Virus record (IMG/VR): IMGVR_UViG_3300007735_000641 | Span: 1 to 33,719 of that record | From: a virus | Reading direction: 5' to 3' (one strand) | DNA length: 33,719 nt | In this document: piece by piece, positions 1-33,719 of the stretch | Layout: the number at the start of each line of letters is the position of its first letter | Numbering within the stretch: position 1 is the first letter of the stretch | Notes under the pieces: generated by a model | Database searches by the model: none | Told to the model about the DNA's origin: nothing | What the model saw: only the letters and a program-made list of their open reading frames with translations | Program-made: the position numbers and the translations under genes

Positions 1-272
1 GCTCGGAACCTGCCACCCAGAAAAATGCCATGTAAAAAGTTATCTATGTTTTTTATTGACAACAACTTACAGAACTTATTACTCTTTAAGTCATAAGTAT
101 GGGTATTATCAACAACCATGCTTTTGTAAGTGCCACTTCCTTGTGTAAGTGCCTTAAAATCAATGGGTCGTTTTTGGCTTTTCTTGCCTTTTATAAGCCC
201 TTGATATAGAGCCCTTAATAGGTTGCCAGGCATCCAGGGGGTGGCAAAGCACATCAAATGGAGTGGTTTCAT
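1..272 (-). CDS. Probable partial hypothetical protein running off the left edge
   Basis: An ATG at 272 opens a frame that stays free of stops for 90 codons to the window edge, so the C-terminus is missing. The visible part begins MKPLHLMCFATPWMPGN and ends near HGIFLGGRF, with a mix of hydrophobic and basic residues and no obvious signal peptide or membrane segment. The upstream ribosome-binding site is weak (GAAAGA), and the gene is separated from its upstream neighbour by about 245 bases, unlike the tight packing elsewhere. I do not recognise the family. An open frame this long could still arise by chance, so the call is tentative. Confidence 0.45.
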   Translation of the reverse strand, partial: MKPLHLMCFATPWMPGNLLRALYQGLIKGKKSQKRPIDFKALTQGSGTYKSMVVDNTHTYDLKSNKFCKLLSIKNIDNFLHGIFLGGRFR

Positions 273-516
273 TTGATCTTTCTACTCAAGAGAGCATGCC
301 TTTTTCTTCTTTAAGCCCTTTATATGCATATATTTAGCTGTTTGTTTGGGGTCTTGGCAGGTCATTCTGGGGCATTCCCTGGGTGGGCTACCGTTTATTT
401 CTTGCCCAGATGGGGTGTCCAGGATACCCCCCCCTTATAGGGGCTGTGGTGTCCATGGGCTTGCCCACTTGTCCAGGGCTTGTGGCGGGGCTCCCAGGTG
501 GCTTGGCGTGGCTTCC
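273..516. other. Gene-poor gap at the end of the early operon
   Basis: I see no convincing gene here. The stretch holds an 8-9 base C run next to TTATAGGGG, which can fold into a short CCCC/GGGG hairpin but has no following U-tract, so it is not a clear terminator. It also holds one copy (389-396) of the TACCGTTT/AAACGGTA repeat described separately, and a 7-bp direct repeat GGTGTCC. A 27-codon ATG frame at 365-282 is too weak to call. Confidence 0.4.
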
Positions 517-1011
517 TCACAGGCTTCCCCCTGCCTCTACCCATGCCTCCACCAAGGGCTTGGCCTCCTCAATGAACTCTAGCCTTTGGGCTTCTGACCA
601 GGATGTTGGGCTCTTCTTGGTTACCCACTGCTTGGCCTTAAAGACATAGGCTAACCAATGGGCTTGTGGTCTGGGGCTTGAGCCTTCAATGGGGTCTGGC
701 AAGATACCTGCCCATAGGCATAGCTGTTTAAGCTCACCAGGCTTTGGGCTGGCCAGCATGGCCTTGGCTTTGGCCACCCTCTCCAGGCGTCTGCCTTCCT
801 CACCGTTTATGCCTCCAATTTCCAGCACTGCCTCCAGGTCTAGCCCCTCACTCCTGGCTGATAAGAGCAACTGCCCTGCATCAGCGGCCAAGCTAATAGC
901 CTCTGCCATATCCTGGATTGCCTGGTTTCTGGCCAAGCGTAGCTTGCCTACCGTTTCTTGTAGCTCCATCCCTACCCTCTTCTCGTTGTCCTTGATTATA
1001 GCCTTACTCAT
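517..1011 (-). CDS. DUF3102-like hypothetical protein, 164 aa
   Basis: The start at 1011 is chosen because AAGGAG lies about 9 bases upstream (TAAGGAGAACAAGCACATG); the longer open frame has no such site. The N-terminal half is strongly helical with an alternating charged and alanine-rich pattern (residues about 15-75), like the DUF3102-type helical region of phage and plasmid accessory proteins. The C-terminal half contains a Trp-rich segment (WLAYVFKAKQWV) and an acidic amphipathic helix. It follows the 99-aa gene at 1324-1025 by 13 bases and is probably the last gene of this operon before a gap. DUF3102 function is not established, and the family assignment is from memory. Confidence 0.55.
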   Translation of the reverse strand: MSKAIIKDNEKRVGMELQETVGKLRLARNQAIQDMAEAISLAADAGQLLLSARSEGLDLEAVLEIGGINGEEGRRLERVAKAKAMLASPKPGELKQLCLWAGILPDPIEGSSPRPQAHWLAYVFKAKQWVTKKSPTSWSEAQRLEFIEEAKPLVEAWVEAGGSL

Positions 1012-1024
1012 GTGCTTGTTCTCC

Positions 1025-1324
1025 TTATTGTGCAAAGGCTTCCCATGGCATTTGTGCCTCCTGGGCTTCCTCTGCTGGTGGTTCCAATTCTGCAAACCTG
1101 TATTGTGCAAAGCCTCTCTCTGCATGGGGTGGCACACTAGAGCCTGGGTTCTCAAGCCCCTCCAGGTACACAACCACTTCCCCTGGCTGGTTGTCCAGGC
1201 CAATGCCTATTCCCATGTCCCTTACAATATATAGATTGTCCTTGATGGGAAGGCTGGTGTAATAAAGCAGGATGTCTGTGGGGAACCTGTCATCCAGGCA
1301 AACAACTTTGCTCCCAGACCTCAC
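1025..1324 (-). CDS. Small conserved phage-type hypothetical protein, 99 aa
   Basis: Starts with GTG at 1324, overlapping the upstream stop by four bases (GTGA), which indicates translational coupling. The protein begins MRSGSKVVCLDDRFP, continues with a LPIKDNLYIVRDM segment, and ends with a GFAQYRF-type motif and an acidic tail. This matches a pattern common in small phage proteins: a beta-rich fold of the form 'G-x-KVVC-x-DD ... Y-x-VR ... GF-x-x-RF'. It has no catalytic motif I can name. Function unknown; the arrangement suggests an early-region accessory protein. Confidence 0.65.
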   Translation of the reverse strand: MRSGSKVVCLDDRFPTDILLYYTSLPIKDNLYIVRDMGIGIGLDNQPGEVVVYLEGLENPGSSVPPHAERGFAQYRFAELEPPAEEAQEAQMPWEAFAQ

Positions 1325-1860
1325 CTTTTGCCCCTCCCTACCGTTTTTTTAATGCCCTTTTCCCAGGCTCCCTTTGGCCATTTTGGGCATTCTTGGCGTC
1401 TCCTCTGGTGAATCCTTAGAGCCCTGTCCTTGTAAATCTCCCTAACCCTTTGAGACCTCTGCACTCTCAATACAAGCCCTGTTCTTTGGGATAACTCAGA
1501 CAACCTGGCTGATAGAGCCGCCCTGGTGTAGGGCTTGCCTGTCAGTGGGTTGATGTATTTCCTGGCAATGCTGGTGAGGCTTTCTGGGCTTCTGTTGGTA
1601 GCTAGTGCAAGCAGTGCCTCATCCAATGTATCATCCCTCTTTGTCCTAAGTAGCGGTCCACTAAACTCTGCCTGGATGGTGTCTTGAATCACCTGGGCGG
1701 CTAATTTGGCCAGTTCATCCAGGCTAATAGCTGGGTTCATTCCCTTTATCTTAGAAAGCCTCTCTCTGACCACATCCTCCATGGTATCAATTTCTGAGGC
1801 TATGTCTGGGGTGTAGCTTGCCAGGATACTATCCGCAGGGTCTTGATTTCCAGGGTTCAT
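1321..1860 (-). CDS. Hypothetical helical, basic protein, probable DNA-binding, 179 aa
   Basis: The ATG at 1860 overlaps an AAACGGTA repeat copy (1860-1867), so the site spans the start region. The N-terminal about 80 residues are acidic and helical. Residues about 85-135 read like a helix-turn-helix (ALLALATNRSPESLTSIA ... YTRAALSARLSEL), and the C-terminus is very basic (RRRQ ... KKTVGRGKR). The composition fits a small nucleic-acid-binding protein, perhaps a regulator or small-terminase-like protein. No specific family is recognised, and a terminase role is unsupported because no large subunit is in view. Its stop overlaps the GTG start of the next gene. Confidence 0.55.
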   Translation of the reverse strand: MNPGNQDPADSILASYTPDIASEIDTMEDVVRERLSKIKGMNPAISLDELAKLAAQVIQDTIQAEFSGPLLRTKRDDTLDEALLALATNRSPESLTSIARKYINPLTGKPYTRAALSARLSELSQRTGLVLRVQRSQRVREIYKDRALRIHQRRRQECPKWPKGAWEKGIKKTVGRGKR

Positions 1861-1865
1861 ACCGT

Positions 1866-2270
1866 TTAATTTTCCACTTCTACCCAGGCATACCTGCCCA
1901 CCCTGTTCAGTTCTATCATTGCTTGCTTCTGGGTTGAGAAAAACAGGTCAACCACTGGAACCTTGCCATAGCTTGCCTTCTTTGCCACCACTGCTGTGCC
2001 AGTGTCTTTAGCCACATAGGTTTTTCCATTCACCTTTACCCTGGAGCCATATTTGATGATTTTGGGGTCTACAGCACAGGTCTTACCACTCACAAGCCTC
2101 TTGCCTGTTGAACTTTGATACCTAGTTGTCCATTCATCTTGGCTTGGGTGAGCCCAGTAGGCTGTAATCCTGGCCTTGATCACCTTCTTTGGCTTTGGCA
2201 TGGGCTCAATAAGGATGTTGGCCGCTTGGCATGGAGCCAAAATAGCAACAATGATTGCCAGGAGCCTCAT
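1866..2270 (-). CDS. Secreted 3D-domain (double-psi beta-barrel) protein, 134 aa
   Basis: Residues 1-16 form a short signal peptide (MRLLAIIVAILAPCQA). The mature part shows the 3D-domain layout: ITAYW near 35-39, AVDPKIIKYGSRVKV around 66-80 with D68, AKDTGTAV around 87-94 with D89, and VPVVDLFF with D108. Those three aspartates name the family, which is related to the barrel of MltA lytic transglycosylases and Gram-positive resuscitation proteins. A role in peptidoglycan binding or cleavage outside the inner membrane is therefore likely. It sits far from the lysis cassette, in the early-type region, coupled to the HTH gene upstream by an ATGA overlap. Confidence 0.75.
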   Translation of the reverse strand: MRLLAIIVAILAPCQAANILIEPMPKPKKVIKARITAYWAHPSQDEWTTRYQSSTGKRLVSGKTCAVDPKIIKYGSRVKVNGKTYVAKDTGTAVVAKKASYGKVPVVDLFFSTQKQAMIELNRVGRYAWVEVEN

Positions 2271-2563
2271 ACAGCCACCTGTTCTGAATCAATCCAGTGT
2301 GCAAATCTCCCAGGCTTAACAATCTTACCGTTTTTTTCTAGCCACCTGGCGTGGTATTGGACTGCTCCCTGGCCTAGTTTAAGTATTTTGGCAATGACTG
2401 CTGTTGGGATGCCATTGATTAACAGCACTGCAATAGCCTGCCTGAGCAGGTCTATGCGTTCTTCAGTTCTGTTCTTGGCTGTAAGCTTCTTAAACTCTGC
2501 ATTATCTGGGCAAAGTTCAATTAAAAGCCTTTCAGCCCTAAGTTGTGCTGACTCAATGGGCAT
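2267..2563 (-). CDS. Small helix-turn-helix DNA-binding protein, 98 aa
   Basis: The ATG at 2563 follows a TAGGACAAAT ribosome-binding region. Residues about 30-70 hold two amphipathic helices, then a recognition-type helix (AVIAKILKLGQGAVQYHARWL) followed by a basic wing (EKNGKIVKPGR). This resembles the winged-helix or sigma-like HTH of small phage regulators. It precedes the secreted 3D-domain gene with a four-base overlap and follows the DNA-modification-type glycosyltransferase by about 50 bases. One AAACGGTA site lies inside it at 2326-2333. A local transcriptional regulator is plausible, but the target is unknown. Confidence 0.6.
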   Translation of the reverse strand: MPIESAQLRAERLLIELCPDNAEFKKLTAKNRTEERIDLLRQAIAVLLINGIPTAVIAKILKLGQGAVQYHARWLEKNGKIVKPGRFAHWIDSEQVAV

Positions 2564-2614
2564 ATATTTGTCCTAGCTTTGGAGTTTGTGGTGTCAATGT
2601 TTGTGGTTTATTGG

Positions 2615-3493
2615 TCACAAGTTACCCACAGGCTTCCTGTATTGCTCTGATACAATCATTGGAGTTGTGTTCTGCCACTTAATCAAATGATGAATCCTGG
2701 GATTGCTGGTGTTCATCATTGAAATCCTAACACTTGATGGGTGCATCATCACCGTAGTGAAAGCCTTGCAGTATGTTCCAAACCTTAAATACATATCAGT
2801 GATTCCATTCTTCTGGCTCTGGGTAGCTGTTTGAACCAGGCTGATCATGGGGATAGTGCCAAATAGCACTCCCCTGGAGCCCAGGGTTACGTACGTATTT
2901 ACGTCCTCATTCATTGCACCAATAAACTGGAATGGCCTTTCTGTTGAGCAGATGAATGAGTTCATGCATTTTCTGATAAGAGGCTTCTTGGTTGCATACT
3001 TATTTTCAACACCACCAATGAAGTCTCCACCCTGGGCAAATGCCATGCTTGAGAATCCTGTTGCCCTATAGAAATCAAGGTAAAAGCCAAGCACAGCATC
3101 CAGATTATCCACATAGTGAACCTTCAGCTTCTCACCACACCTGCTCACATACCTGTATTCAAAAGAGATGTAGTCATCGTCCAGTTCCATAAAGAACTTC
3201 AGCCCCTTGTCCTTGGCTATTTGGAAACAGGCATTCCTGGCATGAGTGATTGTCCTTCTTTCATCAAAGTTGTTGCCCTCATCAACTTGGTCTGCCAACT
3301 GCTTCTTGTTGAATACAACAACCTTGTCTTTGCCAAAGTTGGCAATGTATTTGTCTAGGCTCTTGTCCTCATCATCCACAACCAGGTAAAGCTTTCCAGT
3401 ATAGCCAGCCCTCTGAAGGGTTGCCATGGTCTTTACATTGGTTGGTCTGCCATGGGTCAGAATGAATATGGCAAAGTCATTCTGTATGCTCAA
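2615..3493 (-). CDS. TET/JBP-associated (GREB1-related) glycosyltransferase-like protein, 292 aa
   Basis: The N-terminus (FAIFILTHGRP, residues 7-17), the KLYLVVDDEDKSLDKY segment (34-49), the DERRTITHARNACF helix (77-90) and the acidic FMELDDDYISF motif with D105-D107 match my recollection of phage glycosyltransferases that accompany TET/JBP dioxygenases. The DDD would bind a metal-nucleotide-sugar. The expected role is transfer of a sugar to a hydroxymethylated base in phage DNA. Translation probably starts at TTG 3493, supported by AAGGAG eight bases upstream (3507-3502); no nearby in-frame ATG exists. It overlaps the conserved 134-aa gene by 17 bases. No TET dioxygenase is visible in the window, so the acceptor base is unknown. 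Confidence 0.75.
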   Translation of the reverse strand: MSIQNDFAIFILTHGRPTNVKTMATLQRAGYTGKLYLVVDDEDKSLDKYIANFGKDKVVVFNKKQLADQVDEGNNFDERRTITHARNACFQIAKDKGLKFFMELDDDYISFEYRYVSRCGEKLKVHYVDNLDAVLGFYLDFYRATGFSSMAFAQGGDFIGGVENKYATKKPLIRKCMNSFICSTERPFQFIGAMNEDVNTYVTLGSRGVLFGTIPMISLVQTATQSQKNGITDMYLRFGTYCKAFTTVMMHPSSVRISMMNTSNPRIHHLIKWQNTTPMIVSEQYRKPVGNL

Positions 3494-3881
3494 GGTATTG
3501 GCTCCTTATCTCATCACAAAGCCTTACATATCCATTCTCAATTGCCTTGCCAAAGTCTATGATAACCAGGGCAGACTTCTCCATAAGATGCTGAACCTCT
3601 GGTGTGGCATGGGCATAGTAATCTGCAATCTTTTCATAATTGAACACACTATGCCTCTTGGCCGCCTCAATCAGAAACTCCTTCACATCCTGTGGAATGT
3701 CTGAAGCAAGAACCTCCCTAATGAGGCTGTTTGATTTTGCAATATCAACCAGTTCAAGCAGGTGAGGCTTCTTGTTCTTTGGCTCATAGACAGGAGACTC
3801 TATTTTGGATGAATACTTTGAATCATCTTGGTCTGGCTCAAGCTCTCCACCAAATAGGCTGGCCTGTTTTGCTATGTTCAT
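3477..3881 (-). CDS. Conserved phage hypothetical protein beside the glycosyltransferase, 134 aa
   Basis: The ATG at 3881 overlaps the methyltransferase stop (ATGA). The N-terminal about 40 residues are charged and probably disordered (FGGELEPDQDD, KIESPVYEPKNKK). Residues 40-134 form a compact helical domain with the striking motif RHSVFNYEKIADYYAHA (76-92), then EVQHLMEKSALVIIDFGKAIE. I recall similar proteins in other phages as conserved unknowns. Its fixed place between a methyltransferase and a DNA-sugar-type glycosyltransferase suggests that it assists base modification or targets it to DNA, but this is inference. Confidence 0.65.
   Translation of the reverse strand: MNIAKQASLFGGELEPDQDDSKYSSKIESPVYEPKNKKPHLLELVDIAKSNSLIREVLASDIPQDVKEFLIEAAKRHSVFNYEKIADYYAHATPEVQHLMEKSALVIIDFGKAIENGYVRLCDEIRSQYLEHTE
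3502..3507 (-). promoter_or_regulatory. Strong Shine-Dalgarno deciding a TTG start
   Basis: AAGGAG on the coding strand lies eight bases upstream of TTG 3493 and inside the end of the upstream gene. It is the best argument that the glycosyltransferase starts at this rare codon. Confidence 0.6.
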
Positions 3882-4621
3882 TCAGCCCTCTCCCAGATTG
3901 CTGGCCTGTTATTGTAGAATCCTGTCTCAACTTTTTTGTATCCATTGTTTTTGAGCCACTTGCTGAAGTGTCTGCCTGTTTCCTTGTTTCTAAACAATGA
4001 TTCTCCAATCTTATACTCTGGGAAGTGGCCGACAGCAGTTGCCCCAAATGAGTTTGCCATAACAAGTAGCCTTGGCTTCTGATCAATGATTGTCTTTAGG
4101 TGGTCTGTTGGGCATTGGAAATGCTCCAGGTAGTCCAGCATGAAAACAATTGCATTTCCATTGCTTTGCATCGAATCCTCTATCTTAAACCCACACTCAT
4201 TTCCAAATGCTTCAGCAATTTTCCTCTGTGCTGATGGAAGTTGTGTGCCAAACACATTTGCACTTGGGAATAAAAGCTTTAGCAGTGCTGTTGATGCCCC
4301 TATGCCACAGCCCAAATCCCAAACCTCTTCAACTGGCCATCTTCCATCAATAAGTTTTGATGCTGTCTTGATATATCTTTTGGCATAGACTAGGTAGCAA
4401 GCTGTAGCCTCTGGCACATACCTTTCACCATCATAGATTGAAAAGTCTGGGCTACCAGATTGCACAGACCTATACCATCCAGCCTCAAACTCTGTTTGGC
4501 TTTCAATCCTTTCCCTGTAATGCCTGGCCATCTCCCAACACAAGCCACTTGTGCCTGGTGAACTGCACAGGCTTGATACCTTTTGGACAAGCATGTCTGT
4601 TGTCATTAGGGCTATGTTCAT
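3878..4621 (-). CDS. Class I SAM-dependent methyltransferase, 247 aa
   Basis: The start at 4621 is chosen because ATGA overlaps the upstream stop. The Rossmann motif I is clear at residues 102-108 (DLGCGIG), and a motif IV-like VFMLDYLEHF lies at 160-169. The N-terminal 90 residues are helical and contain ARHYRERIESQTEFE, which may cap the active site. The sequence lacks the catalytic signatures of adenine (DPPY/NPPF-type) or cytosine-C5 (PC) DNA methylases, so it looks more like a small-molecule, sugar or protein methyltransferase. Adjacency to the glycosyltransferase hints that it may decorate the sugar or base adduct. Confidence 0.7.
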   Translation of the reverse strand: MNIALMTTDMLVQKVSSLCSSPGTSGLCWEMARHYRERIESQTEFEAGWYRSVQSGSPDFSIYDGERYVPEATACYLVYAKRYIKTASKLIDGRWPVEEVWDLGCGIGASTALLKLLFPSANVFGTQLPSAQRKIAEAFGNECGFKIEDSMQSNGNAIVFMLDYLEHFQCPTDHLKTIIDQKPRLLVMANSFGATAVGHFPEYKIGESLFRNKETGRHFSKWLKNNGYKKVETGFYNNRPAIWERAE

Positions 4622-4815
4622 TTGTTGCTCCAAACAATTTCCCAGCCCTTGTCTGACCTCTTCATGATTCTTGCTGGCTTCTCTGGAACACTGGCCATTG
4701 CACTTTCCAGTGTTGAGTAAGCCTTTGGCAGTTCCTTCCAGCACAGGAAGTCTTGAACCTGTATCTTGAACAGAACAACCTCTTTCCTGGTGCTTGGTAG
4801 GTCTTTAATCAACAT
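4618..4815 (-). CDS. Small hypothetical protein, 65 aa
   Basis: The ATG at 4815 overlaps the end of the HTH gene by 11 bases, and its stop overlaps the methyltransferase start. The protein (MLIKDLPSTRKEVVLF ...) has a KGWEIVW C-terminal strand and no membrane segment. Both junctions are tightly coupled, which supports it as a real gene. Function unknown. Confidence 0.55.
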   Translation of the reverse strand: MLIKDLPSTRKEVVLFKIQVQDFLCWKELPKAYSTLESAMASVPEKPARIMKRSDKGWEIVWSNK

Positions 4816-5080
4816 AATACTGGCTCACCTTCTTTCCTGTCTCAGTGTCCACATCCCTGCTCTTGATTGCAATACCATTCTTTTTTAGGTCATGGATTCT
4901 GCTTGCCAGCCTAAAAATCCCATAAAGCCTCAACGCCTCCAGGGATGTGATTGGCTTGCCACTTTGCAGATGTGACAGCACCTGCTGGCATTGCTTGGAG
5001 CCAATTGGTTTTATTGGGTGATGAGTCTGCACTGGCTCGATAAAGTCCATGGTTAGCTGAGAAGCATAGTGGTAGCTCAT
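4805..5080 (-). CDS. Small helix-turn-helix protein (PF14090-like), 91 aa
   Basis: The ATG at 5080 overlaps the upstream stop. Residues about 30-90 read QQVLSHLQSGKPITSLEAL, then LYGIFRLASRIHDLKKNGI and a C-terminal GKKVSQYYV strand. This is the layout of the small phage winged-helix family in which LASRIHDLK is the recognition helix and the tail is the wing. Such proteins are common in phage early regions beside replication genes and probably bind DNA. Its immediate partner upstream is the DnaA-domain-IV-like protein. Confidence 0.75.
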   Translation of the reverse strand: MSYHYASQLTMDFIEPVQTHHPIKPIGSKQCQQVLSHLQSGKPITSLEALRLYGIFRLASRIHDLKKNGIAIKSRDVDTETGKKVSQYYVD

Positions 5081-5514
5081 TTCTTTGACCCCTTCAGTTT
5101 GTAGTTTTGCCAGTTCATATCCCTGGCATTAAGAATTGTGCTATGGTCACAGCCCCAGGCTCTGGCAATTACTGCGGCTGGTATTCCAGCATTGTATTGC
5201 TCTTTCCATAATGCCCAGCGTCTTGCAACAATCTCTGTTTTTTTGTTTGCTGTTGCCCTGCACATTGTTTTGCCCTTCTTGAACTTCTTTCCCTTTGAAT
5301 AGGAAAGCTCTTCTGGGACTATGATGTTTGCAATTGAACCCTCCTCATTTGGTACTGAATCTTTCAATACCATGCATGACTTTATCTGTGTAATCTGGGC
5401 TACCAGGGCATTGCTTGATGAATCAATTTTAAGCATGAGTTGTTCAAGCTTCTTCTCAAGTTCACCAACCCTGTAGATTGTGGCTGGTAGCGCCATCTCA
5501 ATATTGCTCATCAT
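5077..5514 (-). CDS. DNA-binding protein with a DnaA-domain-IV-like HTH, 145 aa
   Basis: Start taken at ATG 5514, where ATGA overlaps the upstream stop; a GTG at 5541 is the alternative. The N-terminal 35 residues form a coiled-coil-like helix (VGELEKKLEQLMLKI). A lysine-rich linker (SKGKKFKKGK) follows. Residues about 95-132 hold RRWALWKEQYNAGIPAAVIA and GCDHSTILNA. The last motif mirrors the DHTTVLHA signature with which bacterial DnaA reads DnaA boxes. No ATPase domain is present, so this is a stand-alone box-binding module. Beside a replication initiator-like gene, it may mark the phage origin or interfere with host DnaA. Confidence 0.65.
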   Translation of the reverse strand: MMSNIEMALPATIYRVGELEKKLEQLMLKIDSSSNALVAQITQIKSCMVLKDSVPNEEGSIANIIVPEELSYSKGKKFKKGKTMCRATANKKTEIVARRWALWKEQYNAGIPAAVIARAWGCDHSTILNARDMNWQNYKLKGSKK

Positions 5515-6263
5515 GATGTTGGGGCTCCAGCTTTCTGCCACTCATTGAAGCTTGTGAATCCCATTACCCTGTAAAGGGGTGCTGATTCACAAGACGATTT
5601 GTATTGTGTTTTTGATTTCATAGTTTGTGTTCCTTTTGTTTGGTGTGTTGTTTTGTTTCTTCTGAAGCAGTTCCTGGCGGCGGCTTGCCAATCCTTTACA
5701 TGGCCTTTGCCTCCAACCTTCCATCCATTGGATTGGTAGTGGTCATAAGCTCCTTCAACTGAATCTCCAAACCATCCAATAGAAGTTGCATATTCAGACC
5801 ATTCCAAAAGACTAGGGCGTATCGCCCTTTCTGTATGTATTATCTTATTCTTACTCTTATTCTTATTCTCCCCCCATCTTTGATCAATAGATGCCCCATC
5901 TTTGAGTGATAGATCATCCATCTTTGCCCCATCTCTGCGTCTATAAGCCTCCATCTTTGAATTGATTTTATTTAATCCTTGTGCAACTCCTTGATGGTGA
6001 ATGGCTCCATCCTTAAGCTCAAAGACCCCAGCCTTTTGAAGCTCATCAACAAGATGCCCAGCCTCCTGGCCAACCATTCTTGTTATTTGTTCTTTGGTTG
6101 GGATGTTGCCACCTATCACTAGGCTTCCATTGCTGTTGGCCTTATACATTAGACACACCAGGTGAATCCATAGTCCCCTGGCTTCCAGGCTAACCAGGGA
6201 AAGCTTCTCATTGGAAAGCCATCTGTTGGGCTCAAATGGAAACCAGAAACTATCTTTGCTCAT
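5511..6263 (-). CDS. Replication initiator / helicase-loader-like (DnaD-type) protein, 250 aa
   Basis: Residues 1-95 resemble the winged-helix N-terminus of phage replication proteins (KDSFWFPFEPNRW, ARGLWIHLVCLMY, GAGHLVDEL-type helix, then a GVFELKDGAIHH wing). A charged linker rich in D, K, N and S follows. The C-terminal motif SVEGAYDHYQSNGWKVGG plus VKDWQAAARNCFRRN (about 170-203) is the classic end of DnaD-like or replisome-organizer proteins, which bind DNA and recruit the helicase. It overlaps both neighbours by four bases. This is the only replication-initiation candidate in the window; no helicase or polymerase is visible here. Confidence 0.7.
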   Translation of the reverse strand: MSKDSFWFPFEPNRWLSNEKLSLVSLEARGLWIHLVCLMYKANSNGSLVIGGNIPTKEQITRMVGQEAGHLVDELQKAGVFELKDGAIHHQGVAQGLNKINSKMEAYRRRDGAKMDDLSLKDGASIDQRWGENKNKSKNKIIHTERAIRPSLLEWSEYATSIGWFGDSVEGAYDHYQSNGWKVGGKGHVKDWQAAARNCFRRNKTTHQTKGTQTMKSKTQYKSSCESAPLYRVMGFTSFNEWQKAGAPTS

Positions 6264-6466
6264 TTCCTAGCCTCAAGGGCAATCTTCTGATATTTCTTGG
6301 CTCTGTCCAATAGCTCTTTAGTGATACGATGGCTATAGTCCAGGTGGCTGATGATGTCCTTATAGTTCTCTCGCTTTGCATGGTCAAAGTCCTTGAACAA
6401 TTCCTTCAACCTCTTTGATACGATTGCATGAAACTCATCCACAAGCTTTAATCTTTTTACACTCAT
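6260..6466 (-). CDS. Small charged helical protein, 68 aa
   Basis: The ATG at 6466 overlaps the preceding stop. The protein is almost entirely helical and highly charged (KRLKELFKDFDHAKREN, ITKELLDRAKKYQK), suggestive of a coiled-coil dimer. No family recognised. It is directly upstream of and coupled to the replication gene. Confidence 0.55.
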   Translation of the reverse strand: MSVKRLKLVDEFHAIVSKRLKELFKDFDHAKRENYKDIISHLDYSHRITKELLDRAKKYQKIALEARK

Positions 6467-6645
6467 TTAGTTTTTTTAATCCTTTCTATTAAGTCTTTTG
6501 CTAAATCCCACAATAGGTCGCTCAAGAAAATTATCAGTAGATAAAGACTCAAGCACCCTATACCGATGACGAACAAGTCCCACAAAGCTTTCCCGATGGA
6601 TAAAAGGAAAGTTACCATTTGGGTGGCTTTGGCCAGGATGCCCAC
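6463..6645 (-). CDS. Small membrane protein, about 60 aa
   Basis: A GTG at 6645 starts a frame that overlaps the upstream gene by 34 bases; an internal ATG at codon 10 (6618) is an alternative start. Residues about 12-45 are strongly hydrophobic (VTFLLSIGKALWDLFVIGIG, then SLYLLIIFL), giving one or two membrane segments, followed by a charged tail ending ERIKKTK. Function unknown. Small early membrane proteins in phages can alter host envelope or exclusion functions, but nothing specific is visible. Confidence 0.5.
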   Translation of the reverse strand: MGILAKATQMVTFLLSIGKALWDLFVIGIGCLSLYLLIIFLSDLLWDLAKDLIERIKKTK

Positions 6646-6833
6646 ATCCTAACATTTGCTTCAGTTTCATTCCAGTTTTTAGAAACAAACTGATGGCAGA
6701 TGAACCTGCCACTAAGAACCTCACCATCAATATCCATAAGAACTCTTTCATTTTCTTTGGGTAACTCCTTTGGGGTTTTCCAAACCAGCATTGACCATTT
6801 GGTTTCTGCAATCTCCACATCAATAGCGGACAT
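6612..6833 (-). CDS. DUF551-like small protein, 73 aa
   Basis: The pattern WKTPKELPKENERVLM, then GEVLSGRF and WASWPKPPKW, fits the short domain found in many phage and prophage proteins (DUF551-like; W-x-P-x-x-P near the start and a W-x-P-x-P near the end). Function unknown. The ATG at 6833 lies inside the preceding gene's last codons (14-base overlap). Read as a beta-rich single-domain protein. Confidence 0.6.
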   Translation of the reverse strand: MSAIDVEIAETKWSMLVWKTPKELPKENERVLMDIDGEVLSGRFICHQFVSKNWNETEANVRMWASWPKPPKW

Positions 6834-7044
6834 TTTGCATTCTCCTTATGGCTGTAACCACATCATTAAGAATATCCTTAATAACCTGGTCTTCGTTTGA
6901 GTCTGCAATCTGCTGGACTAATTCAGCACAACGATTGCGCTCAATCTCTGAAACCTTTGCAAAGTTCTCCCTCAGAATGTTGGGGATTTCCCCCAGCATC
7001 TGGGAGCCAATGCTTTCTGTAGCATCAGAAAGGAATCTGGTCAT
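6820..7044 (-). CDS. Small helical hypothetical protein, 74 aa
   Basis: The ATG at 7044 lies 20 bases inside the end of the upstream gene. The protein is helical and acidic in its middle part (NILRENFAKVSEIERNRCAE, VQQIADSNEDQVIKDIL) and has no recognisable motif. Tight overlap on both sides supports it as a real gene. Function unknown. Confidence 0.5.
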   Translation of the reverse strand: MTRFLSDATESIGSQMLGEIPNILRENFAKVSEIERNRCAELVQQIADSNEDQVIKDILNDVVTAIRRMQNVRY

Positions 7045-7843
7045 TGGGGTTCTCCTTGGCTAATGCATCTGCTTCCAACAGGATTTCTCTGATGATTTCA
7101 TTTCTGATGATGTCGTTCTTATAGGGCTTGCCATCTGCTCCAGGCTTCAATTCTTGCCTGGACAACCAATCAAGATAATCCAAGCCCTTGTCTCCAAAGG
7201 CGGCAACCTGTCTTAAAGTTGAGCCCTTATGCTTTCCAAACTTCAACTCCATATCCCTGGGCTCACCACCATTGGTTTTAATCACAACACTATTTAACTT
7301 GGCTGTGATGTCTGCCAGGTCTGCCTTGCTAATTGAATCTGACTTTACCGTGTCCACCTTTACAGGCTCCTCATACTTCTCTGTGTTGATGTCCTCAAAG
7401 CCACCATGAGGAACTTCCTCGGCTGGTGTGGTGGATAGGTTGCGGTCGATCAGCACCACAATGTGTGCAAAGGCTGAACGACAAGCTCTGCTGATTGCCC
7501 TGGTCTGGCACATTGCCCTTCTGGCGTACTCTGGTCTCTTAGCCCACATGGGCTCATCATCTCCAACAAAGCCCTCTGCCTGGCTAATTACTTGGCCGTC
7601 TGCCATCTTCCTAACTTCTCCAATGCATCGAAAGCCACCCTCTACTTTCTCAACTCCCTTGGAAGAGGCAACACAACCATGAGCAACTGCTATGGCTTGC
7701 CATCCCTCCACCTTTACATAATCTTTATTTCCAATTCTCTGGGCTGTTGCCTTAACAATTTCTCTGCAAGCCCCTGCAACATCGGAACTTTGCCTAGCCA
7801 GGATTGCTACCTGGTTGTTTGTTGTAGTTAGTTCACTGCTCAT
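7025..7843 (-). CDS. Phage DNA-metabolism protein with ExoX-like C-terminal domain, 272 aa
   Basis: The N-terminal domain (about residues 30-135) contains VEGWQAIAVAHGCVAS, MWAKRPEYARRAMCQTRAIS and RSAFAHIVVLI, a pattern I recall from widely distributed phage proteins of uncertain, possibly ssDNA-binding or annealing, function. A linker precedes LKFGKHKGSTLRQVA and LDYLDWLSRQ (200-230), which resembles the small C-terminal module of exodeoxyribonuclease X. The protein ends NDQIPF, reminiscent of the SSB C-terminal peptide. A strong AAGGAGG site precedes the ATG. A recombination or ssDNA role is inferred, not shown. Confidence 0.55.
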   Translation of the reverse strand: MSSELTTTNNQVAILARQSSDVAGACREIVKATAQRIGNKDYVKVEGWQAIAVAHGCVASSKGVEKVEGGFRCIGEVRKMADGQVISQAEGFVGDDEPMWAKRPEYARRAMCQTRAISRACRSAFAHIVVLIDRNLSTTPAEEVPHGGFEDINTEKYEEPVKVDTVKSDSISKADLADITAKLNSVVIKTNGGEPRDMELKFGKHKGSTLRQVAAFGDKGLDYLDWLSRQELKPGADGKPYKNDIIRNEIIREILLEADALAKENPNDQIPF

Positions 7844-8052
7844 TTCATCCTCCTTATTGGTTGGTTGTTGTAGTCGTAATCCCCCAGGGATTCACGATCT
7901 TCTCTGCTTCCACTAACAGGTAAATTTAAGCTTCTAAGGTCTTTGCTCTGGTCGTATTCAGTATCTGGGAATGGGCCGCAGGCTCTGATAATCCACTGGT
8001 CTTGGGTTTCTCCTGGCAACCTCTTTGGCATCTCTGGGCATGGGTAACTCAT
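7840..8052 (-). CDS. Hypothetical protein, 70 aa
   Basis: The ATG at 8052 overlaps the upstream stop (ATGA), and AGAAAGGAA lies just upstream, so the longer frame is not needed. The protein begins MSYPCPEMPKRLPGETQ, includes QWIIRACGPFPDTEYDQS and ends NNQPIRRMK. It has no known motif; short and polar, soluble by appearance. Function unknown. Confidence 0.5.
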   Translation of the reverse strand: MSYPCPEMPKRLPGETQDQWIIRACGPFPDTEYDQSKDLRSLNLPVSGSREDRESLGDYDYNNQPIRRMK

Positions 8053-8414
8053 TTGATTCCTTTCTTTATTTGGTTTAGTAAAACATTGTATGCCATAGAC
8101 CCACCCTTGCTGATGGTTGCCTGGATTGGCTGGAGCCATTCAGAAGTTATCTTGTGGGAGGGAACCCTAAAAACCAGGATGCCCCTGCTTGCGGCCTCAT
8201 TGTATTTCTCCATGTCCTTTAGGAACCCTGCTCCCCTGGTGTGCCGTCCTCCTGTGTAGATGCCACCCTCAAGCTCAATGGCAACACCAGACTTATGGAA
8301 GTAATCAAACCTCCACTTTCTTATGGGATGAAACTTGTATTCAGCAACAAGTTCCTGGCCATGAATCACCCTCCACATAAACTCAAACTGCTTGTTTGCT
8401 TTGGAGGATTTCAT
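8049..8414 (-). CDS. PD-(D/E)xK-type nuclease-like protein (VRR/resolvase-like), 121 aa
   Basis: The ATG at 8414 has GGAACTAG upstream and avoids the longer overlap with the previous gene. Residues 22-84 contain EYKFHPIRKWRFDYFH and VAIELEGGIYTGGRHTRGAG, then YNEAASRGILVFRV. D37 and E47/E49 with a following strand resemble the metal-binding core of PD-(D/E)xK nucleases such as VRR-NUC and phage Holliday-junction-resolving enzymes. A junction-resolving or repair role in phage DNA processing is likely. The trailing catalytic lysine is not obvious by eye, so biochemical activity is uncertain. Confidence 0.65.
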   Translation of the reverse strand: MKSSKANKQFEFMWRVIHGQELVAEYKFHPIRKWRFDYFHKSGVAIELEGGIYTGGRHTRGAGFLKDMEKYNEAASRGILVFRVPSHKITSEWLQPIQATISKGGSMAYNVLLNQIKKGIK

Positions 8415-8421
8415 TTTGATT

Positions 8422-8646
8422 CTAGTTCCTACCCCACCACTTGGGTTCTGGCTCAAGCATGGCCTCTGCCCTGGCAATCATCCTATTGTTGCGCTTAATT
8501 GCTGAATCAAGCCTTTGCAGTTCTTGAGCAACCAGGATGGCAAACCTTTCCCTATGTTGCTCCTCCTCCTGGATGGCATTGCCTATTCTGTTTATAAAAA
8601 CAGCCAGGCAGATGGAGCAGATGCCAATGATGATTGCAATAATCAT
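8422..8646 (-). CDS. Small membrane protein with coiled-coil tail, 74 aa
   Basis: Residues 1-20 form a strong membrane anchor (MIIAIIIGICSICLAVFI). The remainder is a charged helix (EEEQHRERFAILVAQELQRL ... RMIARAEAML) ending KWWGRN. The ATG at 8646 overlaps the stop of the upstream 29-codon membrane peptide by four bases. The topology (short N-terminal anchor, long soluble helix) resembles small spanin-like or envelope proteins, but it is far from the lysis cassette. Function unknown. Confidence 0.55.
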   Translation of the reverse strand: MIIAIIIGICSICLAVFINRIGNAIQEEEQHRERFAILVAQELQRLDSAIKRNNRMIARAEAMLEPEPKWWGRN

Positions 8647-8732
8647 TTGGATAGAAACTCAATCCAGGAATAAATCCCCATGCCAATAAACATTCCAAGT
8701 GTGATAAAGATGTATGCTTTTAATATATTCAT
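8643..8732 (-). CDS. Predicted 29-aa membrane microprotein
   Basis: An ATG at 8732 is preceded by AGAGGAACACAA, a good ribosome-binding site. It encodes MNILKAYIFITLGMF and IGMGIYSWIEFLSK, a single hydrophobic helix with a charged end. The stop TGA overlaps the ATG of the next membrane protein by four bases, the same coupling seen throughout this region. This is stronger evidence than length alone. Function unknown; it may be a translational leader for, or partner of, the 74-aa membrane protein. Confidence 0.5.
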   Translation of the reverse strand: MNILKAYIFITLGMFIGMGIYSWIEFLSK

Positions 8733-8782
8733 TTGTGTTCCTCTCTTGTTGTAGGGTTTGTGGTTAATGTGTCAATGAGTTT

Positions 8783-8977
8783 TTAGTTAATAATATACTT
8801 AACCTTTTTCATTTTAAGAAGCATTTCAAGCAGGTCTTTTTGCCCTTCATAGTATCCAGCATCGTAGCTCATGGAACAAGATACACCGCCCTCTATTTCT
8901 GTTACATAGTCAATGGTTCTTTTTGCCTCAACTTTTGCCTCTTCAAGCAAGTCTTTGATTTGTCTTTTGGTTATCAT
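8783..8977 (-). CDS. Small acidic/helical hypothetical protein, 64 aa
   Basis: The start at 8977 is chosen because the repeated leader AACCAAGAAAG followed by GAA lies just upstream. The protein begins MITKRQIKDLLEEAK and has a central YDAGYYEGQKDLLEMLLKMK. It looks like a helical pair; no family recognised. It sits in a run of small, separately led early genes. Confidence 0.5.
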   Translation of the reverse strand: MITKRQIKDLLEEAKVEAKRTIDYVTEIEGGVSCSMSYDAGYYEGQKDLLEMLLKMKKVKYIIN

Positions 8978-9002
8978 TGTATGTGTTCCTTTCTTGGTTG
9001 GT

Positions 9003-9398
9003 TTAGTTAATTGGCTGGGCATATTCATTGGCGCCAGCCTTGACCCATGTGCCTCCAATTTGTTTAGCCAGATTATTCAATGCCCTCTTCCTTGCATCTC
9101 TCAGATACCTCTCAATCTTCTCCTGGCGTTCTTCATAGGTCTTGCAGAACACCTCATACTGGGTTGCACCATACTTCACATTGTTGCGAGTTGCATGAAC
9201 CCTGTAGGCAAAGTGGGTTCCAATGTATTTCTTGTCACACATCATCCCATAAGAATCACCAGGAATCTCCACCCTGGTTGCAATATAGGTTTTAATAATT
9301 GCACCTATCTCTCTTCCCTTTGCATCCTGGACGCCAAGGTTGCAAGGAGTTTCAATAATGTTTTTGTTGGTTTCTTCAAATCTTACTAGGTTACTCAT
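9003..9398 (-). CDS. Hypothetical protein, 131 aa
   Basis: Start at ATG 9398 with the AACCAAGAAAG leader at 9421-9411. The N-terminus (MSNLVRFEETNKN) leads into a beta-rich segment (IGAIIKTYIATRVEIPGD, FAYRVHATRNNVKYGA), and the C-terminus is a basic helix (RKRALNNLAKQIGG). No catalytic motif is visible. Function unknown; the region is typical of host-takeover or DNA-metabolism accessory genes. Confidence 0.5.
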   Translation of the reverse strand: MSNLVRFEETNKNIIETPCNLGVQDAKGREIGAIIKTYIATRVEIPGDSYGMMCDKKYIGTHFAYRVHATRNNVKYGATQYEVFCKTYEERQEKIERYLRDARKRALNNLAKQIGGTWVKAGANEYAQPIN

Positions 9399-9426
9399 AG
9401 TTTTATTTATCTTTCTTGGTTAAGGG

Positions 9427-9873
9427 TTAAGCCTTGATGTAATAGCCATACACACACCTAGTTCCAGCCCTGGTGCAGTCATGTGTATCATTTATAATTC
9501 CATCCACTACTGCTGTGAAGTGCCTTGTAACTCTGCATATAATTCTGCCCTGGGGAAGCTCACTGGATTTCAAATGGGTTTTGCATCCAGTGCCAATGCC
9601 CATTGTTGCAACCCACTTCCAGCCTTTTGATTTTAGGTAAGACCTAAGATGCTGGTGAAAGATTCCAGTGTCTGGGGTGTATTTACCATTGCTGGCAATC
9701 TTGGCCTGTCTCTTCTTGGCCAGGGGCTCATCCTTCATCAGTCTCCAAATCTCTTCCCAAACAATGCTGTAGGGTAACTCCAGTGCTATTGCAACTGCCC
9801 TGGCACCGCAATCCCTGGCCTCGCCCTTGTAGCCAGCTTCTTTTCTGCCACCGTCATTGTATGTCCAGTTCAT
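9427..9873 (-). CDS. Papain-like cysteine-peptidase-fold protein, 148 aa
   Basis: The N-terminal motif EARDCGARAVAIALELPY (18-35) places C22 at the start of a helix, as in papain-like peptidases. H118 (VTRHFTAVVDG) and D129 (INDTHDC) form a plausible His-Asp pair in the following strands. C133 and C140 near the C-terminus may add a disulfide or metal site. I recall this family in many phages as a conserved unknown. An active peptidase, amidase or deubiquitinase-like activity is possible. A leader with AACCAAGAAGAAAG precedes ATG 9873. Confidence 0.65.
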   Translation of the reverse strand: MNWTYNDGGRKEAGYKGEARDCGARAVAIALELPYSIVWEEIWRLMKDEPLAKKRQAKIASNGKYTPDTGIFHQHLRSYLKSKGWKWVATMGIGTGCKTHLKSSELPQGRIICRVTRHFTAVVDGIINDTHDCTRAGTRCVYGYYIKA

Positions 9874-9895
9874 ATAGGATTTCCTTTCTTCTTGG

Positions 9896-10129
9896 TTACT
9901 TCATTTTCCAAACAACTCTGATTTCACAATCTGGGTATTCTTCTTTTATCCTTGCTTCTTCATTGTAAATCTCTGTGTCTTTCCAGTGTAGCCAGCAGAG
10001 AGATTCCCCTGCAACTGCACCACCCTTGGTCTTAGATATTCCATGCCTGGATACTCTCAATTGCTTTGGAACAATTGCTTGCACCTTATAAAACTCTGGC
10101 TGGAACTCTGGCTGGTCAATTATTTCCAC
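9896..10129 (-). CDS. Hypothetical protein with GTG start, 77 aa
   Basis: No in-frame ATG exists, and the GTG at 10129 is preceded by AACCAAGAAAG about 12 bases upstream, so a GTG start is likely. The protein begins MEIIDQPEFQPEF, contains SRHGISKTKGG and SLCWLHWKD, and ends CEIRVVWKMK. It appears to be a small alpha/beta domain. Function unknown. Confidence 0.5.
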   Translation of the reverse strand: MEIIDQPEFQPEFYKVQAIVPKQLRVSRHGISKTKGGAVAGESLCWLHWKDTEIYNEEARIKEEYPDCEIRVVWKMK

Positions 10130-10149
10130 AGGATTTATTTCTTTCTTGG

Positions 10150-10383
10150 TTAGTAGGTTCTGCTATCTGGTGACTTTGCAAGTTCATCTATTAAAGAATT
10201 AAGCAAGCTCCACTTGCCATCCCCAAAGCCTTGCTGATATTCCTTGCTAAAGGTATTCTCTGGGTCGTATTGGGTTTTCTCTGCTGTATCCCGAAGCTCA
10301 ACAAGCAAGTCAAAAAAGTCTTGCTTGCTGTTGCACGACTGACTGAATTTTCTTTTTGTGGTTGGTTGTCCAAGCATTCTCAT
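10150..10383 (-). CDS. Small hypothetical protein, 77 aa
   Basis: The ATG at 10383 follows AGAAAGGAAACC. The basic N-terminus (MRMLGQPTTKRKF) is followed by acidic helices (FFDLLVELRDTAEKTQ) and a GFGDGKWSLLNSLIDEL segment. The stop TAA merges with the next gene's AACCAAGAAAG leader. No family recognised. Confidence 0.5.
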   Translation of the reverse strand: MRMLGQPTTKRKFSQSCNSKQDFFDLLVELRDTAEKTQYDPENTFSKEYQQGFGDGKWSLLNSLIDELAKSPDSRTY

Positions 10384-10412
10384 TTGGTTTGGTTTCCTTT
10401 CTGGGTTGGTGG

Positions 10413-10655
10413 TTAGTTGTCGAAATTGATTGTCACGCCCTTGCCAAGGTTGCGATATACTTCTGGTGCGATGGGGCTACGAATTACTGAAAGCCACTTG
10501 CAAAGACTTCTTTTGGTTTCTATCCGATGAGTGTTGCCATCAACCTTTAGTGTGAACCTATGGAAAGTTCCTCGCTCGGATTTGGGTCTTTCAATGTTCG
10601 CTATTTTAAGACCATCGAATGTCCACTCTTTGTTACCGCTTGTTGTTTCTTGCAT
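10413..10655 (-). CDS. Hypothetical protein, 80 aa, first gene of the early-type operon
   Basis: An ATG at 10655 and a GTG two codons earlier (10661) are both possible starts. The protein begins MQETTSGNKEWTFDG and contains ERPKSERGTFHRFTL and KRSLCKWLSVIR. The layout (strand, basic helix, strand) is small and unknown. It is the first gene after a 67-base intergenic gap holding a TTGACA box and a 16-bp near-palindrome, so it is probably the leading gene of a regulated early transcript. Confidence 0.5.
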   Translation of the reverse strand: MQETTSGNKEWTFDGLKIANIERPKSERGTFHRFTLKVDGNTHRIETKRSLCKWLSVIRSPIAPEVYRNLGKGVTINFDN

Positions 10656-10663
10656 ACCCACAA

Positions 10664-10689
10664 CTTAACATATGTTGAGGGTTTGTCAA
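10664..10689 (-). promoter_or_regulatory. Candidate early promoter/operator with a 16-bp inverted repeat
   Basis: On the coding strand TTGACA (10689-10684) is followed by a near-perfect inverted repeat, CTCAACATATGTTAAG (10679-10664), with a fully palindromic core AACATATGTT at 10676-10667. A convincing -10 hexamer at 17 bp is not visible; the closest, TATGTT, is only 11 bp away. The dyad looks like a repressor or activator operator beside the start of the early-type operon. The winged-helix gene directly upstream (11022-10729) is a candidate binder. Confidence 0.4.
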
Positions 10690-10728
10690 TGGTTTTTCTT
10701 TAAAAGGATTTCATTGAACATCAGTGAG

Positions 10729-11022
10729 TTAGGGAACCTTGGTTAATTTATAGTGAGTGATTGGAGTAATTCTTCTGCCAGAACTATCAAAAATTCTGAA
10801 GTCCTTTTTCTCTATAAAGCCAGCATCACACATTCTCTTCAGCAGTTTATTTCTTTGGCTACACACAGCCCCACTGAGCCCCATTTTTTTTAAGGCGCTG
10901 TCTGCTGTAAGCCAGCCAGGAGGAAGATCATCTTGTTGCTTGGAAAGAAATTTATGGAGTGTCTGAGCCCACTCACCCTTGAAACCTATTTGTGTCCACT
11001 TCTTGTTTTTAGTATTGCTCAT
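10729..11022 (-). CDS. Winged-helix DNA-binding protein, 97 aa
   Basis: Start at ATG 11022, giving an ATGA overlap with the metallophosphoesterase stop. The core GWLTADSALKKMGLSGAV and QRNKLLKRMCDAGFIEKKDF forms a helix-turn-helix plus wing, as in MarR- or ArsR-type small regulators. The C-terminal strands end HYKLTKVP. It is the last gene before the regulatory gap upstream of the early operon and may act on that gap, but this is inference. Confidence 0.6.
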   Translation of the reverse strand: MSNTKNKKWTQIGFKGEWAQTLHKFLSKQQDDLPPGWLTADSALKKMGLSGAVCSQRNKLLKRMCDAGFIEKKDFRIFDSSGRRITPITHYKLTKVP

Positions 11023-11756
11023 ACTGGGAACCTCCACTCTCCACTGCTGGTTGGTGAAAGCACATTCACAATGCAATCGTGATCATTGTATTCTCCCCAG
11101 GCTATTCCATGTTGCCACCTGGTGATGCTCCTATTTCTCCTGGCATAGGTCATTGAATCAACATTAGCCAGGCATCCAATAGTCCAGCCCACTGGAGCCC
11201 CCACACTTCTTCCAGCCGCCCTGTCCACCCTGTGCAGATGCCCAATGACAATGGGCTTCTTCATCATCTCCACATGGTCACGAACGGCATGCTCATTGAA
11301 CATCCAGCCATGCCCAAACAATGTTCCTCCATACTCTCTCCAGCCCTTCATGATGTCGTACTGCACAATCTCTGCTCTCAAATCTTTACAGACCTGGTGA
11401 AGGTCAGCCAGGCAACTGGTGGCACAATGAGCCAGGATTGCATTTGGAGAATATTGATGCTCATAAACTCGATTCTCATGGTTGCCTACAAAAAACACAT
11501 TTGGCTCTAATAACCTTAAAAAGTTTATCCCCGCATTAAAATCTTCTGAAATGCTGGCGGCTCTATCTGCTGAGTCTGGAGACCTCATTGCCCCTGCCCT
11601 AAAAGCGGCCAGGTCGATGGCATCCCCCAAGTGAAGTGTAAGGTCTGGCTTCCATCTCTTCTTAAACTCAAGCACCGCCCTAGTCGCCTTGGCATCAGCC
11701 AGGTGGCCGTGGGAACAAGTTACAGCAAGGAACTTCTTAAATTTTTGCGCCATCAT
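11019..11756 (-). CDS. Calcineurin-like metallophosphoesterase, about 245 aa
   Basis: Three tandem start codons (GTG-ATG-ATG) lie at 11759-11751; ATG 11756 has AGG five bases upstream. Metallophosphoesterase motifs follow in order: CSHGH near the N-terminus, HLGD (about 43), GNHE (about 92), FGHG (about 149) and GHLH (about 173). The usual DxH of motif I reads HGH, so one metal-binding aspartate appears replaced. Substrates of the family include nucleotides and nucleic acids. It lies between the MazG-like gene and a small regulator, in a nucleotide-metabolism-flavoured cluster. Confidence 0.75.
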   Translation of the reverse strand: MMAQKFKKFLAVTCSHGHLADAKATRAVLEFKKRWKPDLTLHLGDAIDLAAFRAGAMRSPDSADRAASISEDFNAGINFLRLLEPNVFFVGNHENRVYEHQYSPNAILAHCATSCLADLHQVCKDLRAEIVQYDIMKGWREYGGTLFGHGWMFNEHAVRDHVEMMKKPIVIGHLHRVDRAAGRSVGAPVGWTIGCLANVDSMTYARRNRSITRWQHGIAWGEYNDHDCIVNVLSPTSSGEWRFPV

Positions 11757-12093
11757 CACTACCTGTTAGAACATACCAGATTGTCCTACAATTCTCCCTG
11801 GCAGTTGTGGCACAGACTGAATCGTCTTTCATGCCCTCATGTGCAAGCTCCATGATAATTCTAATTTGCTGGCGAAGGGTCAGAAGATATGTCATTTGGT
11901 CCGTTGCCTCCTCGAGAGAAGATTCAACAACCTTTGCTGTGGACATTCCCCATAAATTCCCACCATGTTGAGCCTGGCCACGACGATATTTGTGGTCGAT
12001 CATCTCAGCCGCAACTGCCTTTATCTGCTGAAGGTGCTGTAGGTGACTAGCAGTAAATTGATTATCAGCCACAATATCAATGGTCTTTGTCAT
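11737..12093 (-). CDS. MazG-like / all-alpha NTP pyrophosphatase candidate, 118 aa
   Basis: The protein is helical with YRRGQAQHGGNLWGM (37-50) and VVESSLEEATDQMTYLLTLRQQI (55-77). E61, E62 and D65 give an EExxD signature that resembles the metal-binding helix of all-alpha NTP pyrophosphatases. Length is near that of minimal MazG domains. The likely role is hydrolysis of nucleotides or alarmone-related substrates. The second EXXD pair of canonical MazG is not obvious, so the call is a resemblance rather than proof. Confidence 0.5.
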   Translation of the reverse strand: MTKTIDIVADNQFTASHLQHLQQIKAVAAEMIDHKYRRGQAQHGGNLWGMSTAKVVESSLEEATDQMTYLLTLRQQIRIIMELAHEGMKDDSVCATTARENCRTIWYVLTGSDDGAKI

Positions 12094-12095
12094 GC

Positions 12096-12602
12096 CTAAC
12101 GACTAGACCATGGCTTTTTTTTGGCAATAGAAGGTATTTTTTTATCCACAACCTTTTGGATTTCTTTCTTTGGAATTAAAACAAGCTCTCTCCATCCAGA
12201 AACATTAGCGTCCTCAAAATGTGGGGTCTCCCATTCCAAGAATCTCAGACCATGCTTCTCCCCTATTTTCCTCATAACTCCATAGGTAAGCTCATCATCC
12301 CAGGCTGTGAAGTATTCACCAGTGGAAGAACGCGCCAGGGGAACAGCATCAATGGCCTTGCCGTGGATGTGTAGGCTCTGGGCAGGTATGCCCCTGGCAT
12401 TTGTTACCTTGGCTCCAGGCTTGGTTCTTCCCCTGGAGAAAAGTTCTTCCTGTTCTTCTGGTGTTCTGACTGAGCAGTAGATAAGAACAGGTATTTTCTT
12501 GTCCAGCAACTCAGAGTACCACTTCCCAACCCTGGCTCTAAAAGTAGCCTCCAAACGCTCTATATGCCCCAAGGAGCGTTCAGCCGCTTGCTTTAGGGTC
12601 AT
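12096..12602 (-). CDS. Endolysin, M15-type peptidase (VanY / L-Ala-D-Glu family), 168 aa
   Basis: The motif SLHIHGKAIDA (76-86) gives the SxHxxGxAxD signature with H78 and D85, and ETPHFE (125-130) supplies H128 for the catalytic zinc. This is the fold of D-alanyl-D-alanine carboxypeptidase-like and phage L-alanyl-D-glutamate endopeptidases, which cleave peptidoglycan. A basic tail (KKKPWSSR) follows. No signal peptide is seen, so export would depend on the holin candidate upstream. The ATG at 12602 overlaps the lipoprotein stop by four bases, completing the lysis cassette. Confidence 0.85.
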   Translation of the reverse strand: MTLKQAAERSLGHIERLEATFRARVGKWYSELLDKKIPVLIYCSVRTPEEQEELFSRGRTKPGAKVTNARGIPAQSLHIHGKAIDAVPLARSSTGEYFTAWDDELTYGVMRKIGEKHGLRFLEWETPHFEDANVSGWRELVLIPKKEIQKVVDKKIPSIAKKKPWSSR

Positions 12603-12883
12603 TGTGCCTCAAGCCTAGACTTGTAGCGTTCTGTCTCCTCCAGGCTCCTGGATAGTGCTTTAAGTGTCTGCCCATACAATTCCCTGTATTCTTCCTGGGT
12701 AGCATGGGTTCTATCTAACTTGTCCCATCGCATAATGAAGTCTGATATTGAATCCTGGTTGGGAACTTGCCCAAGGTCATAGGGGCGGGTGGTTGCACAC
12801 CCAGAAATCAAACTACCTGCGATGAATCCAAGAATCCACTTCCGTATCTCGCAGACGGCGTTTGTAAGCAATTTCTTCATCAT
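12599..12883 (-). CDS. Lysis-cassette lipoprotein (o-spanin candidate), 94 aa
   Basis: Start at ATG 12883 (a second ATG follows at 12880), preceded by AGGGAAAGAG. A basic N-terminus (MMKKLL) leads to a hydrophobic stretch and a lipobox, LISGC, with C29 as the acylated residue. The remainder is polar and helical (EETERYKSRLEAQ). It begins inside the 53-aa membrane gene in another frame and ends by overlapping the endolysin start, an arrangement typical of spanin pairs. An outer-membrane spanin role is likely; a coiled-coil partner of usual length is not obvious. Confidence 0.65.
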   Translation of the reverse strand: MMKKLLTNAVCEIRKWILGFIAGSLISGCATTRPYDLGQVPNQDSISDFIMRWDKLDRTHATQEEYRELYGQTLKALSRSLEETERYKSRLEAQ

Positions 12884-12974
12884 CTCTTTCCCTGCGGGTC
12901 TTTGCACGATTTTTAGTCCACCAAGCAATAATTCCTATCACACCAGCCAACGAGGCGAGAATAGCCTCCCACAT
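12813..12974 (-). CDS. Nested small membrane protein in the lysis cassette, 53 aa
   Basis: An ATG at 12974 with AGGAAATAGCA upstream encodes one membrane segment (WEAILASLAGVIGIIAWW) followed by a strongly charged tail (KTRRERDDEEIAYKRRL). The last 71 bases of the gene lie inside the lipoprotein gene in another frame. It starts two bases after the preceding holin-like gene's stop. Candidate roles are a short inner-membrane spanin or a second holin/antiholin. Its length is below typical i-spanins, so the role is inferred from position and topology. Confidence 0.55.
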   Translation of the reverse strand: MWEAILASLAGVIGIIAWWTKNRAKTRRERDDEEIAYKRRLRDTEVDSWIHRR

Positions 12975-12976
12975 TG

Positions 12977-13147
12977 CTATTTCCTAGAAAACTTAGAAAG
13001 TAGCGTAACAATCTTGGTCAGCGTTGCCTCTGGTTCATCACCAGGAATCAGAGAGGCCACAGCAACCACAGCAGAGAGAAGTGCAACCAAAGCTCCGACC
13101 CAAGCAAAGATGTCTTGCGACTGAATGAAGGTTAAGAGTTGATTCAT
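12977..13147 (-). CDS. Holin-like small membrane protein, 56 aa
   Basis: ATG 13147 is preferred to a TTG 33 bases upstream. Residues about 12-35 form a single membrane helix (IFAWVGALVALLSAVVAVAS) with a short N-terminal amphipathic part and a polar C-terminus ending SKFSRK. Position directly upstream of a nested membrane gene, lipoprotein and endolysin supports a pore-forming holin role. No strong ribosome-binding site is visible, which may fit low expression of a lysis timer. Family not assigned. Confidence 0.55.
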   Translation of the reverse strand: MNQLLTFIQSQDIFAWVGALVALLSAVVAVASLIPGDEPEATLTKIVTLLSKFSRK

Positions 13148-13160
13148 ACTGATGGGGAAG

Positions 13161-13190
13161 GTGTCAAGGGGGGGATTCAACCAAAGACAC
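13161..13190 (-). other. GTGTC...GACAC hairpin with a T-arm-like core
   Basis: Between the tail gene stop and the holin start, five-base arms GTGTC and GACAC flank a G-rich core that on the coding strand reads TTGGTTGAATCCCCC, similar to a tRNA T-arm. It could form a leader hairpin upstream of the lysis cassette. No tRNA is attached. Role unknown. Confidence 0.3.
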
Positions 13191-13197
13191 TATATGT

Positions 13198-13812
13198 TTA
13201 TGCGTAAGGCCAGTACGAACTGGCCGAAATGTTTATACTTACCGAACCCTGCAAATCGGGATATCCCCCAGAAGCAGGATCAGAATTTTCGTAAACATCA
13301 CCAGAGGCCCCCCCCCCAGCAAATGAAATTGTATAGCCTCCTACTGGAATATATGATGCGTTCGGCTCTGGGGCGGCATATTCGCTAAACCAGAATTGGG
13401 TATTACCAATACGAACTGGAATATAGTATCTACCACCACTCTGAAGGGCAGAGTGAAAATTATAAGAAAAGAAGTTTCCAGTAGAAATAATGTCAGTAAA
13501 AAAATTATTACTACGCTGTGCGAGAGCAACATATTCATAATTAAAACCTCCAACATAGCACGATAATTCTTCCTCTGTTCCTACTGGAGATGGGAAATTG
13601 TGGGATTCACCAAGAAAAGAAATTGTTTCTGTGCCTCCTCCACCTCCGATTGTATATGAAAGACTTCCAGTTATTATAGCATTCCAAGACTTTACTTTCC
13701 AAAACATACTCATAGCTTCTCGAAGGTTAAAAGCCAAATAGTCCTCGCTATGCTCTGGTGTTCCAGTTGCAATACAATTAGCAAAATAATTTGGGTAAAG
13801 AATTTTTCCCAT
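13198..13812 (-). CDS. Hypothetical structural protein, distal tail/fibre module, 204 aa
   Basis: The protein is rich in Gly, Ser, Tyr and aromatic residues (GSLSYTIGGGGGTETISF, FNYEYVALAQRS, FWFSEYAAPEPNASY) and lacks membrane or catalytic motifs. This composition fits a beta-rich virion protein. It follows the 569-aa fibre gene by about 30 bases and is the last structural gene before the lysis cassette, a common place for receptor-binding or fibre-tip proteins. Function inferred from context only. Confidence 0.5.
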   Translation of the reverse strand: MGKILYPNYFANCIATGTPEHSEDYLAFNLREAMSMFWKVKSWNAIITGSLSYTIGGGGGTETISFLGESHNFPSPVGTEEELSCYVGGFNYEYVALAQRSNNFFTDIISTGNFFSYNFHSALQSGGRYYIPVRIGNTQFWFSEYAAPEPNASYIPVGGYTISFAGGGASGDVYENSDPASGGYPDLQGSVSINISASSYWPYA

Positions 13813-13824
13813 AAGGATTTCTTT

Positions 13825-13838
13825 AGGGCATTTGCCCT
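13825..13838. repeat. Short AGGGCA/TGCCCT inverted repeat between tail genes
   Basis: A six-base stem with a two-base loop lies between the 569-aa fibre gene and the 204-aa gene. It has no following U-tract, so it is not a convincing terminator; a weak processing or attenuation hairpin is possible. Confidence 0.3.
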
Positions 13839-13841
13839 GCG

Positions 13842-15551
13842 TTAATATCCGATGACGGTGATTCGGTAGGTGGCCGTGGCTGGCGTGATATTTCCATTGG
13901 TTGCGTTTACAGCATCAACCTCCAAGCCATTAGCTGTAGTGCAATGGGCTATAAATGCAAGACCATTAGGATTGCTTGCTGGCAAGCCAAGTAAAACTAT
14001 ATCATTTACTTGGCAACCAGTAACTACAACGCTGACGGAGTTGGTTGTGTTTGAATTAACTTGTCCAAAATAAATAGAGGCAGTTGTGGTTAGTGTCCTA
14101 GGAGAAAGAGGGAACACTCCAAAGGTATTTGTGTTGTTATTTACAAGTAAGCCAGTTTGGGTAAGAGCCGAAATTACATTCGTTGAGGTTGGTTGGGTGT
14201 AGGAAAGCAAGCCAATGTTTGTGAGGCCAGAGACAATGTTTGTTCCAGATGGTTTTGCTGTAAGTGCTGAATTATAAAAACCCAATAAGTTACTTTGATG
14301 AGCAAGGCCAGTAGTATGATCTATAACTGGATTAAATCCACTATTATCTAACAAGGTGCGGTTTCCATAATCGTATGAACCAGTTGCAGAAACATCATAT
14401 AATGTTCTGTTAGTTGCATCTACATTACTGCCCGAATCCTCGACAAAAAGGGCATTGGCCTCTGATTTTGTGTAATACGAGGCTTGTGCCGCTGGTACGG
14501 CAGAGCCAGTTGTGATGAGATCACGGCGAACAGTAACATCAGTCTGGAGAACCGTCTTGGGTGTTCCTCCTTGAGTTAGCTCAACCTCAATCTTGGGTGT
14601 GATTGTATCTGCTCCACCTTCGGCAAATAACTCATCAAGTTCTGCAGTTGCCATTGTAACCGTTGTTTGCAAGAATTTACCAAAGATAACTCCACTTGCA
14701 TCAAGGGTAAGGGCAGTCGTTATGTTAGTTAGGCCAAGATTACGCACAAAAGAAATGGAATAGTTGCCAGCGTTATTGCCAATATCCACGCTTACATTTC
14801 CACTACCAATTCCAGTTACCGCACTCAAGGCTTCTGCAAAACTGGTGGCGTTTGCCCCGATGGCTATAGCCGTAGTTGAGTTAGCTCCAAAATTAAGAAC
14901 AAGCGAGCCACCCTCTGCATCTGACCCTATTGCCAGATCGTAAGTTTCATTTTTTGTCGAAGAACCATCTTGAACTTTTGTAAGCGATACAACCCCAGCG
15001 GTAGGAGAGGAAACGAATGTATCTGAATAAACAGCCGGGTTGCGAACCAAACGAATGACTTGCTGGGCGGCAACCGAGGAGGCTGGGAATCTGCGGGTAT
15101 TTACAAGAACCGAGCTAGTTGGGAAAAGGGTGAAGGCAGAGCCACCAAACGACATAGCGGTGTTGAGCGTTGCGGCTGTGATGAGATAGGCAAATTGTTC
15201 TTGTCCGTAGGCCGCTACTCCAACACCAGCACCAGCAATTCCAGAAATAGCGGTATAAACTTGGGCGGGTGTTGCATTGAAAGAAATGGCATTAGAGGTT
15301 ACGCTATTCAGAACTAGCTTAAATTGTCCGTCCGTTGGGTCTGCATCAATCCCACCAATGCCCAATTTAATTGAAGAACCAGTTAAATCTAAATCTCGCA
15401 AAAGTCCACTCTGGTCTCTTTCTTGCAATCGAAGCCGCAGATTATAGGAGTCGTTGCGGGTAAAGGTTGGGAGTGTGCCATTCCTGGCCGACCCTGCGGC
15501 CACCAGGTTTCCGTTGGTTGTGTCGATGTATATGTCTAAACTTTGAGCCAT
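13842..15551 (-). CDS. Tail fibre / baseplate-type protein, 569 aa
   Basis: The N-terminal about 110 residues (DIYIDTTNGNLVAAGS ... TRNDSYNLRLRLQER ... IKLGIGG) resemble the baseplate-binding region of phage upper-baseplate or fibre proteins. The middle is Thr/Ser/Ala-rich beta repeat sequence. Near residue 360-400, YYTKSEANALFVEDSGSN and RTLYDVSATGSYDYGNRTLLD match fibre motifs in which YTKSE and DYGNRTL are typical of trimeric beta structures. The C-terminus (VSVVVTGCQVNDIVLLG ... ATATYRITVIGY) is a small sandwich fold. Likely trimeric and surface-exposed. Confidence 0.7.
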   Translation of the reverse strand: MAQSLDIYIDTTNGNLVAAGSARNGTLPTFTRNDSYNLRLRLQERDQSGLLRDLDLTGSSIKLGIGGIDADPTDGQFKLVLNSVTSNAISFNATPAQVYTAISGIAGAGVGVAAYGQEQFAYLITAATLNTAMSFGGSAFTLFPTSSVLVNTRRFPASSVAAQQVIRLVRNPAVYSDTFVSSPTAGVVSLTKVQDGSSTKNETYDLAIGSDAEGGSLVLNFGANSTTAIAIGANATSFAEALSAVTGIGSGNVSVDIGNNAGNYSISFVRNLGLTNITTALTLDASGVIFGKFLQTTVTMATAELDELFAEGGADTITPKIEVELTQGGTPKTVLQTDVTVRRDLITTGSAVPAAQASYYTKSEANALFVEDSGSNVDATNRTLYDVSATGSYDYGNRTLLDNSGFNPVIDHTTGLAHQSNLLGFYNSALTAKPSGTNIVSGLTNIGLLSYTQPTSTNVISALTQTGLLVNNNTNTFGVFPLSPRTLTTTASIYFGQVNSNTTNSVSVVVTGCQVNDIVLLGLPASNPNGLAFIAHCTTANGLEVDAVNATNGNITPATATYRITVIGY

Positions 15552-15574
15552 TTAAGTGTCCTATTGTGTCAATT

Positions 15575-15838
15575 CTATTCTATGCCAAGAACAATGATTG
15601 TATCTGGGTTTCCGTTGCGACAAACATTGAGCGTTATTTCAGAATACCCACTAATACTTCCACCACTACTAACCACTCCACCAATACTAGAAATTTCGTA
15701 CCCATTCTCTTTTTCTGATATGGCAATTCCAGCACCAGCAAGGGGTTTGGTGCATTCAATCCTTCTTATGATGCTATTAAAGAATCCAAGTGCCAGCCTA
15801 GAGTTTCCGCGTAATTCATTTAGCTTGCCCTCTCTCAT
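15575..15838 (-). CDS. Small hypothetical tail-region protein, 87 aa
   Basis: Start at ATG 15838 through a TAATG stop/start overlap. A helical, basic N-terminus (LNELRGNSRLALGFFNSIIRR) is followed by a Gly/Ser/Ile-rich beta stretch (SSIGGVVSSGGSISGY) and a NPDTIIVLG end. The layout (helix plus beta domain) fits a small baseplate or fibre-adaptor protein. No family recognised. Confidence 0.5.
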   Translation of the reverse strand: MREGKLNELRGNSRLALGFFNSIIRRIECTKPLAGAGIAISEKENGYEISSIGGVVSSGGSISGYSEITLNVCRNGNPDTIIVLGIE

Positions 15839-16500
15839 TATTGTAATGTTCCCCTAGAAATTGTGGCAAGCTGTTGAACTTCGTGAAAGGTGTTTCTAGC
15901 AACCAAGAAAAGCCCACGCCTTTCGCAAGACATAGACAAGAAACAATAGCCACCATATTGAGTCAAAAGGCCAACACCTTCTTGAAAGAACGCTGGCCTT
16001 GGGTCTTTTGGCATTGTTGTTCCATTGATGACTTCAGGCATTTTTATTGTTGTGGTAAATAGCGGGGCTTGTTGTAAGCCATTATTTTGTGAAAGTTGAC
16101 CAGCCATAAACTCTGTTTCACTTACATCAGTCACATACTCTGCTTCGATAACTAATGGCGGGCCATATACACCCTCGCCAGCAGTTGGGATAAGCCTTAT
16201 GATGGGAGGAGGCAGACCAGTTGAAGTGGTAAGCCCAACATATACCACAGACATTGTAGTTAGTCCGCCATCTGTCTCATCAAAGGAAATGGTCTCTACG
16301 GCCATTCTGGAATATTTTGGAGTTGCTGTAGAGAATGAGGAATGAATTGTATCTCTTGCTGGGGCAAGCGTTACCCTATCAGCAGTTCTAATTATATAGA
16401 CTTCTATAATGGTTTCTAGGCCGACCAGGTCTTTTTGATAGTTTTGCCTTCGCAAAACCTTTTGACCAGAAATAGGGGAGCCAATAATAGCTTCACTCAT
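15838..16500 (-). CDS. Hypothetical distal-tail protein, 220 aa
   Basis: TAATG couplings join it to the tape-measure gene upstream and the 87-aa gene downstream. The sequence is beta-rich with TIIEVYIIRTADRVTL, MAVETISFDETDGGLTT, and GYCFLSMSCERRGLFLVARN near the C-terminus. In siphophages this position, directly after the tape measure, is usually held by distal-tail or baseplate-hub proteins. No signature motif confirms that; the assignment rests on gene order. Confidence 0.5.
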   Translation of the reverse strand: MSEAIIGSPISGQKVLRRQNYQKDLVGLETIIEVYIIRTADRVTLAPARDTIHSSFSTATPKYSRMAVETISFDETDGGLTTMSVVYVGLTTSTGLPPPIIRLIPTAGEGVYGPPLVIEAEYVTDVSETEFMAGQLSQNNGLQQAPLFTTTIKMPEVINGTTMPKDPRPAFFQEGVGLLTQYGGYCFLSMSCERRGLFLVARNTFHEVQQLATISRGTLQ

Positions 16501-17912
16501 TATTGAACTCCAGCACCAGATGTCACAAGTGGTGCAGATGAAAGCTGAGTTAGGATTTTTTCGATAGACCTCATGATGCTTGGAGTTCCCTGCTTATTCC
16601 CTTGCATTATTTCCTCAGATCTACTTCTTGCTATTTGTGCTGGCTCAACTCCAGATGCTGTCCCTGCAAGTTTTTCTCCAAGGGTTGGCATCTCTGTGGC
16701 CGCCACTCTTGTAGCCATTCTAACTCTAACATCTTGCATCGTTACCGGCCTTCCCTCGGCTTTAGAAAGCCTATCAGCTTCTGATTTTAATATTGCCTCT
16801 TGAGTCCTAAAATCTTCCTTTGAAACCTGGGTCTTTCTGGATTTCCTTGCTTGGTTTAAGGCCATGGAGCCACCCCTGGAAGCCCCCAGAATAGCAACAT
16901 CAGCCCCAGTTTTGTCCTCAAAGTCCTTTTTTGCCTGTGCATCTTGTTCGGATATCTTCTGAGCCGCTTTTCTGGATGAATCTGTAATTTGCCTGTTTGC
17001 TTCTTCGGCCGCCTTAATTTTCTCATCCTGGGCATCCTTAAAGTCCTTGGCGCCCTTCTCAAACAATGCCTCTTCTTGTTTGATTAGACTATCTGTGAGT
17101 TTGATTGAAAGCCTTGCAGATTCTTCATCACCCTTCTTTCTTTCCTCAAAGACTTTTTTGTCTGTTTCTTTTTCTTTCTTGAGTCTTAATGCCCTTAGTT
17201 TATCTGCCTGTTCTTCCCTGGCAAGATTGGCCATCTCAAGCTTTTGCTGTGAAGTAAGTGCATCATTGGTCTCAATCTGGCCAAGCTTTTTCCTTGTCTC
17301 AATATTGATCTTAAAGACTTCAGCCATTTCACCATCTAAGTCCATGATGATTTTCTGCTGGGCAATTCTCTCTGCCTCTTGCTGGGTAAGCTTATCGCCA
17401 AGGGAAATCCTGGTCTCAACTGCCCTTACAAAAGCCTTTGCCGCTTTGTCTGCGTCATCATTAAAGAAGAACGCGGCTATGGAGTTCATTGTTCCCTGGC
17501 CTCCGATTGCCGACTTGCTTTCATTGATGGCATTGGTAAGGGATTGCATCTTTTGTATTGTTCCCTCAATGCTGTCTCCAGCCTTGGCTCCAACTGCTTT
17601 ATTCAGAGTCTCTGCAAGCTTGTCCGATTCCTCCTGGGCATCAACCAGCCCTCTGGTCATTTTATCAACTGCAAGATATGCCGCCACTCCAAAGCCACCA
17701 AAGCCAGCCGCACCAGCCAAGCCTTTAATAACCTTGCCTAAAGTCAATCCCCTTGCTCCAGCCTGTAATATACTTTTAGCCAGGCCATCCATTCCAACGC
17801 TTGTCCTCTGGGATTCGGCTCTAAGGCTGGCCAAGTATGATCTAAGCCTGTCCACATTCTGAGCAGACTTTTGCGTATGGACAAGAAGCTCTCCTTCTGC
17901 AATCTTCTTCAT
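16500..17912 (-). CDS. Tape-measure-like protein, 470 aa
   Basis: Residues about 50-85 form a hydrophobic, glycine-rich helix (VIKGLAGAAGFGGFGVAAYL), typical of the membrane-interacting part of tape measure proteins. Most of the rest (about 95-380) is charged coiled coil (QIETNDALTSQQKLEMANLA, KEDFRTQEAILKSEADRL). At about 0.15 nm per residue a 470-residue helix would give a tail near 70 nm, an estimate from family rules. It follows the chaperone cluster and the 239-aa gene, as expected in siphoviruses. The ATGA start overlaps the preceding stop. Confidence 0.7.
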   Translation of the reverse strand: MKKIAEGELLVHTQKSAQNVDRLRSYLASLRAESQRTSVGMDGLAKSILQAGARGLTLGKVIKGLAGAAGFGGFGVAAYLAVDKMTRGLVDAQEESDKLAETLNKAVGAKAGDSIEGTIQKMQSLTNAINESKSAIGGQGTMNSIAAFFFNDDADKAAKAFVRAVETRISLGDKLTQQEAERIAQQKIIMDLDGEMAEVFKINIETRKKLGQIETNDALTSQQKLEMANLAREEQADKLRALRLKKEKETDKKVFEERKKGDEESARLSIKLTDSLIKQEEALFEKGAKDFKDAQDEKIKAAEEANRQITDSSRKAAQKISEQDAQAKKDFEDKTGADVAILGASRGGSMALNQARKSRKTQVSKEDFRTQEAILKSEADRLSKAEGRPVTMQDVRVRMATRVAATEMPTLGEKLAGTASGVEPAQIARSRSEEIMQGNKQGTPSIMRSIEKILTQLSSAPLVTSGAGVQ

Positions 17913-18628
17913 GACATTAAACTCTTGTCAGCCCTCTCCTGTATTTTTCTGAATATATAAACCATCATATCTTCTGTTTCCTCATCCACAGCCTTTTGTA
18001 ATGCTGTATTTAGCCTGGATTCAATAGACACCGGCCCCTTTGTAAATGTCCTGGGGTTGGCTGTTGAATAGAAATATGCCCTCATAGTTTCACCAGGAGT
18101 TGCCCTTACCCCACCACCAAAGCTAGCTGTTCCCTTTTTGCCCCTTAATTTTGCAGAGTCTTGGGCTCCACCTGCCTGTTTGAAAACTCTCAATGCTGGC
18201 AACCATCCAGATTTCAAATAACCAACTGCACTGCCCAGGGCTTTGAATGTTTTCCTTATGTATGCCTTCATTGATGCCCCACCAAGCCCACCCCCAGGAG
18301 GGTTCCCTGTTGGCCTTCTGCCCATCCTTATATTCCTTCTATAATTAGCTATTCTATACCCATCCATGGTTCCATGGACAACCCTTTGTCTTGGCCTTGT
18401 AATCCTGGTTACACCTGTTTTCTTGTTTGTTCTTGCCCTCATCACCGTGGCATTCCTAGAGAATAATGATCTTAGAGCCCCCAAGCTGGCCTTTTCTGTA
18501 TTTACTATTGCCTTCATGAGGATATTAGCAGAACGCCTATTTAGCTCATTGGTTATATCTTTTCTGGCCAGGGGAACATACTGCTCCAGCCTTCTTTCAA
18601 ATTGTCTGGTATCTAGTTTGAAGCTCAT
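17909..18628 (-). CDS. Basic hypothetical tail protein, 239 aa
   Basis: The start ATGA overlaps the frameshifted chaperone stop. The protein is highly basic with helical N- and C-terminal parts (FKLDTRQFERRLEQYV; EDMMVYIFRKIQERADKS) and a glycine-rich middle (GNPPGGGLGGASMKAYI). It lies between the chaperone and the tape measure, where minor tail or tail-completion proteins are encoded. The long N-terminal amphipathic helix resembles HK97 gp10-type tail-completion proteins, but the resemblance is weak. Confidence 0.5.
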   Translation of the reverse strand: MSFKLDTRQFERRLEQYVPLARKDITNELNRRSANILMKAIVNTEKASLGALRSLFSRNATVMRARTNKKTGVTRITRPRQRVVHGTMDGYRIANYRRNIRMGRRPTGNPPGGGLGGASMKAYIRKTFKALGSAVGYLKSGWLPALRVFKQAGGAQDSAKLRGKKGTASFGGGVRATPGETMRAYFYSTANPRTFTKGPVSIESRLNTALQKAVDEETEDMMVYIFRKIQERADKSLMS

Positions 18629-19208
18629 AAGCCTAGTTGTTTTTCAAGTTCCTTAATATTTGTAGTCTCCCAATAACCTCTCCTTCTCAACTTAACTCCA
18701 GACATCCATAGGTGAACATGGTTTGCTTGGTGGAATAAACTGATTGGAAGCTCCCACATAATATATTCAATGCTCCAGCCTGTTCTTTGCGCCAACGAGA
18801 ATACAGATGCCGCTATTCCAGTTGGCTGTGTTAGTTTCCCTGGGTTGTTGCCCCTGGGGTTGGGATAGGCTCAACCTGCCCCCTGTTTCCCTCATCAAGA
18901 ATGGATGCAACAAGACTGCTTGCATTCTCCCTGTCTGAATCTGTTTTATCTGCAATCCAATCAAGAATAGATTCTCTGAATAGGTCTTTATTCCAGCAAA
19001 GCCTGATTGCCTCTTTCCTATTTTTCTGAATCTGAATATGAAGGAACACAAAAGCCCAGACAAAGAATGCAGTTGAATCCTCATCACTCCTGGCCTGTAT
19101 CATAAGAAGCCTAGAGCCCTCTGTATATGGAGCAAGGCATTCACCCTTAAACTGCCTTTGTGGAGCCACAAAAGCTGATTCTAATACTTCTTCTAGGATT
19201 TCATTCAT
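18625..19208 (-). CDS. Tail assembly chaperone, -1 frameshift product (G-T type), 194 aa
   Basis: The zero-frame protein ends at TAA 18833-18831. The heptamer GGGAAAC (18840-18834) sits directly before that stop and allows both tRNAs to slip back (GGA AAC to GGG AAA). The -1 frame then reads 69 further codons to TGA 18625, with QPTGIAASVFSLAQRTGWS, IEYIMWELPISLF and VKLRRRGYW motifs typical of the T-like half of siphophage chaperones. The product would be 194 aa. In lambda-like phages both forms load the tape measure during tail assembly. The downstream gene starts inside the -1 stop. Confidence 0.8.
18831..19208 (-). CDS. Tail assembly chaperone, short form (G type), 125 aa
   Basis: Unshifted translation from ATG 19208 stops at TAA after the slippery site. 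The protein (MNEILEEVLESAFVAP ... LIQARSDEDSTAFFVWAFVF ... ESILDWIADKTDSDRENAS) is acidic and helical with a flexible Gly/Pro/Thr-rich end (EPIPTPGATTQGN). It follows the 125-aa gene at 19582-19205 with an ATGA overlap. Both forms are expected to be made. Confidence 0.75.
   Translation of the reverse strand: MNEILEEVLESAFVAPQRQFKGECLAPYTEGSRLLMIQARSDEDSTAFFVWAFVFLHIQIQKNRKEAIRLCWNKDLFRESILDWIADKTDSDRENASSLVASILDEGNRGQVEPIPTPGATTQGN
18834..18840 (-). promoter_or_regulatory. Slippery heptamer GGGAAAC for -1 programmed frameshifting
   Basis: Zero-frame codons CAG GGA AAC TAA allow GGGAAA pairing after a one-base slip, and the -1 frame is open for 69 codons beyond. Lambda uses GGGAAAG in the equivalent gene. 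A downstream pseudoknot was not resolved by eye. Confidence 0.75.
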
Positions 19209-19582
19209 ATATGTCTTAAAAGTGCCTTCTTTCTTTCTGGGCTGGCATTCTCCGGCACCATGAGGGTTTGCCCACCTATCTGGATAATTCTTATTGGCTC
19301 TGCACGCTTTACGAGACCAAGAAGTGTCTCACGATTCTCGAGAGCCGCTCTAACATATCTAATTGGAGATTCTTGATCAGACTGCATATCTGCCCAGGTT
19401 CTTTCCATTTCTTTTTTTGCAATGTCTCCATTGCCATCAGATATGAACCAAAATGTTACTTGTTGGTGTCCATCTTTAATTACCCTGGTTACAGGGTCAA
19501 CGGGTCTAGGCTTTGCACCAAAGGCCGCAACAGCAGATGCAACTTTGAGATTTGTTGTTCCCCAGTAAGTATGGCCTTCCAT
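19205..19582 (-). CDS. Hypothetical tail protein upstream of the chaperones, 125 aa
   Basis: The protein starts MEGHTYWGTTNLKVASAVAAFGAK, has VTFWFISDGNGDIAKKEMER and ends ASPERKKALLRHI. It is an alpha/beta soluble protein without a recognised motif. It lies between the probable tail tube and the chaperones with an ATGA coupling, so a tail-assembly or tail-termination role is plausible. A T-arm-like hairpin (19599-19615) lies just upstream of its start and no clear ribosome-binding site is visible. Confidence 0.5.
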   Translation of the reverse strand: MEGHTYWGTTNLKVASAVAAFGAKPRPVDPVTRVIKDGHQQVTFWFISDGNGDIAKKEMERTWADMQSDQESPIRYVRAALENRETLLGLVKRAEPIRIIQIGGQTLMVPENASPERKKALLRHI

Positions 19583-19598
19583 TTTAGGATTTTATGAT

Positions 19599-19615
19599 CT
19601 GGGGATTGAACCCAG
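19599..19615 (-). other. tRNA T-arm-like hairpin upstream of a tail gene
   Basis: On the coding strand CTGGGTTCAATCCCCAG forms a five-base stem around a seven-base TTCAATC loop, exactly the layout of a tRNA T-arm. No matching acceptor, D-arm or anticodon arm is seen upstream, so it is not a tRNA gene. It may be a remnant, an attachment-like fragment or a translational leader hairpin. Confidence 0.35.
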
Positions 19616-19625
19616 TATTCTTTAA

Positions 19626-19970
19626 TTAGCTTACGTTAGGGTAACCAGTAGCACTGATGTCCAGGGTAACAAAGGCATCATTGCTCTTGTTAATGGTGAT
19701 GGAATCAATGCGGGTTGTTCCAAGGGTGGTGGCATTAGCTAGGGCGGCCAAGGCGGCTCCAGCAGTCACACCATAAGTACCAGTTACAGCAACAGATAGG
19801 CTGTATCCAGTGGTTGCATTATAATATGCAACGCCAACAATGTCGCCAGTTCTATCGCGAATTTCACTTTTTTCAACATTGCGTGTTTCACTGAAGCTTT
19901 GAACCAATCCAAGTCCTTCAGCGGTTGCACCGAATACAAGTCCGGCTTGTCCAATAGTCGTTGCGGGCAT
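19626..19970 (-). CDS. Probable major tail tube-like protein, 114 aa
   Basis: The protein is beta-rich and polar with repeated Ala/Gly/Thr segments: IGQAGLVFGATAEGLGLVQS, VEKSEIRDRTGDIVGVAYY, GYSLSVAVTGTYGVTAG and SNDAFVTLDISATGYPN. Alternating strands with short loops and the position just before the chaperone genes fit a small major tail protein that polymerises around the tape measure. Shorter than classic lambda gpV; identification rests on position and composition. Confidence 0.55.
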   Translation of the reverse strand: MPATTIGQAGLVFGATAEGLGLVQSFSETRNVEKSEIRDRTGDIVGVAYYNATTGYSLSVAVTGTYGVTAGAALAALANATTLGTTRIDSITINKSNDAFVTLDISATGYPNVS

Positions 19971-19993
19971 AGTAATGTCTCCTTTATGTCAAG

Positions 19994-20227
19994 TTAGGGT
20001 TTAGTAAGAAATTTTGATTTGATTATTTCCCATCCAATGGTGAATAGGAATCCACATACAGCAACCATTCCAAGCATTCTGTGCTTCAGAATCTCCAGGG
20101 TATTTACTCTGTTCACAAGGTCTGCATACCTGGAAAGGCTCATTTCAAGCATGGCTCCAATATTCTTTTGGCGTTCCTCCATCCTGGCCAGGCGCTCCTT
20201 TATCTCACTTGAGTCATTTTCACTCAT
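19994..20227 (-). CDS. Small coiled-coil membrane protein (XhlA-like), 77 aa
   Basis: Residues 1-45 are an acidic heptad-type helix (SEIKERLARMEERQKN ... YADLVNRVNTLEIL), followed by one membrane segment (MLGMVAVCGFLFTIGWEII) and a short basic end. This layout resembles XhlA/hemolysin-type membrane proteins associated with lysis or with membrane-bound tail proteins. The ATG at 20227 overlaps the previous stop (ATGA). It lies in a cluster with a micro-lipoprotein, which raises the possibility of a second lysis-type unit. Confidence 0.55.
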   Translation of the reverse strand: MSENDSSEIKERLARMEERQKNIGAMLEMSLSRYADLVNRVNTLEILKHRMLGMVAVCGFLFTIGWEIIKSKFLTKP

Positions 20228-20373
20228 AGTTCTGAACCTGCCTCTGTGACTCTAATGAACCATTCACCACCCTCATCTTGGTAAGCCTCAATAAATCCCT
20301 CATCAAAAAGATAAGATAATGCCCCAATCTTCTCCTCATCGGATACTTTTGACCAATCAACCTCAGAACTCAC
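20224..20373 (-). CDS. Small GTG-start hypothetical protein, 49 aa
   Basis: Start at GTG 20373, giving a GTGA overlap with the lipoprotein stop; its own stop overlaps the next ATG. The protein begins MSSEVDWSKVSDEEKIGALSY, contains LFDEGFIEAYQDE and ends EAGSEL. It looks like one compact helix-turn or winged-helix domain. Coupling at both ends is the main evidence. Function unknown. Confidence 0.55.
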   Translation of the reverse strand: MSSEVDWSKVSDEEKIGALSYLFDEGFIEAYQDEGGEWFIRVTEAGSEL

Positions 20374-20498
20374 AGAACTCCAGCCCTCTGGGCATCTCCC
20401 ATGGTTGGGGTGTTGGGGTATTTGGTGGGGTAGCTATCTTTCTGCACCTGCACTGGAGAGCAAGAGCAGAGCAAGAGGGTGAGGAGGAGGATGGGCAT
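20370..20498 (-). CDS. Predicted 42-aa micro-lipoprotein
   Basis: The ATG at 20498 directly follows the TAA of the 152-aa gene. The N-terminus MPILLLTLLLCSCSP is a very short hydrophobic signal ending in a LLLC or LCSC lipobox; the mature part is Pro/Tyr-rich (QKDSYPTKYPNTP), as in Rz1-type outer-membrane spanins. The N-terminus lacks the usual basic residues. The GTGA coupling to the next gene supports translation. Likely acylated and small; spanin role inferred. Confidence 0.6.
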   Translation of the reverse strand: MPILLLTLLLCSCSPVQVQKDSYPTKYPNTPTMGDAQRAGVL

Positions 20499-20957
20499 TT
20501 AAGCTTCAACCATAGACCAAGCCGCTAAAGTATTTATTGCGTCATAACCAATACTCAAACCAGTTGGAACAACTTGAATATTATATTTTTCTCCAACTGA
20601 AACTTGCCTAATCAAACAACTTGAAGTTGGATATAGCGAACCGCCTCCCGGAACTTCAAGCTCATAAAAAACATCAACAACGCCCCCAGTTTCCTCACTT
20701 AATAGAGTAGTCATTAAAGACATTCCTTCCCAAGCTGCTCCTTGAGAACCAAGGCTTAATGAAATAATTACAACACCATTTTTCTTTATTTCAATTTGAG
20801 TTCGCCCATTCGAATCATAAATATAGGAAAACATTGACCCATTATTAAATGTTGGATTTTCCGACCAATATACATCTCCACTTACCGTTCCCGATACCCC
20901 TTGGTCCCATTCTGTCCTAATTGATGATTTGGTTGGGATTGATTTATAGAGAGGCAT
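20499..20957 (-). CDS. Hypothetical virion-associated protein, 152 aa
   Basis: The protein is beta-rich with aromatic and Gly/Ser segments (TVSGDVYWSENPTFN, FSYIYDSNGRTQIEI, YELEVPGGGSLYP, YNIQVVPTGLSIGYD). No catalytic motif or membrane segment. It follows the repeat-rich 400-aa gene by 10 bases and precedes the micro-lipoprotein gene without a gap. A tail or fibre accessory role is inferred from composition and place. Confidence 0.5.
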   Translation of the reverse strand: MPLYKSIPTKSSIRTEWDQGVSGTVSGDVYWSENPTFNNGSMFSYIYDSNGRTQIEIKKNGVVIISLSLGSQGAAWEGMSLMTTLLSEETGGVVDVFYELEVPGGGSLYPTSSCLIRQVSVGEKYNIQVVPTGLSIGYDAINTLAAWSMVEA

Positions 20958-20967
20958 TGCCTACTCC

Positions 20968-22170
20968 TTAATGGCTTACCCAACTCGCCGTTCCTGCTGT
21001 TGCAAAGATGGCCGAAAGAGTGGTAGTTGTATAATTACATTCAAAGAAATCTCCACTCGATAGGGCAACCATAAACCCGCCGCCGAGCGTGGTCGCAGTT
21101 GCTCCTGCGTTCACAAATAACTGACCTGCTCCGAGATTATAGACGGTGGCCATCTTGCGGGCAGTATTTGCGGGGACGAGGGTGGATGAAGTTAGCGAAG
21201 TAAAACTGCCAGAGGTGATGGCGGTAGATGAGATGGAGAGGGATGCGGTGACCGAGCCTATCTGGGCTGTGCCTGCGACTAGGGCTGGAAGCGAGCCAAT
21301 GGTGACGGAGTTGCCAACTGTAACCGATGAAATGGATATGGGAACAGTCCCGCTAATTGATGCCGTGACTGAACCAATCTGTGCCGCTCCTGCGACCAGT
21401 GCGGGGAGCGTAGTTAGTGATACTGGTTGCGTGGCTTGAAAGAATGTTCCGCTTACTGGAACTGTCCCGCTGATGCTTGCCGTCACGCTTCCAATCTGTG
21501 CCGTCCCTGCTCCGATTGTTACTGTGCCCCCACCAATCGTCACTACTCCAATGCGGTTTGTGCCAGTAGGGAGGGCAGAACCTAGATTTGCTGTGACTGT
21601 GCCAGAGATGGGGAGCGGAGTGCTAGACCCAACACTTCCATTAAGAGTTGAAATTTGAACTGGTACTACATATTGATCGCTTGCCGAGGTTATATCTTGA
21701 TCATAAGGAGTAATGGGTATCTGAAAATAATTACCAGAACCGTCATTACTTCTCGCAACTACATTCGCCGTCACCGTGCCAGAGATGGGGAGAGGGTTTG
21801 CGGTTGTAACTCTATCGTCAGATGAAATTCCCAAGTATATTTGTATCGGTAGAGGCTGTCCGCCGTTGTCTACTCCAGCACCTTTAAATGTATCTTCAGC
21901 ACCCCATCCTATTCTAACTGCTCTACTTGGAATATCTCCTTGGTGTGTTCCGGCAACATTCTCAAGATTCGCCGTCACCGTCCCTGCAATCGTCTGTGTA
22001 GATGGGAGGTTTGAGACAGAAACAACACTTCCGCTAACAGCACCCCGCATATCTGTAATCGCTTGAGTACCAAGACTAACAACCGTATGGGCGGTGATAT
22101 GTTGCCCACTAGAAAGAATGGTTGAGAGCGTGGTTGCCGACTGGTTGCCGTCTAAAATGGAAAGTGCCAT
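20968..22170 (-). CDS. Repeat-rich tail/fibre-type structural protein, 400 aa
   Basis: Low-complexity Ser/Thr/Gly/Val repeats dominate. PISGTVTAN-type units occur at about 61-68, 128-136 and 187-195, and AQIGSVTASISGTVP-type units at about 224-238, 263-277 and 302-312. Residues 325-400 form a distinct domain (NTARKMATVYNLGAGQLFV, GDFFECNYTTTTLSAIF). Such layouts are seen in virion surface proteins with repeated beta turns and a C-terminal adhesion or trimer domain. The repeat array could vary by recombination. Confidence 0.6.
   Translation of the reverse strand: MALSILDGNQSATTLSTILSSGQHITAHTVVSLGTQAITDMRGAVSGSVVSVSNLPSTQTIAGTVTANLENVAGTHQGDIPSRAVRIGWGAEDTFKGAGVDNGGQPLPIQIYLGISSDDRVTTANPLPISGTVTANVVARSNDGSGNYFQIPITPYDQDITSASDQYVVPVQISTLNGSVGSSTPLPISGTVTANLGSALPTGTNRIGVVTIGGGTVTIGAGTAQIGSVTASISGTVPVSGTFFQATQPVSLTTLPALVAGAAQIGSVTASISGTVPISISSVTVGNSVTIGSLPALVAGTAQIGSVTASLSISSTAITSGSFTSLTSSTLVPANTARKMATVYNLGAGQLFVNAGATATTLGGGFMVALSSGDFFECNYTTTTLSAIFATAGTASWVSH
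21232..21501 (-). repeat. Intragenic repeats coding AQIGSVTAS... units
   Basis: Near-repeats of about 117 bases encode the three AQIGSVTAS segments of the 400-aa protein (residues about 224-313). Related shorter repeats coding ISGTVTAN lie upstream in the gene. Copies differ at third positions, so this is old or selected repetition, not a fresh duplication. Confidence 0.55.
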
Positions 22171-22186
22171 ATTCTCAAGCTCCTTG

Positions 22187-22678
22187 TTAAATCACGGCAA
22201 CATACATCGAGTTTTGCTTTTGGTAGAAGTTCAAATACCGCAAGCCGTCGTCTGTCTCTGATGGGGTGCATATAAGGCTCATATTTAGACCCCTCTGCCA
22301 AGCCCTTTTATCCGTCCTAATGGTTGGGGTCTGACCAGTAATCCGAGCCGTATAAACCTTGGTATCAACTATGTTGTTTTGAATCTTGGTAAAGAGTGGA
22401 GGAGTTTCAGAATAGAAAGCCTCAAAAATAGAGCAGTATTCAGCATCAAAATCCTCCTGGCTAATCTTGGTCGCTGTGTCTGAGTAGTTGATTGTAACAT
22501 CTACTTCATAGACCCCAGTATAGTTTCCCAGGATTTGACCCCCTACCGATGCAGAGATTGTGGCAAATGGGAACAGCTTTGCCCCCACCCGATTGGTCTT
22601 ATAGACATTTAGGTTTGGAATGTTGGCCAGAAGATTGTCTAAAGCATCCTCCACATTGATTTGAACGCTATTGGTCAT
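22187..22678 (-). CDS. Tail-terminator/completion-like protein, second paralogue, 163 aa
   Basis: The N-terminal helix (VEDALDNLLANIPNLNVYKT), then PFATISASVGGQILGNYTGVY, FDAEYCSIFEAFY and KVYTARITGQTPTIRTDKRAW, parallel the 138-aa protein encoded just upstream element by element. The layout (helix, strand pair, helix, TGxTP motif, tryptophan near the end) fits small tail-terminator or joining proteins. Its start overlaps the paralogue's stop by four bases. Confidence 0.55.
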   Translation of the reverse strand: MTNSVQINVEDALDNLLANIPNLNVYKTNRVGAKLFPFATISASVGGQILGNYTGVYEVDVTINYSDTATKISQEDFDAEYCSIFEAFYSETPPLFTKIQNNIVDTKVYTARITGQTPTIRTDKRAWQRGLNMSLICTPSETDDGLRYLNFYQKQNSMYVAVI

Positions 22679-23091
22679 TTCTTTGCAGTTGCTGTTATGT
22701 CCAGGGTCATAGACCTAGACCAGGTGCGGTTTTGGGCTATTACATCTGGGGTATCTCCAGTCACCTTTGCAACATAGAAGGTTATGTTTGAATTGGTTGT
22801 GAGGTAGCTCGCTAGGTCTGGGACACGATAGAGTTGCTCTAGGATGTCGTAGAACTTTGCATCAAAATCTGTTCTAGCAGTTGTGTCTGCCCTTGCAACA
22901 TAGGTGATGGATGCAGGTGTTTTGAACACACCAGAAAAGGGGATTAGTTCTTCTGACCCAATCTGGGCTTGAATTGTTATGCTTGGCATTGTCCTGGCTG
23001 TGCTTCTTTCACTGGTAAAGAAGTTCACACCTCCTATGCCAGAAACTACATTAAGAAGGGCGTTCTCAACCTCTCTCTCAATAGATGCCAT
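22675..23091 (-). CDS. Tail-terminator/completion-like protein, first paralogue, 138 aa
   Basis: The protein begins IEREVENALLNVVSGIGGVN and contains SITIQAQIGSEELIPFSGVF, FDAKFYDILEQLY and TFYVAKVTGDTPDVIAQNRTW. The shared pattern with the next gene indicates tandem duplication and divergence. The position between the 105-aa head-joining candidate and the fibre gene suits a tail-terminator or head-tail connector. The start follows the 105-aa gene by four bases. Confidence 0.55.
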   Translation of the reverse strand: MASIEREVENALLNVVSGIGGVNFFTSERSTARTMPSITIQAQIGSEELIPFSGVFKTPASITYVARADTTARTDFDAKFYDILEQLYRVPDLASYLTTNSNITFYVAKVTGDTPDVIAQNRTWSRSMTLDITATAKK

Positions 23092-23095
23092 GGCT

Positions 23096-23413
23096 TTAAG
23101 TTGTAATCTCTGCCAGGTCTATTGTATAGGAAAGGCCATCTGTGGATTGCGAGAATCCAGCAATCATCCTTTCAATACCAGACACCGTGCAAAGGTTTCC
23201 AATTACAGGGGCAGAAATCATGGACGCACAGACAACAGCGTTCTGTGTGATTCTAAAAACATCTCCACCCACATCCAGCTCGGATGAAACTGCCAGGTCT
23301 GTGACACTGGCAGAAACAGCACTTGAGCCAAGACCAGTAACAGATTGCCACAGGTCTGTTATCATGTAGTTCAAGTCTGTGCTGAAATAAGAAGTTTGAA
23401 TTAAGCCACCCAC
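23096..23413 (-). CDS. Hypothetical head-tail joining protein candidate, 105 aa
   Basis: No nearby in-frame ATG exists, so GTG 23413 is the likely start. The protein is beta-rich (DVGGDVFRITQNAVVCASM, SAPVIGNLCTVSGIERMI, GLSYTIDLAEI) with an N-terminal helix. It is the first gene after the glycosyltransferase cassette and precedes the paired terminator-like genes, a position occupied by head-closure or stopper proteins. The assignment is positional. Confidence 0.5.
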   Translation of the reverse strand: MGGLIQTSYFSTDLNYMITDLWQSVTGLGSSAVSASVTDLAVSSELDVGGDVFRITQNAVVCASMISAPVIGNLCTVSGIERMIAGFSQSTDGLSYTIDLAEITT

Positions 23414-23428
23414 ATCCAGCTACCCCTG

Positions 23429-24163
23429 TCAATCTTGGGGTAAGTATATTCCCTTTATCTTGTCTGTTATGTATATGCCACCAATCTGCTTGTGGAATGC
23501 AATATGTTCGCAGTCTGTTCCAGTATATCTAATTTCTCTTATTTTGTCGGCCTTATAGAAGGCCATTCCACCAAAAGCTGAATTAGTAAACATAGCCTCA
23601 CTAACCGAACTTTTGGTTGCCTTCTTAAAGTCATCTCTTGTGTCTGGATATTGCATATCCCCAACCCAATGGGGTCTTGTTCCATCCTTAAATTCTACTG
23701 CCAGTAGGTCGTAATATACCCACTCCCTATCCATATATTGAATTGCCTCACCTGGATGCCATGGAACATACTTCTTTGGCATAAGTCCCATAATTGCCTC
23801 GGCGTTGTTTTGTGGCACATAGCTTTCCAGCCCAATGAACTGAAACAAGTCTAGGTCAGCAACACAAACCCAGTCTGGTTGATTTGCCTCTGCGATCATA
23901 AGGGCTTCATTGCGCAGATAGGCCATTCTTTCATACCTAGTCATTCCATCTGCTGGGGTTGGGTTATGGATTTGAATAGATGGGCATAGCTTCGATAGGG
24001 CTTGCAGAATTTTTGGCGTATCGTCTGTGCTGTCGTTTTCTAGTATTGCCCCATATAAATCCCAATTATGTTGTAGAGATAAAAGGGATGGAATGTTGGA
24101 CAGGAGTGATCTTGCACAATTCCTGGCCAACCCGCACAAAAAAAGTTTTGGCTTATGCATCAT
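23429..24163 (-). CDS. Glycosyltransferase (CAP59/GT69-like), 244 aa
   Basis: ATG 24163 is preferred over TTG 24169. The sequence reads FLCGLARNCARSLLSN, then GAILENDSTDDTPKIL, MTRYERMAYLRNEAL, and WVCVADLDLFQF, with acidic residues suited to metal and nucleotide-sugar binding, as in fungal CAP59-type mannosyltransferases and related phage enzymes. It likely transfers a sugar to a virion or host-surface target. Its start overlaps the previous glycosyltransferase by 11 bases. Confidence 0.65.
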   Translation of the reverse strand: MMHKPKLFLCGLARNCARSLLSNIPSLLSLQHNWDLYGAILENDSTDDTPKILQALSKLCPSIQIHNPTPADGMTRYERMAYLRNEALMIAEANQPDWVCVADLDLFQFIGLESYVPQNNAEAIMGLMPKKYVPWHPGEAIQYMDREWVYYDLLAVEFKDGTRPHWVGDMQYPDTRDDFKKATKSSVSEAMFTNSAFGGMAFYKADKIREIRYTGTDCEHIAFHKQIGGIYITDKIKGIYLPQD

Positions 24164-24920
24164 CGGCAACGCTCTTGTCTTGAATATGACTGAAGAATTG
24201 ATTTAGCCGTACCGGCCCGGCCGTCTCTTGTAATTCCATCCACCCATCCACCAGCCCTTTGTAGCCATAGAAATCTTGCTTAAACTCAACTTGCTTTATA
24301 GTGGCGTAGGCGTAGTGGTTGAATACCAGCCCCCAAGTTTCTGTGATTCCCCTTGGGACTAATCTAGCCCTTATATTTAGCTGTGGTGGCTCATGGCTTG
24401 TAAAGCAGACATTGTTTCCCCACTTCCAAGCCCTCATCCATTCATACCAACTAGAACCATATCCTTCCCTAGTAACTATCTTTTTATTCTCCCCAACAAA
24501 GAAGTTACAATAAAACTGCATCGTTGTCCCATCCTCCGACCCCTTGAGGCATTCGTAAATCTTTTCTATCTGATCTGCTCTCCACATCTCATCAGCATCT
24601 ATCTCCATAACAACCCCAGAATCGACTCCTTGTAGGGCATGTTGAATCATTTCCAGCTTCCCCTTAAATGCCTTGTCTTGCGAATAGACTGAAACACTCT
24701 CTCCCCTAATGCTCTCAAGGTATTCATGTGTCCCATCTACGCTAACAAAGTTTTTGTGGTATTTATCTGGAACCTGCTTGCACCACCTAGTGCATCCAAG
24801 TGGCTCTGAAACTCCCTCTACAATCCTCCACTGCCAGGGAATCTTTAGCTTTTCAAATTCTGCGAGATGCCTTTCGATATATGGCATCCCATTAAGAACT
24901 ATGGTGAAAATGGTTAGCAT
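24153..24920 (-). CDS. Family-2-like glycosyltransferase, 255 aa
   Basis: The protein begins MLTIFTIVLNGMPYIERHLA, a typical nucleotide-sugar-binding start, and has VVMEIDADEMWRADQ with a DxD motif near residues 107-109. A cysteine/tryptophan-rich stretch (PLGCTRWCKQVPDKY) lies near residues 41-55, and WYEWMRAWKWGNNV follows the DxD. Cassette position and overlaps (7 bases upstream, 11 downstream) support an operon with the other glycosyltransferases. Donor and acceptor are unknown. Confidence 0.7.
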   Translation of the reverse strand: MLTIFTIVLNGMPYIERHLAEFEKLKIPWQWRIVEGVSEPLGCTRWCKQVPDKYHKNFVSVDGTHEYLESIRGESVSVYSQDKAFKGKLEMIQHALQGVDSGVVMEIDADEMWRADQIEKIYECLKGSEDGTTMQFYCNFFVGENKKIVTREGYGSSWYEWMRAWKWGNNVCFTSHEPPQLNIRARLVPRGITETWGLVFNHYAYATIKQVEFKQDFYGYKGLVDGWMELQETAGPVRLNQFFSHIQDKSVADDA

Positions 24921-25570
24921 ATATTTTTAATTATATTTGCATCAATAAGAACTTCATTCATTGGTATTTGATTTGCATATACAATCTCTTTGGTTACGCA
25001 ATCATCAATTCTTTGGCTTGGTCGAGCATTTTCCTCGACATGCCAAATTTCAATATCGCATTTTGGATTCCATATTCCAGCTTGCTTTGCAACATAGGTT
25101 AAAAAGGTGTCTGATTGTTGATATGGAGATATTCTTCCAGTGGCATTTATCCATTTCTTAGATATTGCAAAATGCATAAAATTTTCAGAGCTATATTGTA
25201 TATCATTAGGATTTATTGTGTTTATTATAAGTTTATCTTTTTTACACAAGATATTTGAATCCCACTTTGAAGTTTTCATTATGCAGTCGTCGCCAAGAAC
25301 AAGAAGCCAATCTGCTTTTGAAATACTGGATAAAAAGTTAAGGTATTCATTCATTTTTGAGTAGCCCATTCTCTTGAAGATAACTGCCTTCCAGTTTATG
25401 TTTTTTGCTATATCTTCTTTTTGAAATTCAACTAAAGATTCAATGTCATCATCATCAAACCCAAACAAATAATTATGGCTTTCCTTGTTTTCACAATTTG
25501 ACTCAAGGCTTTCGCATAATCTTTTTAGATACTTTGGCCTTTTCCTTGTTGCACAAATTATAGAAATCAT
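24914..25570 (-). CDS. Small GT-A-type glycosyltransferase, 218 aa
   Basis: It begins MISIICATRKRPKYLKRLCE, a GT-A-type N-terminus, then YLFGFDDDDIESL and WLLVLGDDCIMKTSKWDS with the metal-binding DD (94-95). The domain ends with a variable lid (WNPKCDIEIWHVEENARPSQ). It starts inside the last codons of the methyltransferase and is translationally coupled to its neighbours. The donor sugar cannot be predicted. Confidence 0.65.
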   Translation of the reverse strand: MISIICATRKRPKYLKRLCESLESNCENKESHNYLFGFDDDDIESLVEFQKEDIAKNINWKAVIFKRMGYSKMNEYLNFLSSISKADWLLVLGDDCIMKTSKWDSNILCKKDKLIINTINPNDIQYSSENFMHFAISKKWINATGRISPYQQSDTFLTYVAKQAGIWNPKCDIEIWHVEENARPSQRIDDCVTKEIVYANQIPMNEVLIDANIIKNIC

Positions 25571-26175
25571 AGTTGAAAGATGGCCGCACCATTACGAACT
25601 GACCAATCCTCCCAGAGTAGTTTCGCAAATCCCTTGAGTTTGTGGTAGTTCGCCCAATTCTTCATAGCGTTAATATCATCCAGGGCGATGATTGCCTTCT
25701 CTGCCAAAAATGGCCTTACGCATCGAAGTTCTGCTTCCCCAGAAAACTCGCAACCATCAATCAGCACAAAATCAAAATTCACCTTATGCTCAATATGGAT
25801 GTCCTCAATTGCGTTAGTGCTGTATGGTTGGGCAAATTCAATGCATTCGTGATACCAACCAAGAATTTGAGTTAGTGGGTATTGGTTAATGGTGGTTTTG
25901 TTTGTTCCGTAAAATTCTGCTATATCCAACTGATTCATCCATAGACTCGGCAAGGTTGCCGTTCCATTAATGGCAACTCCTCCCCTTGCCTCCAGGTTCA
26001 TTCTGTGCCTTCCAATTCTTTCTGGATGGTTCTCAATGCTGAATAGCATTTTCGTCCTAATACATTGAGTCGAACCATCCCCAGTTCCTCCCCCAATCTC
26101 TAGGCCAACATCAAGATTATAGGTGTATCTAGCCAATGCCCTGCCAAAAGAATCGTTGATGCTTATTTCTTGCAT
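25567..26175 (-). CDS. SAM-dependent methyltransferase-like protein, 202 aa
   Basis: Motif I is visible at VGLEIGGGTGDGS (23-35), and VDFVLIDGCEF-type (FDFVLIDGCEFSGEAELR) with a late acidic segment (AIIALDDINAMK) supports a Rossmann methyltransferase fold. It resembles sugar or lipid O-methyltransferases found in glycan clusters. Its place inside a glycosyltransferase cassette points to methylation of a sugar. The start overlaps the 84-aa gene by 13 bases. Confidence 0.65.
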   Translation of the reverse strand: MQEISINDSFGRALARYTYNLDVGLEIGGGTGDGSTQCIRTKMLFSIENHPERIGRHRMNLEARGGVAINGTATLPSLWMNQLDIAEFYGTNKTTINQYPLTQILGWYHECIEFAQPYSTNAIEDIHIEHKVNFDFVLIDGCEFSGEAELRCVRPFLAEKAIIALDDINAMKNWANYHKLKGFAKLLWEDWSVRNGAAIFQL

Positions 26176-26417
26176 TTTACCATCTCGGCTAGTGCTTTTT
26201 TGATTGCGTACTCAATCACGGCCTCTGGGTCATACCTCAAGGCAATCATCCCGGCCTCATACAATTCCTTCCCAGCCTTATCATCGCAGGTAATGTCCAC
26301 AATCACATACCTTGTTTTGTCGATGCGAGACTTCCCAAATTTAATTATACCAAGCCCCTTGGTATTCTCCCCCTTTTTCGACTTCCTACATCCAATTATT
26401 TGCTTTGCGTTTTTCAT
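26163..26417 (-). CDS. Small hypothetical protein in the glycosylation cassette, 84 aa
   Basis: ATG 26417 (AGAAAGGGAAAG upstream) is chosen over a longer frame that would lie deeper inside the 551-aa gene; the overlap is 32 bases. The protein is basic (KNAKQIIGCRKSKKG) with an alpha/beta core (TRYVIVDITCDDKAG, GMIALRYDPEAVIEYAI). No family recognised. It lies between the double glycosyltransferase and the methyltransferase. Confidence 0.5.
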   Translation of the reverse strand: MKNAKQIIGCRKSKKGENTKGLGIIKFGKSRIDKTRYVIVDITCDDKAGKELYEAGMIALRYDPEAVIEYAIKKALAEMVKCKK

Positions 26418-28041
26418 AGATCGCTTTCCCTTTCTCATAAAACTCTGGCTTGTTGTGATGAACAAGTTGCTGGTCTGCTTCTTTCCCAGTGTGGATTGGG
26501 TTTTCATGGGTGAACTTTAAGTCCTTTGCCTCAATAACAACTTGGTCGGCATAGGCTCTTTCTGTGAACTCATTGTCTGAATACAGCCCATCGGAATCCT
26601 GGTAATCTGGATGAAATAGCCACCCCCCTTGAGTTTCAAGCCTCTTTTTGTTGAGAATGGCCATACAGAGCAGTTTGTCTGTTCTAAAGCCATCTGATAT
26701 GGCCAGCACTTGATCGCTGTTTTTAGAGCCAATTAAAGAGCAAATAGAGGCATCCCAGTGTCTTGGTGGAGCCCAATCATCAGACATTTGCACAATGATG
26801 TCTGCATTGGCCAGTTTTGCCCCATGGTTCCAAGCATTGATAATGCCACCAGGATTGCATCTGATGGCCTGGTGAGGGGTATAGTCTGTGGGGTCATCAT
26901 GATCAACCATGAATAACCACTCAACCTCCAGGGGTTTCTCAGCCAATGAAAGCCATTGGAACCTTCTTTGCCAGGCAACCTGTGGTCTGCCCCTGGTTGC
27001 ATGAACCAAGGTAATTCTGGGGGCTGGCTTTATCTTCTTCATCTTTGCAACTTCATCTGCCTTCCCAACACAAGCAGAGGCAGTCTCATATAAATCCATT
27101 GCTTGCCATCCATAGATTGCCTCAACCTGGTTCCAGTAGTGTGAGGATGGTCTTGGGAGACTCATGGCCGCCCTGGCTGAACCCCATGCCTTAATCCATT
27201 GACCCCTTCCAGCATATTCCAATGCAGTCCAGTAGTGTGCCTCTCTTCTGTCTGGCTGGAGTGTAATAGCCTGTCCAAGATATTTCAGTTTATTCTCTGG
27301 CTTTGCACATCTGCCCATATTACAAAGAACATCATATCTTAATGTATCCTCAAGGTCTTTGAACATTAAGGCCATTTCACCAAACTCCAGGCACTTCTCC
27401 CAGTTCATTGAAAGGAAATGTTCTTGCTGGGTGTAATATAGAGAGTTTGGGGCTGGCTCCAAGGTGTCTTTTAGGATTGTAAGGTTTCTGTCTGCTGAAG
27501 CTTTTTTATAGCCATGGGGCTTGTGAATCCTAATCACCTTATCTACACCAAAAAGCTTATCTGGTTCATTGGCAACCAAAGCCTCATGAACCCTGTTCTT
27601 CCATTTGCATTTTCCTTTTCTGCTGGCCATTTCTCTTAATGGTATAAGTCCAGCATTTTGGACATCGTATCTGAATGCAACTAAATCTGCTTTCCTTTTG
27701 TTTGCCTCTTCAATGGCATCATCTACCAGGGCTTCTGCCCCTGGTTGCATCACATCATCAGCATCTACCCACAAAGCCCATTCATTTTTGCAAGCCTCTA
27801 GGGCTGTGTTCCTGGCAGATGCAAAATCATCTACATGATTCCAATCATTGTTTTTATTTTTATAATGAACAATTCTAGCGCCGTGAGCCAATGCAATCTC
27901 TTCTGTTTTGTCTGGCTCAAGGCTCCCCCTAGAGATGCAAATAATAAACTCTTCTGCCATTGGCTTAAACGACTCCAAGCACCTGGCAATATAGGCTTCT
28001 TCATTTCCTGCGATTAAATATACTGAAAGCTTGTGCTTCAT
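26386..28041 (-). CDS. Tandem glycosyltransferase with TPR-like middle, 551 aa
   Basis: The first GT-2-like domain begins KLSVYLIAGNEEAYIARCLE and has WALWVDADDVMQPGAEAL with DAD at 93-95. Residues about 200-320 are helical repeats resembling TPRs (WEKCLEFGEMALMFKDLE, YLGQAITLQPDRREAHYWTA). A second GT-like domain spans about 340-551, with LVHATRGRPQ, VDHDDPTDYTP (379-389) and MSDDWAPPRHWD. This fused layout suggests a multi-sugar-adding enzyme. It follows a strong terminator, so it leads the cassette. Confidence 0.75.
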   Translation of the reverse strand: MKHKLSVYLIAGNEEAYIARCLESFKPMAEEFIICISRGSLEPDKTEEIALAHGARIVHYKNKNNDWNHVDDFASARNTALEACKNEWALWVDADDVMQPGAEALVDDAIEEANKRKADLVAFRYDVQNAGLIPLREMASRKGKCKWKNRVHEALVANEPDKLFGVDKVIRIHKPHGYKKASADRNLTILKDTLEPAPNSLYYTQQEHFLSMNWEKCLEFGEMALMFKDLEDTLRYDVLCNMGRCAKPENKLKYLGQAITLQPDRREAHYWTALEYAGRGQWIKAWGSARAAMSLPRPSSHYWNQVEAIYGWQAMDLYETASACVGKADEVAKMKKIKPAPRITLVHATRGRPQVAWQRRFQWLSLAEKPLEVEWLFMVDHDDPTDYTPHQAIRCNPGGIINAWNHGAKLANADIIVQMSDDWAPPRHWDASICSLIGSKNSDQVLAISDGFRTDKLLCMAILNKKRLETQGGWLFHPDYQDSDGLYSDNEFTERAYADQVVIEAKDLKFTHENPIHTGKEADQQLVHHNKPEFYEKGKAIYEKRKANNWM

Positions 28042-28167
28042 TTAGGATTTCAAGAATGATTATTTTTAGATCAAAGTAAAGAGTTTAATGTAATCATGCA
28101 AATAGTTATTCTGGTATTTGTTCCATGGGTAAAAAGCGCTGTAGAATTTGATTGTTGTGGTGCTGTC
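28042..28167 (-). promoter_or_regulatory. AT-rich leader between capsid terminator and glycosylation cassette
   Basis: The space after the terminator is AT-rich and could hold a promoter for the cassette. TTGCAT and TACTTT lie 17 bp apart on the coding strand, but both are poor matches. No gene is seen here. The ribosome-binding site of the 551-aa gene is weak. Confidence 0.3.
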
Positions 28168-28207
28168 AAAAAAAGCAGGGGCTGGAAGGTTTTATCCCTC
28201 CAGCCCC
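28168..28207 (-). terminator. Intrinsic terminator after the major capsid gene
   Basis: The arms GGGGCTGGAAGG (28178-28189) and CCCTCCAGCCCC (28196-28207) pair with one mismatch around a six-base loop. On the coding strand the stem is followed by GCTTTTTTT (A run 28168-28174), a textbook intrinsic terminator. It lies just past the capsid stop and would end head-module transcription, so the glycosylation cassette probably needs read-through or its own promoter. Confidence 0.85.
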
Positions 28208-28233
28208 CACAAGGAACACACCAACAGCAGTCT

Positions 28234-29199
28234 TTAGGCGAAGCTTGTGGTGATACGAACGGCCGCGTTAGCATCAATGAGTTTCTCACTTGTGTTCATG
28301 CGAACACGGAGAACGTTGGAGCGACGGGCTTCATCACGATAGCTTTCAGAAACAAAACCACCAGGGGCATCAGCCGACCACACCAGGGTACGACCAATTC
28401 CACCAGCAGTGAACTGACCACTCTGCACATTGGCAACAATGATCTGCGTGCTGGGAACAATGAACCCACCAGAGTAGGCTTTGTTCTTGTTAGCAGAGTT
28501 AATTGCGGCCCGACCAACCAAAACCCGCTCCACCCCAAGGGCAGCGGCGATTTCAGCTTCAGCCAGGAGACGGCCCTTGGTGTCAGAAACAACACCAAAG
28601 AACTGGTTCTGGAGTTTGGTTGTGCGGCGGATACGCTCAAACACAGGGGCAGACATAATGATTGTATTGGCTTCGTAACCAAGTTTATTCAACTCAGTGC
28701 GAGCACCAGCAACATCACCAGCTACATCAATGTTTGCAAGATTCGCATTGGTGTAGGCAGAGATTGCACTCTGGTCAGCAGTTGTGAATGGGGTTGTGCC
28801 AGCAAACAGAATATCGCTTACACGCTTCTCATGGCCAAGTTTGATTTGGCGAAGGAGGAAGCGGGCAGACGATGCTTCGAGATCAAAAAACCTGTCAGCA
28901 TCTGCGCGAAATCCGTCATCGATTAGCTCTTCGAGGCCATACTCGATCGTGTCGTAGGTGTCAGTCCCAAACGCACGAACAGCACGGGCGTAGTCAGAAG
29001 CGGCCACACGAGGCTTAGAGTCATTGTTCAACAGGTCAGCTTGTGCAAGCTGAACTTTGAGATATTGTCCGCTCTTGGCAGAGACAGGAAGCAAAGGCAG
29101 AACCTCTGCTCCGATCAAGCCAGTTTCGGTGTTAGGAGCCTCGATCAACGCCTGGTTGATATCGGCCCGAATGGTTGCGCCACCAGAAATAAAACTCAT
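28234..29199 (-). CDS. Major capsid protein, 321 aa
   Basis: The protein begins MSFISGGATIRADINQALIE and reads like a HK97-fold capsid protein: an N-arm, an E-loop-type segment (SGQYLKVQLAQADLLN), a spine helix (SARFLLRQIKLGHEKRVSDI), P-domain strands (ANTIIMSAPVFERI, GFIVPSTQIIVANV) and a C-terminal strand (SNVLRVRMNTSEKLIDANAAV). Length is typical. It lies directly after the decoration gene and before the terminator. The start has the AACCAAGAAAG leader (29222-29212), shared with early genes. Confidence 0.85.
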   Translation of the reverse strand: MSFISGGATIRADINQALIEAPNTETGLIGAEVLPLLPVSAKSGQYLKVQLAQADLLNNDSKPRVAASDYARAVRAFGTDTYDTIEYGLEELIDDGFRADADRFFDLEASSARFLLRQIKLGHEKRVSDILFAGTTPFTTADQSAISAYTNANLANIDVAGDVAGARTELNKLGYEANTIIMSAPVFERIRRTTKLQNQFFGVVSDTKGRLLAEAEIAAALGVERVLVGRAAINSANKNKAYSGGFIVPSTQIIVANVQSGQFTAGGIGRTLVWSADAPGGFVSESYRDEARRSNVLRVRMNTSEKLIDANAAVRITTSFA

Positions 29200-29227
29200 T
29201 GTATTATTATTCTTTCTTGGTTATGGG

Positions 29228-29590
29228 TTAGAACATTGGCACTGCAATTTCAATCACAGCAGAAGTCGCAGTAGCGGCTTCCAATGCAATTCCAGCAGTA
29301 ACAAGGTTTGCCGCCAAGGTCGTAACCTGGCCAGCGGAATCGAATTTCATCACATCACCAGCGGCGGCAGTGCCACTTACGGTCGCGAAGAATGTAGGAT
29401 GGAACAGCTTCACGGTCACATAACCGCCAGCCGCCACATCTTCAAGGGTTGAACCAATGGCTTTGGTCGCACCAGTAACAGCTACATCAACACCTCCAGC
29501 AGTGGTTGTGGAAGGCTGTACCATGCGATAAGCAGAGATAGCGGACGATGTTGAGAAAGTCCGATACCCATTATCAATTTGTGTACTCAT
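29228..29590 (-). CDS. Capsid decoration/stabilising protein, 120 aa
   Basis: A small beta-rich Ala/Thr/Val-rich protein (MSTQIDNGYRTFSTSSAIS, DVAAGGYVTVKLFHPTFF, AGDVMKFDSAGQVTTLA, SAVIEIAVPMF). It resembles DUF2190/lambda gpD-type trimeric decoration proteins. The gene sits between protease-scaffold and capsid genes as in many phages. Function is to reinforce the expanded capsid. AAAAGGATAAATAG precedes ATG 29590. Confidence 0.7.
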   Translation of the reverse strand: MSTQIDNGYRTFSTSSAISAYRMVQPSTTTAGGVDVAVTGATKAIGSTLEDVAAGGYVTVKLFHPTFFATVSGTAAAGDVMKFDSAGQVTTLAANLVTAGIALEAATATSAVIEIAVPMF

Positions 29591-29608
29591 TTTCTATTTA
29601 TCCTTTTG

Positions 29609-30748
29609 TTAGATGTTCTTAATGCCACGGCTAAGAGCCTCAGCATATTCTTTGGGGTTTGAAAGCATGACGGCCTTCATGGCCTTCAGCTTCGAAGTCT
29701 TGTATTCCGCATGAGCAGAGACAAGTCCTTCAAAGTTCTTGAGCTCCTCTTTCTTTTCAAGAGCAACCTCAACAGCGGGTGACGCAGGGATGGGCTTGAT
29801 ACCAAACTGGGTCAGAACTTTTTTAACAACTTCTGACATCTCAGATTCATCTTCCTTTTCCTCTTCGTCTTCTTTTTCAACAACAATAGTGGGGGCTTCT
29901 TGAGCCTGGACAACTTCCTCTTTAGGTGATTCATCCTTTGCCACTTCGTCTTTTTTCATTTCATCCTTGGGTTTCATAGATTCCTCAAGGGCGGACAGGC
30001 GAACTTTAATTTCATCCATATCCTTTTTATAATCATAACCTTCTTTATTTTCCATTGCTTCTCCTTCTTTTGTCAAACCATCACCTTCAACAACTGCATT
30101 GGGCAGGTCGATGGGAATTGGCTTACCTCCGGCCACATAGCCGAATTTTTGCATAAATTTTACAACCTCTTCAAATAGGCCATTGGTAGCCGCAGGGCTA
30201 GATACCAGGTCAGCAGAGGCAATGCTCTGGGGTCTGATATAGTCTTTGCCATTGATTGATTCACTCTCATTCACAAATGCCAGGGAGATTCCAAACTGGT
30301 CTGGAGCCTCATCAGCCATTTCCTTAATCAAACCATAGTGCTGGCTGTTCTTTAAAAGCTTTAGGTCTGCAACCAGCTTATTGCCCTCAATCCTGGCATT
30401 TCTTGCAAAGCCAACGACTGCATCTAATCCAGAGCCGTGGTTCATCTTAACCTTAACTCCATTGGGAGCCTGTTTCATGATTTCCATGGCCTTCTCCAGG
30501 CTGAGTTTATCCACAAACAAGTCATGCCCTTTGGCCTCACCAATCTCAAGAATGCTTACCCCACCAAAATCATTTGCTTCCATTTCCTCATCCCCACATT
30601 CCATTTCTTCCTCATCCCTGTAGGTGTTGTAGGCTACAGCAGACCTCTGTGTTTCATCTGGGAACTTGCTTATTGCCTCTTCATCTCCCATGAATCGAGA
30701 AACAAAGTCCTGTTCGGATTCGTCACCTGTAGGAAGGGGCAAGGGCAT
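29609..30748 (-). CDS. Prohead protease fused to a scaffold-like C-terminus, 379 aa
   Basis: Residues 12-45 carry the phage maturation motif EQDFVSRFMGDEEAISKFPD ... QRSAVAY. The protease core spans about 72-195, with H104 (KMNHGSG) and S155 (FGISLAF) as the probable catalytic pair and YIRPQSIASADLVSSPA at 170-186. The rest is acidic and coiled-coil-like (KEEVVQAQEAPTIVVEK, KEDESEMSEVVKKVL), typical of scaffold. It would cleave and then be cleared during head maturation. Located upstream of decoration and capsid genes, as expected. Confidence 0.75.
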   Translation of the reverse strand: MPLPLPTGDESEQDFVSRFMGDEEAISKFPDETQRSAVAYNTYRDEEEMECGDEEMEANDFGGVSILEIGEAKGHDLFVDKLSLEKAMEIMKQAPNGVKVKMNHGSGLDAVVGFARNARIEGNKLVADLKLLKNSQHYGLIKEMADEAPDQFGISLAFVNESESINGKDYIRPQSIASADLVSSPAATNGLFEEVVKFMQKFGYVAGGKPIPIDLPNAVVEGDGLTKEGEAMENKEGYDYKKDMDEIKVRLSALEESMKPKDEMKKDEVAKDESPKEEVVQAQEAPTIVVEKEDEEEKEDESEMSEVVKKVLTQFGIKPIPASPAVEVALEKKEELKNFEGLVSAHAEYKTSKLKAMKAVMLSNPKEYAEALSRGIKNI

Positions 30749-30764
30749 AAATGCCCAGGTTATG

Positions 30765-31259
30765 TCAAAGCAGGTCGCCGTCAGCCTGGCGGTAGGATTC
30801 TTTTACCTTGCCACCACCTGCCATGAGCAAAAACTTATTTACCCTGGCTAATGCCCAGGCATTCCTGGAGTTTGGCTTACCACCACCAATGGTTGGCCTA
30901 AAGCTTGTTGAATAGGCTCCAGCACCCCTTCTAAACACTTTCTTTAGGGCTCCCAGGGATGGGGCTTTCTTGCCAGGGTTCTTGTCTTTCCATTCCTTCA
31001 GCTTGTTCTTGATTGATTCTTCTGCACCCTCCCCAATCTCAATCTTGCCACCAGTGCTTTTTGTGGCCGCTGAACCAGGCTTGTTCTGCTCAGAACCCTT
31101 GATTCTTTCCTTGGCTGGGGCTGGGGTCTGAGAGGCAGACTTTGCCCCTGGTCTCTCAAGCTTTACAGCATCAGCACCCCGCCCATATAGGGCTTCTGTG
31201 TATTGATCAAAAGCCTCCTCAAAGTTTTCTTCTGTAAAGAATTCCTTTGGAATAATCAT
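30765..31259 (-). CDS. Small basic protein with a conserved RP...NAWALARVN motif, 164 aa
   Basis: Residues 1-90 are charged and flexible. The C-terminal part reads FRRGAGAYSTSFRPTIGG, then NSRNAWALARVNKFLLMAGG and ends SYRQADGDLL. I recall this arrangement as a small domain in tailed-phage virion or head proteins (DUF5824-like). It overlaps the portal stop by four bases. Function unknown; a head-assembly role is suggested by context. Confidence 0.6.
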   Translation of the reverse strand: MIIPKEFFTEENFEEAFDQYTEALYGRGADAVKLERPGAKSASQTPAPAKERIKGSEQNKPGSAATKSTGGKIEIGEGAEESIKNKLKEWKDKNPGKKAPSLGALKKVFRRGAGAYSTSFRPTIGGGKPNSRNAWALARVNKFLLMAGGGKVKESYRQADGDLL

Positions 31260-33719
31260 TTTAATGTCGGCCCCCTATATTCTTTATACATTGCATACAC
31301 TTCCTTGCTATACTTCTTTCCATTCAGATTACCAGCAAAAGTTTCAGCAACAAATTCTTGTGGGTTTTTCATTGCATAGTCGCTTACCTGTTTTGCAACA
31401 GACTTTTTTAATGCACCAATTTTCCCACTTCCAAATTTGCCCCTTTTCCATGTGCGCCATTGTTCATAAGAAACATCTTTTGCATGGAGAGCATGGCCAT
31501 ATTCATGGCCAAAAGTATCAACAGCACTGCTCCATTTGTCCTTTACGCCCTGTTCTTTCATTTGCAAGTATTTGTCACTCTCAAAATACTTGCTGTTGAA
31601 TGTAATTGCTTGATAGCTTCTATCCTCGCTGTTGCTTGAAATGGCATAAGCCCTTGACCATCTTCCAGTAAGTCTTTCTGTTGTAATCATATATGGTGGC
31701 GGTATTTCATATCCCTTTGCCATAATGTTATCAAAGGATTTTTCAATGTGCTGGGTGTTCTTCATGTTCTTGGGAAGTATTACAAATTTAACTCCAGGCT
31801 TACGCATCTTTTCTTCAATCCTATTTCTTTCCTGTTCTTCTGGAGTCTTGGGTTCTGGCGTTACTCCCTTTGGTGGTGCTGGTGGTTTTGGAAGATTCGG
31901 CTTGGGCTGGGTTGGTGGCTGGGGTTTTGGCTGTGGCTTTGGTGCTTGTTTTGGAATTTTCCCACCAGGTCTTTTTGGGCTATATCCACCAACAAGCTTT
32001 GGCCTTCCATATCCAGATGAACAGCTATTTTCATCGTCAAAGGTTCCATCGTCCTTCATGCCACATGGATTCAATTCTCCATCAGAACTGGCAAGGGCTG
32101 TTTCCTCTTGTGGCTCTGAAAGGTTCTTGTCTCTTGACTCCATCTGGCCAACAACTTTATTTGCCCAGGAATAGCCAGCATCTCCACCCCACCCATTCCA
32201 GGCTTGCCATCCTTTGCCCTGGTCGTCCCAGGTTTCACCCTTCTTGTCGACCTCATGGCGATCAAAGAATGCCTTCATTCTGCGGACGGTGTCTGGAGAG
32301 AACTTAACCCCGTTGATCAAATCCCTAGCTCTGGCAATGCCCACAGGCGTCATGCCCTTTTGGCTGGCTGGTTTCCCTTCCCTTACATCCAAAGCCCTCT
32401 TGGCTGATTCCCTGGCTCCTTCTGGTGGCGTAAAATCAATCCCATCATACTTGCCTAACTCAATGCCACCCATCATTCCAGCGATGAGCATTTTAAGCTC
32501 TTGTTGGCTTAGGCTGGATAGGGCTTGTTCAGCTTGTTTTTTTTTATCTGTCATCGGGCCGCCAACAATCCAGGCATCGCAGGTTCTTTTGGCCGCACAT
32601 TTGAAATCAAAAATTTCACAATATCCAAGGTTCCCACCCAGTGCCACTTCATTTGCATCTTCACCAATTCCATTTTTAATGCAACCCAGTAGTTTGTTGG
32701 TCTGGTTGAATGCGGCGCAATTGCCACAGAGCATTTTCTTTGCAGTTCCAATATCTCCCTGGAACTCTTTGGCCTTGGCTTTCCAGTAGCTCTCATTGGG
32801 TTCGTTAGGATTTGCTGGGCCGTAATTTGCTTTATCAACTGCTGTCTGTCTATTCTCAAGATTAAGTTTTACATCTTGAGTTGGTAGTGGGCATTTCAAC
32901 TCTTCTAAGCCTGTAGGTGAAACTGGGGCTTTGGGGGTTGCTGGGACTGAAGCCCCGCCCTGGCCTTCATCCTGTTGCCCCTCTTGGGCGGCTTGCTTTT
33001 CTTTTTCTGTGGTTGGAATGATTTTTCCAGACTGCACACCAGCAACAATGCCAATGGCCTGTTCCCTTGAAATGGTTGGGAAAGCGGCTGTGATAACTGA
33101 AACCGCACCCTCCTTGGACAATGCGCCAGCCGCCACTGCATTGATAACATTGATAAGAGAAGCAACCTGGGCTCCATTGAGACTTTGCCCAATAACATCC
33201 TCTTGGCCTTCCACTTGTTTGCCGTCTTGGGCTGTTTGTCCTGGTTGCCCTGCCTGTGCTGGCTGGCCTGTGGGTAAAAGAATTTCAGACACTGCTTGGG
33301 CTGGAACTCCATACTCCTTTGCCAGGTCTTGAATCATCTTGGTCTCAATGGCTCTTGCCCTAAAGGCCGCCTCAACATCCAGCCCCTTCTCTGCATAGAT
33401 TGAACTTGCTGTGGTAAGTCCGGCCTTAAACTCTGCAATGTTTGCCATAGATTCCCGTCCCAGGTCGATAGAAACATTGGCTCCAAAATTGAAAATGCCC
33501 TTGGTTGTTTTGGCTCCATTGCCACTGATCATTCCCCTGGCTACACCATCAGCAATAACAATGTTCTTGATTGGATTCAGAACCTTATCATTAAGTAGCT
33601 TCTGGTATCTGTTGAAAGTTCTTCCAGCCTGTTGCATTTCAAGCCTGGCTGTGGGGCCGGACATGGCAGATGGGTCGACAGCAAAGGAGTATGGGATTCC
33701 AAGCCCCATGCAAATGTTT
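31256..33719 (-). CDS. Partial portal protein fused to Cys-rich and HExxH metallopeptidase-like domains, >817 aa
   Basis: The frame is open to the window edge, so the portal N-terminus is missing. Numbering from ATG 33709: 1-140 is the portal clip/C-terminal region (GLGIPYSFAVDPSAMSGPTA ... FNRYQKLLNDKVL). A Gln/Gly-rich linker follows. Residues 328-380 hold a cysteine cluster (CGNC, YC, KC, RTCDAW). Residues 450-525 are a conserved helical motif (ARARDLINGVKFSPDTVRRM; WGGDAGYSWANKV). A Pro-rich linker (580-620) leads to a C-terminal zincin-like domain with HEYGH (735-739) and a second acidic site (PQEFVAETFAG, E785/E789). Such fusions may carry a head-delivered peptidase. Confidence 0.75.
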   Translation of the reverse strand, partial: NICMGLGIPYSFAVDPSAMSGPTARLEMQQAGRTFNRYQKLLNDKVLNPIKNIVIADGVARGMISGNGAKTTKGIFNFGANVSIDLGRESMANIAEFKAGLTTASSIYAEKGLDVEAAFRARAIETKMIQDLAKEYGVPAQAVSEILLPTGQPAQAGQPGQTAQDGKQVEGQEDVIGQSLNGAQVASLINVINAVAAGALSKEGAVSVITAAFPTISREQAIGIVAGVQSGKIIPTTEKEKQAAQEGQQDEGQGGASVPATPKAPVSPTGLEELKCPLPTQDVKLNLENRQTAVDKANYGPANPNEPNESYWKAKAKEFQGDIGTAKKMLCGNCAAFNQTNKLLGCIKNGIGEDANEVALGGNLGYCEIFDFKCAAKRTCDAWIVGGPMTDKKKQAEQALSSLSQQELKMLIAGMMGGIELGKYDGIDFTPPEGARESAKRALDVREGKPASQKGMTPVGIARARDLINGVKFSPDTVRRMKAFFDRHEVDKKGETWDDQGKGWQAWNGWGGDAGYSWANKVVGQMESRDKNLSEPQEETALASSDGELNPCGMKDDGTFDDENSCSSGYGRPKLVGGYSPKRPGGKIPKQAPKPQPKPQPPTQPKPNLPKPPAPPKGVTPEPKTPEEQERNRIEEKMRKPGVKFVILPKNMKNTQHIEKSFDNIMAKGYEIPPPYMITTERLTGRWSRAYAISSNSEDRSYQAITFNSKYFESDKYLQMKEQGVKDKWSSAVDTFGHEYGHALHAKDVSYEQWRTWKRGKFGSGKIGALKKSVAKQVSDYAMKNPQEFVAETFAGNLNGKKYSKEVYAMYKEYRGPTLK

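Follow-up and report, generated by a model that had tools for sequence, protein, structure and literature searches.

When phage lambda is cut at cos, the left end of its DNA is held by terminase and the right end is open; RecBCD enters through the right end, and Chi acts on it in an orientation-dependent manner. Chi has been identified in few bacteria (eight are tabulated in PMC5959072); its activity follows an orientation rule and its sequence varies, from GCTGGTGG in E. coli and GCTGGCGC, with tolerance at base 8, in P. syringae to AGCGG in B. subtilis and GAAGCGG in S. aureus (PMC5959072). In lambdoid phages, Chi sites concentrate in the region between the replication genes and terminase, and crowd towards cos when the phage encodes a recombinase but lacks an inhibitor of RecBCD (PMC3784561). 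Our own counts gave four Chi sites in HK97 and two in HK022, all in the active orientation, none reversed and not crowded at cos, both phages carrying Abc2; lambda has none. Other polar motifs are known from phage tf, whose 14 nick sites (TACT/RTGMC) are all confined to a single strand and recur in its relatives at similar positions and with variant sequences (PMC3517423), and from stoperators, which occur throughout the genome (PMC9283540).

The window analysed here is a 33,719-nucleotide contig of an uncultured tailed phage from IMG/VR, whose main genes lie on the minus strand. It contains five exact copies of AAACGGTA on this coding strand between 389 and 2333, and none on the opposite strand or in the rest of the 33.7 kb. 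The plus-strand form, TACCGTTT, starts at 389, 949, 1339, 1860 and 2326, exactly where the initial annotation had placed it in a single orientation, and the one-mismatch copy listed there at 801 is likewise present and reads AAACGGTG. Dinucleotide shuffles give an expectation of 0.21 copies of AAACGGTA per whole window, and none of 100 shuffles reached five, in agreement with the earlier claim that an 8-mer should occur far less than once in 2 kb. When one mismatch is allowed, the window-wide count is 11 against 12.5 by chance, i.e. not above chance, and it is therefore the exact 7-8-mer that carries the signal. CpG in the window stands at 0.35 of expectation, which makes a CpG-containing repeat all the more striking. 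The exact sites are spaced by 560, 390, 521 and 466 bp, with 148 bp from 801 to 949; the spacing has no fixed period and differs between relatives.

The array lies next to a genome end. The 10-base repeat GGTTCCGAGC is found at both ends of two near-full-length contigs (G003 and G008), the window opens with its complement GCTCGGAACC (plus strand, with GGTTCCGAGC at 1..10 on the minus strand), and dozens of loci on independent contigs start or stop exactly at the point of window base 1. Judged from these coinciding contig ends, base 1 is the physical right end of the chromosome and the repeat is read as cos, for which we infer a 10-nt 5' overhang from the filled-in ends. With base 1 as cos, the array falls within the terminal 3 kb at the right end of a linear chromosome. 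It always abuts this end, beside terminase: the genes beyond cos in relatives encode ParB-like, TerS-like and HNH proteins, a large terminase of the lambda-GpA type and the portal. In one locus, the TerS reading frame contains an in-frame stop (AQY*EAT; L266:7199-7795), which reflects a sequencing error or else a disrupted gene. Additionally, a partly palindromic conserved block (TAGATAACTTTTTAC / TAGGAGACTTCTA / TAGAAGACTCCTA) is located about 20-35 bp upstream of cos at a near-constant distance, in L023, L036, L058, L067 and others, and is a candidate cosQ-like or terminase site.

Two genes beyond the array deserve separate mention. Window positions 3477-3881 encode a second, shorter ParB-like protein (phrog_620), additional to the post-cos ParB-like gene, and the adjoining 2615-3493 encode a TET-associated glycosyltransferase (PF20691, E 3e-33). 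GATC, ACGT and GTAC are also rare in this CpG-depleted genome, and the phage may carry a hypermodified cytosine. The genes searched yielded neither a TET enzyme nor a cytosine methyltransferase.

We gathered 155 non-redundant loci (1.47 Mb) via terminase, gene 517..1011 and array-less members, in which AAACGGT occurs 271 times forward and 3 times in reverse. Upstream sequence together with cos was available for 59 genomes; the 205 sites mapped in them all lie 352-2801 bp before cos, and both the stretch closer to cos and that between 2.8 and 6 kb are free of sites. Whole-record counts agree, the records of near relatives having no sites outside the array. Specifically, each of ten close relatives found via protein 1321-1860 has retained the array with its orientation unchanged, and the records counted contain no further copies. 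When words were counted de novo in 12 representatives, AAACGGT emerged unprompted (44 forward, 0 reverse). The eighth base is usually A or G, giving AAACGGTR, with AAACGATG variants at corresponding places, and phages with the array carry one to six copies, flexible in number and position. The A-rich stretch that had been noticed ahead of the sites holds across independent site classes, where a G-rich patch stands further upstream. The array is absent in relatives with more distant terminases (at most 44% identity), and the word AAACGGT was not found in the literature searched. Thus the counts on both strands and in relatives revealed neither an even frequency nor a lack of bias nor a loss of sites: the orientation bias is total, all ten closest relatives retain the sites, and the original observation is correct as a whole and stronger than first claimed. 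The array is real, strongly selected, polar, cos-anchored and conserved across a phage family.

A second one-orientation word, GAATGCCC, occurred 18 times forward and never in reverse in the 12 representatives, at scattered positions; it lies at window 369-377 and 1385-1392, and near cos in L023, L010 and L041.

The individual sites, all on the minus strand, differ in their surroundings. The site closest to the right cos end (389..396) is non-coding, and is kept in relatives despite diverged flanks (site classes 6, 10 and 14). Two sites fall within gene 517..1011, a conserved gene of no assigned function and the last before cos; the AAACGGTG site at 801..808 encodes I-N-G-E and the one at 949..956 encodes T-V. 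The site at 1339..1346 is located at the 3' end of gene 1321..1860 and 15 bp ahead of the start of gene 1025..1324, both conserved and of no assigned function, while that at 1860..1867 shares a single base, the A of the start codon, with gene 1321..1860, the gene-start overlap pointed out in the initial annotation. Upstream of a gene for a 3D-domain (PF06725) cell-wall-type protein (1866..2270), the last site (2326..2333) encodes K-N-G-K near the 3' end of gene 2267..2563, whose product is a small winged-helix protein. Over the family, the sites occupy three reading frames (K-T-V, I-N-G and K-R-Y) and at least four genes as well as non-coding DNA, at positions that are non-homologous between lineages. 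In gene 517..1011, the codons around the 949 site have a synonymous divergence of 0.148 versus 0.505 gene-wide, the lowest of 159 windows. The 801 class carries G in 19 of 19 distinct relatives; the site is lost in L008, L009 and L015, and some relatives encode the I-N-G-E peptide without the motif. The three frames, the shifting places and the frozen synonymous codons together indicate selection on DNA or RNA rather than on protein, and a protein-coding explanation is rejected on the frames and frozen codons. Coincidence, codon usage or descent without selection could appeal to the flanks that the closest relatives have in common by descent, and to the few sites that encode conserved peptides. 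This explanation is at odds with the expectation of 0.21 in the window, the 271:3 orientation over a divergent family, the three frames with their frozen codons and the concerted change of motif in one clade described below, and we reject it as having next to no probability.

As an alternative, the sites might be a transcription signal, such as a late-promoter element, an antitermination or pause site or a stoperator, acting on a rightward transcript that runs across cos into terminase like the lambda late transcript. Every site points with transcription and precedes the late operon that lies beyond cos, and three of the six window sites directly precede gene starts. All genes are co-oriented with the sites, so that cos polarity and transcription polarity are inseparable here. 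However, a search of 3.5 kb for sigma-70-like promoters gave two matches, compared with 3.9 in shuffles, and neither at a site; no -10/-35-like flank is conserved around the sites, and site number and position vary, with sites deep within genes. We found no promoters or terminators at the sites, and neither an Rfam match nor a shared RNA fold there. The stoperator or operator reading proposed in the initial annotation is not supported: the sites keep to the interval 352-2801 bp before cos, whereas stoperators are by definition genome-wide (PMC9283540). No integrase or repressor family was matched among the proteins tested, which are a part of the gene set. We regard a transcription signal as unlikely. 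The flexible number and position of the sites (one to six) would be expected of an enzyme that reads from the end rather than of a fixed promoter.

The motif has switched once as a set. Four loci (L253, L254, L255 and L266) carry four to six AAACGGC each in the array and no AAACGGT, with 20 copies forward, none in reverse and none elsewhere, several of them at corresponding positions; one such T to C change turns Val into Ala in the protein. Whole records of three of these phages (G040-G042) hold 15 AAACGGC, all oriented alike, and lack AAACGGT altogether. In a tree of gene 517..1011 with 86 rows, 77 of them with AAACGGT, the AAACGGC phages form a single branch with 100/99 support. Such a simultaneous change points to a reader acting in trans whose preference has shifted.

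A phage protein could be this reader. The sites might bind the winged-helix protein, TerS or the ParB-like protein and mark the right end for packaging, packaging termination or ejection, as the strict cos association and the conservation of DNA-binding genes within the array and next to it would suggest. Nevertheless, the candidates do not track the motif. The TerS proteins of the AAACGGC phages L255 and L266 differ in their N-termini, and that of L222, an AAACGGT phage, is L255-like. The winged-helix protein (2563-2267), which the initial annotation had offered as a local reader, is identical in L239 and L222 over the matched stretch, and only L222 has the array. In lambda, the cosB sites lie less than 200 bp from cos, on its opposite side and in mixed orientation, which also speaks against an end-binding role, and we consider such a role rather unlikely. 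Of the functions suggested earlier, partition found no support, the ParB-like genes being of the phrog_620 type; packaging retains a link, in that the array abuts the right cos end beside terminase, with the exact function unproven. TerS, the winged-helix protein and the HNH protein (below) are thus rejected as readers, none of them tracking the motif. Since the phage proteins examined do not shift with the motif, a host protein is favoured as the reader, though not proven.

In the same tree, absence of the array maps to two places, namely L195 and the clade L229/L252/L239/L244. A replacement motif common to the array-less lineages was sought and not found. L195 carries ACACGG six times, always in the same orientation and never elsewhere in the locus, over a stretch from about 1230 bp ahead of the start of its 517-1011 homologue to 340 bp beyond that start; this is suggestive only of a replacement motif, as one 6-mer at such a count can be chance. 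In L239, L244 and L252, small genes encoded on the opposite strand form a cassette between gene 517-1011 and cos (L239:6753-9254, L244:4505-5182 and L252:3732-4481, minus strand), and the three cassettes have a protein of 144-149 aa in common (phrog_15770-like). This cassette could make the array unnecessary, for example by encoding a nuclease inhibitor.

A short, asymmetric, single-strand motif also recalls the localized single-strand nicks in virion DNA of T5, phiKMV-like phages and the P. putida phage tf (PMC3517423). The sites lie on one strand only, as nick sites do, and an HNH-family gene adjoining terminase might supply the nickase. Two observations weigh on the other side. In tf and related phages, nicks occur all along the genome (PMC3517423) and are not gathered at one end, and the HNH protein does not follow the motif: relative to the L006-type protein, identity is 97% in L222 (AAACGGT), 86-92% in the AAACGGC clade and about 60% in other AAACGGT phages. 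Nick sites are, in our view, quite unlikely.

We tentatively favour, at somewhat under an even chance, the reading of AAACGGTR as Chi-like polar sites for a host end-processing helicase-nuclease that enters the right cos end. The 271:3 orientation towards the right cos end is that of Chi in lambda, and the product of gene 7025..7843 (minus strand) is probably a Rad52-superfamily single-strand annealing protein with an ExoX-like C-terminus: the best PDB matches of its predicted fold are Rad52 and Mgm101, both weak (E 0.01; model pLDDT 70). A homologue is present in 18 of 19 family records, and the array-less L239 retains it. No match to the Gam or Abc2 families of RecBCD inhibitors was obtained among the proteins tested, many small genes being without a known family. 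The Chi-like reading is supported by the polarity and place of the sites, by selection at the DNA or RNA level, by their flexible number and position, by the concerted switch of motif, comparable to the shift between the E. coli and P. syringae Chi sequences, and by the published crowding of Chi towards cos in phages with a recombinase but no RecBCD inhibitor, among which this phage would probably belong. The Chi sites of HK97 and HK022, which are not crowded at cos, and the members that lack the array, with the annealing protein still present in L239, count against it. In the proposed mechanism, the phage has a linear cos chromosome with the terminase genes at its left end. After the cos cut, the left end would be held by terminase and the right end, probably the first into the cell, would be open. 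A nuclease such as RecBCD, AddAB or an analogue would enter the right end, travel leftwards and meet each AAACGGTR from its 3' side, i.e. in the Chi-active orientation. Several sites at 0.35-2.8 kb from the end would raise the odds that degradation turns into recombination before genes are lost; concatemer formation would be helped and the end protected.

TerL scans of 84,980 species genomes, with single sequences and with alignments, found no relative, no phage record is near at the DNA level, and TerL shares at most about 31% identity with phages and plasmids. A wider proposal, which we hold as possible with somewhat less confidence, is that the terminal array is the host's own Chi (AAACGGTR, or AAACGGC in one clade), used as an end-protection device; its sequence would then disclose which recombination signal hosts not yet in culture use, and keep a record of changes of host. 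If the arrays are Chi, phage genome ends would let the Chi of unculturable hosts be read, and a change of motif in a phage clade would flag that the host or its nuclease had changed. Otherwise, a strictly polar, cos-anchored motif that is kept throughout a large phage family and has no assigned function would still be a new structural element of tailed-phage chromosomes.

Compared with known systems, the array shares asymmetry and a single orientation relative to transcription with mycobacteriophage stoperators, which are genome-wide and read by the immunity repressor, whereas here there is one terminal cluster. Like the R sites of lambda cosB, it is made up of short sites that recur next to cos and the terminase genes; unlike them, it lies 352-2801 bp away, in one orientation and on the opposite side of cos. 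With the nicks of T5, phiKMV-like phages and tf, it has in common a one-strand motif, conserved positions and variants between relatives, but those nicks are scattered along the genome. Its motif is less G-rich than known Chi and not reported as Chi, and in contrast to the broad distribution of published phage Chi, it is found within 2.8 kb of cos and nowhere else in the genome. It nevertheless resembles Chi in being a short, asymmetric and polar 7-8-mer in the active orientation for an enzyme coming from the right cos end, with a tolerant last base, lineage-specific variants and a location near cos as in recombinase-positive phages.

Follow-up and report, generated by a model that had tools for sequence, protein, structure and literature searches.

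A conserved, GT1-led glycosyltransferase cassette between the head and tail genes of uncultured phages: a probable virion-protein glycosylation operon

What would a phage glycosylate with a block of sugar-transferring genes placed between the genes for its head and those for its tail? The question is raised by the window, by which we mean the whole 33,719-nucleotide stretch that was analysed (virus record IMGVR_UViG_3300007735_000641), in which a six-gene cassette (23429-28041, minus strand) follows a strong terminator and separates the major capsid gene from small neck/tail genes. We interpret the cassette as a late-expressed operon for glycosylating a virion protein, in which the lead enzyme, GT1, primes and the other enzymes build a variable, methylated glycan, and we put the probability of this interpretation at roughly 70%.

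Locus organization and gene calls

28234..29199, minus strand: major capsid protein, MCP (context); phrog_1005 major head protein, 2.2e-31
28175..28210, minus strand: Rho-independent terminator between the MCP gene and the cassette; 15-pair stem (10 GC), T7 tail
28164..28169, minus strand: TTGACA element ahead of GT1, 128 nt upstream of it in the window
28044..28051, minus strand: GAAATCCT element directly upstream of the GT1 start
26386..28041, minus strand: GT1; GT-A domain, TPR region and second GT-A domain; 551 aa
26163..26417, minus strand: small conserved protein with no assigned function; 84 aa (earlier called from 26507, as 26163-26507, 114 aa)
25567..26175, minus strand: MT, probably a class-I SAM methyltransferase, with sugar O-methylation as its proposed role; 202 aa
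24914..25570, minus strand: GT2, variable slot A; 218 aa; phrog_14945 glycosyltransferase, 8.5e-10
24153..24920, minus strand: GT3, GT2-family-like glycosyltransferase; 255 aa; Pfam 22.9 bits against a cut-off of 23.3
23429..24169, minus strand: GT4, variable slot B; 246 aa, TTG start; Glyco_tranf_2_4, 1.2e-4
23427..23432, minus strand: TTGACA element ahead of g105 that marks the following unit; in 77/77 distinct upstream stretches of relatives
23096..23413, minus strand: g105, first neck/tail gene past the cassette (context); in 19/19 long contigs
19626..19970, minus strand: 114-aa small structural-region protein, proposed acceptor candidate; common to both clades

The six open reading frames (551, 114 as called, 202, 218, 255 and 246 aa) all overlap head to tail. 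Together with the hairpin, they bear out the sequence-only reading, which had described a tightly overlapping block past a terminator and ahead of joining genes. Its list of four glycosyltransferases, one methyltransferase and one small unknown also stands, some members on weak Pfam matches, except that the start of the small gene has moved: because a methionine 30 codons further in is invariant in 23/23 aligned sequences, we rejected the start giving 114 aa and call the gene at 26163-26417. Its 84-aa product ends in a C-terminal Cys in most sequences, was modelled with low confidence as bbaa, and had no match at E<=0.1 in a profile search of the PDB. PDB searches with MT, GT3, the 114-aa tail-region protein and the c5 family of relatives likewise returned nothing usable. 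GT3 falls just short of the PF00535 cut-off and GT2 and GT4 do not pass it; the Pfam match of GT4 is weak. We call MT a methyltransferase because of its similarity to Methyltransf_24 (E 0.016) and its conserved GGGTGDGST and LIDG/ALDD stretches, which we take to be SAM-binding motifs.

Conservation in relatives and in a second clade

For the counts of regions, fibres and upstream elements, sets of identical regions and duplicate contigs were each reduced to one, and loci with short flanks were left out. GT1 is present in 83/83 distinct MCP-to-g105 regions, in 42/42 and 47/47 capsid-selected loci having 4 kb downstream, in 33/33 tail-selected clade-B loci, and in 39/40 tail-selected loci, the remaining one being ended by a contig edge. 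Because every searched relative with enough sequence has GT1 at that place, we rejected a one-off or chance insertion. The comparison across related phages that had been suggested as a check found conservation, and lack of conservation had been named as counting against the glycosylation reading. The statement that the cassette interrupts the usual synteny holds against, for example, mycobacteriophage Che8, but not within its own clade, where this gene order is the rule.

Both GT1 and the neck gene that flanks the cassette are conserved, whereas the genes between them recombine and are exchanged for methyltransferases, other glycosyltransferases, an epimerase or a radical SAM enzyme. The small gene (by tblastn), GT3 and MT were found in 79, 77 and 76 of the 83 distinct regions, respectively. 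GT2 occurs in only 2/83, relatives having methyltransferases or other glycosyltransferases in slot A; GT4 occurs in 6/83, family c5 taking slot B in 74/83. A distant phage (L257) carries a 40% identical copy of GT4, and a GT1-like protein is fused to Methyltransf_24 on a MAG contig.

A second phage clade, clade B, keeps GT1 and tail genes and has different sugar genes, including TPP enzymes. Its MCP has no detectable relationship to that of the window, so that neck/tail genes accompany GT1 across clades whose MCPs are unrelated; g105 matches a clade-B 99-aa gene (hhalign E 8e-5) and the 114-aa protein is 56-58% identical there. Among 50,697 phage records, from which near records may be missing, the window had no close DNA relative, the best capsid match being 24-25% and the best GT1 match 24-35% over part of the protein. 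In genome_contigs no capsid relative was present, and a GT1 profile search found one distant phage contig.

Terminator and upstream elements

The terminator claimed ahead of the cassette is borne out by the 15 pairs followed by T7, and a terminator-type hairpin lies in 71/82 distinct MCP-GT1 gaps of relatives. TTGACA falls within 60 nt of GT1 in 89/115 distinct upstream stretches of relatives, mostly at about 20-35 nt, and AAATCC within 20 nt of the GT1 start in 115/115 (0 for nine other genes tested). The upstream elements precede GT1 and g105 and not MT, GT3, MCP, cement, g138, g163, c5 or sm. Reading TTGACA as the -35 box of a standard sigma-70 promoter found little support, a TAnAAT-like match standing at the usual distance in only 5/202 sites. 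The GT1-led cassette is a separate unit with its own late-type upstream elements, and its expression is probably late.

The lead enzyme and a proposed mechanism

GT1 passes the curated cut-off of Pfam Glycos_transf_2 (PF00535; 62.9 against 23.3 bits), and its C-terminal half matches a PHROG glycosyltransferase (2.3e-5). The acidic glycosyltransferase motifs of both domains, which we take to be DXD motifs, are intact in 21/21 clade-A and 80/80 clade-B sequences. In profile searches of the PDB, residues 1-196 matched GmaR (6.4e-11), residues 6-236 matched SunS (3.4e-9) and a ThuS entry, and residues 198-321 matched designed TPRs; with clade-B GT1 used alone, GmaR was again first (4.3e-6). The C-terminal 70 residues of the predicted model lie below pLDDT 50. 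A fold search placed SunS/ThuS at the top (6.3e-18 to 3.7e-16; VIA Z 18.0-19.2) and WrtF next (3.3e-10). SunS is also the closest NCBIfam model (4.9e-7), although at 28.9 bits GT1 does not reach the 350-bit cut-off of the SunS equivalog TIGR04195. By sequence and by fold, then, the nearest solved relatives are the protein or peptide glycosyltransferases GmaR, SunS and ThuS. GT1 shares with SunS/ThuS and Listeria GmaR a GT-A domain followed by TPR-like helices; GmaR differs in having a C-terminal antirepressor domain where GT1 has a second GT-A domain. GmaR is described, in the part of the source consulted, as a flagellin glycosyltransferase whose TPR is thought to bind flagellin (PMC9638930).

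We propose that the TPR region of GT1 would recognise a phage structural protein, that the N-terminal GT-A domain would place the first sugar on a protein side chain, and that the C-terminal GT-A domain would probably add the second. GT3 and GT4/GT2 may then extend the chain, which MT would cap or tailor by O-methylation. With GT1 and its flanks fixed and the middle genes exchanged, the clade would therefore present a variety of glycans built on the same conserved primer. A tentative extension is a phage 'glycotype' system, in which a TPR-guided, two-headed GT1 might prime a tail/neck protein in at least two clades with unrelated capsids; swapped modules (glycosyltransferases, O-methyltransferases, epimerase, radical SAM and pyruvate-dehydrogenase-E1-like TPP enzymes) could then yield strain-specific, possibly branched or otherwise unusual glycans and serotype-like diversification.

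Targets other than a virion protein

Some phages alter the host surface to block re-adsorption. A cassette acting late in infection on the host's lipopolysaccharide, teichoic acid or capsule, so as to keep progeny or rival phages from re-adsorbing, would fit the resemblance of the GT1 N-domain to the wall-teichoic-acid enzymes TarS/TarP/RmlT (Z 14.7-15.8). It would also fit the exchangeable glycosyltransferase sets: bacterial O-antigen/serotype loci have conserved ends with glycosyltransferase, methyltransferase and sugar-nucleotide genes exchanged between them. The cassette shares these fixed ends and swapped sugar genes but sits in a phage late region, and no membrane export genes were seen. 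Gtr-type O-antigen conversion is presumably defined by membrane GtrA/GtrC-type proteins, and by hydropathy only, a crude test, there is none among the six cassette proteins, which lack a membrane-spanning or long hydrophobic segment (maximum 19-residue hydropathy 1.15). The named slot families include no lipid-carrier or flippase-like gene, the closest relatives of GT1 have protein substrates, and the unit lies within the virion block in every relative. We consider a host-surface target unlikely, although the same strategy has been suggested for freshwater phages in the portion of the source consulted (PMC10202952).

Judging by its title, Pyle 2024 reports viral glycosyltransferases that attach diverse glycans to DNA, and the window does encode a TET-associated glycosyltransferase (2615-3493; PF20691, 116 bits), with which the cassette might add further sugars to modified phage DNA. 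The two are nevertheless present independently of each other: the PF20691 gene occurs in 6/23 records and a C5-methylase (PF00145) in a different 6, of 19 (all from incomplete records), whereas the cassette is in all records with the region, as expected from the earlier claim that its target is distinct from that of the DNA-modification locus. TET was found in 0/19, in a search whose positive control gave no signal, and a thymidylate-synthase-like gene in 0/19. Three contigs of 36-38 kb (G012, G013, G018) have the cassette and neither the PF20691 gene nor the C5-methylase, and the TPR region of GT1 fits a protein acceptor; a DNA target is very improbable.

Least credible is a SunS-like GT1 acting on a small secreted peptide, the 84-aa neighbour: SunS/ThuS are the nearest fold and the gene, with its C-terminal Cys, lies directly downstream, but GT1 persists without it in L120 and in 126 clade-B loci (no matches), and no peptide-export gene was seen.

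Which virion protein?

A virion protein remains the most likely target, as the sequence-only reading had suggested, but neither of the acceptors it gave as examples is supported as a sole or universal one. The repeat-rich, Ser/Thr-rich fibre (20968-22170) was rejected as sole acceptor, being absent in 9/61 loci that keep the cassette. Cement/decoration protein or capsid was rejected as universal acceptor, since clade B has no detectable relative of either (no cement match at 1e-4 in 126 loci), and the 84-aa product was rejected as acceptor peptide for its lack of matches in the same loci. Nor do we count coevolution as acceptor evidence: distance matrices from 62 of 65 loci showed GT1 tracking g105 (0.77) and g138 (0.75) and MCP at 0.37, but this apparent specificity did not hold at genome scale, where, in 19 contigs, several early genes tracked GT1 as well or better (0.72). 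We think a neck/tail protein more likely than the capsid. The sugars attached to it would differ among phages, and the benefit may lie in shielding or adhesion.

Comparison with known systems and significance

Virion glycosylation has been shown in a few mycobacteriophages, where it is mostly interpreted as protection against antibodies (Freeman 2023, as relayed in the consulted parts of PMC12363180, PMC11256854 and PMC12619734); in Che8, Corndog and Myrna the glycan is reported on capsid or tail-tube protein (PMC12363180, in part). The likeness lies in phage-encoded GT2-type enzymes and, in Che8 gp108, a Methyltransf_24/TylF-like domain; this GT2+Methyltransf_24 gene adjoins two further glycosyltransferases. 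Unlike the cassette, the genes of Che8 are found at the extreme right of the genome and not between head and tail, and in the window a TPR protein glycosyltransferase leads and the remaining genes are modular. Profile A1 found no GT1 homologue in Che8, and the cassette glycosyltransferases matched gp108-110 at best with pairwise E 0.014-0.018, which is what chance gives when many pairs are compared.

Virion glycosylation is thus already known in mycobacteriophages, and what is new is a syntenic, modular version led by GT1. Among the entries listed from the single literature library searched, none described a cassette of this kind, and no report there linked phage virion glycosyltransferases with transketolase and radical SAM. 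To our knowledge, TPP and radical-SAM enzymes are not usual in virion operons, and cassettes of this kind would offer a compact, soluble set of protein-glycan enzymes that includes them. With swappable extending and methylating enzymes, related phages would wear different sugar coats. If our interpretation is correct, virion glycosylation would be a fixed, operon-encoded trait with a polymorphic glycan in widespread uncultured phages that need no antibody shield, and the purpose of phage glycans (adhesion, avoidance of grazing or lectins, or receptor choice) would therefore become testable.

Organization and conservation of the cassette

In the window, a virus record of 33,719 bases from IMG/VR, the cassette is encoded on the minus strand, flanked by the major capsid gene and a string of small neck/tail genes. 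It consists of six overlapping genes:

28234-29199, minus: major capsid gene (phrog_1005, 2.2e-31)
26386-28041, minus: GT1, lead glycosyltransferase
26163-26417, minus: sm, small protein, start corrected by alignment (M31 unchanged across 23/23 aligned sequences)
25567-26175, minus: MT, probable methyltransferase
24914-25570, minus: GT2, glycosyltransferase
24153-24920, minus: GT3, glycosyltransferase
23429-24169, minus: GT4, glycosyltransferase

The neck/tail label of g105 (the first gene beyond the cassette), g138 and g163 is taken from position rather than from a family match. A terminator with a 15-pair stem separates the capsid gene from GT1, and a similar hairpin is present in 71 of 82 distinct capsid-GT1 gaps of relatives. 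The cassette is a unit of its own.

The sequence-only reading had proposed conservation of the cassette across related phages as a check, and conservation was borne out in environmental IMG/VR records. GT1 was present in 42/42 loci whose downstream sequence was 4 kb or longer when the window's capsid protein was the query, in 47/47 when the query was a capsid 66% identical to it, and in all 83 distinct capsid-to-g105 regions, a set that takes in loci retrieved with GT1 itself. These regions also carried sm (79), GT3 (77), MT (76), gene family c5 (74), GT4 (6) and GT2 (2). A chance insert is ruled out by the two capsid-selected counts.

Elsewhere in the window, a portal-like gene (31256-33709) has a peptidase-like match at its C-terminus; it reaches 1466 aa in relatives, and the window copy is probably truncated by the edge. 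Two adjoining neck/tail genes (22187-22678 and 22675-23091) are paralogues (30% identity, 1.4e-21) of a family found in 19/19 contigs, with one paralogue only in the three clade-B loci (a second phage clade) listed gene by gene.

Exchange of the middle genes

Among 10 distinct loci with capsids 94-99.9% identical to the window's, median identity was 97 for the capsid protein, 94 for GT1 and 95 for g105, falling to 83 for sm, 78 for MT, 71 for GT3 and 65 for g138. Across 62 loci, MT and GT3 distances agreed (0.70), and those of GT1 barely tracked MT (0.15) or GT3 (0.38). The variable position of GT2 is occupied by GT2, family c7, a Methyltransf_24 gene (c9), an FkbM methyltransferase (c12) or a GT7-like enzyme; radical SAM, an epimerase and one further gene with no assignment are found in L103, and an exostosin-like glycosyltransferase in L052. 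The middle genes recombine, a pattern like that of serotype loci.

Upstream elements

In relatives, TTGACA lies within 60 nt upstream of GT1 in 89 of 115 distinct stretches, AAATCC lies within 20 nt of the GT1 start in 115/115, and TTGACA precedes g105, in the next unit, in 77/77. Neither was present in the distinct stretches examined before MT, GT3, c5, sm, g138, g163 or the capsid and cement (decoration protein) genes. The window has an exact TTGACA 128 nt from GT1. TTGACA-type elements stand before several structural genes. Positions of the two motifs in the window include:

28169, 23432, 19992, 15572, 30768 and others, minus: TTGACA(T/C)AA element
28044-28051, 19586-19593, 13814-13821, 9876-9883, minus: AAATCCT motif

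TTGACA(T/C)AA lies about 20 nt ahead of many structural-gene starts, with a strong bias to the coding strand (177 against 9 at score 10, genome-wide in 19 contigs), and in most cases lacks a -10 box at the usual distance. AAATCCT, present at 65 of 1008 called starts, occupies the ribosome-binding-site position upstream of GT1 and a handful of further genes. We infer from the upstream elements that the cassette is transcribed late.

Architecture of GT1

Pfam and PHROGs place a GT2 domain at the GT1 N-terminus and another glycosyltransferase match at residues 342-530. A 21-sequence GT1 profile matched GmaR (6.4e-11), SunS (3.4e-9) and a ThuS entry in the PDB, and its residues 198-321 matched designed TPR proteins. 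The predicted model (mean pLDDT 72.5, final 70 residues poor) comprises a GT-A part (1-173), helical pairs (180-338) and, from residue 343 on, another part resembling GT-A. In the Foldseek search SunS/ThuS came first at 6.3e-18, some seven orders of magnitude ahead of the next match (3.3e-10), with low TM-scores (0.28-0.47) and large rmsd. By VIA they gave Z 18.0-19.2 (rmsd 9.9-13.8); single-domain matches, among them WrtF, TarS, TarP and RmlT, reached 14.7-17.0. GT1 falls outside the SunS equivalog family (28.9 bits, cut-off 350). Flagellin receives GlcNAc from GmaR, whose TPR is believed to bind it, as described in PMC9638930. Judged from sequence and model, the architecture of GT1 appears to be that of a protein glycosyltransferase.

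In L258 (100-2277), a Chthoniobacteraceae MAG contig, a single ORF joins a GT1-like double glycosyltransferase to Methyltransf_24 (6.5e-19), followed by a further glycosyltransferase.

The cassette in distant phages

We reached clade-B contigs via a rare slot gene. Their GT1 is 40-42% identical and their window-type tail genes 36-67%; hhalign relates GT1 (E 2e-126) and g138 (E 3.7e-20) to those of the window. Their capsid protein matches phrog_283, with no detectable relationship to the window's (hhalign probability 0.3%). GT1 was present in 33/33 tail-selected clade-B loci that had 6.5 kb of upstream sequence. When the 114-aa tail-region protein common to both clades (19626-19970) served as query, GT1 was found in 39/40 loci with 7.5 kb upstream, the exception (L420) beginning inside MT. 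On these comparisons, clade B uncouples the cassette from capsid type.

GT1's clade-B partners are a gene we take from a motif to be GT9-like, two TPP-type genes and radical SAM in 39 of 68 distinct segments, and c5 alone in 19. One TPP gene matches pyruvate dehydrogenase E1 alpha (2.1e-11); the second-TPP and radical-SAM names were read from the sequences, without family matches. TPP-dependent enzyme pairs with radical SAM, lying between neck genes (L275:11450-12543, L290:11034-11648), are unusual content for a phage late region.

L257, a more distant phage (capsid protein 48%) in a Betaproteobacteria MAG, has GT1 (38%), GT4 (40%), HAD and nucleotidyltransferase genes in the same place, and its GT1 recurs identically in a virus contig of 56.8 kb. 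Close to the L257 head genes (L257:4-1212) is an ADP-ribosyltransferase-like domain (PF03496, 3.9e-13).

Possible adhesin genes

Many relatives, unlike the window, carry a module adjoining the capsid gene, in which a small protein (c8) accompanies a second protein with a common M-x-x-YGYG N-terminus and often a Laminin_G_3/ConA-like domain, possibly an exchangeable capsid lectin:

L002 3946-5133, also L005, L067, L127 and others: c8-type module, between capsid gene and GT1

In 61 loci, 43 had only the Ser/Thr-rich fibre gene (20968-22170), nine only this module, nine both and none neither (Fisher 2.8e-6, a statistic that ignores shared descent); the two may be alternative adhesins.

Possible targets of the cassette

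DNA is an unlikely target. The window does encode a TET-associated glycosyltransferase (TAGT, PF20691; 2615-3493), with TET and hydroxymethylase not found. However, TAGT is present in only 6 of 23 records, and PF00145 (C5-methylase) in 6 of 19 contigs, different ones from TAGT's; the two are never found together in the 19 contigs (six and six). No thymidylate-synthase-like gene was found (9/14 controls detected), nor was TET, a weak negative because no control was detected. Gtr-like action on the host surface is also rather unlikely: none of the six cassette proteins has a hydrophobic segment above 1.15.

Virion proteins of mycobacteriophage Che8 are described as glycosylated (PMC11256854, PMC12363180). 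Its right genome end carries GT2+Methyltransf_24, GT2-like and GT25-like genes, distant from the capsid gene. The chemistry may be alike, whereas location, lead enzyme and modularity differ from those of the window cassette.

We consider the cassette best read, with a probability of roughly 70%, as a new, modular type of operon for glycosylating virion proteins. Across clades it follows the neck/tail genes, and therefore a neck or tail protein is weakly favoured as the candidate acceptor.
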